Part shown: positions 1 through 64,000 of the stretch, piece by piece
Layout: every line of letters begins with the position of its first letter
Position numbering within the stretch: position 1 is the first letter of the stretch
Source of the DNA: Rhodoplanes sp.
Lineage (GTDB): Bacteria; Pseudomonadota; Alphaproteobacteria; Rhizobiales; Xanthobacteraceae
Assembly: GCF_013377085.1 (NCBI RefSeq)
Contig: NZ_JACAAX010000009.1
Span: forward strand, 1 to 64,000
Direction: 5' to 3'
Length of the DNA: 64,000 nt
The notes under the pieces: generated by a model
The model's database searches: none
Seen by the model: the letters and a program-made list of their open reading frames with translations, nothing else
What the model was told of the DNA's origin: nothing
Position numbers and translations under genes: made by a program

Positions 1-659
1 GGCTGGCCGGGCGTGGCGGGCTGGCCCGGCTGCGCCGGCTGGCCCGGACGCGTGACGGCGGCGCGGGCGGGGCGCGGCTCGCGGATCGGCCGGCGGTCGT
101 TGAGGCCGATCATCATCACGATGAAGTCGGGCCGCTCGGTCGCCAGCGTCTCCTGGATGGTCTTCGGCCAATCGGGATGCTCGCCGCGCGGATCGCTGCG
201 GACGTCCTGCCGGATCAGGCCGGACAGCGTGCGGTGCTTGCGGATGACGCCCATCTCGGGCGACTCGGTGAACGACACCTCGAGCCCGTAGGCGAGCCAG
301 TCGGCCAGCGAGTCGCCGAACACCAGCACGTTGGTGGTCGGCGGGGTCTCGGGCTTCTTGGCGGCCGGCGCCTTGGAGTAGTCGGCCGGCGGCGCCGCCT
401 GCCGCTGCTCCTGCTGCGGCTGGAACGGGTTCCAGTACTGCTGCTGCTGTTGCTGCTGGTACGGCTGCTGCTGGCGGCGGTAGGGATTGCCGAACGGGTT
501 CTGGAACGGGAAGCGATCGTCGAAGAGCTGCGCCGCGGCCGGCGTGGCGCCGGCGAGCGTCGCGACCAGGGTTGCGGTGCCGACCGCCAGCATGGCCGCC
601 GCCTCCACCGCGACCAGCAGAGCGAGCGCGGCAAGGGCGCGCGTAAACCGCTGTGTCAT
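1..659 (-). CDS. SGNH-hydrolase-fold (DUF459-type) exported protein, C-terminus beyond window
   Basis: Partial gene: it starts at the ATG at 659 and is still open at base 1, giving 219 codons. Residues about 7-40 form a hydrophobic Ala/Leu-rich export or anchor segment. A Gln-rich low-complexity linker (about residues 58-90) with runs of Q and aromatic residues follows. Then come SGNH landmarks: block I GDSLAD with Ser near residue 117, and GLND near residues 185-188 (block III type). This combination is typical of DUF459 proteins of rhizobia, which are periplasmic GDSL-like hydrolases of unknown substrate, often placed near cell-wall genes. The neighbour is a lytic transglycosylase on the same strand, so a cell-envelope role is plausible. 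The final Ser/Asp-His block lies outside the window. Activity and substrate are not established. Confidence 0.75.
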   Translation of the reverse strand, partial: MTQRFTRALAALALLVAVEAAAMLAVGTATLVATLAGATPAAAQLFDDRFPFQNPFGNPYRRQQQPYQQQQQQQYWNPFQPQQEQRQAAPPADYSKAPAAKKPETPPTTNVLVFGDSLADWLAYGLEVSFTESPEMGVIRKHRTLSGLIRQDVRSDPRGEHPDWPKTIQETLATERPDFIVMMIGLNDRRPIREPRPARAAVTRPGQPAQPGQPATPGQ

Positions 660-837
660 CACGAAAGTCCGCTCCGAACGCCCCGGGCAAAAGACAAAAC
701 ACGCCGGTTCGCCCGCGCGGACCGACGCAACGCCAGTCTGGCGGCCGACCATGGCGACACGAAGATCGCAGGACCGGGCGGCGTTTTCAAGCCGGCGGGG
801 CGCCGGCGCGCCTCGAAAACCCTGTCTTTCGAGGATG

Positions 838-2235
838 CTACCGCGAGCGCAGGCGGTCCAGCAGGGACGCGGTGGCAAAGCCGTCCGGGACCAGCCCGAC
901 GGTCGACTGCCAGCGCTTGATGGCGCTGCGCGACTTGGCGTTGATGCGGCCGTTCGGCTCGCCGCCGATGTCGAAGCCGCGCCGCACCAGATGGGTCTGC
1001 AGCTCGTAGCGCTCGGCCGAGGTCAGCACCCGCTCGTGCCGCGGCCAGGCCTGCACGATCGGCCCCTCGCCGCGCATGCGGTCGGCGAGATGGCCGATCG
1101 CCATCGCATAGGCCTCGGCCGGGTTGTACTTCATGATGACCCGGAAATTCTTGAGCATCAGGAAGGCGGGGCCGCCGCTGCCGGCCGGCACCAGCAGATA
1201 GGCCTTGTCGGCGGGGCGCGGGAATCCCTTGCCGCCCGGCCGGGTGACGCCGAGCCGCGCCCACTCCTGCATGGTGTGCCAGCGCGACGAGTCGGCGAGC
1301 AGGAAGTCGAAGCCTTGCGGCAGCACCACCTCGTAGCCCCAGGTCTTGCCCGCCTCCCAGCCGTCCTTCTTCAGGTTGTTGGCCGTCGAGGCGATCATGT
1401 CGGGCCGCGAATCGACCACGTCGCGCCGGCCGTCGCCGTCGAAGTCGACGGCGTAGCGCTTGAACGAGGTCGGCATGAACTGGGTCGGGCCGAAGGCCCC
1501 GGCCCACGAGCCCTTGAGGTGGTCCGGGATCACGTCGCCACGCTGCAGGATTTCCAGCGTGGAGAGGAACTCGTCGCGGAAATAGGCCTGCCGGCGGCCG
1601 ACACAGGCGAGCGTCGCGGTCGAGCGCACCACCGACCGATCGCCGATCTGGGTGCCGAAATTCGATTCGACGCCCCAGATCGCGGCGACGACGTAGCGGT
1701 CGACCCCGTAGGCCTTCTCGACCGCCGCGAAGGTCGCGGCGTTCTGGGCGACGACCTCGCGGCCGCGCTTGATGCGGGCGTCGCTGACCAGGAGGTCGAG
1801 GTAGTCCCAGAACGCCTTGGTGAACTCCGGCTGGGCGTCCATCAGGTCCATCAGCCGCAGCTCGGGCGTCAGCCCTGCCGTATGAGTGTCGAACGTCGCG
1901 CGCGAAATGCCGCGGCGCGCCGCGTCGGGCCACAGGCGCGCGATGCAGGCGGGAAACTGGGCGGCGGCCGCCGTGATGGCGTCGGCCGTCATCTCGGGAT
2001 GGCCGGAGCTGCCGGATTCGCCGCTCCAGTCGCGGGTGCCGCCGGCGCCGCCGGCGGAGGGCCCGCCCGGCTGGGCGCTGGTCGGCGTCACGGTGCCGGT
2101 GCTGCGCGTGCCGAACAGCGAGTCGAGGAAGCTCTGGGCCACGGCCGGGCGGCCCGGTGACGCCAGCGCCAGCGCCAAGCCGGCGAGCGCCAGGGCGGCG
2201 AGGCGTGCCGTTTGTGTCGCCGACTGTCGGGCCAT
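838..2235 (-). CDS. Lytic murein transglycosylase (MltB/SLT type) with C-terminal peptidoglycan-binding domain
   Basis: Predicted periplasmic enzyme of 465 aa that cleaves the MurNAc-GlcNAc bond with 1,6-anhydro-MurNAc formation. Residues 1-33 form a signal peptide ending near PAVA. The catalytic domain carries the family signature WGVESNFG with the acid Glu at residue 190, followed by the FGPTQFMP segment. The last about 65 residues ([14 protein letters not shown]... to the end) match a PG_binding_1 domain. The start at 2235 was chosen because it opens directly on the signal peptide and is preceded by GGAGAG; a longer frame reaches 2346 but adds a basic non-signal extension. It is on the same strand as the SGNH protein downstream, with about 180 bases between them. 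Soluble versus lipoprotein: no lipobox Cys is seen, so it is probably soluble. Confidence 0.9.
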
Positions 2236-2491
2236 CGCGTCTCTCCGTCCGGGGCGGCCAGTCAAGGCCGCGCACGGTTTAAGCCATGTTAATCGCCGAT
2301 GGCGGCCTCGCGGCGCAAATCGGGCGTCTCCAAGGCGCCGCGGCACCGCCGCGCGCGGAACCGTGGCGGGCCGCGTCGCGTTTATGCGACACGGCGCCCG
2401 TCCGCCTGTTTATCCATGGACTCGGCTCGGCGGGCGTGGTTCTTTGCCGCGCCTTCGGACCGTGTCGGTCCCGACCTCACGCGATCGCACA

Positions 2492-3373
2492 ATGACCAAA
2501 CCCATCCGCAAAGCCATTCTTCCCGTCGCCGGTCTCGGCACCCGGTTTCTTCCGGCCACCAAGGCGATGCCCAAGGAGATGCTGCCGGTCGTCGACCGGC
2601 CGCTGATCCAGCACGTCGTCGACGAGGCGCGCGAGGCCGGCATCGAGCACATCATCTTCGTGACGGGCCGCAACAAGGCCGTCATCGAGGATCATTTCGA
2701 CCGCCAGTACGAGCTCGAGGTGACGCTGACGGAACGGCGCAAGTTCGCCGATCTCGAGCATCTCGAGCGCGACCTGCCGATCCCGGGCCAGACCAGCTTC
2801 ACCCGCCAGCAGTCGCCGCTCGGTCTCGGCCACGCCGTGTGGTGCGCCCGCGACATCGTCGGCGAGGAGCCGTTCGCGCTGCTGCTGCCCGACGTGCTGG
2901 TGCAGGCCGAGCGCGGCTGCCTCGCCCAGATGATGGACGCGTACAAAGAGATCAACCAGCGCGCCAACATCATCGCGGTCGAGGAGATGCCGGAGGACAA
3001 GCTGCAGATGTACGGCGTGGTCGGCGCCGGCAAGTCGACCGGCAAGGCCTTCGAGGTCACCGAGATGATCGAGAAGCCGGCGCGCGGCAAGGCGCCGTCC
3101 AATCTGATCATCACGGGCCGCTACATCCTGCAGCCGGAGATCTTCGACATCCTGGAGAATCAGAGCTGGGGCGCCGGCGGCGAGATCCAGCTCACCGACG
3201 CGATGATCAAGCTGGCGATGAGCCAGCCCTTCTTCGGCGTGAAGTTCGAGGGCCGCGCCTTCGACTGCGGCTCCAAGATCGGCTTCCTGACCGCCAACGT
3301 CGCCTATGCGCTCGAGCGCGACGACATCGCCCCGGCCTTCCGCAAGGAGTTGAAGGCGCTGCTGGGCGAGTGA
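2492..3373 (+). CDS. galU: UTP-glucose-1-phosphate uridylyltransferase
   Basis: 293 aa, the normal GalU length. It makes UDP-glucose from UTP and glucose-1-phosphate for exopolysaccharide, LPS and glucan synthesis in the cytoplasm. The N-terminus carries the nucleotidyltransferase signature [19 protein letters not shown] (residues about 14-32). The sugar-nucleotide fold follows with VEEMPEDK, the EKP motif and GRYIL. The ATG at 2492 is the usual family start ([16 protein letters not shown]); no strong Shine-Dalgarno is visible, and a longer frame upstream has no family similarity. It is divergent from the transglycosylase. It belongs functionally with kdsD downstream as nucleotide-sugar/LPS precursor supply. 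Confidence 0.95.
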
Positions 3374-3501
3374 GACCGAGGGCGGCATGGGACAGCATGC
3401 ATCGCCGGTGACGCGGCGAAGTCCAAGGGCAGTTCCCCACCTGCAAGGTTGGCGGATCTTACGGCTGTTCGGTTAGGCCGCTCGCCAGGGGCACGGCTTC
3501 A

Positions 3502-3522
3502 CCTCTCCCCGGCGGGGAGAGG
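3502..3522. terminator. Perfect hairpin between convergent galU and barrel gene
   Basis: A 21-base perfect inverted repeat (stem CCTCTCCCC, GGGGAGAGG) lies about 30 bases past the stop of the minus-strand barrel gene and 130 past galU. It has no T-run, so intrinsic termination is uncertain; it may also be a small palindromic repeat. The rest of 3374-3550 holds nothing recognisable. Confidence 0.4.
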
Positions 3523-3550
3523 GCAAGAACCCCCGGCGTTTTCTCGCCCC

Positions 3551-5299
3551 TCACCGCTGCAGCCTGACCCCCATCGTAACCTGGGTGGCGTTCCAGTTGA
3601 GGCCGGTCTGGTTGGAGTTCAGCCAGTCCTGGCGCACCTCGCTCTTGAGCTGGATCTCGCGGCTGAGCTTGTAGAGCATCGCGAACGACATGAAATAGCG
3701 GTGGTCGAGGCGCGGCGAGCCGACATAGTCGTCGATGCCGGTGCCGAACCGCGCGGTGCCGATCAGCCAGCGCCGGAAGGCGTGGTCGATCTGCAGGCTG
3801 ATGTCGCGGCTGAACACGCCGGAGACGCCCGGCACGACGATCTCGGAGGCGACCGTGGTGCCGACCAGCTTCACGGTGGTGAGGTCGGTGGCCAGATAGG
3901 TCAGCGCCCCGTCGATGGTCCAGCCCGACATGTCGGTGAGCGCCGGGTCGACGTAGAACCGCCACAGCCAGCCCGTCGAGGCCTCACCGATCAGCTTGCT
4001 GGTGAACTCGAAGGTGGTGCCGGCCTTGACGAAGGTGCCGTTCGAGTCGCGGTCGTAGCCGTTGCGGTCGACCTTGGTGGTGTGGATGCGGGTGTTGGCG
4101 CCGGTCTCGATGAACGGCTTGAGGCCCGGCTTGAGCTCGTAGCCGACCCGGAGGGTCCCGCCGTACTGGTTGTACTCGCGGTCGCCGTTGGTCGCGGTCA
4201 AGCCGTTGATGTAGTGCGAGTCGGTGTACATCTGGTGGTCGAAGAGGGTCTTCGCCGTCACCTCGAGCCGGTTGAACTGCTGGACATAGCCGAGCGTCGA
4301 TCCGACGGTCGTCACCATCGGAAAATATTTCAGGCCGGTCTGCACATTGGGGCTGCCGGGCGCGTCGATCGAGACCACGGCCCGCGCCTCGCCCTCGAAG
4401 CGCGACAGGCTCGACACGTCGAAGCGGCCGTTCACCCGCGAATCCATGGTGGGCCGGTCGATGTTCTCGGGCGTCGTCGACGACGACACGGTGCCGGGGT
4501 TGTCGATCACCAGGCCGTAGTGCTGGCCATACCAGGTGTAGGTGCCGCGCAGATCCGCGTTGAGGGCGTGGCGCTGCCAGTCGGAGCGGACCAGCAGCTC
4601 GGGCGACACCATGGTCAGGCCGGAGCCGGGCAGGCCGGCGACGCGGGTCGGATTGGTGTCGAAGCCGCTCTTGATCTCGACGGCGGGCCGCAGCGTGAAG
4701 GCGCCGACCCGTACGCCGAGCGGCGCGAAGGGATCCTCCTCGACGCGCGGGAAGCGCCGCGGGATGACGGCCGTGACCGGCACGTTGAGGCGCGAGGTCT
4801 GGTCGATGTCGGGTCCGCCGCGCCGCCGCAACCGCCCGGGCACGACCAGCGGGGTCGCGGCCGGGTTGGTGCCGGGCACCAGGGTCGCCGGTTGCGGCGC
4901 TTTCTTCAGCCGGGCGGCCTCCTGCTGGCGCTGGGTGAGCGACTGGGGGACGCGCGGCTTGCGGGTGTTCTTGGAATCGAAGCTGGTCGCCGCGGTCGTC
5001 GCCGGTCTCGATCCGGGCGGCGCCGTCTCCTCCGTGCCGGTGCGGAACACGGTCCGCCCGTCCTCCGCCGGGGCCGTGGCGCTGCCGGGCCTGAAGGCGG
5101 GCGTCAGCAGGCTCCCGCCGGCCGGTGCGGGGGAGAACAGGCCGGGCTGCTCCGTGGCCGCTGGATCGGTCGTGGACGGCTGCGTCTGGGCGAGCGCGGG
5201 GGAGAAAGCCGACGCGTAAAGCCCCACGCCGACCATCACGCCCGAGCCGAGCATCGCGAGAGGTCGAGAGGTGGGGCGCGGCACTGATACGTCCTCCAC
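3551..5299 (-). CDS. Outer-membrane beta-barrel protein (BBP2/DUF2320 type)
   Basis: 582 aa. A signal-peptide-like segment covers about residues 14-38 and ends in PALAQ. A proline/threonine-rich low-complexity region runs to about residue 180. The rest is rich in alternating hydrophobic/polar strands with many Tyr, Trp and Gly (for example MVSPELLVRSDWQRHALNAD), and it ends in WNATQVTMGVRLQR, typical of an outer-membrane barrel whose last strand should end in an aromatic or hydrophobic residue; here the final residue is Arg. The architecture fits the BBP2-type putative porin family, of unknown substrate, often associated with exopolysaccharide loci in rhizobia. The neighbours galU and kdsD agree with an envelope role. 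The start could be ATG 5299 or an internal Met at residue 16 or 22; the first keeps a full n-region. Confidence 0.7.
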   Translation of the reverse strand: MEDVSVPRPTSRPLAMLGSGVMVGVGLYASAFSPALAQTQPSTTDPAATEQPGLFSPAPAGGSLLTPAFRPGSATAPAEDGRTVFRTGTEETAPPGSRPATTAATSFDSKNTRKPRVPQSLTQRQQEAARLKKAPQPATLVPGTNPAATPLVVPGRLRRRGGPDIDQTSRLNVPVTAVIPRRFPRVEEDPFAPLGVRVGAFTLRPAVEIKSGFDTNPTRVAGLPGSGLTMVSPELLVRSDWQRHALNADLRGTYTWYGQHYGLVIDNPGTVSSSTTPENIDRPTMDSRVNGRFDVSSLSRFEGEARAVVSIDAPGSPNVQTGLKYFPMVTTVGSTLGYVQQFNRLEVTAKTLFDHQMYTDSHYINGLTATNGDREYNQYGGTLRVGYELKPGLKPFIETGANTRIHTTKVDRNGYDRDSNGTFVKAGTTFEFTSKLIGEASTGWLWRFYVDPALTDMSGWTIDGALTYLATDLTTVKLVGTTVASEIVVPGVSGVFSRDISLQIDHAFRRWLIGTARFGTGIDDYVGSPRLDHRYFMSFAMLYKLSREIQLKSEVRQDWLNSNQTGLNWNATQVTMGVRLQR

Positions 5300-5425
5300 G
5301 CCGGCCGGTCGGCACAGAACTGGTTAATTGGAATAGAACGGGCATGGTTAATGGCGGGTTGACGGGCAGCTCTGCGGCGCGTCAGAGACGGTTGCGCGCA
5401 GCGGAAAAACGAGTAGAGACGGCGC

Positions 5426-6433
5426 ATGTCAGACGTCACCACGCCGACCGACCGCCCCCCGACATCCGACCAAGACCTGATCGAGACGGGCCTGCGCACC
5501 CTCGAGGCGGAGGCCGACGGGATCGCGGCGCTGGCCGCGGCCATGCGAAACGGCCTGCGGGCGCCCTTCGTGGCCGCTGCCGAGACCATTCGGGCCGCGC
5601 GCGGCCGCGTGGTGGTGAGCGGCATGGGCAAATCCGGCCATGTCGGGCGCAAGATCGCCGCGACGCTCGCCTCCACGGGCACGCCGTCCTTTTTCGTCCA
5701 CCCGGCGGAGGCCGGGCACGGCGATCTCGGCATGATCACGCCGGACGACGTGCTGGTGGCGCTGTCCTGGTCGGGCGAGACCGCCGAGCTCAAGAACCTG
5801 ATCGACTATTCGCGCCGGTTCCGTATTCCGCTGGTGGCCATCACGTCGGAAGCCGCGAGCACGCTCGGCCAGGCCGCCGACATCGTGCTGGCGTTGCCGC
5901 CGGCGCGCGAGGCATGCCCGCACAATCTCGCGCCGACCACCTCGTCGCTGATGCAGCTCGCCCTCGGCGACGCGTTGGCGATCGCGCTCCTGGAGAGCCG
6001 CGGCTTCACGCCGCTCGACTTCCGGAACCTGCACCCCGGCGGCCGGCTCGGGGCCGCGTTGAAATTCGCCCGCGATCTCATGCACGCCGGCGAGGCGATG
6101 CCGTTGTGCGAGGTCGGGTCGCGCATGGGGAACGCGATCGTCGAGATGTCGAGCAAGGGGTTCGGCTGCGTCGGCGTGGTCGGCCGTGACGGACGATTGG
6201 TCGGGATCGTCACCGACGGCGATCTGCGCCGCCACATGCGGCCGGACCTGATGGAGCTTCCGGTCGAGCAGGTGATGACCTGCGGGCCGATCTGCGCCAA
6301 GCCGGATCAGCTCGCCAGCGAGGCCCTGCAGGTGCTCAACGCCTCGAAGATCACGGCCGTGTTCGTCACCGAGCGCGGCACGCCGGTCGGCATCCTCCAC
6401 CTGCACGATCTGCTGCGGGTCGGCGTGGCCTGA
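5426..6433 (+). CDS. kdsD: Arabinose-5-phosphate isomerase (KpsF/GutQ family)
   Basis: 335 aa, the full family length. It converts D-ribulose-5-phosphate to D-arabinose-5-phosphate, the first step of Kdo synthesis for LPS. The N-terminal SIS domain (about residues 45-180) shows SGMGKSGHVGRKIAATLAS, the HPAEAGHGDLGMI catalytic stretch and SWSGETAEL. Two CBS domains follow (about 205-330), with GIVTDGDLRRH and the closing GILHLHDLLR. It is divergent from the barrel gene across a 126-base gap. The start ATG at 5426 lies close downstream of a purine-rich stretch. A capsule-specific KpsF paralogue has the same fold; nothing here suggests a capsule locus, so KdsD is preferred. Confidence 0.92.
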   Translation: MSDVTTPTDRPPTSDQDLIETGLRTLEAEADGIAALAAAMRNGLRAPFVAAAETIRAARGRVVVSGMGKSGHVGRKIAATLASTGTPSFFVHPAEAGHGDLGMITPDDVLVALSWSGETAELKNLIDYSRRFRIPLVAITSEAASTLGQAADIVLALPPAREACPHNLAPTTSSLMQLALGDALAIALLESRGFTPLDFRNLHPGGRLGAALKFARDLMHAGEAMPLCEVGSRMGNAIVEMSSKGFGCVGVVGRDGRLVGIVTDGDLRRHMRPDLMELPVEQVMTCGPICAKPDQLASEALQVLNASKITAVFVTERGTPVGILHLHDLLRVGVA

Positions 6434-6496
6434 CGCAGGATTTCGTGACGGGCGATCCCCGGGCGAGGTCCGGCGGCGCCGACCGTCCGGGGGCGC

Positions 6497-7348
6497 TCAG
6501 GTCGCCGTCTTGCGGATATCGTCCTGCGGTCGCGTCAGGGTCCAGTGGATCGCCTGGGCGCGGTTCGGCACCCCGAGCCGGGCCAGGATGCCGGAGACGT
6601 GGATCTTCACCGTGTTGGGCGAGATCGCGAGCATCCGGCCGATCTCGATGTTGCTGAGGCCCTTGGCCATCAGCTCGAGCACCTGCCGCTGCCGCCGGCT
6701 GAGTGCGACCGATGGGCCGGAGCCCTTCGGGTCGGCGTAGCCGGCGAGGTCGTCGAGCTCGGCCGGCTCGCTGGAGGCCGGCGCGACCGCGCGGATCGAC
6801 CGCTCGATCGTCTCCATCATCCGCTCGAGCCGCGCATTGAACGGCTCGACGCCGAAATCGTCCTTGAGAACGACCGGCTTAGGCCTGTCGGCCGACGCAT
6901 GCGGCATTAGTGCCGAGATGTCGACATGCAACAGTATGGCGCGGGCCGTGCCCTTGATGTGGGGGAAGCCCAGCATCAGGAACCAGCTCTGCGCCGTCGG
7001 CGACGGGCACGGATAGATGAACGACAGGCAATCGACCCGGCCGTGAAGCAACTGGGTGATTCCATCGATGATCCGCCCGGATTGCTCGTCCGCACAGGCG
7101 CAATACTGGAGGTAGTTCTGGCCGACCCCGGAGTTAGGCAGCGTGAGGCCGGCTTTTTGTGCGGACTCCTGCCAGGCGGCATTGACGGCCAGAATGGTGC
7201 CCGCGCGGTCGAGCAGAACGGCGCGGATAGTAGGCCCTGAAAACAGGGCTTCAATTGGCTCGAAGGACCAGTCGAGCTCTGAATGCGTGGTACACGTCGC
7301 GAGGTTATCGATCATAATTCTTGCTTCATGTTCACGGTTGAGCCGCAT
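6497..7348 (-). CDS. LuxR-family transcriptional regulator with N-terminal PAS-like sensor
   Basis: 283 aa. The C-terminal 65 residues are a GerE/LuxR helix-turn-helix (LSRRQRQVLELMAKGLSNIEIG, then SPNTVKIHVSGIL and LGVPNRAQA). The N-terminal part (about residues 30-145) reads as a PAS-like domain: LLDRAGTILAVNAAW, VGQNYLQYCACAD and the later YPCPSP..WF stretch, a pattern seen in soluble PAS-LuxR regulators. The Cys residues in these motifs are notable but no cofactor can be assigned. It is divergent from the first chemoreceptor gene across a 339-base AT-rich region, so it is a candidate regulator of the array, by position only. The start could also be Met12 (7315); neither site has a strong Shine-Dalgarno. 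Confidence 0.82.
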   Translation of the reverse strand: MRLNREHEARIMIDNLATCTTHSELDWSFEPIEALFSGPTIRAVLLDRAGTILAVNAAWQESAQKAGLTLPNSGVGQNYLQYCACADEQSGRIIDGITQLLHGRVDCLSFIYPCPSPTAQSWFLMLGFPHIKGTARAILLHVDISALMPHASADRPKPVVLKDDFGVEPFNARLERMMETIERSIRAVAPASSEPAELDDLAGYADPKGSGPSVALSRRQRQVLELMAKGLSNIEIGRMLAISPNTVKIHVSGILARLGVPNRAQAIHWTLTRPQDDIRKTAT

Positions 7349-7687
7349 AGTTCCGAGTCACCCATCTAAATTATTCTAAATATAGACTCCATTACAAGCA
7401 CTCCCCCGTTCAGACTTAACTGAACTGCAGTTCCTTTGAAGAATCTCCAGCCTTGCCGGTTAACCGTTCGGTATTAATTAACAATTTTTAGGTGTATTTG
7501 TTCTCTTTATGGTCCTGTGACATTTTGGGTCCATGCGCGCATAAGTTGTATGCACATATCGATTATTCGTCTTAAACGCGCGCCCGTTTGATCTAGTTGC
7601 GTCCGGGTTAATACGGACGGGCGAGCCTAACGGAAACTTCACGACGTTTCCGTCAGGATTCCGGCCGGCAAGCGGTTGGGAATCGGA
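7349..7687. promoter_or_regulatory. Divergent AT-rich intergenic region with small dyads
   Basis: Between the LuxR gene and the first MCP. It is markedly more AT-rich than its surroundings. It holds a 12-base perfect palindrome GAACTGCAGTTC (7422-7433), a 10-base palindrome CGGTTAACCG (7457-7466) and a TTAATTAA. These are candidate operators; no promoter boxes can be assigned with confidence. Confidence 0.35.
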
Positions 7688-9718
7688 ATGAGTACCTTGA
7701 AAATTCGGATCGGGACGAAGATCGCGCTGTCGGCAGCTCTCAGCGTGCTGCTGATTCTCGGTATGATCGCCTATCAGCAAATCAGCAACGGCAATGTCGG
7801 GCAGACGGACGCGGCTGCCGACATCCAGCGGGGGATTTCGGAATCCACCGCAACTGCCGAGACCGGGCTGCGGCGGATGGAGGCGACGTTCCGCGACATG
7901 CGGGGCGCCCGCACCTCCAAGGATGTCGCAGCCGCCGAGGCGGCGCTGCGGACGGCTTTCGCCAGCGTGACCCGCCATCTCGACGGCGCGGCCGCCGCGA
8001 CCGACGTCGCTTCGCATCGCGACCTGCTCGCCCGCAGCAAGGCGCTGGTCACTCAGTACGCCGAGTCCGCCTTCGAGCTGGCGCGGCGCGAGACCGAGTA
8101 TTTCGACACGCTGCTGCCCAACCGCAGCAAGGCGGCCGTGCAGTGGAACACCATCTTCGAGTCCCTGCTCGCCACGCCCGAGATGTCCCGCCGCAGCGCC
8201 ATGGACGTCAAGGCGGAGCTGTGGAAGGCCTATTCGGTGTTCAATGCGGCGCGCTCGGCGATGTGGCGCTACGCCGCCCTCGGCGAAGCCGAGCAGCAGA
8301 CCCTCGCCGCCAAGGAGATCGCCGACGCCACCGCCCTGGTCCAGAACGCCCAGGACATGATGAGCGAGACCACCTCGGTCGCGCTCGCCGACGAGCTCCT
8401 GCGCTTCGCCGCGACCTACAAGGAGATCAGCGAAGCGGCCATGAAGGCCGAGGACGCCAATACGAAGCTGGTCGCCGAGCGGATGGAGCCGGTGGCGGCC
8501 GAGGCGGTCGCGCTGATGCAGGAGGCCGTCAAGGAGACCCGGGCGAGCGCCAGGGCGGCGACCGCCAGCGCGGCCGATCAGCTCTCCCAGTCCGGCCGCA
8601 TGGGGCTCATTCTCGGGCTGGTGGTCGTCCTCGTCCAGCTCGGCGCCGCCGTGTTCGGCAACGTCTCGGTCGGCCGGCCGATCCGCCGCATCGGCGAGGT
8701 GCTGGCGGCGCTGGCCGGCGGCGACAAGACGGTCGCGATCCCCTATGTGACCCGCCGCGACGAGGTCGGCGACAATGCCCGCGCCGCGCAGATCTTCAAG
8801 GAAAACCTGATCCGCATCGAGCGCGTCGAGAGCGAGCGCCGGCAGGTCGAGGCCCGCTCGGCGACGGAGCGTGCCGCGACCATGCAGGCGCTGGCAGGCG
8901 AGTTCGAGCGCGCGGTCGGCCACATCGTCGAGACCGTGTCGTCGGCCGCGAGCGAGCTCGAGGCGGCCTCGGGCAGCCTGACGACGACGGCCGAGACGAC
9001 CCAGCGGCTTTCGACCACGGTGGCGGCGGCCTCGCAGCAGGCCTCGGCCAATGTCCAGACGGTCGCCGCGGCGACCGCCGAGCTGACCGCCTCGGTCGAC
9101 GAGATCAGTCGTCAGGTGGGGGAATCGACGCGGATCGCCGGCGAGGCCGTGAAGCAGGCCGAACGGACCGACGGCCGCATCGGCGAATTGTCGCTTGCCG
9201 CCGGCCGTATCGGCGACGTGGTGAAGCTGATCACGGCCATCGCCGAGCAGACCAATCTGCTGGCCCTCAACGCCACCATCGAGGCGGCCCGCGCCGGCGA
9301 GGCCGGCAAGGGCTTCGCCGTGGTGGCCCAGGAGGTGAAGGCGCTGGCGGCGCAGACCGGCAAGGCGACCGGCGACATCTCGGCGCAGATTTCCGGCATG
9401 CAGGCGGCGACGCAGGATTCGGTCGCCGCCATCAAGGAGATCGGCGGCACGATCGGCAGGATCGCCGAGATCGCGTCCGCCATCGCGGCGGCCGTCGAGC
9501 AGCAAGGGGCGACCACGGCCGAGGTATCACGCAACATCCAGCAGGCCTCGCACGGCACCACCGAGGTCGCCCGCACCATCGGCGAGGTCAGCCGCGGCGC
9601 CGGCGCCACCGAGACCGCGTCCGAGCAGGTTCGCGGCTCCGCCTCCCTGCTCGCCCGGGAGGGCAACCGGCTGAAGACCGAGGTCGCCAAGTTTCTGCAG
9701 ACCGTGAGGGCTGCCTGA
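7688..9718 (+). CDS. Methyl-accepting chemotaxis protein, array member 1
   Basis: 676 aa membrane chemoreceptor. TM1 is at about residues 9-30, then a long helical periplasmic region of about 270 residues with no Cache-type motif (probably helical-bundle), and TM2 at about 305-325 ([17 protein letters not shown]). A HAMP domain with [17 protein letters not shown] follows. The MA signalling domain has the conserved hairpin tip [19 protein letters not shown] and [11 protein letters not shown]. It ends in KFLQTVRAA, with no CheR/CheB-binding pentapeptide. The start at 7688 was preferred over 7676 because it has GGAA just upstream and opens with the family-like [12 protein letters not shown]. First of eight same-strand receptors; 83 bases separate it from the next. 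Confidence 0.92.
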
Positions 9719-9801
9719 CCGGCCCGCACCGGGCCTCTCCGGGCGCCGACGACGTCGGCGCCGAACAGGTTTCGAAGGACTCGATCCTGAAAGGTTTTCG
9801 C

Positions 9802-11865
9802 ATGTCCAAGACCGAGATTTCCGGTTCCGGCGGTATGGCCCGGCTGACGACCGTGTTCACCAACCGTGCGATCGGCACCAAGATCGCGGTCGGCTTTCTC
9901 TGCCTGAACGCGATCATGGGCGCGATCTCGCTCGCCGCCTGGGTCAATTTCAACGAGGTGGCGGCCAACTTCCGCACCTTCACGCACGCCGCCGTCGCCG
10001 GCAATGTCGCCCGCGACTTCGACCGCGAGTTCCTCGCCTATCGCCGGGTCGCCCGCGAATACTGGCTGTTCGGTCGCGACGTCGATCTGAAGGCGACCCA
10101 GGACGGCATCAAGCGCGTCGCCGGGATCCTCGACAAGGGACTCCGGGAGATCGACGATCCGACCCGCCTCGCCGCCTTCAAGACGCTCGCCGCGACCTTC
10201 GAGGCGTACCGGACCGGCTTCGACCGGTTGCTGCAGGTCAAGGGCGAGCAGATGCAGATCGCCGGAACGATCCTCGAACCGGCCTTCGCGACGCTCGGCG
10301 TCGATATCGAGCAGCTCCAGCGCTGGGCCGTGGAGAAGACCGGCGACATCGACGTGATCATGATGGCCGGCCGCGCCCAGCAGCAGCTCCAGGTGACGCG
10401 GCTGAACCTCGGCAAGCTGGCCGGACGTTTCGACCCGGCGGCGGCCGATGCCGCCGCGCAGGCCTTCGAGATCGTCCGCGTCGAGCTGACCGCGATCGGC
10501 GGCATGAATCTCAGCCCCGACATGCGCAAGCTGATCGAGGAGACCAAGGCGCTCGGCGACCGGTTCCTCGACGGCTTCAAACGTTACATCGCGCTTTCCA
10601 CCGGCGTCGACACGCTCGCCTCGGTCGATCTGCCGAAGATCGGCGAGACGATCGGCGTCGACGCCATCGCGATCAAGACGTCGAGCATCGCCGACGCCGG
10701 CGCGATCGAGCAGCGGGCCGAGCAGGTGATCGCCGGTACCATCCAGTGGGTGGTCTGGCTCGGCGTCGGCGGCCTCGTCGTCGGCCTCGGCCTCGCCTGG
10801 CTGATCGGCCGCAGCATCTCGGTGCCGATCCGGCGCATCGGCGACGTGCTCATGCAGCTCGCCGGCGGCAACAAGGCGGTCGAGGTTCCCTACACGGAGC
10901 GCCGCGACGAGGTCGGCGACAATGCGCGCGCGGCCCGCACCTTCAAGGAGAACCTGCTCCGGCTGGAGTCCATGGAAGCCGAGCAGCATGCGACCGAGCA
11001 GCGCGCCGCGACCGAGCGCAAGACGGCGATGCAGCGTCTCGCCGGCGACTTCGAGGCGGCGGTGGGCGAGATCGTCGAGACCGTGTCGTCGACGGCCGGC
11101 GAGCTCGAATCCGCGGCCCGCACCCTGACGAAGACGGCCGAGACCACCCAGTCGCTGTCCTCGACGGTGGCGTCGGCCTCCGAGCTCGCCTCGACCAATG
11201 TCCAGAGCGTCGCCACGGCGACCGACGAGATGACCGCCTCGGTGCAGGAGATCAGCCGGCAGGTGCAGGAGTCGAGCCGGATCGCCAACGAGGCGGTGCG
11301 GCAGGCCGAGAAGACCGACGGCCGCATCACCGAGCTGTCGCGGGCGGCGAGCCGCATCGGCGACGTGGTGAAGCTGATCACGGCGATCGCCGAGCAGACC
11401 AACCTCTTGGCCTTGAATGCGACCATCGAGGCGGCGCGCGCCGGCGAGGCCGGCAAGGGATTCGCGGTCGTCGCCTCGGAGGTGAAGGCGCTTGCGGCGC
11501 AGACCGGCAAGGCGACGGGCGACATCTCGGCGCAGATTTCCGGCATGCAGGCGGCGACCCAGGACTCGGTCTCGGCCATCAAGGAGATCGGCGGCACGAT
11601 CGGCAGGATCGCCGAGATCGCCTCGTCGATCGCCGCCGCCATCGAGGAGCAGGGCGCGGCCACCGCCGAGATCGCCCGCAACGTGCAGCAGGCCGCGCAC
11701 GGGACCGAGCAGGTCGCGGCCAACATCGTCGAGGTCAATCGCGGCGCCGGCGAGACCGGCTCGGCGTCGTCGCAGGTGCTGTCCTCGGCGCAGTCGCTGG
11801 CGAGCGAGAGCGGCCGCCTCAAGCGCGAGGTCGCGAGCTTCCTGAGCACCGTGCGGGCGGCGTGA
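9802..11865 (+). CDS. Methyl-accepting chemotaxis protein, array member 2
   Basis: 687 aa. TM1 lies in [20 protein letters not shown] (about residues 23-46). A large helical periplasmic domain of about 265 residues begins with [18 protein letters not shown], a pattern shared with array member 4 and suggestive of a helical bimodular (HBM-like) sensor. TM2 is at about residues 316-337 ([19 protein letters not shown]). HAMP and the MA signalling domain follow with [19 protein letters not shown], ending in [11 protein letters not shown] 9802 gives the usual short cytoplasmic N-terminus; the frame is open far upstream only because of high GC. The 83-base gap to member 1 suggests co-transcription. 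Ligand unknown. Confidence 0.92.
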
Positions 11866-12172
11866 TCACGTCGACTCTGCAGGTGCCCGGCCGGACGCGA
11901 TTCGAACTGTCGGCCGGGCATCTGCGCTTCACGAGTCCGGACATGCGTGCCCGATGGAGTCGATGCTCGACATTGTCGAGCGGCTCGCGATCATAACGGA
12001 ATCATCTCTCGCGACAGGTGCATTCGTCTCGTCTTCGAGTCGCATTTGAGCAAGCTGCACAGGCCGATTCCGCATGGGTGCGTTGCACACCCAAGGTGCG
12101 GCCGGAATTTCATGAGCCATTAATGTCCGGCCACATAACTGGCGTGGAGTTTCCCCCACGCTGGACGTTGTC
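11866..12172. other. Intergenic gap with inverted repeat after MCP member 2
   Basis: 307 bases without a gene. A near-perfect 11-base inverted repeat (GTGCCCGGCCG at 11883-11893, CGGCCGGGCAT at 11911-11921) directly follows the stop of member 2 and may end its transcript, although no T-run follows. The remainder, 11930-12172, is less GC-rich and presumably carries the promoter of member 3; no boxes were recognised. Confidence 0.4.
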
Positions 12173-14182
12173 ATGCCCCTTCCTCAGCTTCGCTTGTCGG
12201 CCCGCATCTATTCCGGGTTTGCCGTTCCCCTGATCTTTGCCGTCGGGCTCGCCGTGTTCGGGAGCTACGGGCTCGTCACCATCAAGTCGTCGGTCGAGCG
12301 GATGAGCGCGCTGTCCGAGAACACCATCCGGGCCCTGCAGATCGGCAAGGAGCTCGAGGTGATGCGGCGGGCTGCGCTGCAGTACAAGAGCGACGGTGCC
12401 GAAGCCGTCCTGCGGCAGAGCGACGAGGCGGCCAAGCGGTCCGTCGAGCTCCTCGACGCGGCCAGCGCGGCGACGCTGTCGGTGGAACGGCGTGCCATCT
12501 ACGCGGCGGCCCGCAAGGGCATCGGCGAATACGAGACGCGTCGCAACGAGCTGGTCGTGCTCGGTCGCGAGCTCGCCGCGGAGCGCGGCAAGCTCTTCTC
12601 CGGCGGCAACGACCTCGCCGCTGCGGCCGGCAAGATGGTCGACGTCGCGCGCGGCAACGACAGTCTGCCGCTCGCGCTCGCGCTCGCCGAGCTCGAAAAG
12701 TACGTCCAGGCTGTCCGGGTCGCCAACTGGCGTTTCCTCGCGACGCGCGATCCGAAAGGGGCCGAGACCTTCAAGGCGGCCGTCAAGAAGGCGGACACCG
12801 CAATCGACACGATGCAGGAGTCCGATCTTCCGCTCGACGTCCTGGCGGCGCTCGATCCGATCAAGCAGGCGCTCGCCGCCTATGCCGGGAGCTTCGGCAA
12901 GGTCGCCGCCGTGCTGACCAGGAGCGACGCGCTGTTCACGGCCGAGATGGCGCCGAAGATCGAATCGATCCAGGCGACGATGGCCGATGCGCAGGCGACC
13001 CTGCAGTCCGACTTCGCCGCGGCGCGCGATTCGTCGGAGGCGACCGTCGCGTCAACCATCACGGTCCAGCAGGTGATGGCGGTCGCCGCGCTGCTGCTCG
13101 GTGCGCTGCTCGCCGTCCTGATCGGCCGCGGCATCGCCGGTCCGATCCGGCGCATCACCGGCGTGCTGATGGAGCTCGCCGGCGGCAACCGCTCGGTCGC
13201 CATTCCGTATGTGGAGCGCCGCGACGAGGTCGGCGACAATGCCCGCGCCGCACAGGCCTTCAAGGACAATCTCGAGAGGATCGCCCAGGTCGAGGCCGAT
13301 CGGCGCGACGCCGACGAGCGTGCCGGGACGGAGCGCAAGGCGACGATGCAGCGGCTCGCCGGCGAGTTCGAGCGCGCGGTCGGCCATATCGTCGAGACGG
13401 TCTCGTCCGCCTCGACGGAGCTCGAGGGAGCGGCCGGCACGCTGACCCGCACCGCCGAGACGACCCGTGAGCTTTCCACGGCGGTCGCGGCGGCCTCCGG
13501 TCAGGCATCGAGCAACGTGCAGAGCGTCGCCTCGGCGGCCGACCAGATGACCTCCTCGGTGCACGAGATCAGCCGGCAGGTGCAGGAGTCGAGCCGCATC
13601 GCGGGCGAGGCGGTCAGGCAGGCCGAGAAGACCGACACCCGCATCGCCGAGCTGTCGCAGGCGGCGCAGCGGATCGGCGACGTGGTGAAGCTGATCACGG
13701 CGATCGCCGAGCAGACCAATCTGCTCGCCCTCAATGCCACCATCGAGGCCGCTCGCGCCGGCGACGCCGGCAAGGGGTTCGCGGTGGTCGCCCAGGAGGT
13801 CAAGGCACTGGCCGCCCAGACGGCCAAGGCGACCGGCGACATCGCCAGCCAGATCACCGGCATGCAGGCGGCGACCCACGAGTCGGTGGTGGCCATCAAG
13901 GAGATCGGCGGCACTATCGGCCGCATCGCCGAGATCGCCTCGTCGATCGCCGCCGCCATGGAGGAGCAGGGCGCCGCGACGGCCGAGATCGCCCGCAACG
14001 TCCAGCAGGCGTCGCACGGCACCGCCGAGGTCGCGAAGAACATCGTCGACGTCGAGCATGGGGCGGGCGAGACCGGCTCGGCCTCGGCCCAGGTGCTGTC
14101 GGCGGCGCAGTCGCTGTCCGGCGAGAGCGGCCGCCTCAAGGTCGAGGTGGCGCGCTTCGTCGAGACGGTCCGCGCAGCCTGA
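12173..14182 (+). CDS. Methyl-accepting chemotaxis protein, array member 3
   Basis: 669 aa. TM1 is at about residues 10-32 (IYSGFAVPLIFAVGLAVFGSYG), then a helical periplasmic domain of about 265 residues starting VERMSALSENTIRALQIGKELEVMR-like, and TM2 at about 300-322 (VMAVAALLLGALLAVLIG). HAMP follows with RRITGVLMELAGGNRS and then the MA domain with [19 protein letters not shown]; the tip region differs from its neighbours by Asp for Glu ([14 protein letters not shown]). It ends in RFVETVRAA. The N-terminal helix pattern is that of four-helix-bundle/HBM receptors. It has its own upstream region, so it is possibly an independent transcript. Confidence 0.92.
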   Translation: MPLPQLRLSARIYSGFAVPLIFAVGLAVFGSYGLVTIKSSVERMSALSENTIRALQIGKELEVMRRAALQYKSDGAEAVLRQSDEAAKRSVELLDAASAATLSVERRAIYAAARKGIGEYETRRNELVVLGRELAAERGKLFSGGNDLAAAAGKMVDVARGNDSLPLALALAELEKYVQAVRVANWRFLATRDPKGAETFKAAVKKADTAIDTMQESDLPLDVLAALDPIKQALAAYAGSFGKVAAVLTRSDALFTAEMAPKIESIQATMADAQATLQSDFAAARDSSEATVASTITVQQVMAVAALLLGALLAVLIGRGIAGPIRRITGVLMELAGGNRSVAIPYVERRDEVGDNARAAQAFKDNLERIAQVEADRRDADERAGTERKATMQRLAGEFERAVGHIVETVSSASTELEGAAGTLTRTAETTRELSTAVAAASGQASSNVQSVASAADQMTSSVHEISRQVQESSRIAGEAVRQAEKTDTRIAELSQAAQRIGDVVKLITAIAEQTNLLALNATIEAARAGDAGKGFAVVAQEVKALAAQTAKATGDIASQITGMQAATHESVVAIKEIGGTIGRIAEIASSIAAAMEEQGAATAEIARNVQQASHGTAEVAKNIVDVEHGAGETGSASAQVLSAAQSLSGESGRLKVEVARFVETVRAA

Positions 14183-14248
14183 GGCGGCGCGACCTGGTCC
14201 GCGCCGCCCGGGGCGGCGTGGACGGCAGCTCCGATCGCGCCAGCCAAC

Positions 14249-14276
14249 CGAGCGGCCGCTTGCAGGCGGCCGCTCG
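14249..14276 (+). terminator. Strong GC hairpin after MCP member 3
   Basis: An 11-base perfect stem (CGAGCGGCCGC / GCGGCCGCTCG) with a 6-base loop, 67 bases past the stop of member 3. No T-run follows, so it is a candidate rather than proven terminator. The rest of the 14183-14558 gap is AT-richer near 14400-14440 (a plausible promoter for member 4) and shows no other feature. Confidence 0.45.
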
Positions 14277-14558
14277 TCGCGTTTCACGGCGGCGATCCGA
14301 CGAGAGCCCGTGGACCGGGCGCATTACATCGTTCTTACTAGGGTTTGCCGCGGTTCGCGCATCTCGTTGCGCTGACCGATACGTACTTGCACTGATCGGA
14401 GGTAGAGTTAAGTCATTTTAACAAACTTTTAGTTGTCCACCCCTGTAATGAACACCGAAATCAACGTCCGTACCGGGATCGTGAGTGCCGGCCGCCCTGC
14501 GCGGCCCGGCAACGGCGCATGTGCGCCCGATTCCGCAGCACAGGGTCGGAACAGCACC

Positions 14559-16712
14559 ATGGCTTCCTCTCCGCAGGTTTCCTCCCCGTCGGGACACGGC
14601 CTCTCGTCCCTCTACGCCGACCGCAAGATCGGCACCAAGATCATGATCGGCTTTGCCCTCGTGCTGATCATCATGGCGGCGATCGCCGCTGTCTCGTATC
14701 GCGGCTTCGGTTCCATCGAGAGGGCCTTCACCCGTTTTGCCGAGGGCGTCGACGAGGTCGCCCTGGTGCGCAACATCGACCGCGAGTTCGTCGGCCTGCA
14801 GCGGCTGGCGCGCGAATACATGCTGGCGACGGTGGCGCTCGATCCGCAGCCGGTGAGGGACAGGAAGGCCGCCGTCGAGGCGGCCATCGCACAGGGGGTC
14901 GCTCGCATCAGCGTCCCCGAGCGGACCGCCAAGCTGCGCGACCTCGCGGCGCAGTTCAAAGCCTATTCGGACGGCTTCGAGACCATCGTGCCGCTGAAGA
15001 ACAGCCAGGCCGACCTGCGTCGCACCGTGCTCGGGCCGGTGGGTGGCAAGCTGACCGACCAGGTCGACCAACTGCAGCGGGCGGTGATGTCACGCCCGAC
15101 CGAAACCGGCGACGGCGTGCTCGCCGGCGCGATCCTCAAGAGCTTCCTGCTCATCCGGGTCAATGTGAGCAAGGCGTTCGGGCGAATCGAGGACACGGCG
15201 GACGCGCAGGCCGTCGCCGCCTACAAGGACCTCGAAGCGGCCGTGACAAAGCTCGGCAGCGCGGTCGGCGATTCCGATGTCCGCAGGCTCGTCGACGCCG
15301 TCCGCACCGGTGCGGCGGCCTATTTCGACGGCTTCCGGCGCTACATGGCGATCGAGCAGCAGATCGTGGCGCTGGTCAACACCGAGATGCCGAAGCGGGC
15401 CGAGGCGATCGGCAAGGACACGGTTGCGATCCGCGACGATGCGATCGCCGAGCAGAACCTCGTCCAGACCGAGACCAAGCACCTGCTCGCCACCACCATG
15501 ACGTTCGTCGGCGTCGCCGCTCTCGGCGGCCTTCTGCTCGGCGTCCTCTTGTCCTGGATCATCGGCCGCGGCATCTCGCACCCGATCGTGCGGATCGGCG
15601 AGGTGCTGGTCGCCATCGCGGGTGGCGACCGGTCGGTGGAGATTCCTTATGTCGGCCGCCGCGACGAGGTCGGGGCCAACGCTCGCGCCGCCCAGTCCTT
15701 CAAGGACAATCTGGTGCGGCTCGTCGCCATGGAGGCCGACCAGCGCGCCGCCGACGAGCGCGCCGCCAGGGAGCGCCAGGCCGCCGTCCACAAGATCGCC
15801 GACGAGTTCGAGGCGGCGGTCGGTGAGATCGTCGAGACCGTGTCGGCGGCCGCGACCGAGCTCGAGGCGGCCTCCGGCAGCCTGACCAAGACGGCGGAGA
15901 CGACGCAGCGGCTCTCTACCACGGTCGCCAGCGCGTCCGAGGAGGCGTCGGCGAACGTCGAGAGCGTCGCTTCGGCGACCACCGAGATGACCTCGTCGGT
16001 CAACGAGATCAGCCGCCAGGTGCAGGAATCGACCCGCATCGCCGCGGCGGCGGTGAAGCAGGCGGAGAAGACCGACAGCCGGATCGGCGAGCTGTCGCAG
16101 GCGGCGAGCCGCATCGGCGACGTGGTCAAGATGATCACGGCGATCGCCGAGCAGACGAATCTTCTCGCGCTGAATGCGACGATCGAGGCGGCGCGCGCCG
16201 GCGAGTCCGGGCGGGGCTTCGCCGTGGTGGCCAACGAGGTGAAGGCGCTGGCGTCGCAGACCGCCAAGGCGACCGGCGAGATCGGCGCCCAGATCGCCGG
16301 CATGCAGGCGGCGACGCACGACTCGGTCACGGCCATCAAGGAGATCGGTGGCACCATCGGCCGCGTCGCCGAGATCGCCGCCGCCATCGCGGCCGCGGTC
16401 GAGGAGCAGGGCGCCGCGACCGCGGAGGTCGCACGCAACATCCAGCAGGCCTCGCACGGCACCGCCGAGGTGGCCCGCACGATCGGCGAGGTCAGCCGCG
16501 GTGCGGGGGCCACCGAGGCCGCCTCCGAGCAGGTGCGCAGCTCCGCCACCATGCTGGCCGTCGAGGGCAGCAAGCTCAAGGACGAGGTGCGGCGCTTCCT
16601 GATGAACGTCCGCACCGGGCCGCTCGATCGCCGCGAGACCGACGACCCGGGCTACACGGGGCCCGAGCGCCGGACCGACCGGGTTGTGACCCGGAGAGAG
16701 CGCGCGGCCTGA
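14559..16712 (+). CDS. Methyl-accepting chemotaxis protein, array member 4, with extended C-terminal tail
   Basis: 717 aa from ATG 14559; the frame is open to a TTG at 14433 and an ATG at 14448, so the N-terminus is uncertain. TM1 is at about residues 28-48 ([17 protein letters not shown]). The periplasmic helical domain begins [18 protein letters not shown], matching the corresponding segment of member 2. TM2 is at about residues 313-337, followed by HAMP and the MA domain with [20 protein letters not shown]. Unlike its neighbours it does not stop at the usual TVRAA end: after FLMNVRTG there are about 25 extra charged residues ([16 protein letters not shown]...). Such tails can reach CheR/CheB in other receptors, but no classical pentapeptide is visible. 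Confidence 0.9.
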
Positions 16713-16806
16713 GGCAGCGGCCCGGCCGGCGGCTGCCGCCGGCTGCTCCGCCCGCGGTCGTCAAGCGGCTACGGCATGCACACATCGCTTGCCATGCATG
16801 AAAGCC

Positions 16807-16898
16807 GTCATGCGCGGGCTTGACCCGCGCATCTATCAAGAACGTAAAAATGCGTTTTTCGAAAGAAGATGGATCGCCGGGTCAAGCCCGGCGATGAC
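16807..16898. repeat. Paired-palindrome intergenic repeat, copy 1 (subfamily B)
   Basis: Two inward-facing imperfect palindromes of about 30 bases (GTCATGCGCGGGCTTGACCC... and ...GGGTCAAGCCCGGCGATGAC) separated by an A/T-rich linker. It shares its left leader (CTTGCCATGCATGA) with the copies at 41969 and, less so, 55788. It sits in the 533-base gap 16713-17245 between receptor genes. The gap also holds an inverted repeat at 16933-16958 and otherwise no gene. Confidence 0.85.
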
Positions 16899-16932
16899 GC
16901 CGAGCACGATGGGTTTCACCCTGCTTCACAAC

Positions 16933-16958
16933 CAGATCTCTCGGTCAGTCGAGATCTG
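16933..16958. promoter_or_regulatory. 8-base-arm inverted repeat upstream of MCP member 5
   Basis: CAGATCTC and GAGATCTG arms separated by 10 bases, about 290 bases before the start of member 5. It could be an operator or an RNA hairpin; nothing else identifies it. Confidence 0.3.
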
Positions 16959-17245
16959 CAGATCCCGTAGGATCAAACGGAGGATCGGGGGCACTTGGTC
17001 CGCGGTCCCTCCGGTTTGCAGGTCTCCGCCCGGCCGGGCGAATCCGCAGTCGATACAACCGCCAGGACACCATTCTCCCGCATGACGTCATGGACTGCAA
17101 AGCACGCTTATCGGGTGTAACGAATTTTAATCAGTTCAAGCGCATCTTGGCTGAATAGTACCTCCGTATGATCAGCCGTGCGGGTGCGCCGACCGGTTTC
17201 TGCGGCCCGACGTTCAGTGCCAATCCGGTTTCGGAGACTCCTGAA

Positions 17246-18934
17246 ATGTCGCGAATGAACATGACGATCGGCCGCAAGATATATGCCCTCATCGGCCTTT
17301 CCGTTCTCGGCCTGTTCGGCGTGGTGGCGCTCGCTGCGAGCGAGCTCGGCACCAGCCTGACCCAGCAGAAGCAGCTCGAGCTTCGCCATCTCGCCGAGCT
17401 GGCCATCGGCATCGTCAAGGAGGAGCACGCGGCCGCCCAGGCCGGCCGCGTCGGCATCGAGGAGGCCCAGAAGCGGGCCATGGGCCGGGTCGCCGCGCTC
17501 CGCTACGGCAACAACGACTACTTCTGGATCAACGACATGCAGGTGCGCATGGTGATGCACCCGACGCAGCCGAAGCTCGACGGCACGTCGCTCGTCGATT
17601 TCAAGGACCCGAACGGAAAGGCCCTTTTCGTCGAGGCGGTCGATCTCGTGCGCCGCGACGGCACCGGCGTCCTGCCCTATCAGTGGCCGAAACCCGGCTC
17701 CGACAGGCCGCAGCCGAAGCTCTCCTATGTGGCGGGTTTCGCGCCCTGGCAATGGGTGATCGGCACCGGCGTCTATGTCGACGATCTGCAGGCACAGACC
17801 TGGGCCTCGACGCAACGCGCCCTGATCGCGGCCGGCTTGGTTCTGCTGATCACGCTCGGCGTGTCGGTTTTCATCGCGCGGCGCATCACCGGGCCGCTGC
17901 ACCAGATGACCGGCACCATGAAGGAGCTCGCCGCCGGCAAGCTCGATGTCGAGATCGCCGGGGTCGGCCGGCACGACGAGATCGGCGAGATGGCCGAGGC
18001 CGTCGCCGTGTTCAAGACCAATGCGGTCGAGCGGGTTCGCCTCGAGGCCGAGCAGAAGGCGGCCGAGCTTCGCGCCGTCGCGCAGCGCAAGGCCGACATG
18101 GTTCGGCTGGCCGACCAGTTCGAGGCGGCGGTCGGCGGCATCATCGGCACGGTGTCGTCGGCGGCGACCGAGCTGGAGGCGACCGCGACCACGCTGACCC
18201 GCACGGCCGACACGACCCAGCAGATGTCGGCGACCGTCAGCGCCGCATCGGAGGAGGCCTCGACCAACGTCCAGGCCGTCGCGGCGGCGACCAACGAGAT
18301 GACGTCGTCGGTGCACGAGATCGGCCGCCAGGTGCAGGCGTCGAGCCGCATCGCCGACGCGGCGGTGAGCCAGGCGGCCAAGACCGATGCGCGCGTCGGC
18401 GCGCTGTCGGTGGCGGCCAACAAGATCGGCGACGTGGTCAAGCTGATCACGGCGATCGCCGAGCAGACCAACCTGCTGGCGCTCAACGCCACCATCGAGG
18501 CGGCGCGCGCCGGCGAGGCCGGCCGCGGCTTCGCCGTGGTGGCCAACGAGGTGAAGGCGCTGGCCGCTCAGACCGGCAAGGCGACCGGCGAGATCGGCGC
18601 CCAGATCTCCGGCATGCAGGCGGCGACCCAGGAGTCGGTCGCGGCCATCAAGGAGATCAGCGGCACCATCGGCCAGATCGCCGAGATCGCCTCGGCGATC
18701 GCGGCGGCCGTCGAGGAGCAGGGCGCGGCGACGTCCGAGATCTCGCGCAACATCCAGCAGGCCGCCGCCGGCACCACGCAGGTGGCCGAGAACATCACCG
18801 AGGTGAGCCGCGGCGCCGAGGAAACCGGCGCGGCCTCCGGCGAGGTCCTGAGCGCCGCCGGCCAGCTCGCCGGCGAGAGCAACCGCCTGCGGCTCGAGGT
18901 CCAGAAATTCCTCACCACCGTGCGGGCGGCGTGA
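17246..18934 (+). CDS. Methyl-accepting chemotaxis protein, array member 5, single-Cache sensor
   Basis: 562 aa. TM1 is at about residues 10-30. The periplasmic domain (about 35-180) is recognisable as a small Cache (sCache_2-like) domain by [20 protein letters not shown], the PKLDG and DFKDPNGK stretches and [11 protein letters not shown]; this class binds small organic ligands in known receptors. TM2 is at about 192-213 ([19 protein letters not shown]), then HAMP ([22 protein letters not shown]) and MA. Start ATG 17246 has GGAG upstream; the frame extends to 17168. The signalling half is nearly identical to member 7, including a 302-base identical DNA tract, although member 7 has an unrelated sensor. 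Confidence 0.93.
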
Positions 18935-18959
18935 CACCAACCGCCGCGAACTCTGACTC

Positions 18960-19049
18960 GTCATGCCCGCGCTTGTCGCGGGCATCCACGTCTTGAAGCG
19001 GCCCTGCAGCAAGGAAGGCATGGATGGCCGGGACAAGCCCGGCCATGAC
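18960..19049. repeat. Paired-palindrome intergenic repeat, copy 2 (subfamily A)
   Basis: Inward-facing palindromes GTCATGCCCGCGCTTGTCGC... and ...GGACAAGCCCGGCCATGAC, preceded by ACTCTGACTC and followed at 19077-19084 by GCTGGTAT, an end also seen in other copies. It starts 26 bases past the stop of member 5. The remainder of the 540-base gap (19050-19474) turns AT-rich from 19190 to 19340 and probably contains the promoter of member 6. Confidence 0.85.
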
Positions 19050-19474
19050 GCAGCGGAGCGGTCAGTCTCTGCCGCCGCTGGTATGAGTCGCGCAGCGGAT
19101 GCCCGACCGAAGCCACCGGCTCAACCGGCGGGCGGCTTCGTCGGGCCGACGCACCCGAAGGTGAAGCAATCCTCGGCATTGCAAATGCGGAAACGCTCAA
19201 CCTGTTATATAAATAATACCACCTAGATGGATTAGTTAATTTCCAGATGGATTAGTAATTTGACCAAACTGCATTGATAAACAGATCGGCGAATCTTCGA
19301 ATAATTTCTTATCAACGTTAAAGTAATACCTTCAGGCGAATCTCCTACTCCGCAGAAGCCGTTGCGTCACATCAGCCCCGACCTGTTCCGGTCAGTGCTC
19401 GTGACCTGCCCGGCGGCCTGCATCCCGGCCGCCGCCAGGCGGCGGTTGGACCTGCGATCCTGACGGAGTGCCCG

Positions 19475-21166
19475 ATGTCGCTGCTGACCCGTATCCGAAT
19501 TCTCCCGAAGATCCTGAGCGTGATCGCCCTGCTCGCAGCCGTCGCCGGGTTCGGCGCGTGGTCCGCCGGGCAGAAGATCACCGAGGTCGACAACGCCTAC
19601 TCGCGCTATCTCGACGCCGACGTGGTGGCCTGGGTCTCGACCGCGCGGATGACGCGGGCGATCTACAATTACGAGATGCTGCTGTACCGGATGATCGCCG
19701 AGACCGACGACGCGCAGATGCGCAAGCTGATACCGGAGATGGACAAGGCGATCGAGCTGGTCGGCCGCAATGTCGCCACCGCCAAGGAAAAGGCGCCGCA
19801 GCACGCTGCCCGGCTGGCGCAGAACGAGCGACTGGTCCAGCAGGCCCGCGAGGCGGCCAAGTCGGTGATGGAGCTGACTCTCCAGAACATCAACGACAAG
19901 GCGACGGAGCAGATGCGGCAGAACGTCGATCCGCTGATCGGCAAGGCGATCGCCGATATGCTCGAGCTCGGGACCGTGCTCGACAAGGACATCAAGGCCG
20001 GCTCCGACGCGCTGACCGCGACCAGCAACGCGGCTGCCATGTCCAACTACGTCATCGTCGGCATCGGCGTCGCGGTCGCGCTGGTGCTCGGCTTCGCCAT
20101 GGCCCAGTTCGGCATCGCCCGGCCGCTCTCGCAGCTCACCGCCGGCATGCACGAGCTCGCCGGCGGCAATTTCGACGTCGTGCTCGCCGGGGTCGGCCGC
20201 AAGGACGAGATCGGCCAGATCGCCGGCGCCGTCGAGGTCTTCAAGGTGAAGGCGGCCGAGAAGGCGCGGCTGGAGGCGGCCGAGAAGGCGCAGGCCGACC
20301 AGCGCGCGGCAGCCGATCGCAAGACCGCGATGCACAAGCTCGCCGACGACTTCGAGTCGGCCGTCGGCGAGATCATCGAGACGGTGTCGTCGGCCTCGAC
20401 CGAGCTCGAAGCCGCGGCCGGCACGCTGACCCGCACGGCCGAGACGACGCAGCAGCTCTCCACCACGGTCGCCTCGGCGTCCGAGCAGGCCTCCGCCAAT
20501 GTCCAGAGCGTCGCCTCGGCCACCAACGAGATGACCTCCTCGGTCAACGAGATCAGCCGGCAGGTGCAGGAATCGACCCGCATCGCCGGGGAGGCCGTCA
20601 AGCAGGCCGAAAAGACCGACGCGCGGATCGGCGAGCTGTCGCAGGCGGCCAACCGCATCGGCGACGTCATCAAGCTGATCACGGCGATCGCCGAGCAGAC
20701 CAATCTGCTGGCGCTCAACGCCACCATCGAGGCGGCGCGCGCCGGCGAGGCCGGCAAGGGCTTCGCCGTGGTCGCCCAGGAGGTCAAGGCGCTCGCCGCC
20801 CAGACCGGCAAGGCGACGGGCGACATCTCGACCCAGATCGCCGGCATGCAGGCGGCGACCCACGACTCGGTCGCGGCCATCAAGGAGATCGGCGGCACCA
20901 TCGGCCGCATCGCCGAGATCGCCTCCTCGATCGCCGCAGCCATCGAGGAGCAGGGCGCGGCCACGGCCGAGATCGCCCGCAACGTCCAGCAGGCGTCGCA
21001 AGGCACCACCGAGGTGGCCCGCAACATCACCGATGTGAGCCGCGGTGCCGGCGAGACCGGCTCGGCCTCCTCGCAGGTGCTGTCCTCGGCGCAGTCGCTG
21101 GCCGGCGAGAGCAACCGCCTCAAGCTCGAGGTCGGAAAATTCCTGCAGACCGTGCGGGCCGCCTGA
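19475..21166 (+). CDS. Methyl-accepting chemotaxis protein, array member 6, four-helix-bundle type
   Basis: 563 aa. TM1 is at about residues 11-32 ([17 protein letters not shown]). A periplasmic helical domain of about 155 residues (4HB_MCP-like, with [17 protein letters not shown]) follows, then TM2 at about 191-212 ([19 protein letters not shown]). HAMP contains [20 protein letters not shown], and the MA domain has [19 protein letters not shown], ending FLQTVRAA. It is collinear over its full length with member 8 (same 563-aa length, same sensor pattern), so the two are recent paralogues. A classical intrinsic terminator lies about 25 bases after the stop. Confidence 0.93.
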
Positions 21167-21190
21167 TCAGCGGCACCCCGTCTCGCGTCG

Positions 21191-21226
21191 AGCCGCCCGC
21201 CGCATCTGCGGCGTGCGGCTTTTTTT
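21191..21226 (+). terminator. Rho-independent terminator after MCP member 6
   Basis: Stem AGCCGC-(CCGCCGC)/(GCGGCG)-GCGGCT with a small loop, followed by seven T residues. It is the clearest intrinsic terminator in the window and shows that the array is not a single transcript. The remaining gap to 21564 (398 bases total from 21167) has only an AT-rich stretch around 21280-21430 that may hold a promoter. Confidence 0.85.
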
Positions 21227-21564
21227 ATCTACACGGGGGCGTTTGTGTAGTCGACAATGGCTGATGGGCTATACGGACGCGGCTAGACGAATTGTCCACT
21301 CCATCTCTTATAGCAAATGTAGATTATATACGTCAGGTGGCACTCGCGAATACGCGAACCTTCAGTGGTAGTCATGCGTCATTACATGACGTCGACATAT
21401 TCGCATAAAGATAAAATTAAACGGATCAGCCCCATCATCGTACCGCTTTCGCGAGCGAGCAGTCGCTGCGGATTCCTGCAGGCCAGCCGCATTTCCGGTC
21501 GTGGCCTCTGCGTGGAACACACCTCGCATGATGCGCCGGCCGGCAACGGCCGCGGAGGCCAGAA

Positions 21565-23592
21565 ATGCGCCGGATACCCTTGTTTCGATTGCTGCTCCTT
21601 CTCGTTTCGATCCCCGTGCTCGGCCTGGCCGTGTTCGGCACCCAGCTCGCCTGGGAGAGCTGGTCCCGCTACAGCGATCTGACGCGGGCGTCCTCCCTGC
21701 TGCGGCTCGCCGTCGCGACCAGCCGCCTGGCCACGGCGCTGCCCCCCGAGGCGACCGCCGAGCGGGAGCTGATCGCCGGCACCGGCGACCGCGCCCGCAC
21801 CGAGGAGCTGCGGCGCGTGGTCGACACGCTGTATGCCGGCTTCCGCGAAACAGTGACGCCCGACGTCCTCAAGCATCCGGCGATCGAGCGTCACGTGCGC
21901 GGGCTCGAGGACAAGATGCAGAAGGTCCGCGAGATCCGGCAGCAGATCGACGCCAAGGCGGTGCAGAACGTCGCCGCGGCGACGCTCGCGGTCGCGCCGA
22001 TGGTCGGCCAGGCGATCGATCTCGTCGGCAGCGCCTCCGCCATCGTCAGCGACGCAGTGCTGTCGCGCCGCATCGTCGCGCTCTACGCCACCTTGCAGTT
22101 CGCCGACAGCTCCCTGCTCCAGCGCGGGTCCGGCCTGGTGTCGCTGCAGGATGGCAAGCTGGCGCCCGACGCTTGGCTGCTTCTCAGCCGCGGCCTCGCC
22201 CTGAACGGTCCGTTCGGAAAGCTCTTCGTCGACTTTGCGCCGGCCGATGCCGTCGCGCTCTACACCAAGTTCGATGCGGCCAACGGCCGCGACCTGCAGG
22301 CCCTGCGCGACCTCGCCGTGAAGCCGACGGGCCAGCCGGCGTCGTCCTCTCAGATCAAGCGGTGGGAGGAGCTGAGCGCCGATCAGACGGCGTTGTTCGG
22401 CAAGATCGTCGGCGTGACGATCGACGGCATCAGCGCCGAGAACACGCAGATGCTGAGCGACGCCTGGCGCGGCCTGCTCGCCTATGTCGGCGTCGTCGCG
22501 GCGGTGTTCCTGGCCATGCTGGTGTTCGGCCGGACGGTGATGCGCATCGTGCGGGATCTGCTGGGGCAGCTCGTCGACGTCATCAACAGCATGCGGGACG
22601 GCAACTTCGCCATCGCGATCCCGCATCTCGATCGTGGCGACGAGATCGGCGCGATGGCGCGCGCCATCGAGGGCTTCCGCGAGAATTTCGTGCGGGCCCA
22701 GAAGGAGGAGGCGGAGCGCAAGGCCGCCGAGGCGGCGGCGCAGCGCAAGGCCGACATGAACCGGCTCGCCGGCGACTTCGAGGCGGCGGTCGGCGACATC
22801 ATCGACACGGTGTCGTCGGCGGCGACCGAGCTGGAGGCGACTGCGACGACGCTCACCCGCACGGCCGACACGACGCAGCAGAGGTCGGCGACGGTCAGCA
22901 CCGCCTCGGAAGAGGCCTCGACCAACGTCCAGGCCGTGGCGGCGGCGACCAACGAGATGACCTCCTCGATCGGCGAGATCGGCCGCCAGGTCCAGGCGTC
23001 GAGCCGGATTGCCGAGGCCGCCGTGAACCAGGCGGCCAAGACCGACGCCCGCGTCGGCGAGCTGTCGCAGGCGGCGAGCCGCATCGGCGACGTCGTCAAG
23101 ATGATCACGGCGATCGCCGAACAGACCAACCTGCTGGCGCTCAACGCCACCATCGAGGCGGCGCGCGCCGGCGAGGCCGGCCGCGGCTTCGCCGTGGTGG
23201 CCAACGAGGTGAAGGCGCTGGCCGCTCAGACCGGCAAGGCGACCGGCGAGATCGGCGCCCAGATCTCCGGCATGCAGGCGGCGACCCAGGAGTCGGTCGC
23301 GGCCATCAAGGAGATCAGCGGCACCATCGGCCAGATCGCCGAGATCGCCTCGGCGATCGCGGCGGCCGTCGAGGAGCAGGGCGCGGCGACGTCCGAGATC
23401 TCGCGCAACATCCAGCAGGCCGCGGCCGGCACGACCCAGGTGGCCGAGACCATCACGGAGGTGAGCCGCGGCGCCGAGGAAACCGGCGCGGCTTCGGGCG
23501 AGGTGTTGAGCGCGGCCGGCCAGCTCGCCACCGAGAGCAATCATCTGCGCACCGAGGTGGAAAAGTTCCTCGCCGGCGTGCGGGCGGCCTGA
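21565..23592 (+). CDS. Methyl-accepting chemotaxis protein, array member 7
   Basis: 675 aa. TM1 is at about residues 5-25 ([19 protein letters not shown]). A large helical periplasmic domain of about 275 residues follows, containing [23 protein letters not shown], with no Cache signature; TM2 is at about 306-325 ([17 protein letters not shown]). Then comes HAMP ([20 protein letters not shown]) and MA. From about residue 395 the sequence tracks member 5 closely, with an exactly shared 302-base DNA segment at 23122-23423. The sensor is unrelated to that of member 5, so this gene looks like a domain-swap product. Ligand unknown; it ends FLAGVRAA. Confidence 0.92.
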
Positions 23593-23976
23593 GGCCCCAT
23601 CGACGGACCCCTCGCGGGTCGTCGGCGCGTTGTCCCGCGGCGGTGTCTCGCGGGCGGGTAGAGGCGTTCGAACAGCGGTGGCCGGCGCGTGCCGGCCATT
23701 CCGATTCCGCAAGCCGAGGCCGAGACCGGATCCGCGCCTGCGCGGTGCGATCGGAAAGTCCGATCGCGACAGCACTTCCGAACGACAACGCGCAGCTTTC
23801 GACAAGATCGACGCAATTGCATCGGTCAGATTGTCGCCGGACTGCAAAGACCTGATTAAAAGCCGATAAGTTCGGTCCACATCCTTGAAACGTCATCGGA
23901 ATACCGTCTGGCCGTCGACGACCTCGCCCCCGTCAACGGTCGGCGTGATCTCGTCGCAGGCTCGATGGGAATTCCA
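23593..23976. other. Intergenic gap with hairpin before MCP member 8
   Basis: 384 bases without a gene. An 8-base perfect stem (TGGCCGGC/GCCGGCCA, 23679-23698) about 90 bases past the stop of member 7 is a possible terminator without a T-run. The remainder shows no recognisable motif. Confidence 0.4.
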
Positions 23977-25668
23977 ATGTCGCTTCTCGCCAATGTCCGA
24001 CTCCTCCCGAAGATTCTGAGTGTCGTCTTTCTTCTCGCTGCGATTGCGGGCTTCGGGGCCTGGTATTCGAATCAGAAGATCCAGGCCGTGGACGCCGGTT
24101 ATGCACTGTTCATCGACAATGAAGCGATGGCGCTCGTCGCAGCGGCGCGATCCAATCGCTCGCTGTACCAATACGACATGCTGCTGTATCGCCTGATCGC
24201 CGAGACCGACGACGCGCAGAAGCGGAGCCTGCCGGCGGAGATCGACAAGGCCGTGGCGGCGGCGCAGCAGAGCCTGGCCGAGGTCAAGCGCAGGCTGCCG
24301 CGCATCACCGACCACCTCGTGGGTTACGAACGCAGCATCGGCGAGATCGTCGCAGCGGCGAGGCCGGTCGTCGACCTCGGGTTGCGCGGACAGCGGGACG
24401 AAGCCGTCGCGCAGATGCGAGGCCGTATCGATCCGATGCTCGGAAAGCTGTTCTCCGACATGGCCACGATGGCGATTGCGCTCAACAAGGACATCAAGCA
24501 GGGCGCGGCCGATCTGGGGGCCACCACGGTCGCGGCCCGCCAGTCGAGCTACGTGATCATCGGCGGCGGGATACTGATCGCGCTGCTGATCGGCTTCGCC
24601 GTCGCCCGGTTCGGGATCGCGCGGCCGATCATGTTGCTCACCGCCGGCATGCATCAGCTCGCGAACGGGAACTTCGACGTCGTGCTGGCCGGCGTCGGCC
24701 GCAAGGACGAGGTCGGCGAGATCGCCGAGGCGGTCGAGGCGTTCAAGATCAAGGCGGCCGAGAAGGCGCGTCGCGACGCCGAGGCGCAGGCCGAGGCCGG
24801 GCGGCAGGCCGCCGCCGAGCGCAAGTCGTCCATGTGCACGCTCGCCGACGAGTTCGAGGCGGCGATCGGCGGCGTGGTGGATACGGTGTCGACGGCCGCG
24901 ACCGAGCTCGAGGCCGCCGCCGGCACGCTGACGCACACGGCCGAGACCACCATGCAGCTCGCGGCCGCCGTCGCGACCGCGTCCGAGCAGGCCTCCGCCA
25001 ACGTCCAGAGCGTCGCCTCGGCGACCGACGAGATGACCTCGTCGGTCGACGAGATCAGCCGTCAGGTGCAGGAGTCGACCCGCATCGCCGGCGAGGCCGT
25101 CAAGCAGGCCGAGACGACCGACGGCCGCATCACCGAGCTCTCGCATGCCGCGCAGCGCATCGGCGACGTGGTCAAGCTGATCAACGCGATCGCCGAGCAG
25201 ACCAACCTGCTGGCGCTCAACGCGACCATCGAGGCGGCCCGCGCCGGCGAGGCCGGCAAGGGCTTCGCCGTCGTCGCCCAGGAGGTCAAGGCGCTCGCCG
25301 CCCAGACCGCCAAGGCGACCGGAGAGATCGCGACGCAGGTGTCCGGCATGCAGGCGTCGACGCAGGAGTCGGTCGCCGCCATCAAGGAGATCGGCGGCAC
25401 CATCTCCCGCATCTCGGAGATCGCGTCCTCGATCGCCGCGGCGATCGAGGAGCAGGGGGCTGCGACCGGCGAGATCGCCCGCAACGTCCAGCAGGCCGCC
25501 CAGGGGACCGCGCAGGTCGCCTCCAACATCACCGAGGTGAATCGCGGCGCCGGCGAGACCGGCGCGGCCTCCTCGCAGGTGCTGACCTCGGCGCAGTCGC
25601 TCGCCGGCGAGAGCAACCGCCTCAAGCTCGAGGTGGGGAATTTCCTCGCCGGCGTGCGGGCCGCCTGA
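23977..25668 (+). CDS. Methyl-accepting chemotaxis protein, array member 8, four-helix-bundle type
   Basis: 563 aa from ATG 23977, exactly the length of member 6, which supports this start over ATG 23965 (MGIP- extension). It also gives the matching N-terminus [16 protein letters not shown] and has GGGA upstream. TM1 is at about 11-32, the four-helix sensor contains [21 protein letters not shown]2 is at about 191-212, followed by HAMP with [18 protein letters not shown] and the MA domain. The hairpin tip has [10 protein letters not shown] where the others have [10 protein letters not shown]. Last member of the array; it converges with nfeD across a 24-base perfect palindrome. Confidence 0.93.
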
Positions 25669-25680
25669 CGGCGGCGTGCG

Positions 25681-25704
25681 GGCGGCGTGACGCGTCACGC
25701 CGCC
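25681..25704. terminator. 24-base perfect palindrome between convergent MCP 8 and nfeD
   Basis: GGCGGCGTGACG followed immediately by its reverse complement, 12 bases past the MCP 8 stop and 7 bases before the nfeD stop. A palindrome with no spacer at a convergent junction suggests a bidirectional transcription stop; there is no T-run. Confidence 0.5.
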
Positions 25705-25711
25705 GTCGGCG

Positions 25712-26155
25712 TCAGTCGTCCACCCGCTCCACGTGGACGGTCGCCCCGTCGACATGGGTGACCTTGATGCGGCTGCCGGCCGGAGCGTCGCTGCCGGTGA
25801 CGCGCCAGATCGTGTCGTCGACCGCGATCGTGCCGGCGCCGCCGACGATCGGCCGCTCCAGCGTGAAGATGCGGCCGACCATCGCCTCGATGCGCCGGTT
25901 CAGGAACGGCTGGTCGCTGGTCTGGCCGGCGCGGGCGAGCCGGCGCCACAGCGGGATGGCGGCGAGCGAGATCAGCGCGAAGGCGAGCCACTGGAGCTGC
26001 CAGCCCCAGGCGATCACGAACGACACCAGGCCGACGATCAGGGCGGCGATACCGAGCCACAAGAGGAAGATGCCGGGCACCATGATCTCGGCGATCAGCA
26101 GCACGGCGGCCGCCGTCAGCCAGCCCCAGGGGCCGAGCGCGGAGAGGATCGACAT
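25712..26155 (-). CDS. NfeD-family membrane protein
   Basis: 147 aa. The N-terminal two thirds is hydrophobic with about three membrane segments (LGPWGWLTAAAVLLIAEI, GIFLLWLGIAALIVGLVSFVIA, WLAFALISLAAIPLW). The C-terminal about 60 residues form the OB-fold domain typical of short NfeD proteins (RPIVGGAGTIAVDDTIWRVT... VTHVDGATVHVER). Members of the family pair with stomatin/SPFH proteins and are proposed to assist membrane microdomain quality control. The start lies 3 bases beyond the stop of the SPFH gene, so the two are one operon, in the common SPFH-NfeD order. Confidence 0.9.
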   Translation of the reverse strand: MSILSALGPWGWLTAAAVLLIAEIMVPGIFLLWLGIAALIVGLVSFVIAWGWQLQWLAFALISLAAIPLWRRLARAGQTSDQPFLNRRIEAMVGRIFTLERPIVGGAGTIAVDDTIWRVTGSDAPAGSRIKVTHVDGATVHVERVDD

Positions 26156-26158
26156 GGC

Positions 26159-27151
26159 TCACCTCGCAGGCTGCGGCGGCGGCACGGACGGGCCGGTCGG
26201 CGCCCGGCCGGCAGGCCGCGCCGCGGTCGCCCGGTCCTCGAAGGTCGCCTTGGCGATCTCGGCGATGCCGGCGAGCGAGCCGAGCACGCCGGTCACCTCG
26301 ATCGGCAGCATCAGCACCTTCTGGTTCGGCGAGCGGGCCAGCTCGGCGAAGGCCTTGAGGTACTTTTCGGCGATGAAGTAGTTCAGCGCGGCGACGTCGC
26401 CGCGGGCGACCGCCTCGCTGACCATCTCGGTCGCCTTGGCCTCGGCCTGGGCCGATCGCTCGCGCGCCTCGGCGTCGCGGAACGCCGCCTCGCGGCGGCC
26501 TTCGGCCTCGAGGATCTGCGACTGCTTGGCGCCCTCGGCGCGCAGGATGTCCGACTGCCGCTGGCCCTCCGCCGTGAGGATCTCGGCGCGCTTCTCGCGC
26601 TCCGCCTTCATCTGCCGGCCCATCGCGTTGACGAGGTCGGCGGGCGGGTAGATGTCCTTGATCTCGATGCGGTTGACCTTGATGCCCCAGGCCGAGACGG
26701 CGGCATCCACCACCCGCAGCAGCCGGACATTGATCTCGTCGCGATGCGACAGCATCTGGTCGAGATCCATCGAGCCCATCACGGACCGGATATTGGTCAT
26801 GGTCAGCTTGATGATCGCGAGGTCGAGCTGCGCCACCTCGTAGCTCGCCTTGACGGCGTCGACGACCTGGAAGAAGGCGACGCCGTCGACCGTGACGCTG
26901 GCATTGTCCTTGGTGATGACCTCCTGCTGGGGGATGTCGATCACCTGCTCCATCACGTTGATCTTGCGACCGATCCGGTCGACGAACGGAACGATCAGGT
27001 TGAGCCCGGGGTCGAGCCGCCGCGTGTAGCGGCCGAACCGCTCGACCGTCCATTCGAACCCCTGGGGGACCGTCTTGACCCCCAGAAAGACCGTCAGGAT
27101 GGCGAGCAGGACGAGGATGACGATGAAAACGTCGAGGCCGCCCAAAATCAT
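26159..27151 (-). CDS. SPFH/band-7 (stomatin-like, QmcA-type) membrane protein
   Basis: 330 aa. A single N-terminal membrane segment (about residues 5-24, VFIVILVLLAILTVFLGVK) is followed by the band-7 domain: VPQGFEWTVERFGRYTRRLDPGL, IDIPQQEVITKDNASVTVDG and DQMLSHRDEINVRLL. A long charged helical region (about 190-265, rich in AEG/EAR repeats) predicts oligomerisation. Such proteins form membrane scaffolds that associate with proteases. It is upstream of and coupled to nfeD. The Pro-rich C-terminus (GRAPTGPSVPPPQPAR) is not conserved in the family core. Confidence 0.92.
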   Translation of the reverse strand: MILGGLDVFIVILVLLAILTVFLGVKTVPQGFEWTVERFGRYTRRLDPGLNLIVPFVDRIGRKINVMEQVIDIPQQEVITKDNASVTVDGVAFFQVVDAVKASYEVAQLDLAIIKLTMTNIRSVMGSMDLDQMLSHRDEINVRLLRVVDAAVSAWGIKVNRIEIKDIYPPADLVNAMGRQMKAEREKRAEILTAEGQRQSDILRAEGAKQSQILEAEGRREAAFRDAEARERSAQAEAKATEMVSEAVARGDVAALNYFIAEKYLKAFAELARSPNQKVLMLPIEVTGVLGSLAGIAEIAKATFEDRATAARPAGRAPTGPSVPPPQPAR

Positions 27152-27337
27152 CGAAGCGCTCCCGTTGTGAATCCGGCGCGAAGTGTGGCGACGCAGCGAT
27201 CATACCGCAAGCGCGGCGCGCGTCCTCACGGATTCGAGACCCGATGTTTAGGCCGATGGGGCGGCTGCGCGGTTCACGGGCGGCACGGGCGCGGCGCGAA
27301 ATTCGACCGTGAGCGTCAACGAGGCGTCATCGTGCCG

Positions 27338-28495
27338 TCAGGCGTCGATCCAGCCCTTCAGCTCGCGCAGCACGACGGTGCGGATCACCTCCATGCCGGG
27401 GCCGCCGTCGTTGAGGCAGGGGATCGCCGCGAAATTCACGCCGCCATGCTCCAGGAAGATCTCGGCGTTCTCGCCGGCGATCTCCTCCAGCGTCTCCAGG
27501 CAGTCGGCCGTGAAGCCGGGCGTCACCACGGCGAGGCTCTTCACCCCGCTCTCGGCCAGCCCCTTGACGGTCATGTCGGTGTAGGGCTGCAGCCATTCGG
27601 CGCGGCCGAAGCGCGACTGGAAGGTCAGCCGGAACCGGTCTGCGTCCATGCCGAGCCGCGCCGCCAGCAGCCGATGGGTCTTGGCGCAGTGGCAGTAATA
27701 GGGATCGCCCTTGTCGAAATACTCCTTCGGGATGCCGTGGAAGGAGGCGATCAGGATGTCGGGCGTGAAGGCGAGCTTGCCGAGCTCCAGCTCGATCGAG
27801 CGGGCGAGGGCGTCGATATAGACCGGGTCGTCGTACCAGGGCGCGGCGACCCGCAGGGTCGGCTGCCAGCGCATCCGCATCAGGGCCCGGAACGCCTCGT
27901 CGCACACGGTCGCCGTGGTGGCGGCGGCGTATTGGGGATAGAGCGGCACCAGCAGGATGCGGTCGCAGCCGCGCGCCTGCAGGGCCTGGAGTCGCGACTC
28001 CATCGAGGGGTTGCCGTAGCGCATCGCCCAGTCGACGACGAGCCGGTCGTCGACGCCCGCGAGGCTCGCGGCGAGCTGGTCGCTCTGCGACCTTGTGATG
28101 GTCTTGAGCGGCGACTCGTTCCTCTCCTGGTTCCAGATCTTGTCGTAGTCGCGCCCCTTCTGGGCCGGACGATTGCGCAGGATGATGACGTTGAGGACCA
28201 GCTTCCAGATCAGGCTGTTTTCCTCGATCACACGCCGGTCGGAGAGGAACTCCTTGAGGTATTTACGTACCGAAACCGCGTCGGTGGCGTCGGGGGTGCC
28301 GAGATTGACGATCAGCACGCCGATGCGGCCGCTCTCGACCGGCGGGTGGTCGGCCGGCCGGTGCGACGCCGCCGGCCGCGGACCGGAGCTGCCGGCCGTC
28401 CGCGCGACTGCCCCGGCGGATGCCCGATCCGTGGCGTCGGACCCCAGGGTGGGGCTCTCCTCGCGGGAATCGGGGGGCAGGATGCTCTCGTTCAT
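27338..28495 (-). CDS. hemH: Ferrochelatase
   Basis: 385 aa. Inserts Fe2+ into protoporphyrin IX, the last step of haem synthesis. The core begins GRIGVLIVNLGTPDATDAV, and contains the active-site SFHGIP stretch (catalytic His), the LVPLYPQYAAATTATV pattern and PGFTADCLETLEEI near the end. Start ATG 28495 leaves about 60 extra Pro/Ala/Ser-rich N-terminal residues before the conserved core, longer than usual, so a downstream start is possible, but no Met or good alternative start is seen before the core. A longer frame to 28609 begins with a poly-Pro run and is not convincing. It is upstream of the SPFH gene on the same strand, with a gap of 186 bases. Confidence 0.93.
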   Translation of the reverse strand: MNESILPPDSREESPTLGSDATDRASAGAVARTAGSSGPRPAASHRPADHPPVESGRIGVLIVNLGTPDATDAVSVRKYLKEFLSDRRVIEENSLIWKLVLNVIILRNRPAQKGRDYDKIWNQERNESPLKTITRSQSDQLAASLAGVDDRLVVDWAMRYGNPSMESRLQALQARGCDRILLVPLYPQYAAATTATVCDEAFRALMRMRWQPTLRVAAPWYDDPVYIDALARSIELELGKLAFTPDILIASFHGIPKEYFDKGDPYYCHCAKTHRLLAARLGMDADRFRLTFQSRFGRAEWLQPYTDMTVKGLAESGVKSLAVVTPGFTADCLETLEEIAGENAEIFLEHGGVNFAAIPCLNDGGPGMEVIRTVVLRELKGWIDA

Positions 28496-28675
28496 CGTTG
28501 CTCGGATCGATGGCTCGACCTGAGCGAATAGCAGGCCCGGCGCGCCGCAGCCAGACCCCACAAGGCGATCCGATGCGGCGATTGGCGGCGGCGGGGGGGG
28601 TACGATCACGTCCCGTGGGGTGTCGTCGCCGGCGGCAGGTCACCGCGTGGGCGGTTGTGCCGGCGGTCGAGGAGC

Positions 28676-29050
28676 CTACTCCTCCAACTGGCGCAGCCGA
28701 CGCCTCAGCCGCTCGTTCTCGGCCCGGAGGCGGCGGATGCGGTCGGCCTCGAACGCGTCGGGGGGCGCGGCCGGGCCGGTGTGCTGGGCCGTGATCTCGA
28801 CGCCGAGCGCGTCGTTGCGGCGCCAGCGGGTGCGCACCCGATAGGCCGTCTTGGTCTTGGCGATGGTCAGGTCGAAGGCGTCGGGAACGCGTTCGGCGCC
28901 ATCGACGAACAAGAGCGCGCCGCCCTCGGACTGGTCGCGCACCACGCAGTCGGCACTGAGATTCTGTTGCGAGAAGGTGAGACGGCCCCCGAGATAGGAC
29001 GGGGAACGCTGCTCCTTGCGACGGTTCGTTTCCTTGCCCGGGTCCGACAT
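28676..29050 (-). CDS. Small PilZ-domain protein with C-terminal coiled coil (copy 1)
   Basis: 124 aa. The PilZ core is seen as RRKEQRSPSYLGGRL (the RxxxR region), VVRDQSEGGALL (D-x-S-x-x-G) and GVEI. PilZ domains bind cyclic di-GMP; here the first motif is RRKEQR and the second D-Q-S-E-G-G, compatible with binding. About 30 C-terminal residues (ADRIRRLRAENERLRRRLRQ) form a leucine-zipper-like helix, suggesting dimerisation. Start ATG 29050 has a strong GGAGG 4-5 bases upstream. A paralogue lies 258 bases upstream on the same strand, with a paired-palindrome repeat between them. Confidence 0.85.
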   Translation of the reverse strand: MSDPGKETNRRKEQRSPSYLGGRLTFSQQNLSADCVVRDQSEGGALLFVDGAERVPDAFDLTIAKTKTAYRVRTRWRRNDALGVEITAQHTGPAAPPDAFEADRIRRLRAENERLRRRLRQLEE

Positions 29051-29177
29051 GGGCGCCTCCTGCCAATGTCGAATTGTGCGGGGTTGCGCGCCCCGCGGCA
29101 AGCCGAGCCTCGATTGAACCTTAACGCGATCGTTCGGAATGTCGTCGATTTATACCAGCCGTCACATACTCCGACTC

Positions 29178-29268
29178 GTCATACGCGGGCTCGACCCGCG
29201 TATCCATCTCTAGAAAAGAATTTATTTTCAGTAGCTTGATGGATGGCCGGGGCAAGCCCGGCCATGAC
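29178..29268. repeat. Paired-palindrome intergenic repeat, copy 3 (subfamily A, complete ends)
   Basis: Two inward palindromes (GTCATACGCGGGCTCGACCC... and ...GGGCAAGCCCGGCCATGAC). The flanks show inverted ends ATACCAGCC (29152-29160) and GGCTGGTAT (29291-29299), giving a 148-base unit resembling a miniature element. It lies exactly between the two pilZ paralogues. Confidence 0.85.
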
Positions 29269-29307
29269 GCGAGGGGGCGAAACCAGTGAGGGCTGGTATT
29301 ACGCCGA

Positions 29308-29658
29308 TCAGGTCTCCTCGTGGAGGCGACGCTCGAGGGCTTCGTTCGCCGCCTCGAGCTCGCGGATGCGCCGGGCCAGGGAGATCGGGATCGGCGCGTC
29401 GGCGGCCGGCGGGTCGGCGATCTCCACGCCGATGGCGTCCACGGTGCGCCAGCGGGCCCGCACCCGGACCTCGGTCGACTTGCGCGGGATCGCCAGGTCG
29501 AACTCGTCCGGCACGAAGACGCCGTTGTGCACGGCGAGCCGCGCGCCGGTCGCCGACGTGTTCCGGATCAGGCAGTCGACCGCGGCAAACCGGTCGGCGA
29601 AGCTGATCCGGCCCCTGAGATAAGCGGGCCATCGCTGCTCGCGGCGGCGGTCCTGCAT
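29308..29658 (-). CDS. Small PilZ-domain protein with C-terminal coiled coil (copy 2)
   Basis: 116 aa. PilZ core: MQDRRREQRWPAYLRGRI, CLIRNTSATGARL (N-x-S-x-x-G, Asn in place of the usual Asp) and VRVRARWRTVDAIGVEI. It ends in a helix IRELEAANEALERRLHE, a probable coiled coil like that of copy 1. The Asn at the D-x-S-x-x-G position could alter cyclic di-GMP affinity, which is an inference only. Preceded by GGGGAAG. Possibly transcribed together with copy 1. Confidence 0.83.
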   Translation of the reverse strand: MQDRRREQRWPAYLRGRISFADRFAAVDCLIRNTSATGARLAVHNGVFVPDEFDLAIPRKSTEVRVRARWRTVDAIGVEIADPPAADAPIPISLARRIRELEAANEALERRLHEET

Positions 29659-30021
29659 GGCTCTTCCCCTCGATCGACAACTCCCGCCGAGAGCGTACCC
29701 CCCCGCGTCGCGGTTGCAACGGAATGGTTAGGAAAGGGTTAATCGGTTTGGATGAGATGACTGTTTCATGACACCGACGCTACAGCATGCAACCGTCGGC
29801 GCGGGTTGCGCGTGCCACGTGCCGATGGCGACCAAATAATGCGTAGCGGCTAGTCAGCTATTGCCGAGTTTTGTCATGTTCTGAATAGAGGAACGCCTTC
29901 GGATGCCGAAATCGTCACACTATAACCGGCCGTGCCTAATCTTTTTGCGGCGCGGTGTAGCCATTCATTTACCACCTCTCCGCCAAATTAACCGCACTGA
30001 TTCAGGAATGGGAAGAGGGCC
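29659..30021. other. Divergent intergenic region before the Aer-like pair
   Basis: 363 bases without a gene, AT-richer towards 29820-30000. It presumably holds the promoters of the pilZ gene (minus) and of the PAS gene (plus). A clear GGGAAGAGGG ribosome site at about 30008-30018 precedes the GTG start of the PAS gene. No other motif could be fixed. Confidence 0.4.
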
Positions 30022-30543
30022 GTGTCATTACGCGCGACGCCGACAGATCGTGAAATTCATTTCAGCCCGGATGACCTGATCGTCTCGAAGACCGACCTCA
30101 AGGGCCGCATCACATACGCCAACAAGGTGTTCTGTGACGTGTGCGGCTACGGCGAGGCCGAGCTGATGGGACAGCCGCACAGCATCATCCGGCATCCGGA
30201 CATGCCGCGGGCCGTGTTCAAGCTGTTGTGGGACACCATCCAGGACCGCCGCGAGGTGTTCGCCTATGTGAAGAACATGGCGCGCAACGGCGACTTCTAC
30301 TGGGTGTTCGCCCATGTCACGCCGTCGTTGAACGAGCGGCACGAGATCGTCGGCTTCCACTCGAACCGGCGCGTCCCTGAGCGAAGCGCCATCGCGGCGA
30401 TCTCGCCCATCTATGCCGAGGTGCTGCGCGAGGAAGCGCGCCACGCCAACGGCAAGGATGCCCTCGCGGCCGGCTATCGCCGGCTGATCGATTTCGTCAA
30501 TGCCCAAGGCGTGCCCTACGATGAACTCGTCTTCGCTCTCTGA
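30022..30543 (+). CDS. Stand-alone PAS protein of the Aer (FAD-redox) type
   Basis: 173 aa soluble protein. The PAS domain closely follows the N-terminus of the E. coli aerotaxis receptor: [40 protein letters not shown] and [18 protein letters not shown]. The RHPDMP and W residues correspond to positions needed for FAD binding in Aer (established for E. coli Aer). There is no membrane or signalling domain; instead the next gene supplies a membrane MCP and overlaps this one by 23 bases. The start is a GTG with a strong Shine-Dalgarno. Inferred role: redox/energy sensing by association with its overlapping partner. Confidence 0.88.
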
Positions 30544-31849
30544 GGCGGTCGCCGGCGTCGTTGCCGCCGGCGTCGCGCTCGTCGCTGCGTTTGCAGGTCT
30601 CGCCCTGTCCAGCATCCCCGTGCTCACGGGCGGCCTGGCCGTCGCCGCCGTGGCGCTCGCCTTCGTCGCCTGGCGGCTGATGCGCATCGCCCGAATCTGC
30701 CGGATGTTCGCCGACGTCGCCGAGCGGATCGCCCGCGGCGATTTCGAGGCCCGCGTCATCGGCCTTCGCGAGCGCGGCGCGCTCGGCCGGCTGCAGCATG
30801 CCTTCAACGACGCGATCGATCGCTGCGACGCCTTCGTGCGCGAATCCGCGGCCACGATGGGCGCAATCCGGGACAACCGATACCACCGCCGCATCCTGCC
30901 CAAGGGCCTGCACGGCGCCGTGCTGGGCGCGAGCGAGACCATCAACGACGCCATGGCGGTGATCCAGCGCCGCGTCGCCGCCTTCAACGCCAACACGGCG
31001 CAGTTCGAGGACGCGATCGGCCGGATCGTCGACGCGGTGTCGGGTGCCGCCGGCAACATGGAGGCGACCGCCGGCGTGCTCGGCGACGGCGCCGCGGCGA
31101 CGCGCGACCGCGCCAAGGCGGTGGAATCCTCCTCCGAGACCGCCAGCTCCGCCATGGAGACGGTGGCGGCGGCGACCACCGAGCTCGCCGCCTCGGCCCG
31201 CGAGATCGGCCAGGACGTCAACCGCTCCGCGGCGATCGCCCGCGACGCGGTCGCCAAGGTGGAGCATGCGAGCCATGCGGTGGAGAGCCTCTCCACCGCG
31301 ACCGGGCGCATCGACGAGATCGTCGAACTGATCAACGCGATCGCGTCGCAGACCAACCTGCTCGCCCTCAATGCCACCATCGAGGCGGCACGCGCCGGCG
31401 AGGCCGGCAAGGGCTTCGCGGTCGTCGCCCAGGAGGTGAAGACTCTCGCCGGCCAGACCGCGCGCGCCACCGAGGACATCTCGAGGAGCATCGTCGAGGT
31501 GCAGAGCACCACCCGGGCCGCCGTCGCGGCCATCACGGCCATCGGCGCCACCATCGGCGAGGTCGACCAGATCACCTCGCACGTGGCGCAGGCGATCGAC
31601 GCGCAGTCGCAGGCGACCCAGGAGATCGCCCGCAATGTCGAGCAGGCCTTCGCCGGCGTGCGCGGCATCACCACGACGATCCGCGGCGTCAGCGACAATG
31701 CCGGCGAGTCCGAGCGCCACGCCGGCCTCACCATGTCGGCCTCGGGCAGCCTCGCCGAGCAGTCGCATCAGCTCGGCCTGTCCGTGAAGGAGTTCCTGCT
31801 GTCGCTCAAGCGCGGCCCGCAGGACGGCGACGGAGCGGCCGCGGCCTAG
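30521..31849 (+). CDS. MCP signalling protein without periplasmic sensor, partner of the PAS protein
   Basis: 442 aa. The N-terminus has two adjacent hydrophobic segments (about residues 8-29 and 31-52) forming a membrane hairpin with no periplasmic domain, as in Aer. A HAMP-like region ([20 protein letters not shown]), a helical linker and the MA domain follow, with [20 protein letters not shown] and [22 protein letters not shown]. The signalling half is clearly more diverged than that of the eight array receptors. ATG 30521 was chosen because it lies inside the end of the PAS gene, implying translational coupling; a GTG at 30500 is also in frame. A strong hairpin terminator follows at 31870. 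Confidence 0.9.
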
Positions 31850-31869
31850 GGTCCGCATCTGGCGCGATC

Positions 31870-31916
31870 GAACGACGAAAAGCGCCGCGGCATCGCCCGC
31901 GGCGCTTTTCGTTCGT
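31870..31916. terminator. Bidirectional terminator hairpin
   Basis: A 14-base perfect stem GAAAAGCGCCGCGG / CCGCGGCGCTTTTC with a 6-base loop (31877-31910), extended by near-complementary flanks. The A-run on the left and T-run on the right let it serve both the MCP (plus) and the small minus-strand gene at 31963. Confidence 0.85.
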
Positions 31917-31962
31917 GATCATGTCTCGCGATCGGCAGCGGTCGTAAAGAGCCGAACAGGTC

Positions 31963-32046
31963 TCAGTGCAGACCGCCGAACAGCCAGATCAGCGCCAGAA
32001 CCGGGATCGGAATGCCGATCATCCAGAGCAGAAAATAACGACCCAT
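31963..32046 (-). CDS. Very small single-span membrane protein (27 aa)
   Basis: Reading from ATG 32046 gives a 27-residue hydrophobic peptide, MGRYFLLWMIGIP..., with one membrane span, a IPIPV kink and the end FGGLH. A strong ribosome site (GAGGAGG) lies about 6 bases before the start, and the terminator hairpin at 31870 lies about 50 bases past its stop. I recall similar tiny unnamed proteins in related genomes, but cannot confirm that here. Short ORFs of this size are usually missed by gene finders. Function unknown. Confidence 0.65.
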   Translation of the reverse strand: MGRYFLLWMIGIPIPVLALIWLFGGLH

Positions 32047-32265
32047 TCGAGCCTCCTCGGCGTGGTGTCAGCTCGGCAATGTGCGGCCCGGCGTCGGGTT
32101 CCACGCGCAGCTCGTCCCGCCGCGCCCAGGTCTCGATCTCGTTCTCGCGGGCGCCAGAACCTTTCCGCCGTCGCCGCGTTACCGATCCGGAGGGCAAGAT
32201 GGCTTGCCGCTTTCGCGAGCGGATCGCTCGCGTCGAATTCCACACGACCTGATTGGAGCACTGCC

Positions 32266-32604
32266 ATGGCGACCGTGAACGGACCCGCGACCAATGTCGA
32301 CGATCTGCGCAACGATCTGCAGAGCCTGAAGGACGACGTGACGCGCCTCGCCGGCCAGCTCTCGACGGCGCTCGCCTCGTCGAGCGAGGACGCGCTCGGC
32401 GGCGTGCGGGACCGCTTTCGTCGCGTGCGCGACAATGTCGGCGACGCCGTTCACGGCGCGGGCGAGCGCAGCCGCGACGCGGTGAGCGAGTTCGCCGACA
32501 CGGTCGGCTCGACGGTCGAGGACAATGTGCGGGCGCGGCCGTTCTCGACGGTGGCGCTGGCGCTCGGGCTCGGCTTCCTGTTCGGCGCACTGTGGCGGCG
32601 TTGA
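32266..32604 (+). CDS. DUF883 (ElaB/YqjD-like) membrane-anchored protein
   Basis: 112 aa. A long amphipathic helical region (DDLRNDLQSLKDDVTRLAGQ... AVHGAGERSRDAVSEF) is followed by one C-terminal membrane segment and a positive end (FSTVALALGLGFLFGALWRR). This is the layout of the DUF883/ElaB-YqjD family, tail-anchored inner-membrane proteins linked to stationary-phase ribosome association in E. coli. Start ATG 32266 has GGAG 6 bases upstream. The next gene starts 14 bases after the stop, so they form an operon. Confidence 0.85.
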   Translation: MATVNGPATNVDDLRNDLQSLKDDVTRLAGQLSTALASSSEDALGGVRDRFRRVRDNVGDAVHGAGERSRDAVSEFADTVGSTVEDNVRARPFSTVALALGLGFLFGALWRR

Positions 32605-32618
32605 GCGGACGCACGGGC

Positions 32619-33047
32619 ATGCTCGACGGGATCGTTCGCCGCTGGCAGTCACGCCTCGACGCGCTCGTGAGGAGCAGCGTCTGGGCGTCGATCGTGGGAC
32701 TGGCGCTCGGCGGGGCGCTGGTGTTCTCGGGCGTCGCGGTGTTCATCCGCGCGCAGGAGGACTTCGGCACGATCGGGACGAGCCTCGGCTTCGCGATGTT
32801 CTTCCTGGTGGTCGCGGCGATCGCCGCGGTCGGCCTGTTCGTGGTGCGCCGAACGGCACGCCGCCGCGAAGCGATCGTGGCCCGGTCGGCCGCGCAGGCG
32901 GTGCCGCCGTGGTGGATGGACCCGCGGCTCATCAGCACCGGGCTCAGCCTCGGCCGGACGCTCGGCGGCCGCCGGGCGCTCTCGCTCGGCCTCGTCGGGG
33001 CCTTCGTGATCGGCATGATGCTGAGCCGCGGCGTCGACCGCAGATAG
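32619..33047 (+). CDS. Small membrane protein downstream of DUF883 gene
   Basis: 142 aa, not assigned to a named family. Hydrophobic segments are at about residues 23-43 (VWASIVGLALGGALVFSGVAV), 53-74 (GTSLGFAMFFLVVAAIAAVGLFVV) and 122-136 (LSLGLVGAFVIGMML). Basic stretches VRRTARRREA and SRGVDRR flank them. The position 14 bases after the DUF883 gene resembles loci where DUF883 is followed by a holin-like membrane protein in other proteobacteria. No catalytic motif is seen; a stress-related envelope function is a guess from context. Confidence 0.65.
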   Translation: MLDGIVRRWQSRLDALVRSSVWASIVGLALGGALVFSGVAVFIRAQEDFGTIGTSLGFAMFFLVVAAIAAVGLFVVRRTARRREAIVARSAAQAVPPWWMDPRLISTGLSLGRTLGGRRALSLGLVGAFVIGMMLSRGVDRR

Positions 33048-33120
33048 ACGCGGTGGCGGAGCGGGAACTATCCCGATGGTGCCGTATTGTCACCAGTCTT
33101 TGTTGTTCTCGATCTTCATC

Positions 33121-33211
33121 GTCATTGCCGGGCTTGACCCGGCAATCCATCGAGCTTCGAAAGAAGCTCTTCTTTCAAGCGATGGATGCGCGGGTCGAGC
33201 CCGCGCATGAC
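33121..33211. repeat. Paired-palindrome intergenic repeat, copy 4
   Basis: GTCATTGCCGGGCTTGACCC... and ...GGGTCGAGCCCGCGCATGAC facing inward. The flanks carry degenerate ends CACCAGTCTT (left) and AAGACTGATAT (right), as in subfamily A. It separates the small membrane protein gene from the DUF3309 gene. Confidence 0.85.
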
Positions 33212-33272
33212 GGGTCTGAGCCTGCGAAGACTGATATGACGTCTCGATCTCACCGATGCGTGGAGGCCGCCC

Positions 33273-33428
33273 GTGTTGTCGACCATTCTGATCGTCGTTC
33301 TGATTCTCGTGCTGATCGGTGCGCTGCCGAGGTGGGGCTACAGCGGCAACTGGGGCTACGGCCCGGGCGGCATCGTCGGTGTCGTGCTGGTCATCGTCCT
33401 GGTGCTGGCCCTGACGGGTCGCCTCTGA
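33273..33428 (+). CDS. DUF3309 small hydrophobic protein (51 aa)
   Basis: Translation from GTG 33273 gives MLSTILIVVLILVLIGALP followed by RWGYSGNWGYGPGG and a second hydrophobic span ending LALTGRL. Two membrane segments joined by a Trp/Tyr/Gly-rich loop are the hallmark of DUF3309 proteins of proteobacteria, function unknown. A GGAGG site lies 6-7 bases before the GTG start. Too short for most ORF callers. Confidence 0.85.
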   Translation: MLSTILIVVLILVLIGALPRWGYSGNWGYGPGGIVGVVLVIVLVLALTGRL

Positions 33429-33610
33429 GCGGGTCGGCCTGATTGGCCTGCGGCGTCTGCTCCAGGAGAGCTGTCGTCCGCGTGCCGAAGGATTGGAGCA
33501 CTCCGTTCGAGACGTCCTCGATGGCCGGCTGCGCCGGCCGTCTTCTCGGCCCGCACGACGAGTGATTCCGGTCACCCGTCGCTCCGCGAATGCGAGGCTC
33601 GGCAAAACCC

Positions 33611-33651
33611 GTCATTCCGGGACGTGCGCGTGAGCGCGGGCCCGGAATCCA
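33611..33651. repeat. Single palindromic repeat unit
   Basis: GTCATTCCGGGACGTGCGCG... closing in CCCGGAATCCAT: one palindromic unit without its partner, from a related but distinct repeat type. It lies in the gap 33429-33758, which otherwise holds nothing recognisable. Confidence 0.7.
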
Positions 33652-33758
33652 TACGCCCGATGCTGCTCGATATCGAGAGAGAAGGGTTATGGGGGCCGGG
33701 CTCGGCGGTTCGCGCCGCCCCGGTACGACCAGCGCGATTGTCACGACCTCGCGTCCAC

Positions 33759-33977
33759 TCACCGCTTGCGGATCCGGAACGTGATCACGTCGCCGTCGCG
33801 CCGCGAGTCCTCCAGCGCATCGCCGGTCTCGTTGACGACATGGGGAATGTCGATCTCGGCCAGCGGATCCGTGCAGGCGACCGTCAGCACGGCGCCGGGC
33901 GCCAGCCGGGTCAGCGCCTTGCGGGTCTTCAGCGCCGGGAGCGGGCATTTCATCCCGCGCAGGTCGAGCATGTCCAT
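33759..33977 (-). CDS. TusA-family sulfur carrier protein
   Basis: 72 aa, a full-length small TusA fold. It contains the CPxP signature (GMKCPLPALKTRKAL) with the sulfur-carrying Cys at residue 11. These proteins relay persulfide sulfur to tRNA thiolation, molybdenum cofactor or other pathways. It is divergent from the molybdenum-cofactor gene mobB, which fits a sulfur-trafficking role around molybdoenzymes, but a specific partner cannot be read from sequence. The first three residues (MDM) allow a start at Met1 or Met3. Confidence 0.88.
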   Translation of the reverse strand: MDMLDLRGMKCPLPALKTRKALTRLAPGAVLTVACTDPLAEIDIPHVVNETGDALEDSRRDGDVITFRIRKR

Positions 33978-34161
33978 GCCGGGTTGTCGCCGCCGTTCCG
34001 TCTCCCGTCAAGCCGACCATCGGCCGACAGTCGTCCGCCTCGGCGCGCTCGCCGTGCCGACCCGCCGTGCGCATCGCCACGTCCGGTTGGATCGGCTCCT
34101 CGTTTCGGATTAAGAGGAAACGGGTGTGGCGCGCGGGCGCCGCCGACGGGGGGAGCACGCC

Positions 34162-34701
34162 GTGCGGGTTATCGGGTTCACCGGGTGGAGCGGTGCCGGC
34201 AAGACCACGCTACTCAAGCGCGTCATTCCGCGGCTGATCGGCCGCGGCCTGACGGTGTCGACCGTCAAGCACGCCCATCACGGCTTCGACGTCGATCATC
34301 CGGGCAAGGACTCCTATGCCCACCGGGTCGCCGGCGCGACCGAGGTGCTGGTCTCCTCGCCGCTGCGCTTCGCCCTGATGCACGAGCTGCGCGGCGCTCC
34401 CGAGCCGGAGCTGCACGAGCTGCTGGCGCATCTGGCGCCGGTCGATCTGGTCGTCGTCGAGGGCTTCAAGCGCGAGCCGCATCCCAAGCTCGAGGTGCAC
34501 CGCGCCGTGGTCGGCAAGCCCTACATCTTTCCCGACGATCACGACATCGTCGCCATCGCCTCCGACGGCCCGGTGCCGGACGCCGCCATCCCGGTGCTGG
34601 CGCTCGACGACGTCCAGGCGATCGTCGACCTCCTGGTCGAGCGCGCGATCCCGATCGAGGAGGCGATCGCCCGCGCCGGGAGCGCCGCATGCCGCAACTG
34701 A
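34162..34701 (+). CDS. mobB: Molybdopterin-guanine dinucleotide biosynthesis adapter MobB
   Basis: 179 aa from GTG 34162 (MRVIGFTGWSGAGKTTLL). P-loop GWSGAGKTT covers residues 8-16, followed by STVKHAHHGFDVDHPGKDS, VVVEGFKREPHPKLEVHR and the acidic IFPDDHDIVAIASD. MobB is a GTP-binding adapter that helps MobA attach GMP to molybdopterin. The start was chosen because GGGGGGAG precedes GTG 34162 and the family normally begins here; a GTG at 34126 adds 12 basic residues. It overlaps moeA by 13 bases (translational coupling). Confidence 0.92.
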   Translation: MRVIGFTGWSGAGKTTLLKRVIPRLIGRGLTVSTVKHAHHGFDVDHPGKDSYAHRVAGATEVLVSSPLRFALMHELRGAPEPELHELLAHLAPVDLVVVEGFKREPHPKLEVHRAVVGKPYIFPDDHDIVAIASDGPVPDAAIPVLALDDVQAIVDLLVERAIPIEEAIARAGSAACRN

Positions 34702-35978
34702 GCGACGACTCCTTCGCGGTCGCCGCGCCGGTGCTGCGCATCGAGGAGATGGAGCGGCTGCTGGCCGAGCGCATCGTCCCGGTGGCCGAGATCGAGGCGG
34801 TGGGCTTGCGCGCCGCGCTCGGCCGGGTGACGGCGCACGATATTCCGGCGCGGCTCGACCTGCCGCCCTTCGACAACTCCGCCGTCGACGGCTATGCGCT
34901 GCGCCACGCCGATCTCGCATCGGGCGCCGAGACGCGCCTCTCTGTCGTCGACCGCATCGCGGCCGGCCATGCGGCCGCGCGGCCGCTCGCCGTGGGCGAA
35001 GCGGTGCGCATCTTCACCGGCGCGCCGATCCCGCAGGGCGCCGACACGGTGCTGATGCAGGAGGATGCCCGGCTCGACGGCGACGTGCTGATCGTGCCGC
35101 CCGGTCTGAAGGCCGGCGACAACCGGCGGCTCGCCGGCGAGGACCTCTCCAAGGACGGCGTGATGCTGCCGGCCGGCCGGCGGCTCGCCGCCGCCGACGT
35201 CGCGCTCGCCGCGGCGCAGGGCCTGACCGGGCTGCCGGTGCGCCGTCGCGTCGCCGTCGCGCTGTTCTCGACCGGCGACGAGATCGTCGAGCCGGGCGCC
35301 CCGCTGCCGGCGAGCGCCATCTACGACGCCAACCGCTATCTGCTGCTGGCGCTCGCCGAGAAGCTCGGCGCCGTCACCACCGATCTCGGCATCCTGCCCG
35401 ACGATCCCGACGCGCTCGCCGCCGCGCTGCGCTCCGCCGCCGTCGGCCACGATCTGGTGATCACCTCGGGCGGCGTCTCGGCCGGCGAGGCCGATCATGT
35501 GCGAAGCGCCGTCGAGCGGGCCGGCACGCTGGTGTTCTGGCGGATCGCCATCAAGCCGGGGCGGCCGGTGGCGATGGGCGTGCTGACCGGCCCCGGACGC
35601 GAGACGGGCGCGGCGGGCGCCCGCGCCGCCTTCGTCGGACTGCCCGGCAATCCGGCGGCGGCCTTCGTCACCTTCGCGCGGGTGGTGCGGCCGCTGCTGC
35701 TGCGGCTCGCCGGCGCGACGCCGCGCCCGCTCCAGGTGCTGCCCGTGCGGGCTGCCTTCGCGCATCGCAAGAAGCCGGGCCGACGTGAGTATCTGCGCGG
35801 CTCGCTGCGGACCGGGGCGGACGGGCGCCCCGAGGTGGTGACCTATCGGCTGGAAGGCGCCGGCGCCATCACGTCGCTCACCGAGACGGACGGGCTGATC
35901 GAGATCGGCGACGACGTCACGGCGGTCGCACCCGGCGACACGGTCGGTTTCGTCTCCTACACCGAGATCGCCGGCTGA
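34689..35978 (+). CDS. moeA: Molybdopterin molybdenumtransferase
   Basis: 429 aa, normal length. Inserts molybdate into adenylylated molybdopterin. Landmarks: LPPFDNSAVDGYALR near residue 57, RIFTGAPIPQGADTVLMQED, the FSTGDEIVEPG motif of the MoeA/MogA fold, ASAIYDANRYLL, TSGGVSAGEADHV and GLPGNPAAAFV. ATG 34689 lies within the end of mobB, so the two are coupled. mobA lies convergently downstream, completing a small bis-MGD cofactor locus. Confidence 0.95.
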   Translation: MPQLSDDSFAVAAPVLRIEEMERLLAERIVPVAEIEAVGLRAALGRVTAHDIPARLDLPPFDNSAVDGYALRHADLASGAETRLSVVDRIAAGHAAARPLAVGEAVRIFTGAPIPQGADTVLMQEDARLDGDVLIVPPGLKAGDNRRLAGEDLSKDGVMLPAGRRLAAADVALAAAQGLTGLPVRRRVAVALFSTGDEIVEPGAPLPASAIYDANRYLLLALAEKLGAVTTDLGILPDDPDALAAALRSAAVGHDLVITSGGVSAGEADHVRSAVERAGTLVFWRIAIKPGRPVAMGVLTGPGRETGAAGARAAFVGLPGNPAAAFVTFARVVRPLLLRLAGATPRPLQVLPVRAAFAHRKKPGRREYLRGSLRTGADGRPEVVTYRLEGAGAITSLTETDGLIEIGDDVTAVAPGDTVGFVSYTEIAG

Positions 35979-36009
35979 ACGCCGGCGTTGCGCCCGGCAC
36001 GCCGCCGCG

Positions 36010-36741
36010 TCAGGCGCCGGGGTGCTCCGCCGCCAGCGTTTCGGCCGCCGCGAGGTCGTCCGGCGTGTTGACGTTGAGGAACGGGTCGACCGGCGCGTCC
36101 GGCCACTCCGCCAGGGCGACGCCGTGGCGGTCCATCCAGGCCCCGACCTTGTGAAGCTCCTCCTCGACGACGGCGCGCCGCAGATCGTGGCGCAAGGCCA
36201 CCGGCCAAAGGGCGGCGACCGGGTGGCGGCGTCCGCCCGAGCGGGCGCAGGCGAGCGGAAGGCTCGCGCTCCGCGCGGCGCCGTGCAGTCGGGCGACCAG
36301 ATCGGTGGGCAGGAACGGACAGTCGGCCGGCGCGCTGACCACATGGGCGAGGTCCGGACGGTGCGCCGCCGCCCAGTCGAGCCCCGCCAGGATGCCGGCG
36401 AGCGGCCCGGCAAAGCCCGGCACGTCGTCGGCGACGACGGGCAGCGCCAGCGCCAGTGCCTCGAAACGGGCCGGGTCGCCGTTGGCGTTGAGGATCACGG
36501 CGGCGCAGGGGGCGAGCCGCGCCAGCACCCGGGCCAGGATCGGCCGTCCGCCGATCGTGAGAAGGCCCTTGTCGCCGCCGCCGAGCCGCCGCGCCCGGCC
36601 CCCCGCCAGCACCAGCCCGAGCGTCGGCGGGATGGCGGTCGGGTGCTGCGCGGCATCGGGCCCGATGTCGGGCTGGGCACCGGGCCGGTCGCGGCTCGGT
36701 ATCCCGGATGGGGCGCGGGGCGGGGACGGGTCGGTCGGCAT
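36010..36741 (-). CDS. mobA: Molybdenum cofactor guanylyltransferase
   Basis: 243 aa from ATG 36741. It transfers GMP from GTP to molybdopterin. The signature LAGGRARRLGGGDKGLLTIGG (the G-rich nucleotide site) is followed by NANGDPARF, FAGPLAGILAGLDWA and the Asp-containing SAPADCPFLPTDL; the end NVNTPDDLAAAE is typical. The start is uncertain: the family core begins about 40 residues in, after a Pro/Arg-rich segment with no internal Met. ATG 36774 (11 residues longer) is also possible. The long N-terminus is unusual for MobA. Convergent with moeA. Confidence 0.9.
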   Translation of the reverse strand: MPTDPSPPRAPSGIPSRDRPGAQPDIGPDAAQHPTAIPPTLGLVLAGGRARRLGGGDKGLLTIGGRPILARVLARLAPCAAVILNANGDPARFEALALALPVVADDVPGFAGPLAGILAGLDWAAAHRPDLAHVVSAPADCPFLPTDLVARLHGAARSASLPLACARSGGRRHPVAALWPVALRHDLRRAVVEEELHKVGAWMDRHGVALAEWPDAPVDPFLNVNTPDDLAAAETLAAEHPGA

Positions 36742-36957
36742 CGGCAGGGCCCGGCGCCGGCAGGCGCGGTTCATCAGGACACTCACGGCGTGGCGGAATT
36801 TTTCGGGCCTGTCCACCGCCGGGGGCTTGTCCACCGCCAGGGGCCCGAGGGCGCCGGCCGCCGCCGCCGGCCGCCGCCGCGGCGTGCAAGCCGGGCCGTC
36901 GGCCAACCCGCGGGAAAGCTTGCATTATGCCCTCCGGCTTCGTATCAGGGGCGGTCC

Positions 36958-37047
36958 GGAGGGGTGGCCGAGTGGCTGAAGGCGCACGCTTGGAAAGCGT
37001 GTTTACGGGAAACCGTAACGTGGGTTCGAATCCCACTCCCTCCGCCA
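36958..37047 (+). tRNA. tRNA-Ser (anticodon GGA)
   Basis: 90 bases including encoded CCA. The acceptor stem GGAGGGG pairs with the 3' CTCCCTCC region, the anticodon stem CACGC/GCGTG encloses loop TTGGAAA (anticodon GGA), and there is a long variable arm typical of class II tRNA-Ser. The T-loop GGTTCGAATCC is intact. The last 15 bases are repeated at 38739. Confidence 0.97.
37033..37047. repeat. Left direct repeat (attL-like) in the tRNA 3' end
   Basis: CCACTCCCTCCGCCA, the final 15 bases of the tRNA-Ser gene; identical copy at 38739-38753. This is the classic signature of integration into a tRNA 3' end. Confidence 0.75.
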
Positions 37048-37186
37048 GCGGACCGAGCCGACCTGGAATCGAAATTTCTCCGTTCGACGGTCGTCGACCG
37101 GCGCTAAACTCTGCCGTTGTGCGGTGGGGTCTGGTGAAGCGGCTGCCATTGCGAGCCTCGCAGACCGTCCTCTACGGGCGACTTGA

Positions 37187-37654
37187 TTATTTCTTCGGCG
37201 TGAATCGCGTAATGATTTCTCGCAGCATGGCTTCGACGTGTGGCACGTCGCGCCTGATGCGTTGAACCTGGGCGATGGCTTCGGGTGGATGATATACCTT
37301 TCCCTCCTCATAGTCGAATATTACACCATTGGTGGCTCTGGCGTAGGCCGCGGCTGCCATCCAGGCCGCTTGAAGTTCATTCAAATCGCCTTTCCAGCGC
37401 AGCCCTAGTGCGAATCTCCAGGCCCGGCCCAAGTTGGAAAGTCCGAGGGACTGGACAACCTCGTTTGCATTGTCTTGGTAACATTCGAATCCCGTCGGTG
37501 TCTCGCCGAGGCGTGCCGGAATAAATCCACCGATGTCTTCGACCCCAATGTTCGAGTCGAGCTGAAGGGGAAAGCCGATGGCGTCGATCGAACGTTGCCA
37601 TTCGTCGAACGATTTCAGATGAAAGTCTGAAAGGATTTCGATCTCCATGCTCAT
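37187..37654 (-). CDS. Small protein overlapping the putative toxin gene; predicted immunity protein
   Basis: 155 aa from ATG 37654 (MSMEIEILSDFHLKS...); no recognised family. It is acidic and Trp-containing, with LQAAWMAAAAYARATNGVIFD and EEGKVYHPPEAI near the C-terminus, a pattern like that of immunity proteins of polymorphic toxins. No signal peptide or membrane span, so cytosolic. Its start overlaps the stop of the upstream gene in an ATGA arrangement, the usual coupling of effector and immunity genes. A start 5 codons upstream (37669) is possible. Function is inferred from position and size only. Confidence 0.6.
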   Translation of the reverse strand: MSMEIEILSDFHLKSFDEWQRSIDAIGFPLQLDSNIGVEDIGGFIPARLGETPTGFECYQDNANEVVQSLGLSNLGRAWRFALGLRWKGDLNELQAAWMAAAAYARATNGVIFDYEEGKVYHPPEAIAQVQRIRRDVPHVEAMLREIITRFTPKK

Positions 37655-38544
37655 TGGGCGCTCCCCCAATAAATTCGAAAGCTTCCAAAGACGCCGGAGA
37701 CCAAAGCGTATTTCAGCGTCACGCCTCTGATCGCATGCAATTCGATGATTGGGATGTTCGGTCCCACCCCAGTCCTCTGGCGCAATTCCCTAACGCGACC
37801 AGGCGTTAGGCCTTTTTCTCCCGTCTTCAGGTCGTAAATTGCGATTATGTCTCCAACTTCATTTCGCAAAAGGATGTCGGTTCTGATGCTACCCTTCGAG
37901 CCGTAAGGCGCGTCAGGTTCAGCACCAAACGTTGTTTCCACGTCAAAAAACCCGAGCCCGGGATGGTTGCCGAGACGAACAGCGGTTCCAAATGCCACAT
38001 GGACCGCTGTGCCGTATGTCTGTGCGGTCATGTCGGGCACCCATTCGACGACGTCCATGACGCGCGCCAAAGTGCCGACGAGTGACTTCGACGTGTCATC
38101 AATCTGCGAAATGCCCGTTAATCCGCTTGGATGGATGACAATCTCTGTGGGGGCTTGTGCGTATTGCGCTCCGGGCTCGATCGGATCAGGGCTCGCATCG
38201 CTCAATACCAATCCCGGCGTGGAGATCGGAGCCGACGGCTTACTCCCGGCAGGACTGCTGAGACCATTGTTCGGTCCTTCGCTCATCCATTGTCCGCCGT
38301 CGGGATTGCCGGCCGGAACACGTGGCTGATCCGGGTTGAACCCGGCTTTCTGTTCACTCGCCACGTACTCGACCAGGGCGAGCTGGAACTGCCGGAAGGC
38401 CAAATTCGATCCGATTCGGAACCATTCGGCACGCGGGTGCGGCCCCGGGGGAAGCACTTCCGCCAAGCCCAACAGAAACCTGTCCGCCGCGACCAGTGAT
38501 TTGTACCGGAGGATTTCGCACGTCAGGTCCGGAGAGGTCGTCAT
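37651..38544 (-). CDS. Putative polymorphic-toxin-like protein with PD-(D/E)XK-type C-terminal domain
   Basis: 297 aa from ATG 38544, with GAGGCG upstream. Three regions: a helical N-terminal domain (about 1-65); a linker opening with NPDQPRVPAGNPDGGQW, a motif I associate with rhizobial polymorphic-toxin-like proteins; and a C-terminal domain (about 170-297). The last holds an acidic nuclease-like arrangement: FDVETTFG, RTDILLRNEVGDIIAIYDLKTG (D... DxK) and then a helix with RVRELRQRTG, resembling restriction-endonuclease-fold toxins. No signal peptide is seen. It overlaps the predicted immunity gene by 4 bases (ATGA). Upstream are an AT-rich promoter region and an 11-base C tract at 38644-38654. 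Nuclease activity is an inference. Confidence 0.6.
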   Translation of the reverse strand: MTTSPDLTCEILRYKSLVAADRFLLGLAEVLPPGPHPRAEWFRIGSNLAFRQFQLALVEYVASEQKAGFNPDQPRVPAGNPDGGQWMSEGPNNGLSSPAGSKPSAPISTPGLVLSDASPDPIEPGAQYAQAPTEIVIHPSGLTGISQIDDTSKSLVGTLARVMDVVEWVPDMTAQTYGTAVHVAFGTAVRLGNHPGLGFFDVETTFGAEPDAPYGSKGSIRTDILLRNEVGDIIAIYDLKTGEKGLTPGRVRELRQRTGVGPNIPIIELHAIRGVTLKYALVSGVFGSFRIYWGSAQ

Positions 38545-38738
38545 AATCGGCGCCTCGATAGAAAATACGATAATATTCCTACTTCGACGATCGCTATTTG
38601 TCAACGAATAAATTCCTACAGCGCTTCTGGTCGCGATTGAGCGCCCCCCCCCCCGGCTCGTCCGTAGATCAAATGCAATCGGATGAACTCGATACGATCG
38701 AGTGCGCTGAACGACGCGGAGAATGTTCGCCCCCGGCT

Positions 38739-38753
38739 CCACTCCCTCCGCCA
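38739..38753. repeat. Right direct repeat (attR-like) of the tRNA-Ser 3' end
   Basis: Exact copy of the last 15 bases of the tRNA-Ser gene, in the same orientation, 1.7 kb downstream. No tRNA body precedes it, so it is a genuine end duplication and not a second tRNA. Confidence 0.75.
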
Positions 38754-39273
38754 CGGATGCCGTCAAGTCATTGAAAATAAAATATTTTATATCCTGGCGC
38801 GGCCATAACCCATGCGCTCGCCCACACCTCGAACGGCTTGCCTGAGCGTCTGGTGCTGCGCTCGAGAACTCGACGGCTTCGGACGCCTTCGACGCGGCTG
38901 GGAAGATCGCACGCTTGTCCTCCCTCGGAACGGCCAGCCAACTTGCCAGGTATCTTGCGAGGTATCGAGCGTGATCGGCGCGTGGCGTGCCGGTGATCCG
39001 TGCGTCGGCGCATAATTTGCTTGCAGAGAGTTGCTTGCAGAGGGTGGTGTCCGGACAAGGTCGCGGTGCAGTCGAGTCGCGCGCCGCCCTTCGTCCTGCG
39101 CCGGCCGTCGTATGTCGATACCGTCGATACGCGCCGATAGTCCCTCGAGACGAATTGGCGGCGTCGATGGTGGCGGATAATTATTCAAAAGCGCGATCCG
39201 ACACGTGATTCGACGCGAGCGCGGGCAGGCATTATTCGACGCGAGCGTGGACAGAAATTCAAGCGGACATGGC
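38754..39273. other. Gene-less region between island edge and L,D-transpeptidase
   Basis: 520 bases. It starts with a very AT-rich stretch (38770-38800), then GC-rich sequence with no convincing reading frame. It contains short tandem direct repeats: a 14-base unit TTGCTTGCAGAG(A/G)G twice at about 39017-39046, and ATTCGACGCGAGCG twice at about 39206-39246. It may be decayed island sequence. Confidence 0.4.
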
Positions 39274-40857
39274 ATGGCAAATCGACTGACGACGGCGCAA
39301 TCCCCCGTGGCGATGCGGCGCTGGGGGGCTCCCGCCCTTGCGACGCTCGCCGCCATGGCCGCATTGACGGCGCTGACCGCCGACGCCGTCGCGCGGGAGG
39401 CGCGCCCCGCGCCGCCACCCAAGGAAGCGACGGCGCCGCGCCCGGCGGGCGAGCCGATCATGGCGATCGTCTCGATCAAGTCGCAGCAGGTCGTGTTCTA
39501 CGACGCCGACGGCTGGATCGTGCGCGCGCCGGTGTCGACCGGCGTCAAGGGACGCGAGACGCCGGCCGGTATCTTCGCCGTCGTCGAGAAGGACAAGGAC
39601 CACCGCTCGACCATGTATGACGACGCGTGGATGCCGAACATGCAGCGCATCACCTGGAACGGCATCGCGCTGCACGGCGGGCCGCTGCCGGGGTATGCGG
39701 CCTCGCACGGCTGCGTGCGCATGCCTTACGGCTTTGCCGAGAAGCTGTTCGACAGGACCCGGATCGGGATGCGGGTGATCATCTCGCCGAACGACGCGGC
39801 CCCGGTCGAGTTTTCCCATCCGGCGCTGTTGGTGCCGAAGGCGGAGGCCGTCGCGGCTGCCCCGGCGCGGGTCGAATCGCTGGCCCGCCAAGCCGTGGAG
39901 GCCGCCAGGGCCGCCGACGAGGCGAAGAAAGCCGCCGCGACGCTGGCGCGGGAGACAGCACCGCTCACGGCGTCGCTGCGCAAGCTGGAATCGCTCGAGA
40001 CCCGTGCCGCCGCCGAGCTTGCAGCCGCCGACAAGGCCCTCGCCGCCGCAAAGACGGACGACGCCAGGGCGCGGGCCGAGGATCGCAAGCAGAAGGCCGC
40101 CGCCAAGGCCGCGGACCTGGCGACGCAGCTCGGCACCGCCCGGGCCGCCGCGACGTCGAAGCTCGACGCCGCCGCCGCCGCAAAGGACGCCGCCAAGGCA
40201 GCCGAGATCAGGAAGGCCGCCACCGCCACGGCGGCGAGCGACGCGAAGCTCGCGCTCGAACCGGTCTCGATCTACATCAGCCGCGCGACCCAGAAGCTCT
40301 ACGTGCGGCGCAACACGCACAAGCCGGCGCCGGACGGGGGCGGCGAGGTGTTCGACGCGACCATCGAGGTTCCGGTCACGATCCGCAATCCGGACAAGCC
40401 GATCGGCACGCATGTGTTCACCGCGATGGCACGCAGCGACGCGGGCCTGCGCTGGAGCGCGGTCACGATCGACAACGCGGACGAGGCCAAGACCGCGCTC
40501 GACCGCATCACCATCCCGCAGGACGTGCTCGATCGCATCGCGCCGACCGCATTGCCGCGATCCTCGATCGTCGTCTCGGACGAGCCGCTGAGCGCCGAGA
40601 CCAACTATCGCACCGAGTTCGTCGTGGTGCTGAACAACCATCCGCAGGGCGGCTTCATCACGCGCAAGCCGACCCCCGCAGCCGCGGTCGCGAGCCGTGA
40701 CGGCCAGGGCGAGGGGGGCTTCTTCGGCTCATTTTTCCAGCCCGGCCGGGGCCCCGAAACTGGCAATCCGTACCAGCGCGGCAGGAGCCAGCAACTCGGC
40801 AATCCGGGTTGGCGCGGCGACCCGTACGACCCCCGTCGGGAGCAACAGGGCTGGTGA
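39274..40857 (+). CDS. L,D-transpeptidase (YkuD) with a second, degenerate copy of the domain
   Basis: 527 aa. Signal segment at about residues 20-42 (ALATLAAMAALTALTADAVA). The first YkuD domain (about 60-170) is intact: IMAIVSIKSQQVVFYDADG, PVSTGVKGRETPAGIF, ALHGGPLPG and ASHGCVRMP with His145 and catalytic Cys147. An Ala/Lys-rich coiled coil spans about 190-320. The C-terminal part (about 325-455) starts again like a YkuD domain (VSIYISRATQKLYVRRNT... EVPVTIRNPDKPIGTHVFTA) but lacks the SHGC motif. The tail is Gly/Pro/Arg-rich. Periplasmic peptidoglycan cross-linker or protein attachment enzyme. Start ATG 39274 leads straight into the signal segment. Confidence 0.87.
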   Translation: MANRLTTAQSPVAMRRWGAPALATLAAMAALTALTADAVAREARPAPPPKEATAPRPAGEPIMAIVSIKSQQVVFYDADGWIVRAPVSTGVKGRETPAGIFAVVEKDKDHRSTMYDDAWMPNMQRITWNGIALHGGPLPGYAASHGCVRMPYGFAEKLFDRTRIGMRVIISPNDAAPVEFSHPALLVPKAEAVAAAPARVESLARQAVEAARAADEAKKAAATLARETAPLTASLRKLESLETRAAAELAAADKALAAAKTDDARARAEDRKQKAAAKAADLATQLGTARAAATSKLDAAAAAKDAAKAAEIRKAATATAASDAKLALEPVSIYISRATQKLYVRRNTHKPAPDGGGEVFDATIEVPVTIRNPDKPIGTHVFTAMARSDAGLRWSAVTIDNADEAKTALDRITIPQDVLDRIAPTALPRSSIVVSDEPLSAETNYRTEFVVVLNNHPQGGFITRKPTPAAAVASRDGQGEGGFFGSFFQPGRGPETGNPYQRGRSQQLGNPGWRGDPYDPRREQQGW

Positions 40858-40867
40858 CGAGACCCTG

Positions 40868-40888
40868 CACGCGGCGTCAGGCCGCGTG
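40868..40888 (+). terminator. Hairpin after L,D-transpeptidase gene
   Basis: 8-base perfect stem CACGCGGC / GCCGCGTG with a 5-base loop, 11 bases after the stop; no T-run, so only a candidate. Confidence 0.4.
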
Positions 40889-40937
40889 GTCGCTCGAGGT
40901 CGCAAGTCGACGAACGAGCCGAATTTATAGGCTGCGG

Positions 40938-41040
40938 ACCGACAATCATGTGTCAGTGGGATACGGCAAGGCGCAGTCGATAAACGAGGCCCACCCGTAT
41001 GCCGCCGAAAATCGGCGCGTCCAGATTGTCAATTTGTCGG
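40938..41040 (+). pseudogene. Remnant of an OmpA-family C-terminal domain
   Basis: A short stretch in the frame of 40809 reads VSVGYGKAQSINEAHPYAAE then NRRVQIVN, the characteristic end of the OmpA-like peptidoglycan-binding domain (GYG..., NP(Y)AAENRRV). No upstream part of the domain precedes it in frame, so it is a decayed fragment. The remaining sequence to the RecQ gene has two repeat copies and no gene. Confidence 0.6.
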
Positions 41041-41138
41041 CTCGAAACAGCGACCGTCAGCCGTTTGGTCCCTGGACGAGGTGGCGCGGATCGATTTTGA
41101 ATCGGGACGGGTCTTTCATCCAGGCTTCGCCCCCTCGC

Positions 41139-41229
41139 GTCATGGCCGGGCTTGACCCGGCCATCCATCAAGCTGCTGAAAATATGTTCCTTTCCAGAGA
41201 TGGAGACACGGGTCGAGCCGGCGTATGAC
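41139..41229. repeat. Paired-palindrome intergenic repeat, copy 5
   Basis: GTCATGGCCGGGCTTGACCC... and a more worn right unit ...GGGTCGAGCCGGCGTATGAC. The right flank keeps GGCTGGTAT (41264-41272) as in subfamily A. Confidence 0.85.
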
Positions 41230-41880
41230 GAGTCCCCGCGGATGACGCGTCGGAGCGTGTGACGGCTGGTATCTGTCCTGGCCGCCGACCCGGCGCCGAG
41301 CCGCAGCGCCTGCCCTCATGCTCCGCCACCGGCATTGTTGACTAAAATCCTAGGATTAAATACATTGGTCAGGTCTCGCTCGTCGAGGGACGTCGACCGG
41401 TGACGTCGGGCGGCGGAGCGGGCCGGTTGCTTTTTCGCGCGACGGTCTCGCGTGCAAAGAAACCGGCCGCCGGAACTCCCGGGAAATCCGGCCGGCGGAT
41501 GCGGCGCCTGCGGGTCCGGCCTCGTCCGCCGGGCTCCCGGGGGTTTTTGGGGCTCCGCCCTCCGGGCAAGACGACCCGGGCGCGAGGAGCATCGCTGGAG
41601 AGGTCCGTCACCCCGGTCGGGCCGGACTGCAAGCGCGGCCCGAAAGCCCAAAATCGCCGCGGTGGAGCGCCGGGAGGCGTGCGTGCGACGCTTTTCGCAC
41701 GCGCTGCGCTTCCACGAGCGCAGAATTTCAGGTTTGGCGCCTGCCGGCGCTCCGCCTCCCTCGGTCTTTCTTCGGAAGGGCCAGGGCACGGGTCATGGGC
41801 ACACCCCGGGCGCCCCGCGCGTCGCGGGAGCGGTGGAGATTTGTGGTGAGCACTTGTGCGGCACAGCGCCGACTCTTCCT
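41230..41880. other. Gene-less stretch
   Basis: 650 bases of extremely GC-rich sequence with several overlapping open frames on both strands, all Arg/Pro/Ala-rich and without Shine-Dalgarno or domain signal. A CCTAGG-centred AT-rich patch lies at 41343-41372. I see no supportable gene. Confidence 0.4.
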
Positions 41881-42111
41881 CTCCCCGCGTGCGGGCTACG
41901 GGATGCACAGATCTCGTTTTGTCGAGACCATCTGGTGGTACGGCAAAAAGAGCGCCTTCCCCACCGTCGTCATCGCCGGGCTTGACCCGGCGATCCATCA
42001 TCCTGCGAACAAAGCATTTTTGCGAAAATCGATGGATGCGCGGGTCGAGCCCGCGCATGACGCTCTCATGCATGGCAAGCGATGTGTGCATCCCGTAGCG
42101 CGTGCGGGGAG
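41881..42111. repeat. Paired-palindrome repeat (copy 6, core 41969-42061) nested in a larger inverted repeat
   Basis: The core repeats GTCATCGCCGGGCTTGACCC... to ...GGGTCGAGCCCGCGCATGAC, reverse-oriented relative to copy 1 (shared leader GCCATGCATGAGAGCGTCA on the opposite strand). It is flanked by imperfect inverted arms: CTCCCCGC-CTACGGGATGCACA at 41881-41909 and its complement at 42085-42111. The whole block ends 20 bases before the recQ stop and may form a long hairpin in the recQ transcript. Confidence 0.75.
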
Positions 42112-42131
42112 AGGTGAAGGAGCCGTCGGTT

Positions 42132-44006
42132 TCAGTCGCCGTCGGCCGCCTTCACCAGGGCCAGGAGGTCGGCGCCGTAATGCTCGAGCTTCTTGTCGCC
42201 GATGCCGGGTATTTCGCGCAACGCCGCCAGCGTCGTCGGGCACGCGGCGGCGATGCCGTCGATGGTGGCGTCGTGCAGCACCACATAGGCCGGCACGCCG
42301 CGGCTGCGCGCCACCTCGGAGCGCCAGGCCCTGAGCCGGCCGATCAGATCGGGGCTCCCGGCGGGTCCGGGCGCGCCGGAGGGGAGCGTGGCCGCGCCGC
42401 GTCGCGCCCTGTCGCGGCGGGTGCGACGGGCGCGGGCGGCCTGTTCGCGCAGCATCACGGCGGTCCGGCCGGTCAGCACGTCGCGCGAGGAGTCCGTCAG
42501 GGTCAGCGCGCCGAACGCCTCGCTGTCCGGACGCAGGTGACCGAGCGCGACGAGCTGGCGCACCACGGCGCGCCACTGCTTCTCGTTCAGCTCCTTGCCG
42601 ATGCCGAACACCGACAGGGTGTCGTGACGGAATTGCGCGACGCGCTCGGTCGCGTGGCCGAGCAGCACGTCGATCAGGTGCGCCGCGCCGAAGCGCTGCC
42701 CGGTGCGGTACGCGCAGGACAGGAGCTTCTGGGCGACGACGCTGCCGTCCCACAGTGTCGGCGGCGACAGGCAGTTGTCGCAGTTGCCGCAGGCGGCGGC
42801 GTGCGGCGTCTCGCCGAAATAGCCGAGCAGGCGGGCGCGCCGGCAGCCCGCCGTCTCGGCGAGGCCGACCAGCGCGTCGAGCTTCGCCAGCGACACCCGC
42901 TTGAACGCGTCGGAGCCGGTCGATTCGTCGATCATGCGGCGCTGCTGCACGATGTCCGACAGGCCATAGGCCATCCAGGCGTCGGCCGGCTTGCCGTCGC
43001 GGCCGGCCCGCCCGGTCTCCTGATAATAGGCCTCGATGCTCTTCGGCAGGTCGAGATGGGCGACGAAGCGCACGTCGGGCTTGTCGATGCCCATCCCGAA
43101 CGCGATCGTGGCGACGATGACGACGCCGTCCTCGTTGATGAAGCGATCCTGGTTTTTTGCGCGCAACTCCGCCGGCAGGCCGGCGTGGTAGGGCAGCGCC
43201 GGAATGCCGGCGCGGCTCAGCGCGCTCGCCGTCTCCTCCACCTTGGCGCGCGACAGGCAGTAGACGATCCCGGCGTCGCCGGCGTGGCGCTCGGCGACGA
43301 AGGCCTCGAGCTGGCGCGGCGCGTTCTGCTTCTCGACGATCTCGTAGCGGATGTTGGGGCGGTCGAAGCTGGCGACGAAGCGCGGCGCGTCGGCGAGGCC
43401 GAGGCGCTCGGCGATCTCGCGCCGGGTGAGGTCGTCGGCCGTCGCCGTGAGGGCGATGCGCGGCACCTCGGGAAAGCGTTCGGCGATCACCGAGAGGCCG
43501 ATATATTCCGGGCGAAAATCGTGCCCCCATTGCGACACGCAATGCGCCTCGTCGATGGCGAACAAGGCGAGCTTCGCGCGGGCCAGGAGCGCCAGGCAGC
43601 GCGGCGTCAGCAGCCGTTCCGGCGCGACATAGAGCAGGTCGAGCTCGCCCGCCAGGAGCTGCTGCTCGACCGCGGAGGCTTCCGCGACGGACAGCGTGGA
43701 GTTCAGCACGGCCGCCCGGACCCCGGCCTCGGTGAGCCCGGCGACCTGGTCGCGCATCAGCGCGATCAGCGGCGAGACGACGATGCCGCAGCCCTCGCGC
43801 AGCAGCGCCGGCAACTGGTAGCACAGCGACTTGCCGCCGCCGGTCGGCATCAGCACCAGGCAGTGCCCGCCGCCCGTGACGTGCCGCACGATCTCCTCCT
43901 GCGCACCGCGAAAGCCGCGCAGGCCGAACACCGATTCGAGCACCGAGAGGGCGGAGGGGAGGATGTCGGACTCTCGTCGGAGAGGAGGAACGAGGCTGTG
44001 AGCCAT
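42132..44006 (-). CDS. recQ: ATP-dependent DNA helicase RecQ
   Basis: 624 aa. Helicase core: [20 protein letters not shown], Walker [19 protein letters not shown] in [51 protein letters not shown] and [11 protein letters not shown] zinc-binding CGNCDNC segment and RQC winged helix follow, then a C-terminal HRDC domain (about 545-620: [22 protein letters not shown]). Replication/recombination repair enzyme. Start ATG 44006 gives the usual N-terminus just ahead of the core; an open extension to 44165 has no family similarity. The stop is adjacent to the paired-palindrome block at 41881. Confidence 0.95.
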
Positions 44007-44184
44007 GAGCTTTCGATGCGCCGAACGCGAGTCGTGGCGGAGGATAGCGGCCGCGGCCGCGGCGCGCCAGACCGGGCGCAGCGGAAGCGGCTGGCGGCGC
44101 GACGAACTGTCGAATTCTTGATGCAGCGCAATCCTGCCCCGCCCGACCGGCCGATGATGCGTCACGACCGGATAGGAGGTTGCG

Positions 44185-44454
44185 ATGGCGAGCGCCTACA
44201 TCATCCGTGCGACGACCGAGGCCCGCGTGGCCGGGGTCGTGGCGAGAGACCGCTTCAGTTGCGGAATCAACGACCAGTCGGAGCGTTACGACACCGCCGA
44301 CGCCGCCCTGATGGCGGCGCGGGCCGCCTACAAGGGCCCGGACCCCGCCGGCGTCGCCTGCCGCGTATGGGCCGAGCGCCTCGCGGCGGCTCGGCCGGCC
44401 GGGCAAGACCGGGACGTCGGCGGAGAGTCCGGGTTCGGGCTCAGCCCCTTGTAA
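44185..44454 (+). CDS. Hypothetical small protein
   Basis: 89 aa, preceded by a clear TAGGAGGT site 5 bases before the ATG. Not recognised. The pattern [21 protein letters not shown], then [10 protein letters not shown], resembles in layout the protein at 46047 (AYAVEVDDTTVGIVI...FTF, AAAQRAALALAG). The two may belong to one small-protein family. Divergent from recQ. No membrane span or signal. Confidence 0.65.
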
Positions 44455-44705
44455 CCGGGCGCTCCGCGGCCGGGACGCTCTCGAGCGAAGCGCCCGGCCC
44501 GCGTGACGAAAATGCTTCGCCTCCGAACCGGCAAGGCGCGGGGGCGGGTGCTTTCGTGGCGCGCGCCAGGCGCGTCCCGCCGGACGGGAGAGTCACATCG
44601 TCGTCTCGGCTGCGCCTCGGCTTCGTCGCGGATCGTTGTCGGGTCCGCGACGTGCCGGTGGCGGAGCGTCTGCGCGAGGAGCAGACGGGGCTTCGCGAGG
44701 CGGGC

Positions 44706-45581
44706 TCAGAACGTCTTCTTGCGGCGCCAGCGCTTGGGATGGTCGGGCGGATAGGTCAGGCTGCTGGCCGTCACGCCGAGATCGACGAACAGCTTGGCGA
44801 GCAGGATGGCGGCCGAATAGCCTTCGAGCACCGGGATGTCCCAGCCGAGCGCCGCCAGCCGCGTCTTCAGGAACGGCTGCAGCCAGAAGGTCGCCGAGCA
44901 GCCCATGGTGAGGACCTCGGCGCCGTCCTCCTCGATCGCCGCCACCGCCTCGGCGACCGCCGCCTCGACCATCTCGGAGTGCTCGCCGCGCAGCGCCTTG
45001 GTGCGCTGGCCGCGCGTGGTGTGCTCGGCCTGCTCCTCGCCGGGCCGCGGCAGCGGGAAATTGATGTTGCGGATGGAGGCGCAGCGCTGGTCGAGGCGAT
45101 GCTGCACGACGAGGTCGTAGTAGAACATGTTGTGCACCTCGTCGATGTCGATCACGCTGAACCGGTTGCCCAGCATGGTGGCGAGATACATCTGCGCGAA
45201 GCCGCAGGCCGTGACCGGGATGCCGTAGTTGCGCGCCACCTCGGTCGATTCGCGAAACCCCGGCTCGCCGCCGCCCAGCAGCACGATCGCGTTGTACTTG
45301 CCGGTCTCGCAGGCCGCCCGCACCAGCGGCACACGGGCCGACGACGCCAGGCCGAACTCCTCACGGGTCAGCACCGGCCAGTTGCCGTAGGGGGCGAGCG
45401 CGCCCGGGCTGAAGTCCCAGTCGACGTCGGCGAGCACGTCCTTGACGCTCTCGAAGTTCATGATCCGCGATTCTTTGGGGCCTTCCACCGGAACGTGGTG
45501 CTCGTCGATATAGGGCGAGTCCTTCGGCAGGACGAAGGCGTTGATCAGGGCAAAGCGATACTTCTTGGGCGCGGGCTGCAT
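44706..45581 (-). CDS. Asp/Glu/hydantoin racemase-superfamily protein
   Basis: 291 aa. Residues INAFVLPKDSPYIDEHHVP and GGGEPGFRESTEVARNYGIPV, the Cys in VTACGFAQMYLATMLG, and LTMGCSATFWLQPFL (second Cys) fit the two-Cys Asp/Glu racemase superfamily, which racemises amino acids or hydantoins or cleaves maleate-like acids. The N-terminus lacks the tight first-Cys pattern of classical glutamate racemase, so the exact reaction is unknown. Start ATG 45581 has GGAAGGA upstream. It lies beside a UbiD-type decarboxylase and TRAP transporter, suggesting organic-acid metabolism. Confidence 0.78.
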   Translation of the reverse strand: MQPAPKKYRFALINAFVLPKDSPYIDEHHVPVEGPKESRIMNFESVKDVLADVDWDFSPGALAPYGNWPVLTREEFGLASSARVPLVRAACETGKYNAIVLLGGGEPGFRESTEVARNYGIPVTACGFAQMYLATMLGNRFSVIDIDEVHNMFYYDLVVQHRLDQRCASIRNINFPLPRPGEEQAEHTTRGQRTKALRGEHSEMVEAAVAEAVAAIEEDGAEVLTMGCSATFWLQPFLKTRLAALGWDIPVLEGYSAAILLAKLFVDLGVTASSLTYPPDHPKRWRRKKTF

Positions 45582-46046
45582 CACGGCGTCCTTCCGTTGC
45601 GATGTGATTGGGGCTGCCGGCACCGTCTCGGCGGCGCAACGGCGTGACCCGGACCGATCGGAGGTGCCGCGATCAAGGACCCGGGCCGGCACGCAGACCA
45701 GCGCCGGCGCTGCATCGCTGGTCTGCAAAGGCGGCGGACTCGATCGGCGCGCCGGTCAGGTCTCGGCTCGCCTGCCGGGGGCTCGGATCCGGCGTAAATC
45801 GCACCCTGGGGGAATCCGGTCCCGGCAGCCGAGGGGCTACCGAAAATTCTGCTTCCGTTTGACTTCAAACAAGAATGCCATTCGGCTTGTGCTCGATCGT
45901 CCGCTGCTGCATCGTCGAGGGGTCGGCAAGAGGCACGATACGTGCAAGGCCGGCCGCGGGATTTGATGGAGCAGCTTGCGCCGCGTCACCAAGCGCTAAA
46001 GCGCCACGAACGGTCTTCGTGGGCTCCGATACGACAGGAACCGACG
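45582..46046. other. Divergent intergenic region
   Basis: 465 bases between the minus-strand racemase gene and the plus-strand small gene at 46047. No reading frame is convincing. A locally AT-rich stretch at about 45840-45890 may hold promoters; no motif was identified. Confidence 0.4.
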
Positions 46047-46301
46047 ATGAGCCTCACCGACGCTGCCTCCCCGCATCCGCGACTATCGCCCGCCCACAAT
46101 GCCTATGCGGTCGAGGTCGACGATACCACGGTCGGAATCGTGATCCGCGAGAGCGGCGACGATTTCACCTTCTTCGCCGCGACGCGGGCGTTCTATCCGA
46201 TGGACCAGCGGCGCTTTCCAAACCCGGCGGCGGCCCAGCGCGCCGCCCTGGCGCTCGCCGGCGATCGCCGCCGCACGCTGCGCACCTTCGCCGCGCGCTG
46301 A
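46047..46301 (+). CDS. Hypothetical small protein
   Basis: 84 aa from ATG 46047 (AGGAA upstream). Not recognised; the sequence VEVDDTTVGIVIRESGDDFTFFA suggests a beta-rich small fold and the C-terminus RRRTLRTFAAR is basic. It resembles the protein at 44185 in spacing of hydrophobic/charged blocks. Convergent with the UbiD-type gene, whose stop is about 30 bases away. Confidence 0.6.
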   Translation: MSLTDAASPHPRLSPAHNAYAVEVDDTTVGIVIRESGDDFTFFAATRAFYPMDQRRFPNPAAAQRAALALAGDRRRTLRTFAAR

Positions 46302-46331
46302 GGCTCACCCCGCGCGACGCTGGCGTCGTTC

Positions 46332-47738
46332 CTAAAGAGCGACACCGGCGCCCGCGAGAATCCCGCGCACCCGCGCCCGCTGCTCGTCCGAGATGGTCAA
46401 CCGCTCGGCAAAATCCTTGCCGAGCGGTCGCGTCGCATCGATGCCCATCTTGGTCAGCGTGAAGGTCTGCGGGTCGGAGGTCGGGTCGAGGATCGCGCCC
46501 TTGCAGCCCGGGATGAGCACGATGTCCTGCTCGGCGCGCACCCTTGTCGCCACCGCCCACATCACGTCGTTCATGTCGAAGATGTCGACGTCCTCGTCCA
46601 CGACGATGACGTACTTGGTGTAGAATTCGGTGCCGAGCGCCGCCATGATGGCCTGCTGCGGCTCGCCCTGGGCGGTCTTCCTCATCTTCACGAAAGCCAT
46701 GAAGGCGCCGCAGGTGGTGTGCGGCACGTGCACGGCAATGACGTTCGGCAGGTTCCGCCGCAGCGTGTTGAGGATCTCGCCCTCGCGGGTGATGCACGAC
46801 ACCAGTATGTGGTCCTTCGCCATGCCCGAGGCGACCGAGTGGAACATGGCGTCGCGTCGCATGCGCACGCGCTTGGCGACCAGCACGTTCTGGGTGCTCC
46901 GATACGAGGCGTAGCCCGTGAACTCGCTGAACGGGCCTTCCGGCTCGTGCACGCCGGGCAGGATCTCGCCCTCGATGACGATCTCGGCGCCGGCCGGCAC
47001 GGCGAGGCCGTCGATGCCGGTCGGGGCGAGCCAGTAGGGCTGCCCGAACAGGCCGCCGATGATCTCGAACTTTCGCACGCCGGGCGGATAGGCGTAGACC
47101 ATCGAGCCCATGTAGTGCAGCGGATGGATGCCGAGCGTGACGGCGACCGGCAGCGCCTCGCCGCGCTCCTCGGCGCGGCGATGGAACTCCCACATGCGCC
47201 GGCGCGAGTGCAGCGACACGCCGAGCCGGTTCCTGCCCTTCAGCATCAGCCGGTGGAAGCCGGTGGTGTCGACGCCCGTCACCGGATCGCGGGCGACGAT
47301 CTGGCCCGCCGTGATGTAGGGCGCCGCATCGACCGAGAAATGCACCGGGATCGGCAGCGCTCCGAGGTCGACGTCGTCGCCTTCCAGCGTCACCTCGTGC
47401 CAGGGGGCTTCGTCGACCAGCTCGCACGGAATGTAGGTCTGGCAACGCTCGCGAAAGGCGGTCGGCAGATCCGCCGGCTCGACGCCGAGGCAGGCGGCGA
47501 GCAGCCGCCGGTTGCCCGTCGTGTTGGTGACGACCGGCATGGCGTGGCCCTCGACGTTGTCGAACACCACGACGGGGCTGCGGCCGGTCTTTTCCAGCTC
47601 GAGCACCAACGACGTGATGTCGAGCTTGGTGCGCACCGGCGCGCGGATGCGCAGCAGCTCGTCCGGGAACCTCTGCTCGACCATGCGCAGAAATCCGCGG
47701 AGACCCTGGCTGTCCAGCGGCGACATCTTTGGCGGCAT
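46332..47738 (-). CDS. UbiD-family prenyl-FMN-dependent decarboxylase
   Basis: 468 aa. Core motifs: FHRLMLKGRNRLGVSLH (Arg of the prFMN site), LGIHPLHYMGSM and EGPFSEFTGYAS, the latter holding the two Glu of the catalytic EGPFxE motif known from Fdc1/UbiD. The metal/prFMN site therefore looks intact. UbiD enzymes reversibly decarboxylate aromatic or unsaturated acids; this one is closer in pattern to aryl-acid or gallate-type members than to ubiquinone UbiD, but that is an inference. No ubiX flavin prenyltransferase is near, so prFMN must come from elsewhere. Start is ATG 47738 or 47726. The cyclase-like gene and the dctPQM transporter lie upstream. Confidence 0.88.
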   Translation of the reverse strand: MPPKMSPLDSQGLRGFLRMVEQRFPDELLRIRAPVRTKLDITSLVLELEKTGRSPVVVFDNVEGHAMPVVTNTTGNRRLLAACLGVEPADLPTAFRERCQTYIPCELVDEAPWHEVTLEGDDVDLGALPIPVHFSVDAAPYITAGQIVARDPVTGVDTTGFHRLMLKGRNRLGVSLHSRRRMWEFHRRAEERGEALPVAVTLGIHPLHYMGSMVYAYPPGVRKFEIIGGLFGQPYWLAPTGIDGLAVPAGAEIVIEGEILPGVHEPEGPFSEFTGYASYRSTQNVLVAKRVRMRRDAMFHSVASGMAKDHILVSCITREGEILNTLRRNLPNVIAVHVPHTTCGAFMAFVKMRKTAQGEPQQAIMAALGTEFYTKYVIVVDEDVDIFDMNDVMWAVATRVRAEQDIVLIPGCKGAILDPTSDPQTFTLTKMGIDATRPLGKDFAERLTISDEQRARVRGILAGAGVAL

Positions 47739-47822
47739 TGCGGGAGAGGACCTGTTTCGGGGGGCAGTATCAGTGCAGTCGAGCAGATGGCCGGACGACA
47801 CGCAAGCCGTGCCCGCAGTCCG

Positions 47823-49559
47823 TCAGCCTTGGATGAGGTTCCTGGCGGCCGCCGCCGCGTGCCGCACCCGATGGCTCCACGTGGCACCGTCCGACGCCCA
47901 CGCGACGGTGTCCAGAAGATAGACCGGAAGAGGCACGATCGCCCGGTCGTCGGCGGCGGCGTCCGCGTCCGACGCGCCAGCAGGCGTCCAGCCGGAGGAG
48001 GTGCGTGTCAGCCGCAGTGCCGGCTCGGTCGGCGGCGGCAGCCCGGCGGCCGCAATCACCGGCCCCGAGACCGCGAACGCCTTGCCGGCCGCGATCACGG
48101 CCCGGCGGATCGCCTCGGCGGCGTCGAGCGCCTCGCCGGCCGCCACGATCGTTCCGGTGTGCCCGACCCTGCCGAGTGCCGCGCGGCCCGCATGCAGGCT
48201 GACCACGATGTTGGCCTGGCAGCCCCATTCGGCGCCGAGCCGGGAATTGAGGTCGGCGAGCGACTGCTCGATGCCGGCGGTGGTGGCGAGCGCCGCGCGG
48301 CTCGCGCGCTCCACACCGGTGTCCAGCCCGAACACGGCGCAGATGCTGTCGTGTTCCACATAGCTCACCGTGCCACCTGCGGCGACGACGGCGTCGCAGG
48401 CCGTCTCGGCATGGCGCGTGAAGGCGAACAGCACGTCGTGGGCGAGATGATCGCGCGCCAGCGTGGTGCGGTTTGCGAAGTCGCAGAACAGCAGCACCAC
48501 GGTCCGGTCGTTGTCGATCGCCACCGGCGTGCTGCGGTAGACCGGCCGGTCGGTGCGGACCAGCGGGACCACGGAGACGTCGCGATCGGGCCGAAGCTGG
48601 CAGGCCAGCCGTACCTCCGGTGGGGCGGCGATGCGCGCCAGGGTCGCGCGTTCGATCGCGGCGGGCGGCGGGCAATCGCCGGACACGACGCGGACCCGGC
48701 AGGTCGAGCAGCGGGCGCGCCCCCCGCAGCTCGACGCATGGGCGACGTGGAAGGCACGGCTGGCGTCGAGCACCGACCAGCCGCGCGGCACCGTCACGGT
48801 GCGGTTGGGATACGCGATGGTCACCAGCTTGCGGCCGCGCCGCTCGATCATGTTGCGGACGGAACGCGCCGCGACCGCGAACCCGATGAGTCCCAGATAG
48901 CCGCCGAGCAGGTCCTCGCGCCAGCGGTTCAGGGTGGCGCGCGCCTCCTGCGTCGATGCGGCGACCGGCGCGGGCGGCCCGGCCCGGGCGAGGTCGCGGC
49001 CCATGGCGAGGAACCCGAGCGCCGACAGGACCGGAAGCAGCAAGGCGACGGCGAACAACGGCAACTGGAGCCGGCGCCACACCGGCCGATGACCGAACGC
49101 CAGCCGCAGCCCGAGACAGCCGTGCAGCCAGCCGGGCGCCAGCAGGCCGATTTGCCGCCATTCGGAATTCGAGGCCCACAGGCCGGTGACGACGCGGTGA
49201 TAGGTGGTCGGGGAGCCGACCAGCTCGAACTCCAGGCGCGCCGTGACCGCGTGTCCGATCAGCAGCACCGGGAGCCACAGCCCGAGGCCGATGCGCAGCA
49301 GCTCGATCGGCGGGAGCCGGAAGGTGCGGCGGACATAGATCGCCTCGATCGCCAGCGTGACGTGGACGGCCGCCGCGGCATAGAGGACGACGGTCCCGAC
49401 CGGGCCGCCCCAGAACTCCACCGAGAAGACCAGGGCCGCCTCGGCCGTGTCGAGCGAGACGAGGCCGAGCGCGTGGTTGGCGAGATGCGTTCCCACATAG
49501 CCGAACAGGATCAGGCCCGAGGCCAGCCGGAGGTCGCGGCGGCTGATGTGTGGGAGCAT
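47823..49559 (-). CDS. Membrane/[2Fe-2S]-ferredoxin/class III cyclase-like fusion
   Basis: 578 aa. (1) N-terminal membrane part with about five or six spans to about residue 240, containing His pairs in the membrane zones (FGYVGTHLANHALG, AAAVHVTLAI, LLIGHAVTA, GWLHGCLGLRLAFGH), consistent with a haem-b anchor as in CyaC-type cyclases. (2) A plant-type [2Fe-2S] domain with CGGRARCSTC (Cys 278, 284, 287) and a later LACQLRP. (3) A cyclase-like C-terminal domain with the metal Asp in LLFCDFANRTTL and YVEHDSICAVFG. Key changes: the usual GG.V.K..GD reads GGTVSYVEHD, and the Asn/Arg transition-state motif is not seen (AGEALDAAEAI). It may be inactive or atypical. Between dctM and ubiD. Confidence 0.75.
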   Translation of the reverse strand: MLPHISRRDLRLASGLILFGYVGTHLANHALGLVSLDTAEAALVFSVEFWGGPVGTVVLYAAAAVHVTLAIEAIYVRRTFRLPPIELLRIGLGLWLPVLLIGHAVTARLEFELVGSPTTYHRVVTGLWASNSEWRQIGLLAPGWLHGCLGLRLAFGHRPVWRRLQLPLFAVALLLPVLSALGFLAMGRDLARAGPPAPVAASTQEARATLNRWREDLLGGYLGLIGFAVAARSVRNMIERRGRKLVTIAYPNRTVTVPRGWSVLDASRAFHVAHASSCGGRARCSTCRVRVVSGDCPPPAAIERATLARIAAPPEVRLACQLRPDRDVSVVPLVRTDRPVYRSTPVAIDNDRTVVLLFCDFANRTTLARDHLAHDVLFAFTRHAETACDAVVAAGGTVSYVEHDSICAVFGLDTGVERASRAALATTAGIEQSLADLNSRLGAEWGCQANIVVSLHAGRAALGRVGHTGTIVAAGEALDAAEAIRRAVIAAGKAFAVSGPVIAAAGLPPPTEPALRLTRTSSGWTPAGASDADAAADDRAIVPLPVYLLDTVAWASDGATWSHRVRHAAAAARNLIQG

Positions 49560-49720
49560 CGACGGCCTGTCGCTGGTGACGTTCGATCGGGTCCTTCTTA
49601 TCGGCTTTTACCGGCGACGCGCGGACGCGCCGGTGCGGCGCTTTCAAATTCCCGTGACGGCGCTCGAGATCCGGACGGTCTCGCGCCGCGAGGCGATGCT
49701 CCGAAGCGCTTCGAGCGATC

Positions 49721-51073
49721 CTACAGGTTCGGCAGGAAAGTCGCGATCTGCGGGAATGCCGCGATGGCGATCACCACGGCCAGCAGCACGATCCAGTACG
49801 GGATCGAGCCGCGGAAGATCTCGGCGAGCTCGACCGACCTGTCCGGCACCGCCGCCTTGACGGTGAACACCAGGATGCCGAAGGGCGGCGTCAGCAGGCC
49901 GGTCTCGATGGCCAGGATGCCGATGATGGCGAAGGCGAGCGGGTCGAAGCCGAGATGGACGGCGATCGGCGCGAAGATCGGCACGGTCAGCAGGATGATC
50001 GAGATCGAATCGATCAGGCAGCCGAGCACGAACCAGATCGCCACCATCACGGTGAGGATGCCCCACGGCCCGAGTCCGGTCGACAGCAGGAATGCCTTCG
50101 CCACCTCGGTGAAGCCGGTCATCGACAGCACGCGCGAGTAGAGCTGGGCGCAGAACAGCAGCAGCAGCAGCGGCCCGGAGGTGCGGCCGACGTCGAGCAC
50201 CACCTCGCGGATCTCGCGCGGCTTGATGCCCTTGATCAGCGCCAGCGCCAGCGCCCCGACGGCGCCGACGCCGGCGCCCTCGGTCGGCGTGCAGAAGCCG
50301 AGCCAGATGGCGGCCAGCACGCCGATCACCAGCACGACGACGAGGCCGGTGCTGCGCAACAGCGGGCCGATCGGCTCCTCGTTCGGTAGTCCGGTGCCTG
50401 CCTCCGCGACCGCCACGCCGGCCGCACGGGAGGTCACGCGCGGCGAGCCGCCGGCGATCTCCGGGTTCAGCTTGGCGGCGATCACCACATAGACGATCAT
50501 GCCGCCGGCCGCGATGAACCCGGGGATCACCCCGGCCAGGAACAGCTTGCCGATCGACACCTCGGTCAGCACGGCCCACACGATCATCAGCACCGACGGC
50601 GGGATCAGCATGCCGAGACAGGCGCTGCCGGCGACGCAGCCGAGCGCGAAGCTGCGCTTGTAGCCGTAGCGCATCATCTCCGGATACGCGATGCGCGAGA
50701 AGGCGGCCGCGGCCGCGATGCTCACGCCGGTGACGAAGCCGAACAGCGCGTTCGAGATGATGGTGGCGACGGCGAGCTGGGCCGGCAGCCATTTGCTGAA
50801 GCGGTGGCCGAGCGCGTAGAGGTCGCGCGCGGCGCCGCATTTCGCCAGCAGGTCGCCCATCAGCATGAACAGCGGGATGACGGCGAAGACGTAGTCGCGC
50901 AGCGCCTCGTAGGCCGTGTTGGAGACGAAATTCCGCACCACGTCGACGTCGCCGAGCATCAGCCAGATGCCGAACGCCGCCGTGATGCCGAGTGCGATGG
51001 CGATGTGCACGCCGGCGAACACCAGCACCAGCACCAAGGCGATGACGATCAACATGTCGCTGTTGCCGAGCAA
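49721..51073 (-). CDS. dctM: TRAP transporter large permease (DctM)
   Basis: 450 aa, fully hydrophobic with about 12 spans. Starts MLGNSDMLIVIALVLVLVFAG and carries DctM features: GVHIAIALGITAAFGIWL, PLFMLMGDLLAKCGAARDLY, GCVAGSACLGMLIPPSVLMIV and the end PPFGILVFTVKAA. Secondary Na+-driven uptake of carboxylates with the DctQ/DctP partners encoded next to it in order P-Q-M. A region of about 60 polar residues between spans (about 225-260) is longer than usual. The substrate cannot be read. Confidence 0.93.
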   Translation of the reverse strand: MLGNSDMLIVIALVLVLVFAGVHIAIALGITAAFGIWLMLGDVDVVRNFVSNTAYEALRDYVFAVIPLFMLMGDLLAKCGAARDLYALGHRFSKWLPAQLAVATIISNALFGFVTGVSIAAAAAFSRIAYPEMMRYGYKRSFALGCVAGSACLGMLIPPSVLMIVWAVLTEVSIGKLFLAGVIPGFIAAGGMIVYVVIAAKLNPEIAGGSPRVTSRAAGVAVAEAGTGLPNEEPIGPLLRSTGLVVVLVIGVLAAIWLGFCTPTEGAGVGAVGALALALIKGIKPREIREVVLDVGRTSGPLLLLLFCAQLYSRVLSMTGFTEVAKAFLLSTGLGPWGILTVMVAIWFVLGCLIDSISIILLTVPIFAPIAVHLGFDPLAFAIIGILAIETGLLTPPFGILVFTVKAAVPDRSVELAEIFRGSIPYWIVLLAVVIAIAAFPQIATFLPNL

Positions 51074-51115
51074 GGCGATCGACCTTCTGTTCCGGATCGG
51101 AGGAGGCGCAGGCCG

Positions 51116-51619
51116 TCAGGACTGCTGCGAGCGGGAGGTCAGGAGGTCGCGCCCGGCGCGCACCGCCTTGCCGAGATAGATGACGACGACCAGGAACGCG
51201 CCGAACACGACGACGAAGCGGGCCGGCCAGGCCGGCACCCGCAGCGCGCCCTCGCCCTCGTACTCGCCGCCGATCCAGGAGTTGAGGGCCGGCCCGGCGC
51301 CGCCCCACAGGATGAAGCCGAAGAAGGCGGCGCCGAGAAGCCCCGACACGAGCTCGGAAAAGTCCTGGCCCGCCTTGCCGAAGGTGCCGACCAGCACGTC
51401 CGCCTTCAGCATGCCGCCGCTCTGCACCGCATGCGGGGCGAGCAGGAAGGCGATCAGCACGATCGACATCGACACCAGCTCGGGCGTGCCCTTGACCGGA
51501 CTGTTGAACACCGCACGGCCGATCACGTCGGAGACCACCAGGAACGACATCAGGAAGATGAGCACCGCGGCGGCGGCGAGCAGCAGATGAACCAGGGGCG
51601 TGATCAGGCGATCGAGCAA
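51116..51619 (-). CDS. dctQ: TRAP transporter small permease (DctQ)
   Basis: 167 aa from a TTG start at 51619, chosen because a strong GGAGG lies 7 bases upstream and the frame to 51673 adds only a Pro/Arg-rich stretch. Four membrane segments (LVHLLLAAAAVLIFLMSFLVV, VSMSIVLIAFLLAPHAV, LLGAAFFGFILWGG, RFVVVFGAFLVVVIYLG) match the DctQ fold. The stop is 42 bases from the dctM start. Confidence 0.88.
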   Translation of the reverse strand: MLDRLITPLVHLLLAAAAVLIFLMSFLVVSDVIGRAVFNSPVKGTPELVSMSIVLIAFLLAPHAVQSGGMLKADVLVGTFGKAGQDFSELVSGLLGAAFFGFILWGGAGPALNSWIGGEYEGEGALRVPAWPARFVVVFGAFLVVVIYLGKAVRAGRDLLTSRSQQS

Positions 51620-51683
51620 GGCGGAACCTCCGGGGCAGGGGCGTCGCGGCCGGGCGTCACCCGGCCGCCGCATCGTCGACGTC

Positions 51684-52751
51684 TCATTTGATCACGTAGC
51701 GCACCGGCCACTTGTGTCCGTTTTTCTCGGCGACGGCGAGCGTCAGCTCCAGCACCTGGGTCGCCGGCATGCCCTGGGCGTCGAGTTCCTTGGCCTTCTG
51801 CTTCGGCCAGTCGGCGAGGAAGCGGGCCCAGTCCTCGCGCACCGACTCGGGCATCTTGCGTACCGTGACGCCGTGTGCCTTCAGATCCTCGATCTGCTTG
51901 CCGTAGTTCTCCTCGTTGACGGTGCCGGTCAGCGTCTCGTACTCGCGGCCGACCTCCATGACGATGTCCTGCACCTCTTTCGGCAGCTTGGCCCAGGTCG
52001 CCGTGTTGATGGTGAGCCCGTGCCAGGTCATCGCGCCGAAGCCGATCTCGGCATAGTGCTTGCCGATCTCGTAGAGCTTGAACTGCACCCAGCCGGACGG
52101 AAACATCACCCAGCCGTTGTAGACGCCGGTCTGCATCGAGGTGTAGGCCTCGGGCAGCGACGACTGCACCGGCGTCGCGCCGGCGTATTCGAGCCATTTC
52201 AGATTGAGTCCGGCACCGGCGATCTTCTGGCCCTTGAGGTCGGAGACCTTGTTCCATTCGAAGGTGGTGCCGAGATTGTAGCCGTTGTCGGCGATCAGCG
52301 AGACCAGCTTCTGCTTGTACTTGTCCTCCAGCACCTTGGTCAGATACGGCACCCGGTCGTAGACCTCGCGGGCGATCTTGACGCTGGCGACGGGGCTCAT
52401 GGTGCCGAACGGCAGCATCACCTGGAAGGCGTGCAGCGGCAGGTTCGACGGCTCGAAGCCGAAATTGTAGGCGCCGAGATCGATGATGCCGGACTGCACG
52501 CCCTCGAGCGTGTCGGCGACCTTCACCATGGCGCCGCCATAGCCCTCGATGAACTGCACCTTGTGCTTGGTGCGCTCGGCGACCCGCTTGGTCACCTCCG
52601 GCACGAAGAAGGTGGTGAGCAGATTGACGTAGGTCTGCACCGGCGGGTGGCCGGAGGCGATGCGCAGCCGGAATGTCTCCTGCGCGACGCCGGGCGTCGC
52701 AGCCACGGCGAGAAGAGCAGCCGCGAGCGCGGCCGACACGGCACGTTTCAT
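51684..52751 (-). CDS. dctP: TRAP transporter solute-binding protein (DctP)
   Basis: 355 aa. Signal peptide (about residues 1-23, ending PGVAQ). The mature part shows the TRAP binding-protein pattern: FRLRIASGHPPVQTYVNLLT, TKHKVQFIEGYGG, SGIIDLGAYNFGF, the Arg-like substrate-clamp region VYNGWVMFPSGWVQFK and KLPKEVQDIVMEVGREY. Periplasmic, delivers substrate to DctQM. First gene of a minus-strand set dctP-dctQ-dctM-(cyclase-like)-ubiD, so the carried compound is plausibly the UbiD substrate, an inference. Confidence 0.92.
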   Translation of the reverse strand: MKRAVSAALAAALLAVAATPGVAQETFRLRIASGHPPVQTYVNLLTTFFVPEVTKRVAERTKHKVQFIEGYGGAMVKVADTLEGVQSGIIDLGAYNFGFEPSNLPLHAFQVMLPFGTMSPVASVKIAREVYDRVPYLTKVLEDKYKQKLVSLIADNGYNLGTTFEWNKVSDLKGQKIAGAGLNLKWLEYAGATPVQSSLPEAYTSMQTGVYNGWVMFPSGWVQFKLYEIGKHYAEIGFGAMTWHGLTINTATWAKLPKEVQDIVMEVGREYETLTGTVNEENYGKQIEDLKAHGVTVRKMPESVREDWARFLADWPKQKAKELDAQGMPATQVLELTLAVAEKNGHKWPVRYVIK

Positions 52752-53040
52752 GAATTTCCTCCCGGGTCGCCCGCGAGGCCGCAGGCGTTATTCTGCTTTG
52801 TATGGATAGCTTGAAATTATACCGTCTCGGCTGTCAACAGCTCGATCCGCGACCGCGCACGCGTACTGTGTGTTGCTGCGGTGCGGTATCGACGGTGGTG
52901 CACCGGATGACGCCGGCCGATCGATGGCGTCCGGTTCGGGTCGCGGCGGACGGGCTGGGGTTCATGCCACGATCCGCGGCGGGAGGCGTGCTGTCGGCCG
53001 CGGTCTTCGCCGGCCGCGGCACCCGCCGCGGCCGTATGTC

Positions 53041-53664
53041 TCACAGCCAGTCGCGATCGACGCCGGCGCCGGCGAGCATGCCGGCGAGCTTCTTGCGCGC
53101 ATAGAACAGCCGGGTCTTGACGGTGTTCTCCGGGATATTGAACACGCGGGCGACCTCGGCCACCGACTTCTCGTGATAATAGACGAGGTCGACGATCTCG
53201 CGATGGGTCGAGGGCAGCGCCTCCAGGCAGCGACGCAGGATGGCGGCGCGGTTCCGCTTCTCCAGCGTCACGTCCGGCGTGTCGCAGCCATCCTCGATCT
53301 GGGCGGCCTTCTCGTCGTCGATCGACTCGGTCGGCCGGCGGCGCAACACCGCATAGGCCTTGTGGCGGGCGATCGCCAAGAGCCAGGTCGACACCGCCGA
53401 GCGGCCCTCGAACTGGCCGGCCTGGCGCCAGGCGTCGATGAAGACGTCGCTGATCACGTCCTCGGCCTGGGTGCGGTCGCCCAGGATGCGCAGGACGAAG
53501 CGGAACACCCGCACGTGGTGGCGCGTGTAGAACGCCTGCAGGGCGGCACGGTCGCCCTCCGCCATCCGGGCCATCAGGCCGGCATCGGTCGGAGCCTTGG
53601 CGCTCGTGGTGGCCGGGCGGCGATCGGCCCCGTTCACTCTCGGCAGCGTAAAAACGGTGGACAT
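53041..53664 (-). CDS. ECF-type RNA polymerase sigma factor
   Basis: 207 aa. Sigma region 2 (about 40-105) shows LQAFYTRHHVRVFRFVLRIL, AEDVISDVFIDAWRQAGQF and STWLLAIARHKAYA. Region 4 (about 145-195) shows LPSTHREIVDLVYYHEKSV, AEVARVFNIPENTVKTRLFY and RKKL. Start ATG 53664 has GGAGGT 4 bases upstream; the frame is open much further but is unlike a sigma factor there. No anti-sigma gene is visible within 1 kb on either side. Regulon unknown. Confidence 0.92.
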   Translation of the reverse strand: MSTVFTLPRVNGADRRPATTSAKAPTDAGLMARMAEGDRAALQAFYTRHHVRVFRFVLRILGDRTQAEDVISDVFIDAWRQAGQFEGRSAVSTWLLAIARHKAYAVLRRRPTESIDDEKAAQIEDGCDTPDVTLEKRNRAAILRRCLEALPSTHREIVDLVYYHEKSVAEVARVFNIPENTVKTRLFYARKKLAGMLAGAGVDRDWL

Positions 53665-53729
53665 CGGCACCTCCACGAACTGTGTGGAGGATCCATAGGC
53701 CTTGCGGCCGCCGCGAAATGTGAGGCGGA

Positions 53730-54677
53730 TCACACAAGCCAGGGCGTGCCGTCGTCGGCTTGAACCTCGGCCGGGCGGGTGGCGGGGGCGGCGGGCAGCC
53801 GCAACGTCAGGCCCTCCGCCGCGACCAGGGTGCCGGGGCGCATCGCCTCGGCCTCGCGGGCGACCCGGTCGAGGGTCGGGTCGTCGTGCGAGGGGTCGTG
53901 GTGGAAGATCGCCAGCCGCCTCGCCCCGGCGGCCTCGGCGAGCCGTGCGCCATGCTGCCAGGTGGAGTGGCCGCGGCCCGCATGGGCCGGATACTCGGCG
54001 TCCGTATAGGTGCAGTCGTAGATCAGCAGGTCGGCGTTCGCGGCGAGCCCCAGCACGACCGGATTGAGACCGTCCGGCCGGTGCTCGGTGTCGGTGACAT
54101 AGGCGAGCGTGGCGCCGCCGTGCTCCAGCCGATAGCCGGTGCCGCCGCCCGGATGCTGCAGCGGCCCGGTGCGCAGCGTCAGCCCGGGATGCGGCGTCAG
54201 CGTCTCGCCGCCGCGGAAGTCGTGGAAGGCGATGTCGGCGCGGAAGAAGTCGCCGCCGCCGGGAAACAGCGGATGGCCGACCAGCCGGGCGATCGCCTCG
54301 GCCAGCGTGTGGTCGGGCAGCAGGTGTCCGGCCCACAGCCGCAGCCGCGTCCCCGGCTCGTAGGCCGGCTGGAAGAACGGCAGCCCCCAGACGTGATCGA
54401 GATGGCAGTGGCTGAGGAAAATGTCGGCGTCGAGAGGGCCGGCCGCTTTCGGCTCGATCGACCTGCGCTCCCCCGCTCCGGCGACACCGGTCTTCGCCCC
54501 GGCCTGCGACAGGGTGAGGCCGAACGGGCGCAGGCCGGAGCCGGCGTCGAAAATCACCAGCCGGTCGCCGCAGCGCACCTCGACGCAGGCCGTGTTGCCG
54601 CCGTAGCGCACCGTCGCGGGGCCCGGGCAGGTGACGCTGCCCCGCACGCCCCAGAAACGAACCAGCATCCCGGTCAT
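53730..54677 (-). CDS. Metallo-beta-lactamase-fold hydrolase
   Basis: 315 aa. The metal signature HCHLDHVWGLPF (HxHxDH) lies near residue 95. Downstream are the phosphodiesterase-like YVTDTEHRPD and DLLIYDCTYTDAEY, and FHHDPSHDD near the end. It starts MTGMLVRFWGVRGSVTCPG with GGNTACVEV, a pattern of the cyclic-nucleotide-phosphodiesterase/RNase Z-like MBL subgroup; the substrate is unknown. On the same strand as the ECF sigma gene and 65 bases upstream of it, so they may be co-transcribed. Confidence 0.85.
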   Translation of the reverse strand: MTGMLVRFWGVRGSVTCPGPATVRYGGNTACVEVRCGDRLVIFDAGSGLRPFGLTLSQAGAKTGVAGAGERRSIEPKAAGPLDADIFLSHCHLDHVWGLPFFQPAYEPGTRLRLWAGHLLPDHTLAEAIARLVGHPLFPGGGDFFRADIAFHDFRGGETLTPHPGLTLRTGPLQHPGGGTGYRLEHGGATLAYVTDTEHRPDGLNPVVLGLAANADLLIYDCTYTDAEYPAHAGRGHSTWQHGARLAEAAGARRLAIFHHDPSHDDPTLDRVAREAEAMRPGTLVAAEGLTLRLPAAPATRPAEVQADDGTPWLV

Positions 54678-54922
54678 GTCGTTCGTCCGGTCTCCGTGGG
54701 GCGACGGCGTTTCCGCGTCGCGGCGCAGTCTGGGAGAAGTAAGCCATGACCGGCGGCCGCCGCCAAGTCGGGTCGCATCCAAGTCGGGTCGCATCGCCGT
54801 CGGCCTTGGCCTCTCGGCGTATGGACGTTTTCGCCGGCGCACGGTATTGCGCCAGCCGGACACTGCGCCGGCAGGCCGGCCGCCGCAGGACACAATGGGC
54901 CATCACGGGGAGGCGTGGACAC

Positions 54923-55762
54923 GTGCAGCAGGCCGCAACCGGCGCGGACGCGGCGGCGTCTCCCTGCGCCGTGCATCTCGCCGACCTCACCATCGCGTTC
55001 CGGCTCGCCGACCGTTCGACCTTCACGGCGGTGCGCGACGCCTCGCTCAGCGTCGCCGACGGCGAGTTCGTCGCCATTGTCGGCCCGACCGGCTGCGGCA
55101 AGTCGACCCTGCTCAACGCCGCCGCCGGACTTCTGGTGCCGGCCACCGGAACGGTCGAGATTTTCGGGGCGCCGCTTGTCGGCCTCAACCGAACGGCCGG
55201 CTACCTGTTCCAGGCCGACGCGCTGTTTCCGTGGAAGACCTCGCTCGAGAACGTCGCCATCGGGCTCGAGGTCGCCGGCACGCCGAGGCAGGAGGCGCGC
55301 GACGAGGCCGCGGCCTGGCTGCGCCGGGTCGGTCTCGGCAGCTTCGGCGACCGCTATCCGCACATGCTCTCGGGCGGCCAGCGCAAGCGCGTCGGCCTCG
55401 CCCAGGTGCTGATCCGCCACCCGAAGATTCTTCTGATGGACGAGCCGTTCGGGCCGCTCGACGCGCAGACGAGGCAGATCATGGGCAACCTGCTGCTCGA
55501 GCTGTGGAGCGCCGACCGCAAGGGCGTGATGTTCGTCACCCACGATCTCGAGGAGGCGATCGCGCTCGCCGACCGCGTCGTGATCATGTCGGCCGGGCCG
55601 GCGGCGCGCATCATCGGCGACTGGACGATTCCGCTCGCCCGACCCCGCGAGGTCGCCGAGATCAAGCTCGACAAGGCGTTCCACGATCTGCACCGCGAGA
55701 TCTGGGCCATGCTGCGCGACGAGGTGATGAAGGGCTACGTGCAGACCGGGGGCTTGGGATGA
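54923..55762 (+). CDS. ABC transporter ATP-binding protein (nitrate/sulfonate/taurine class)
   Basis: 279 aa from GTG 54923 (GGGGAGG upstream). Walker A GPTGCGKSTLL, Q-loop FQADALFPWKTSLENVA, signature LSGGQRKRVGLAQ, Walker B ILLMDEPFGPLD and H-loop VTHDLEEAIALADR. The FPWKT and DEPFGPLDAQTR stretches are those of SsuB/TauB/NrtD-type importers. The permease lies downstream, separated by a paired-palindrome repeat. No periplasmic binding protein gene is in the window, so substrate cannot be named. Confidence 0.92.
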   Translation: MQQAATGADAAASPCAVHLADLTIAFRLADRSTFTAVRDASLSVADGEFVAIVGPTGCGKSTLLNAAAGLLVPATGTVEIFGAPLVGLNRTAGYLFQADALFPWKTSLENVAIGLEVAGTPRQEARDEAAAWLRRVGLGSFGDRYPHMLSGGQRKRVGLAQVLIRHPKILLMDEPFGPLDAQTRQIMGNLLLELWSADRKGVMFVTHDLEEAIALADRVVIMSAGPAARIIGDWTIPLARPREVAEIKLDKAFHDLHREIWAMLRDEVMKGYVQTGGLG

Positions 55763-55787
55763 CGCCGGCTGCCGTGCATTCAGAGCC

Positions 55788-55880
55788 GTCATGCGCGGGC
55801 TCGACCCGCGCATCCATCGACTGCGCAAGAAATGCTTCTTTCACAAGACGATGGATCGCCGGGTCAGGCCCGGCGATGAC
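55788..55880. repeat. Paired-palindrome repeat inside the ABC-transporter operon, copy 7
   Basis: GTCATGCGCGGGCTCGACCC... and ...GGGTCAGGCCCGGCGATGAC with the subfamily-B leader GCATTCAGAGCCGTCATG. It sits in the 184-base space between the ATPase and permease genes, where such repeats can affect mRNA decay. The long frame reading through it (MRGLDPRIHR...) is an artefact. Confidence 0.85.
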
Positions 55881-55946
55881 TTCGGAGAAGGTGGCGAGCG
55901 CGTTGCCTCCGATCAGATTACGCTGGCCGCGCGCAGGAGCCCAAAA

Positions 55947-56735
55947 ATGTCCCGCCTGACTCTCCTGACGCTGCAGATCCTGGTCGCGGTCGTGGTGATC
56001 GGCCTGTGGCAGGTGCTCACCAGCGTGCCGATCTTCGGCACCGTGCTGCTGCCGCCGTTCTTCTTCTCGCGGCCGCTCGACGTCGCGCTGCGCATCGTCA
56101 AGTGGTTCGCCGACGGCACCATCTGGGTGCATCTGTGGATCACGCTGACCGAGTCGGTGCTCGCCTTCGTGATCGGCTCGCTCGGCGGTGGGCTGGTCGG
56201 CTTCTGGTTCGCGCGAAAGCCGCTGATCGCCGCGGTGTTCGATCCCTATGTCAAGATGATCAATGCGCTGCCGCGCGTCGTGCTGGCGCCGATCTTCGCG
56301 CTGTGGCTCGGCCTCGGCATCTGGTCGAAGGTGGCGCTCGGCGTCACGCTGGTGTTCTTCGTGGTGTTCTTCAACGTCTATCAGGGCGTCAAGGAGGTGA
56401 GCCCGACCGTGCTGGCCAACGGCCGCATGCTGGGGATGAGCGAGCGCCAGCTCATGCGCCACGTCTACTGGCCCTCGGCGCTGTCCTGGATGTTCTCCTC
56501 GCTGCACACCTCGGTCGGCTTCGCCGTGGTCGGCGCCGTGGTCGGCGAGTATCTCGGCTCCGCCGCTGGGCTCGGCTATCTGATCCAGCAGGCCGAGGGC
56601 GTGTTCGACGTCGCCGGCGTGTTCGCCGGCATGGTGGTGCTGGCCGCCTTCGTGATCGTCATCGACATGCTGGTCAGTATGGTCGAGCGCCGCCTCCTGG
56701 TGTGGCGCCCGATGGCGCACGACGCGCACGGGTGA
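55947..56735 (+). CDS. ABC transporter permease (SsuC/TauC class)
   Basis: 262 aa from ATG 55947 with AGGAG upstream. Six membrane segments; the binding-protein-dependent transport domain covers about 90-250, with the EAA-like loop region KEVSPTVLANGRMLGMSERQ and PRVVLAPIFALWLGLG. The frame open to 55791 translates the upstream repeat and is rejected as start. It is followed after 10 bases by the extensin-like gene, so they may share a transcript. Confidence 0.92.
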   Translation: MSRLTLLTLQILVAVVVIGLWQVLTSVPIFGTVLLPPFFFSRPLDVALRIVKWFADGTIWVHLWITLTESVLAFVIGSLGGGLVGFWFARKPLIAAVFDPYVKMINALPRVVLAPIFALWLGLGIWSKVALGVTLVFFVVFFNVYQGVKEVSPTVLANGRMLGMSERQLMRHVYWPSALSWMFSSLHTSVGFAVVGAVVGEYLGSAAGLGYLIQQAEGVFDVAGVFAGMVVLAAFVIVIDMLVSMVERRLLVWRPMAHDAHG

Positions 56736-56745
56736 GTGGGGCCGC

Positions 56746-57582
56746 GTGGCGATCCGGACCGCAGTGCTGGTGCTGCTGCTGACCGCCACGGCGGTCGGCT
56801 CAGCCGTGGCGGCGCCGCAGGCCCGGCGCGAACCGGCGCGCGTGCCCGAGGGCGCGGCCGGGGACGCCGTGCCCCTGCCGGTCGTCGTGCCGCTGCCGCG
56901 TCCGCGCCCGATCACGGCGCCCGCCAAGCCGCCGGAGCCCGACCCGAAAATCCTGGCCGAGCGGGACGCCTGCCTGGAGCGGCTCGCCGTGGTGGCCGAG
57001 GCGGAGCCGGAGCCGCCCGCGGCGGGCCAGCCCGCCTGCCAGGCCCAGGATCTAGTGCGGCTCTCGGCGATCCGGCTCGCCGGCGGCGAGCGCGTCGCCG
57101 TCGCCGCCACGGCGCGCATCCGCTGCACGCTGGCCGAAGCTCTCGTGGCCTGGATGCGCGACGACGTCGCGGCGCTGATGACGCCGTCCGGCGGGCGGCC
57201 CGCCACGATGGTGGTCGATACCTCCTACGAGTGCCGGCCACGCAACCGCATCGCCGGCGCAAAAATCAGCGAGCATGGGCGCGGCAATGCGGTCGATCTG
57301 CGCGGCTTCGTGCTGGCCGACGGGCGCAGCGTCGGACTGACCGACCCGATCGCCGACAAGACGCTGCGCAGTGCGCTGGCGAAGTCCGTGTGCGCGCGTT
57401 TCACCACGGTGCTCGGGCCGGGCTCGGACGGCTATCACGAGGACCACGTGCACCTCGATCTGGCCGAGCGCCGCAAGGACTTTCGGATTTGCCAGTGGGA
57501 CGTGCGAGACCCGGTGCCGCTGCCGCGACCGCGGCCGAAGCTGGACGCGGAGCCGGATTCGGAGCCGGAACAGGAGCCATGA
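56746..57582 (+). CDS. Extensin-like (Extensin_C) exported protein
   Basis: 278 aa. GTG start, signal segment about residues 5-23 (AVLVLLLTATAVGSAVA), Pro-rich region with VPLPRPRP, then the Extensin_C domain with CxxRLAV-type start and Cys pairs. The zinc-peptidase-like pattern SEHGRGNAVDLRGF and YHEDHVHLDL (His, Asp, His) resembles VanY/M15 D-Ala-D-Ala peptidases; in this family the catalytic role is unproven. Periplasmic, likely peptidoglycan-related. The C-terminus is an acidic Pro/Glu tail. It follows the ABC permease by 10 bases. Confidence 0.8.
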   Translation: MAIRTAVLVLLLTATAVGSAVAAPQARREPARVPEGAAGDAVPLPVVVPLPRPRPITAPAKPPEPDPKILAERDACLERLAVVAEAEPEPPAAGQPACQAQDLVRLSAIRLAGGERVAVAATARIRCTLAEALVAWMRDDVAALMTPSGGRPATMVVDTSYECRPRNRIAGAKISEHGRGNAVDLRGFVLADGRSVGLTDPIADKTLRSALAKSVCARFTTVLGPGSDGYHEDHVHLDLAERRKDFRICQWDVRDPVPLPRPRPKLDAEPDSEPEQEP

Positions 57583-57613
57583 CGGCCTTGCCGCCCGCCG
57601 ACCCTGTGCGCCC

Positions 57614-58135
57614 TCAGGGCCCGTGCGGCGGCCCGGAACAGGCGCGGATCAGCACGCCCCAGTCGTGGCGGACGCGTGCCACATCGGTGGTGCCGAGCAG
57701 CAGCGTGTAGTCGGTCTCCGCCGTGCGGCGATCCTCGAACAACCCGGGGCTGCGCTGCTTCAACTCGGCCTTGAGCATCAGGGCGAAGTCGTCGTCCATC
57801 GGGTTGCTGTCCTCGATCGCCCGCTCGATGCGCTCGTAGACGGGCGCCTCGCCGTGCAGGCCGACGGCGACGCGCTGCACCTGGCCCCAGTCGCTCGGCA
57901 CGTCACGCAACTCGATCGAGAGGCGGTCGGTGTCGACGGCGCCGACGCGGAACTGCGCGCCGTCGACCTCGAACACGCAGGCCGTCCAGTCCACCGGGCG
58001 GACGATGCCACGGTCCGAGCCGGTCAAGGCGAACGTCACGGCGCGGGAGAACGGGTCCGGTGGCGATGGTGACAGGGCGGCGAGAAGGAACGCGCCGTAG
58101 AAGGCGAGCGCGGCGTTGAAGGCGAGCGAGATCAT
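57614..58135 (-). CDS. Hypothetical exported or anchored protein
   Basis: 173 aa from ATG 58135. An N-terminal hydrophobic segment (AFNAALAFYGAFLLAAL, about residues 4-21) is followed by a soluble part with WTACVFEVDGAQFRVGAVDTD and LSIELRDVPSDWG. It contains two Cys (near residues 50 and 165). No named family recognised. Frames extending to 58195 add only Pro/Gly-rich residues. Convergent with the extensin-like gene. Confidence 0.65.
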   Translation of the reverse strand: MISLAFNAALAFYGAFLLAALSPSPPDPFSRAVTFALTGSDRGIVRPVDWTACVFEVDGAQFRVGAVDTDRLSIELRDVPSDWGQVQRVAVGLHGEAPVYERIERAIEDSNPMDDDFALMLKAELKQRSPGLFEDRRTAETDYTLLLGTTDVARVRHDWGVLIRACSGPPHGP

Positions 58136-58335
58136 GGTCGGATCGGGTCCTGGTCCTCTCAGGGGGGTGGCTGCACTATCGGCCGGCGACCGCATATCCT
58201 CGAACGGCCGCCGTGATCGCTTGGATCATCTAGTCATGTTGCAGCGCAGTAACTAGTGCCTCGCGCGGCACGCCGACCGTTGCTTCGGGGACATAATCGG
58301 CCCGTGCGGGCCGGACCGGCGATCGCCGGCCGGCG

Positions 58336-59181
58336 CTACCAGGCTACCGAGCGCAGGCGCCGGTCGCTCCCGGCCGCCTCGTCCTGCAACGCGATCACCT
58401 GGAGATAGTTGCGCAGCCGATTGTCCTCGAGGCGGCGCAGCAGGGCGTTGCGGTGGAACGGCATCAGCAGATCGGCGAGCCGCGCACTCCACGGCGCATC
58501 GAGGGCGAAGACGATGCCGAGGCCGAACACGGCCGGGATCTCGGCGAAGGCGTAGTCGCGGCCGTCGGCGAGCGCCTCGGCCAGAAAGTCCTCGATCGCC
58601 GTGAGCACGCCGTTCTTCGGGCCGCCTTCGTGGACCGCGAAGGCGAAGGCGCCCATGCCGCGGAAGCCGCGGCCCGGCACGAGCGCAGCGGTGTCGAGCA
58701 CGGCGCCGGCCTCGTGGGAGAAGGGCTGGCGGTGCTCGGCCGGGATGCGCTCGGGCGCGTAATACTGGTCACGGCGCCCGGCCGGCCAGCCGATGTCGTG
58801 CAGGAAGGCGAGCAGCGGCCGGCCGTCGCGGCGGCAGGCGCGCTCGATCGCGGTCAGCTCGTGAAACACCGTGTACCAGTTGTGATCGCCGTCGATCAGC
58901 CAGGCGTCGATGCCGGCGAGCGTGTCGATGACGGCGAGGCTCGGCTCCTCGATATGCCGGACATGCGGCTCGCGCGCCGCCCAGGCGCGGAACTCCGGTT
59001 TCGGTGCGGGATCGATGCTGGTCAGCGTGCCGCCGCGGGCGCCTGTGTGGTCGGCGAGAAGAGACGACATGCCGCCGTGCTCGGCGCCGATCTCGACGAC
59101 ATGGTCGGCGCCGGCGAGCTGCAGGCCGCCGAGGATCAGATCGGAGAGCTCCGACATCGAATGGATGAGCAGATCAGGCAC
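58336..59181 (-). CDS. Class I SAM-dependent methyltransferase
   Basis: 281 aa from GTG 59181. SAM-binding motif VVEIGAEHGGMSSLLADHTG near residues 25-45, the acidic SIDPAP stretch, DAWLIDGDHNWY and the later LHDIGWPAGRRDQYYAPE, as in Methyltransf_24-type enzymes acting on glycosyl or polyketide-like substrates. The C-terminal 80 residues are helical and unassigned. ATG 59157 is an alternative. The longer frame starting in the upstream repeat (MDARVES...) is rejected. Substrate unknown. Confidence 0.82.
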   Translation of the reverse strand: MPDLLIHSMSELSDLILGGLQLAGADHVVEIGAEHGGMSSLLADHTGARGGTLTSIDPAPKPEFRAWAAREPHVRHIEEPSLAVIDTLAGIDAWLIDGDHNWYTVFHELTAIERACRRDGRPLLAFLHDIGWPAGRRDQYYAPERIPAEHRQPFSHEAGAVLDTAALVPGRGFRGMGAFAFAVHEGGPKNGVLTAIEDFLAEALADGRDYAFAEIPAVFGLGIVFALDAPWSARLADLLMPFHRNALLRRLEDNRLRNYLQVIALQDEAAGSDRRLRSVAW

Positions 59182-59310
59182 CCGCGCCGCCTTCGGTTCG
59201 GGCCGTGCGGCCCTGCGCCCGATTCTACGGCACAGCGAAGGATTCCGGGCGGTGTTTCGCCGCCCATCCCGTGCCGTCGATCTGATGCCGGTCTTCACAA
59301 GCTCCGACTC

Positions 59311-59400
59311 GTCATGCGCAGACTCGACCCGCGCATCCATCGCTCAAAGAAGAGCGTCTTTTGAAGATCGACGGATTGCCGGATCAAGCCCGGCAATGAC
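59311..59400. repeat. Paired-palindrome intergenic repeat, copy 8 (subfamily A)
   Basis: GTCATGCGCAGACTCGACCC... and ...GGATCAAGCCCGGCAATGAC. Leader CTCCGACTC; inverted ends ATGCCGGTC (59285-59293) and GACTGGTAT (59423-59431). It lies in the 673-base gap 59182-59854 before the CheB/CheR hybrid; from 59432 to 59854 the gap shows no gene or motif. Confidence 0.85.
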
Positions 59401-59854
59401 GACGACGGTCGAGGACGACGAAGACTGGTATGGTCTCTTGCCCGTCGGTTCACGCCACATCTGCCCGCGCCGACGCGCGACATGCCGGAGCAACTGTGTC
59501 GCCGGAATGCCGCACTGCGGCTGTACCGAGCCCGGATGATCCACATCAAGGCGAACCGTCGCCGCCGGCTGCTAGACGATAACGCGGTAACGCGCCCAAT
59601 TGGCCTGCACGACCTCATGATGCCCCGGTGCATGAACCGTCGGGCGCCGAAGGCCGACAAAGTGCTGCTCCGGCCTGCCGGCAGGTCACGGTCGTGCCGT
59701 CGGCAGCAATGGCCGGAGTCTGCCATCGAATCGCTGAATGTCCGCGTCGGACCGACGCCGAAGTGCGCCGGCCGCCCCACGGACCGCATAGGGGCGCCGC
59801 CGATTGTCCGATCTGAGCGGGGATCGGCTGCGCTGCGAAAACAAGGGTGAGCAG

Positions 59855-62800
59855 ATGCCGCGCAAGGACGACCCCGCACCCGCCCGCGGCGGGCGGAGCG
59901 CCAAGCCGAAGCCGGCGACCAGAGCGGACAGCCCGGCCGACGCGTCAGCGGACGCACCCGCGACGCGCCAGAAGCCGCCGGCGACCCGGATCGTCGCCAT
60001 CGGGGCCTCGGCCGGCGGCCTCGAGGCGCTCGAGCTGTTTTTCGACGCGATGCGCGCCGACAGCGGCGTCGCCTTCGTGATCGTCCAGCACCTGTCGCCG
60101 GATTTCCGCTCCGTGATGGACGAGCTCCTGGCCCGCCGCACCCGCATGTCCATCCGTGCGGTGACCACAGGGACGGCGGTCGAGCCGAACGTGATCTATC
60201 TGCGGCCGGCGCAGCAGACCCTGATCATCCAGCAGGGCGTCTTCGTCCTGAAGCAGGAGGACAAGAAGACCCACCTGAACTTTCCGATCGACGCGTTCCT
60301 GAAGTCGCTCGCCCGCGACCAGAAGGACCGGGCGATCGCCGTGATCCTGTCCGGCACCGGCACCGACGGAACGCTCGGCGCGGCTGCGATCCGGGACGCG
60401 GGCGGAATCGTGCTGGCCCAGGATCCGACGACGGCGCGCTTCGACAGCATGCCGCGCTCGCTGATCGAGCGCAATCTGGCCAGCGCCTCCGCCCCGCCGA
60501 ATGCGCTGCCACGTCTTCTGCTCCGGGTCCTGAGCGGCGAAGCGCCGCCGTTCGCCGAGGAGGCTAGCGAGCATTCGTGGTCGGTCGATCCGGAGCGCCA
60601 GATCATCCAGCTCCTGCAACGGCGCTGCGGCGCCGATTTCGGCTACTACAAGAAGTCGACGGTCGGGCGGCGGATTCGCCGGCGCGCCGAGATGGCCCAT
60701 CTCGACGACCTCGCCGCCTATGTGGAGAAGCTCAAGCAGGAGCCGGAGGAGATCGACCTCCTGAGCAAGGACCTGCTGATCGGCGTCACCTCGTTCTTCC
60801 GCGACGCCGATGCGTTCAGCGCGCTGTCCGAGAAGGCCCTTCCGAAGATAATGGCCGCCATGTCGCCGCGGCGACCCGTCCGGGTGTGGGTGCCGGGCTG
60901 TGCCACCGGCGAGGAGGCCTATTCGATCGCCATCCTGCTGAAGGAGTATGCCCGCAAGGAGCGCATGGAGCTCAACGCCAAGGTGTTCGCGACCGACATT
61001 TTCGGGCCGGCGCTCGAGCGCGCCGGCCGCGGCGTCTACGACGACTCGATCGTCAAGGCGCTCGGTCCCGACCTGGTGGAGCGTTATTTCGACGCCAATG
61101 GCAGCCAGTATCAGGTGAAGCCGGGGCTGCGGCGCTTCGTCGTGTTCAGTCCGCACAATCTGCTCAAGGATCCGCCGTTCACCCGGATGGATCTCGTGAG
61201 CTGCCGCAACCTGCTCATCTATTTCGACGACATTGCCCAGCGCATGGTGCTGATGCTGTTCCACTTCGCGCTGGATCGCAACGGCATCCTGTTCCTCGGG
61301 CCGAGCGAGGCGATCAGCGAGCTGGCCGACGAGTTCGGCGTGATCGACCAGCAATGGCGGATCTTCCGCAAGCTGCGCGACGTCCGGCTGCGCGAATCCT
61401 TTCGCCTGCTGCCGTCGCCCTCGCTGCGCGACGATCCGGCCCTCCACCACGAGCCGCGCTCGCCGGTGATCGCCGTCGCCGCCGCCAAGGCGAGGAGCGC
61501 ACCGGCGCAACGCGGGCTGACCAAGGCCTATGACGCGATCCTCGACCGGTTCGCGCCGGCCGGCGTCCTGGTCAGCCGCGACGGCACGATCTTCCACGTG
61601 TTCGGCGACGCCCATCGCTATCTGTCGGTGCGCGAGGGACGCTTCTCGAACCTGATCACCGGCGTCGCCATCGAGGATCTGCGCCACACCATCGGGGCCG
61701 GGCTCGAACGCATGCGTGGGTACAATACGGTGCCGTTCGTCCGCCAGGTGAGGTGCCGGCTCGCCGGCGAGGACGAGAAGGCGTTCAAGGTCACGGTGGA
61801 GCGGCTGAACGGCTCGGACTGGCAGGACGAGGACTACTGCATGGTCACGTTCGCCGAGGTCGCCCCTCCGAAGAAGGTGGGGCGTCGCGCCCGGGCCGTT
61901 GAGGCGGAAATCGAGTCGGTGGAGGCCGTCGAGCTCTATCGGGAGCGCATCCGCGATCTCGAGAACGAGCTGCGCGCCACCGAGGAGAACCTGCAGGCGA
62001 CCATCGAGGAGATGGAGACCACCAACGAGGAGCTGCAGGCGACCAACGAAGAGCTGATGTCGACCAACGAGGAGCTGCAGTCCACCAACGAGGAGCTCAA
62101 CTCGGTCAACGAGGAGCTTCTCACGGTGAGCGCCGAGCACCAGCGCAAGATCGACGAGCTGGTCGAGGTCACGCTCGACATGAATCACCTGCTCAAGAGC
62201 ACCGACATCGGCGTCATCTATCTCGATCACGATCTGCGGGTGCGGCGCCTCACGCCGGCGATCGCCGACACGTTCAATCTGCTCGAGCAGGACATCGGGC
62301 GGCCGATCGAGCACATCACGGCGCGCTTCCACCAGCCGGAGCTGTTCTCGTGGATCAAGGATGTGCTGGCGGGCGGGCCGGCCTGCGAGCACGAGATCAG
62401 CACATCGGACCGGGCCTTTCTGCTTCGCATCCTGCCGTATCAGCTCGGCGGCGAGACGGCGGGGGTCGTCATCGCGCTGATCGACATCACCCGGCGCAAA
62501 AACGCCGAGATTCAGCTCCGCGCCAGCGAGACGCGCCTGAGCACGATCGTGGAGACGGCCGTCGACGCAATCGTGGTCGTCGACGAGAGGGGGATCGTGC
62601 AGTCGTTCAACACCTCGGCCGAGCGCATCTTCGGATACGCCGCCGCCGAGGCGATCGGCAGCAATGTGAGCATTCTCATGCCCAAGGCGCTCGGACGTGC
62701 GCACGACGACTACATCTCGGCCTATCTCAGGACCGGCGTCGGGAAGGTCATCGGCACCGGACGGGAGGTCGAAGGCCGCCGCAAGGACGGCGCGCTGGTG

Positions 62801-63529
62801 CATCTCGATCTCGCGCTCACCGAATGGTCGGTCGAGGGCCGACGCTACTTCACCGGCATCATGCGCGACATCACCGGACGCAAGGAGCGCGAGCAGCACA
62901 TCCGGCTGATCATGCGGGAGCTGTCGCATCGCACCAAGAACGTGCTGTCCGTGGTGCAGGCGATGGCGTGGCAGACCTCGCGCACGACCTCCGACTCCGA
63001 GGGGTTCCAGGAGCGGCTGTCGCGGCGCATCGACGGGCTGGGGCGGTCCATCGACCTGCTGGTCAGGCGGGAATGGGAGGGCGTCGATCTGGAGGAGCTG
63101 GTGCGCGACCAGCTCTCGCCGTTCTTCGACGACGCCGGCTCCCATCTGGTGCTGACCGGGCCGCCGCTGACGCTGAAGCCGAACGGGGCGCAGGATCTTG
63201 GTCTCGTCCTGCACGAGCTCGCGACCAACGCCTCCAAGTACGGCTCCCTGTCGGTGCCGACCGGCCGCGTGGTCGTGGGCTGGACGGTCACCGCCGCGCC
63301 GGTCGCGCTCTTTCAGATGAGCTGGCGCGAGGAGGGCGGCCCCCGCATCGCCGTGCCGACACATGCGGGCTTCGGCGGCACGGTGATCAAGGACATGCTG
63401 GCGAAGGCCCACAAGGCCGTCGTCGGCATGGACTTCCCGCCGGAGGGCCTGGTGTGGCGGCTGGAGCTGGAGGCGCACCGGATCGTCCGCGACGTCCCCG
63501 AGCCGGAGCAGAGGACGGCCCGACCATGA
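59855..63529 (+). CDS. CheB-CheR-PAS-PAS-HWE histidine kinase hybrid
   Basis: 1224 aa, cytosolic. Domains in order: a Pro/Ala linker; CheB methylesterase (about 45-225) with GASAGG (Ser), VIVQHLS (His) and GTGTDGTLG (Asp), triad intact; CheR N and methyltransferase domains (about 250-510) with [30 protein letters not shown] and [11 protein letters not shown]; a coiled coil of near-perfect heptads (about 715-770, [20 protein letters not shown]); PAS 1 (about 780-890); PAS 2 (about 895-1010, [18 protein letters not shown]); HWE kinase (about 1015-1215) with phospho-His 1025 in [20 protein letters not shown] and WREEGGP. Not linked to cheA/W/Y. Start ATG 59855 has AAGGGTGAG upstream. Overlaps the response regulator by 4 bases. 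Confidence 0.93.
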
Positions 63530-63903
63530 ACGACGACGCATTGCAGGGATTCCGCATCCTCATCGTCGAGGACAATGCGTTGCTCGCCCTGACGGTCGAC
63601 AGCATCCTGCGCAGCGCCGGCGCCGACGTGGTCGGACCGGTCGGCCTGCTCGACGAGGCCGAGCAGCTCGCCGCGTCCGAGCCGATCACGGCCGCGCTCC
63701 TCGACATAAAGCTCAACGACGACGAGGTCTGGCCGGTCGCCAGGATTCTCGCCGTGCGCCGCATCCCGTTCGTCTTCTGCTCGGGCCATTTCGACCGCGG
63801 CAGCCTGCCGGCCGAGTGGGACGGCTGTCCGATCCTCGCCAAGCCGGCCCGCGCCCGCCAGATGATCGACGCGCTCGCCGCGGCGATCCGGGGTACGGGC
63901 TGA
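63526..63903 (+). CDS. Single-domain response regulator paired with the hybrid kinase
   Basis: 125 aa receiver domain only. LIVEDNALLAL (acidic pocket), phospho-acceptor Asp60 in ALLDIKLNDDEV and the Lys in ILAKPARAR. No output domain. The ATG overlaps the kinase stop (ATGA), so expression is coupled and the pair is presumably cognate. The receiver resembles those that follow HWE kinases in rhizobia; its target is unknown. Confidence 0.92.
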   Translation: MNDDALQGFRILIVEDNALLALTVDSILRSAGADVVGPVGLLDEAEQLAASEPITAALLDIKLNDDEVWPVARILAVRRIPFVFCSGHFDRGSLPAEWDGCPILAKPARARQMIDALAAAIRGTG

Positions 63904-63943
63904 CCGGGCCCGGCATCATATCGACCTCCGGAAACTCCGACTC

Positions 63944-64000
63944 GTCGTGGCCGCGCTCGTCGCGGCCATCCACGTCTTGAACGTTGCGCCAACGAAAGAT
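63944..64000. repeat. Paired-palindrome intergenic repeat, copy 9, cut by window end
   Basis: GTCGTGGCCGCGCTCGTCGC..., with leader ACTCCGACTC and ACGTCTTGAAC after the first palindrome, closest to copy 2. The second palindrome lies beyond the window. Confidence 0.8.

Follow-up and report, generated by a model that had tools for sequence, protein, structure and literature searches.

The window analysed here is a 64,000-nucleotide stretch of a Rhodoplanes sp. genome (contig NZ_JACAAX010000009.1, positions 1 to 64,000). On its minus strand, an open reading frame at 47823-49559 that starts with ATG and runs for 578 codons encodes a 578-residue protein, in which a di-haem-type membrane anchor, a [2Fe-2S] ferredoxin domain and a degenerate class III cyclase-like domain follow one another. 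The anchor (residues 7-241; 48837-49541, minus strand) shows six long helices in a structural model and carries five invariant histidines, His25, His29, His66, His103 and His146, whose minus-strand codons start at 49487, 49475, 49364, 49253 and 49124, respectively. The ferredoxin domain (residues 245-332; 48564-48827, minus strand) holds Cys278, Cys284, Cys287 and Cys320. The cyclase-like domain spans residues 350-513 (48021-48512, minus strand), and is followed by a C-terminal tail (residues 514-578; 47826-48020, minus strand) where model confidence is low in part.

The upstream neighbour, separated by a gap of 161 bp, encodes the TRAP transporter large permease DctM (49721-51073, minus strand; Pfam DctM), and the downstream neighbour encodes a UbiD-family decarboxylase (46332-47738, minus strand; Pfam UbiD), with a likely ATG at 47738, 84 bp away. 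Pfam assigned the five neighbouring genes examined to three TRAP subunits, UbiD and a racemase-family protein; none of the five is a flavoprotein or iron-sulphur subunit gene of a succinate/fumarate:quinone oxidoreductase. Elsewhere in the window we noted an ECF sigma-like ORF (53041-53646), with a putative relation to the ECF genes found at other loci of the branch defined below. We also noted an ABC transporter ATPase and permease (54746-56732) that match a pair at one of these loci (L063:12129-13786; 46% and 41% identity), genes of a common kind whose match may be due to chance.

At E 1e-10, the gene was not found in five congeners, one of which is represented by a genome 58% complete. In two of these congeners, G001 and G002, ubiD comes next after dctM, the matched parts being about 170 and about 310 bp apart, and the gene is missing; where they have this short gap, the window holds, within 47739-49720, the 1.7-kb gene. 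Its GC content is 72.9%, compared to 64-70% in its neighbours. Since congeners lack the gene and its GC content lies above that of its neighbours, it was probably gained in the window species or lost in sister species. Only short imperfect repeats were found at the gene borders. A ferredoxin-like DNA match near the TRAP genes of a third congener, G003, was discarded, as the ORF that contains it looked by eye like a transporter. The sequence-only reading had found the position of the gene beside TRAP and UbiD genes unusual. Pfam confirmed these neighbours, but they are a weak clue, because congeners keep the operon without the gene. Moreover, in the stretches retrieved around 12 of the 13 remaining branch loci (all but L029; the stretches are very unequal in length), no called ORF matched the window's TRAP or UbiD proteins. 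We thus rejected the TRAP/UbiD setting as a strong clue to function: the place of the gene in this operon is probably a matter of chance, given that two congeners have the operon without it. A DctM-like ORF (32-35% identity) was seen about 2.5 kb from L073, one of the bare anchors described below.

The sole Pfam listing for the protein was Fer2 (residues 252-324, E 9.8e-10), and the Pfam cyclase model gave no listing for its cyclase-like domain. In the AlphaFold model, pLDDT was 91.1 for residues 7-241 and 87.7 for the full length. The fold of the anchor resembles that of quinol:fumarate reductase cytochrome b subunits (W. succinogenes, D. gigas), with VIA-align Z-scores of 12.4-13.1 over 179-194 residues at 13-16% identity, although helical bundles can score about 13 from arrangement alone; one succinate dehydrogenase subunit scored 10.6, and the next unrelated row 5.2. 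Foldseek retrieved 1e7p_C for the anchor at a probability of 0.97 but an E value of 0.55. The top structural matches of the full-length model were class III cyclases, 1wc3 and other soluble cyclases. A profile built from the cyclase domains of 41 relatives matched the window domain at E 2.4e-26, whereas the best of 200 shuffles reached 0.028, and a profile of six close members matched solved cyclases, the best being 2w01 (E 3e-9). On the strength of the 41-relative profile and the structural matches, the cyclase-like domain is, as judged from alignment and model, a true homologue of class III cyclases. PADLOC models for the Pycsar uridylate cyclases (PycC) also matched the domain (E 6e-7). The same models matched three active-looking relatives better (E 4.8e-19, 5.6e-21 and 5.5e-18), and a Pycsar identity was rejected as a generic match; none of the three neighbouring ORFs submitted to PADLOC matched, the direct neighbours being DctM and UbiD.

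The arrangement of these modules is an established one. CyaC (SMc01818) of Sinorhizobium meliloti binds two haems b that are oxidised or reduced by ubiquinone, and a [2Fe-2S] cluster is indicated for it in a figure legend (PMC10463352). As far as the passages available from that paper describe CyaC, the likeness to the window protein lies in the di-haem b membrane domain, the [2Fe-2S] cluster and the class III cyclase part. By the same description CyaC makes cAMP, whereas the window protein lacks the catalytic Asn and Arg as well as the base-selecting residues. In 30 class IIIb adenylate cyclases of alpha- and betaproteobacteria, too, the cyclase domain is preceded by a ferredoxin, and this in turn by an anchor that resembles fumarate reductase and carries four spaced histidines (PMC4821796). 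These ferredoxin-associated proteins (cluster 1 of PMC4821796, including R. palustris Q132R4) have, by description, the same layout as the window protein; the passages available from that paper present cluster 1 as adenylate cyclases and name no catalytically depleted branch. Passages on inactive cyclase domains were likewise not found in the available part of PMC2447327. More generally, we found no published report of dead ferredoxin-type cyclases, which is weak evidence as the open-licence literature is far from complete. Thus, the sequence-only reading of a two-cofactor redox sensor holds for the haem-type histidines and cluster cysteines, by homology, but the layout was already known from CyaC and the class IIIb cyclases. 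What sets the window protein apart is its catalytically depleted branch.

This branch was delimited by searching 60 related genomes, 391 genomes from the family and 397 from the order, together with a scan of the genomes of 84,980 species, giving at least 80 loci. It comprises 14 proteins, the window protein among them, whose sequence extends into the cyclase domain; they come from Xanthobacteraceae, other alphaproteobacteria and betaproteobacteria, Variovorax sp. dw_308 (L067) being one of the carriers. Some are partly cut or masked: L055 and L065 reach a contig end, and L060 starts at one and contains masked bases. The 41 relatives with which they were compared have the same layout and are mostly best matches (201 of the 391 family genomes matched), many of them close kin. 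Before counting, we dropped a fragment (L018/L023), two single-domain matches (L019 and L020) and L024, which is the same gene as L017; L002, L027, L028, L030 and L031 were also dropped, as length and identity led us to take them as L056, L054, L055, L061 and L066, respectively. L064, L066 and L068 were counted apart from the 14, and L124, L128, L130 and L132 were excluded from the counts of bare anchors. An order-wide search at E 1e-95, a cut-off that would miss distant members, returned only the window's own genome among the 397. A plasmid search gave 169 records, all below 60% identity and, among the matches listed, mostly annotated as cyclases. L059 comes from a record titled as a Bordetella parapertussis MAG, a doubtful name: its protein is nearly the same as that of L068 from a betaproteobacterial MAG.

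The redox ligands do not vary between the two sets: the five membrane histidines and four cluster cysteines are invariant in all 14 branch members and all 41 relatives. The catalytic sites differ. In the window protein both metal sites are occupied by aspartate (Asp360 and Asp404), while Tyr400 stands at the Lys site, His403 in place of the Gly preceding Asp404, Val472 at the Thr site, Asp479 at the Asn site and Ala483 at the Arg site; the base-selecting pair (Lys or Gln, with Thr) is consequently missing. The equivalent residues in the 41 relatives are mostly Gln or Lys, Gly, Thr, Asn and Arg. The replacement of the Lys and Gly before the second metal Asp, pointed out in the sequence-only reading, is therefore real, but the Lys change alone says little because 32 of the 41 relatives have Gln there (6 have Lys). 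The same reading saw no Asn-Arg pair, and we agree: in addition to Asp479 and Ala483 at the expected sites, there is no Asn-x3-Arg in residues 345-530, which rules out a shifted pair in this domain. Off-site matches to this motif occur in four other branch members (L055, L029, L061 and L060).

Across the branch, the transition-state Asn is absent from all 14 proteins (Asp in 10, Glu in 3, Leu in 1) and present in 41/41 relatives; the Arg is found in 3/14 versus 40/41, and the base-selecting Thr in 2/14 versus 39/41. Both metal aspartates are present in every relative. In the branch, 11 of the 14 have the first and 5 the second, which is Glu in 6, so that the retention of both, correctly noted for the window protein, does not extend beyond 4/14 (the window protein, L056, L029 and L063). 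At least one metal aspartate is replaced in 10/14, which bears on the suggestion of the sequence-only reading that the domain may bind nucleotide. If Glu is allowed, both metal sites are acidic in 9/14, and metal binding would still be conceivable where the second site is Glu. The branch also has residues of its own. Position 431 is Glu in 12/14 and Asp in a thirteenth, compared to mostly Ala in the relatives; position 479 is Asp or Glu in 13/14, compared to Asn in 41/41; position 485 is Arg in 12/14, compared to Gln or Glu in 41/41. These derived states are common to alpha- and betaproteobacterial members, and Asp375 and His456 are kept in all 14. With neither the transition-state Asn and Arg nor the base-selecting residues left, no cAMP synthesis is expected of the window protein. 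This had been suggested before, and the residue losses support it, at the level of sequence, for the branch of 14 as well; the accompanying suggestion of another product has the derived acid/Arg pair (479, 485) as its sole basis. The Gln at the usual Lys base-recognition site of active-looking relatives (e.g. L005 and L032) also means that standard motif scans could misjudge such proteins. A second cyclase of the window genome, L026 (G000:C8:117729-118235), has Ser at the transition-state Asn site and keeps the Arg and both metal aspartates.

In a tree of the membrane domain (23 of the 41 relatives and 20 of 59 bare anchors sampled), a branch supported at 100/99 separated the 23 active-looking proteins from all others: the 14 branch members, the 20 bare anchors and three relatives that stop at the ferredoxin or are cut by a contig end; the 14 and these three relatives grouped together at 84/87, a node that was not starred. 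The two other modules were analysed with 13 of the 14 branch members and 21 of the 41 relatives. The cyclase domain, stripped of nine catalytic and signature columns, split the two sets at 97/98 with some long branches, and the ferredoxin alone set the branch apart at 92/86, a node without a star and flagged for long branches. When the cyclase tree was rooted with three other cyclases, 10 branch members nested among active-looking ones (87/75); this tree contained 16 of the 41 relatives and left aside L060, L062, L065 and L067 as masked or long-branched. This nesting favours a loss, and cyclase activity, as read from the residues, was probably lost once in the branch from an active ancestor. 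By the same rooting, the bare anchors would have lost their ferredoxin and cyclase parts, the root of the membrane tree itself having no independent support.

The fate of the domain after this loss was addressed by comparing rates. Among active-looking pairs with 50-60% identity in the membrane domain, mean identity in the cyclase domain was 69-72%, whereas it was 40-41% in alphaproteobacterial (8 pairs) and 33-34% in betaproteobacterial branch pairs (6 pairs) of the same membrane identity; the pairs are not independent, and L010, L014 and L021 were excluded. The dN/dS ratio of the cyclase-like domain, computed with a simple method and, for some pairs, on nearly saturated synonymous sites, was 0.15-0.47 in seven alphaproteobacterial branch pairs (0.23 for the window protein and L054). 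It exceeded that of the membrane domain in 5 of these 7 pairs and stayed below 1 in all, while in five active-looking pairs it was below that of the membrane domain each time. The domain is thus under relaxed yet purifying selection in the branch. Plain decay is further argued against by the conservation of Asp375 and His456 and by the derived states at 431, 479 and 485 shared between alpha- and betaproteobacteria.

The neighbours of other branch members differ from those in the window. At L063, the branch gene ends at 8539, and a same-strand pair encoding the alpha and then the beta subunit of a Rieske ring-hydroxylating dioxygenase begins at 8572; the branch member, about 30 bp before this pair (L063:8572-10367), could be its electron donor. 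The vicinity of L058 and L059 contains cytochrome c and b561 genes, and that of the branch loci L058 and L067 contains ECF sigma genes. Such sigma genes were seen near branch members or bare anchors at L058:5362-6719, L064:464-1201, L067:11495-12828 and L079:7883-9482, and at some of these places a gene from another shared cluster sits alongside. Genes recognised by eye as resembling ParA and peptide synthetases were found repeatedly, but solely in a group of four close branch loci. Across the branch as a whole, we saw neither a recurrent regulator gene nor a recurrent gene for a redox partner, the dioxygenase being a neighbour at one locus. In the 1.5-kb flanks of 38 active-looking relatives, inspected by eye, a cold-shock-type gene was found at 18 loci and no TetR-like gene recurred, and a conserved TetR partner resembling CycR, the regulator of CyaC, was rejected. 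Around branch loci and bare anchors, genes were called with a simple, error-prone script based on GC frame, which put even the L063 gene in the wrong place.

Some 60 bare anchors, mostly of about 250-300 residues, have neither ferredoxin nor cyclase parts (among the matches listed). They come mostly from Paraburkholderia and relatives and are 38-51% identical to the window membrane domain over the aligned part; of the 59 counted, all have the histidine at four of the sites and 58 have it at His103. An intermediate size is found in the betaproteobacterial L064 (1989-3050), where the protein stops after the ferredoxin: the next called ORF is about 245 bp away, and no match to the cyclase profile was found in the six frames of this locus. 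As placed by script, a metallophosphatase gene flanks 25 loci; at 23 of them it is divergent and within about 1.1 kb, and the remaining pair includes the branch locus L058. A cupredoxin gene flanks 18 loci. As the loci come mostly from one genus, this association may be plain synteny. The divergent arrangement of a bare anchor with metallophosphatase and cupredoxin genes, as at L131:5027-6358 and L131:6953-7723 and at similar loci among L074-L123, hints at an envelope electron-transfer unit. In several Rhizobiales (L073, L092, L096 and L126), the bare anchor adjoins opposite-strand genes that by eye look like lipoyl synthase and, at three of these loci, dihydrolipoyl dehydrogenase.

Taken together, these observations suggest that the window protein is a catalytically dead descendant of CyaC-type redox cyclases whose output would no longer be cAMP and would most likely be the redox-dependent docking of a partner, a reading to which we give a little under an even chance. 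The anchor would hold two b haems that exchange electrons with the quinone pool, and would hand electrons on to a cytosolic [2Fe-2S] domain, both steps being suggested by the homology to CyaC and the conserved ligands. The cyclase-like domain would hold its class III fold, as modelled, and make no cAMP, as its residues imply. The redox state would then be read out by this folded domain docking a partner, with binding that changes with redox, as general reasoning suggests. There is a precedent for such docking, since the binding of CyaC to CycR needs no nucleotide (PMC10463352). The presence of both metal aspartates in the window protein would count against a dead cyclase. One could instead suppose that the domain is still an enzyme, its active site rebuilt around the acid at 479 and Arg485 so as to make or hydrolyse some nucleotide. 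The near-uniform replacement of Asn and Gln/Glu at these positions would fit such a rebuilding, as would the first metal Asp in 11/14 and the acidic metal sites in 9/14, but with both metal aspartates in just 4/14, and with the domain diverging more quickly than the redox modules, as an enzyme domain typically would not, we regard a rebuilt enzyme as very unlikely. In mammalian adenylyl cyclases, C1 pairs with C2. A half-catalyst of this kind, pairing with another cyclase that supplies the missing residues or poisoning that cyclase, would make sense of a window protein that has the metal half without the other half, and the genome does encode two other Pfam cyclases, of which L025 keeps the canonical residues. 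Its chance is nevertheless very slight: the metal half is not kept in most of the branch, and no second match to the whole protein was found in the genome at E 0.01, hence no obvious paralogous partner. It is the poor conservation of the metal aspartates in the branch that makes both catalytic readings less likely.

A close alternative, quite possible if not probable, is that the protein serves electron transfer, its haems and cluster linking the quinone pool to a redox partner and its cyclase-like domain being a leftover, at most used for dimerisation or docking. Strict conservation is indeed limited to the redox modules, and L064 ends after the ferredoxin. Rieske-type ring-hydroxylating dioxygenases need an electron donor, and those encoded directly downstream at L063 are perhaps the partner; the window gene adjoins a UbiD-family decarboxylase gene, and the cupredoxin and metallophosphatase genes often found beside Paraburkholderia bare anchors and the cytochrome genes near L058 and L059 point the same way. 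It is the bare anchors with the same histidines, adjoining the branch on the membrane tree, and the position of L063 ahead of the dioxygenase genes that would favour electron transfer over docking. Against it, the cyclase-like domain is in frame, modelled as folded, under purifying selection and marked by a signature of its own, and the dioxygenase is the neighbour of a single branch locus. The dead-cyclase reading with a docking output remains the one we prefer. A broader proposal, possible but rather doubtful, is that the lineage gave up cAMP and rebuilt the domain (Glu431, acid 479, Arg485) as a redox-gated docking module that switches partners or passes on quinone-pool electrons, while a neighbouring lineage discarded its output domains and left a bare membrane cytochrome.

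CyaC is a membrane cyclase whose physiological input, the redox state of quinone, is known. A branch that keeps this redox input and drops the enzyme thus offers a direct test of whether the anchor signals or carries electrons. If it signals without cAMP, the branch would be a natural separation of sensing from catalysis and would back the view, put forward for CyaC, of the protein as a scaffold; should it instead supply an oxygenase, a sensor would have been turned into a redox chain. A cyclase-like fold in this family need not mean cAMP, which should be borne in mind when such proteins are annotated.
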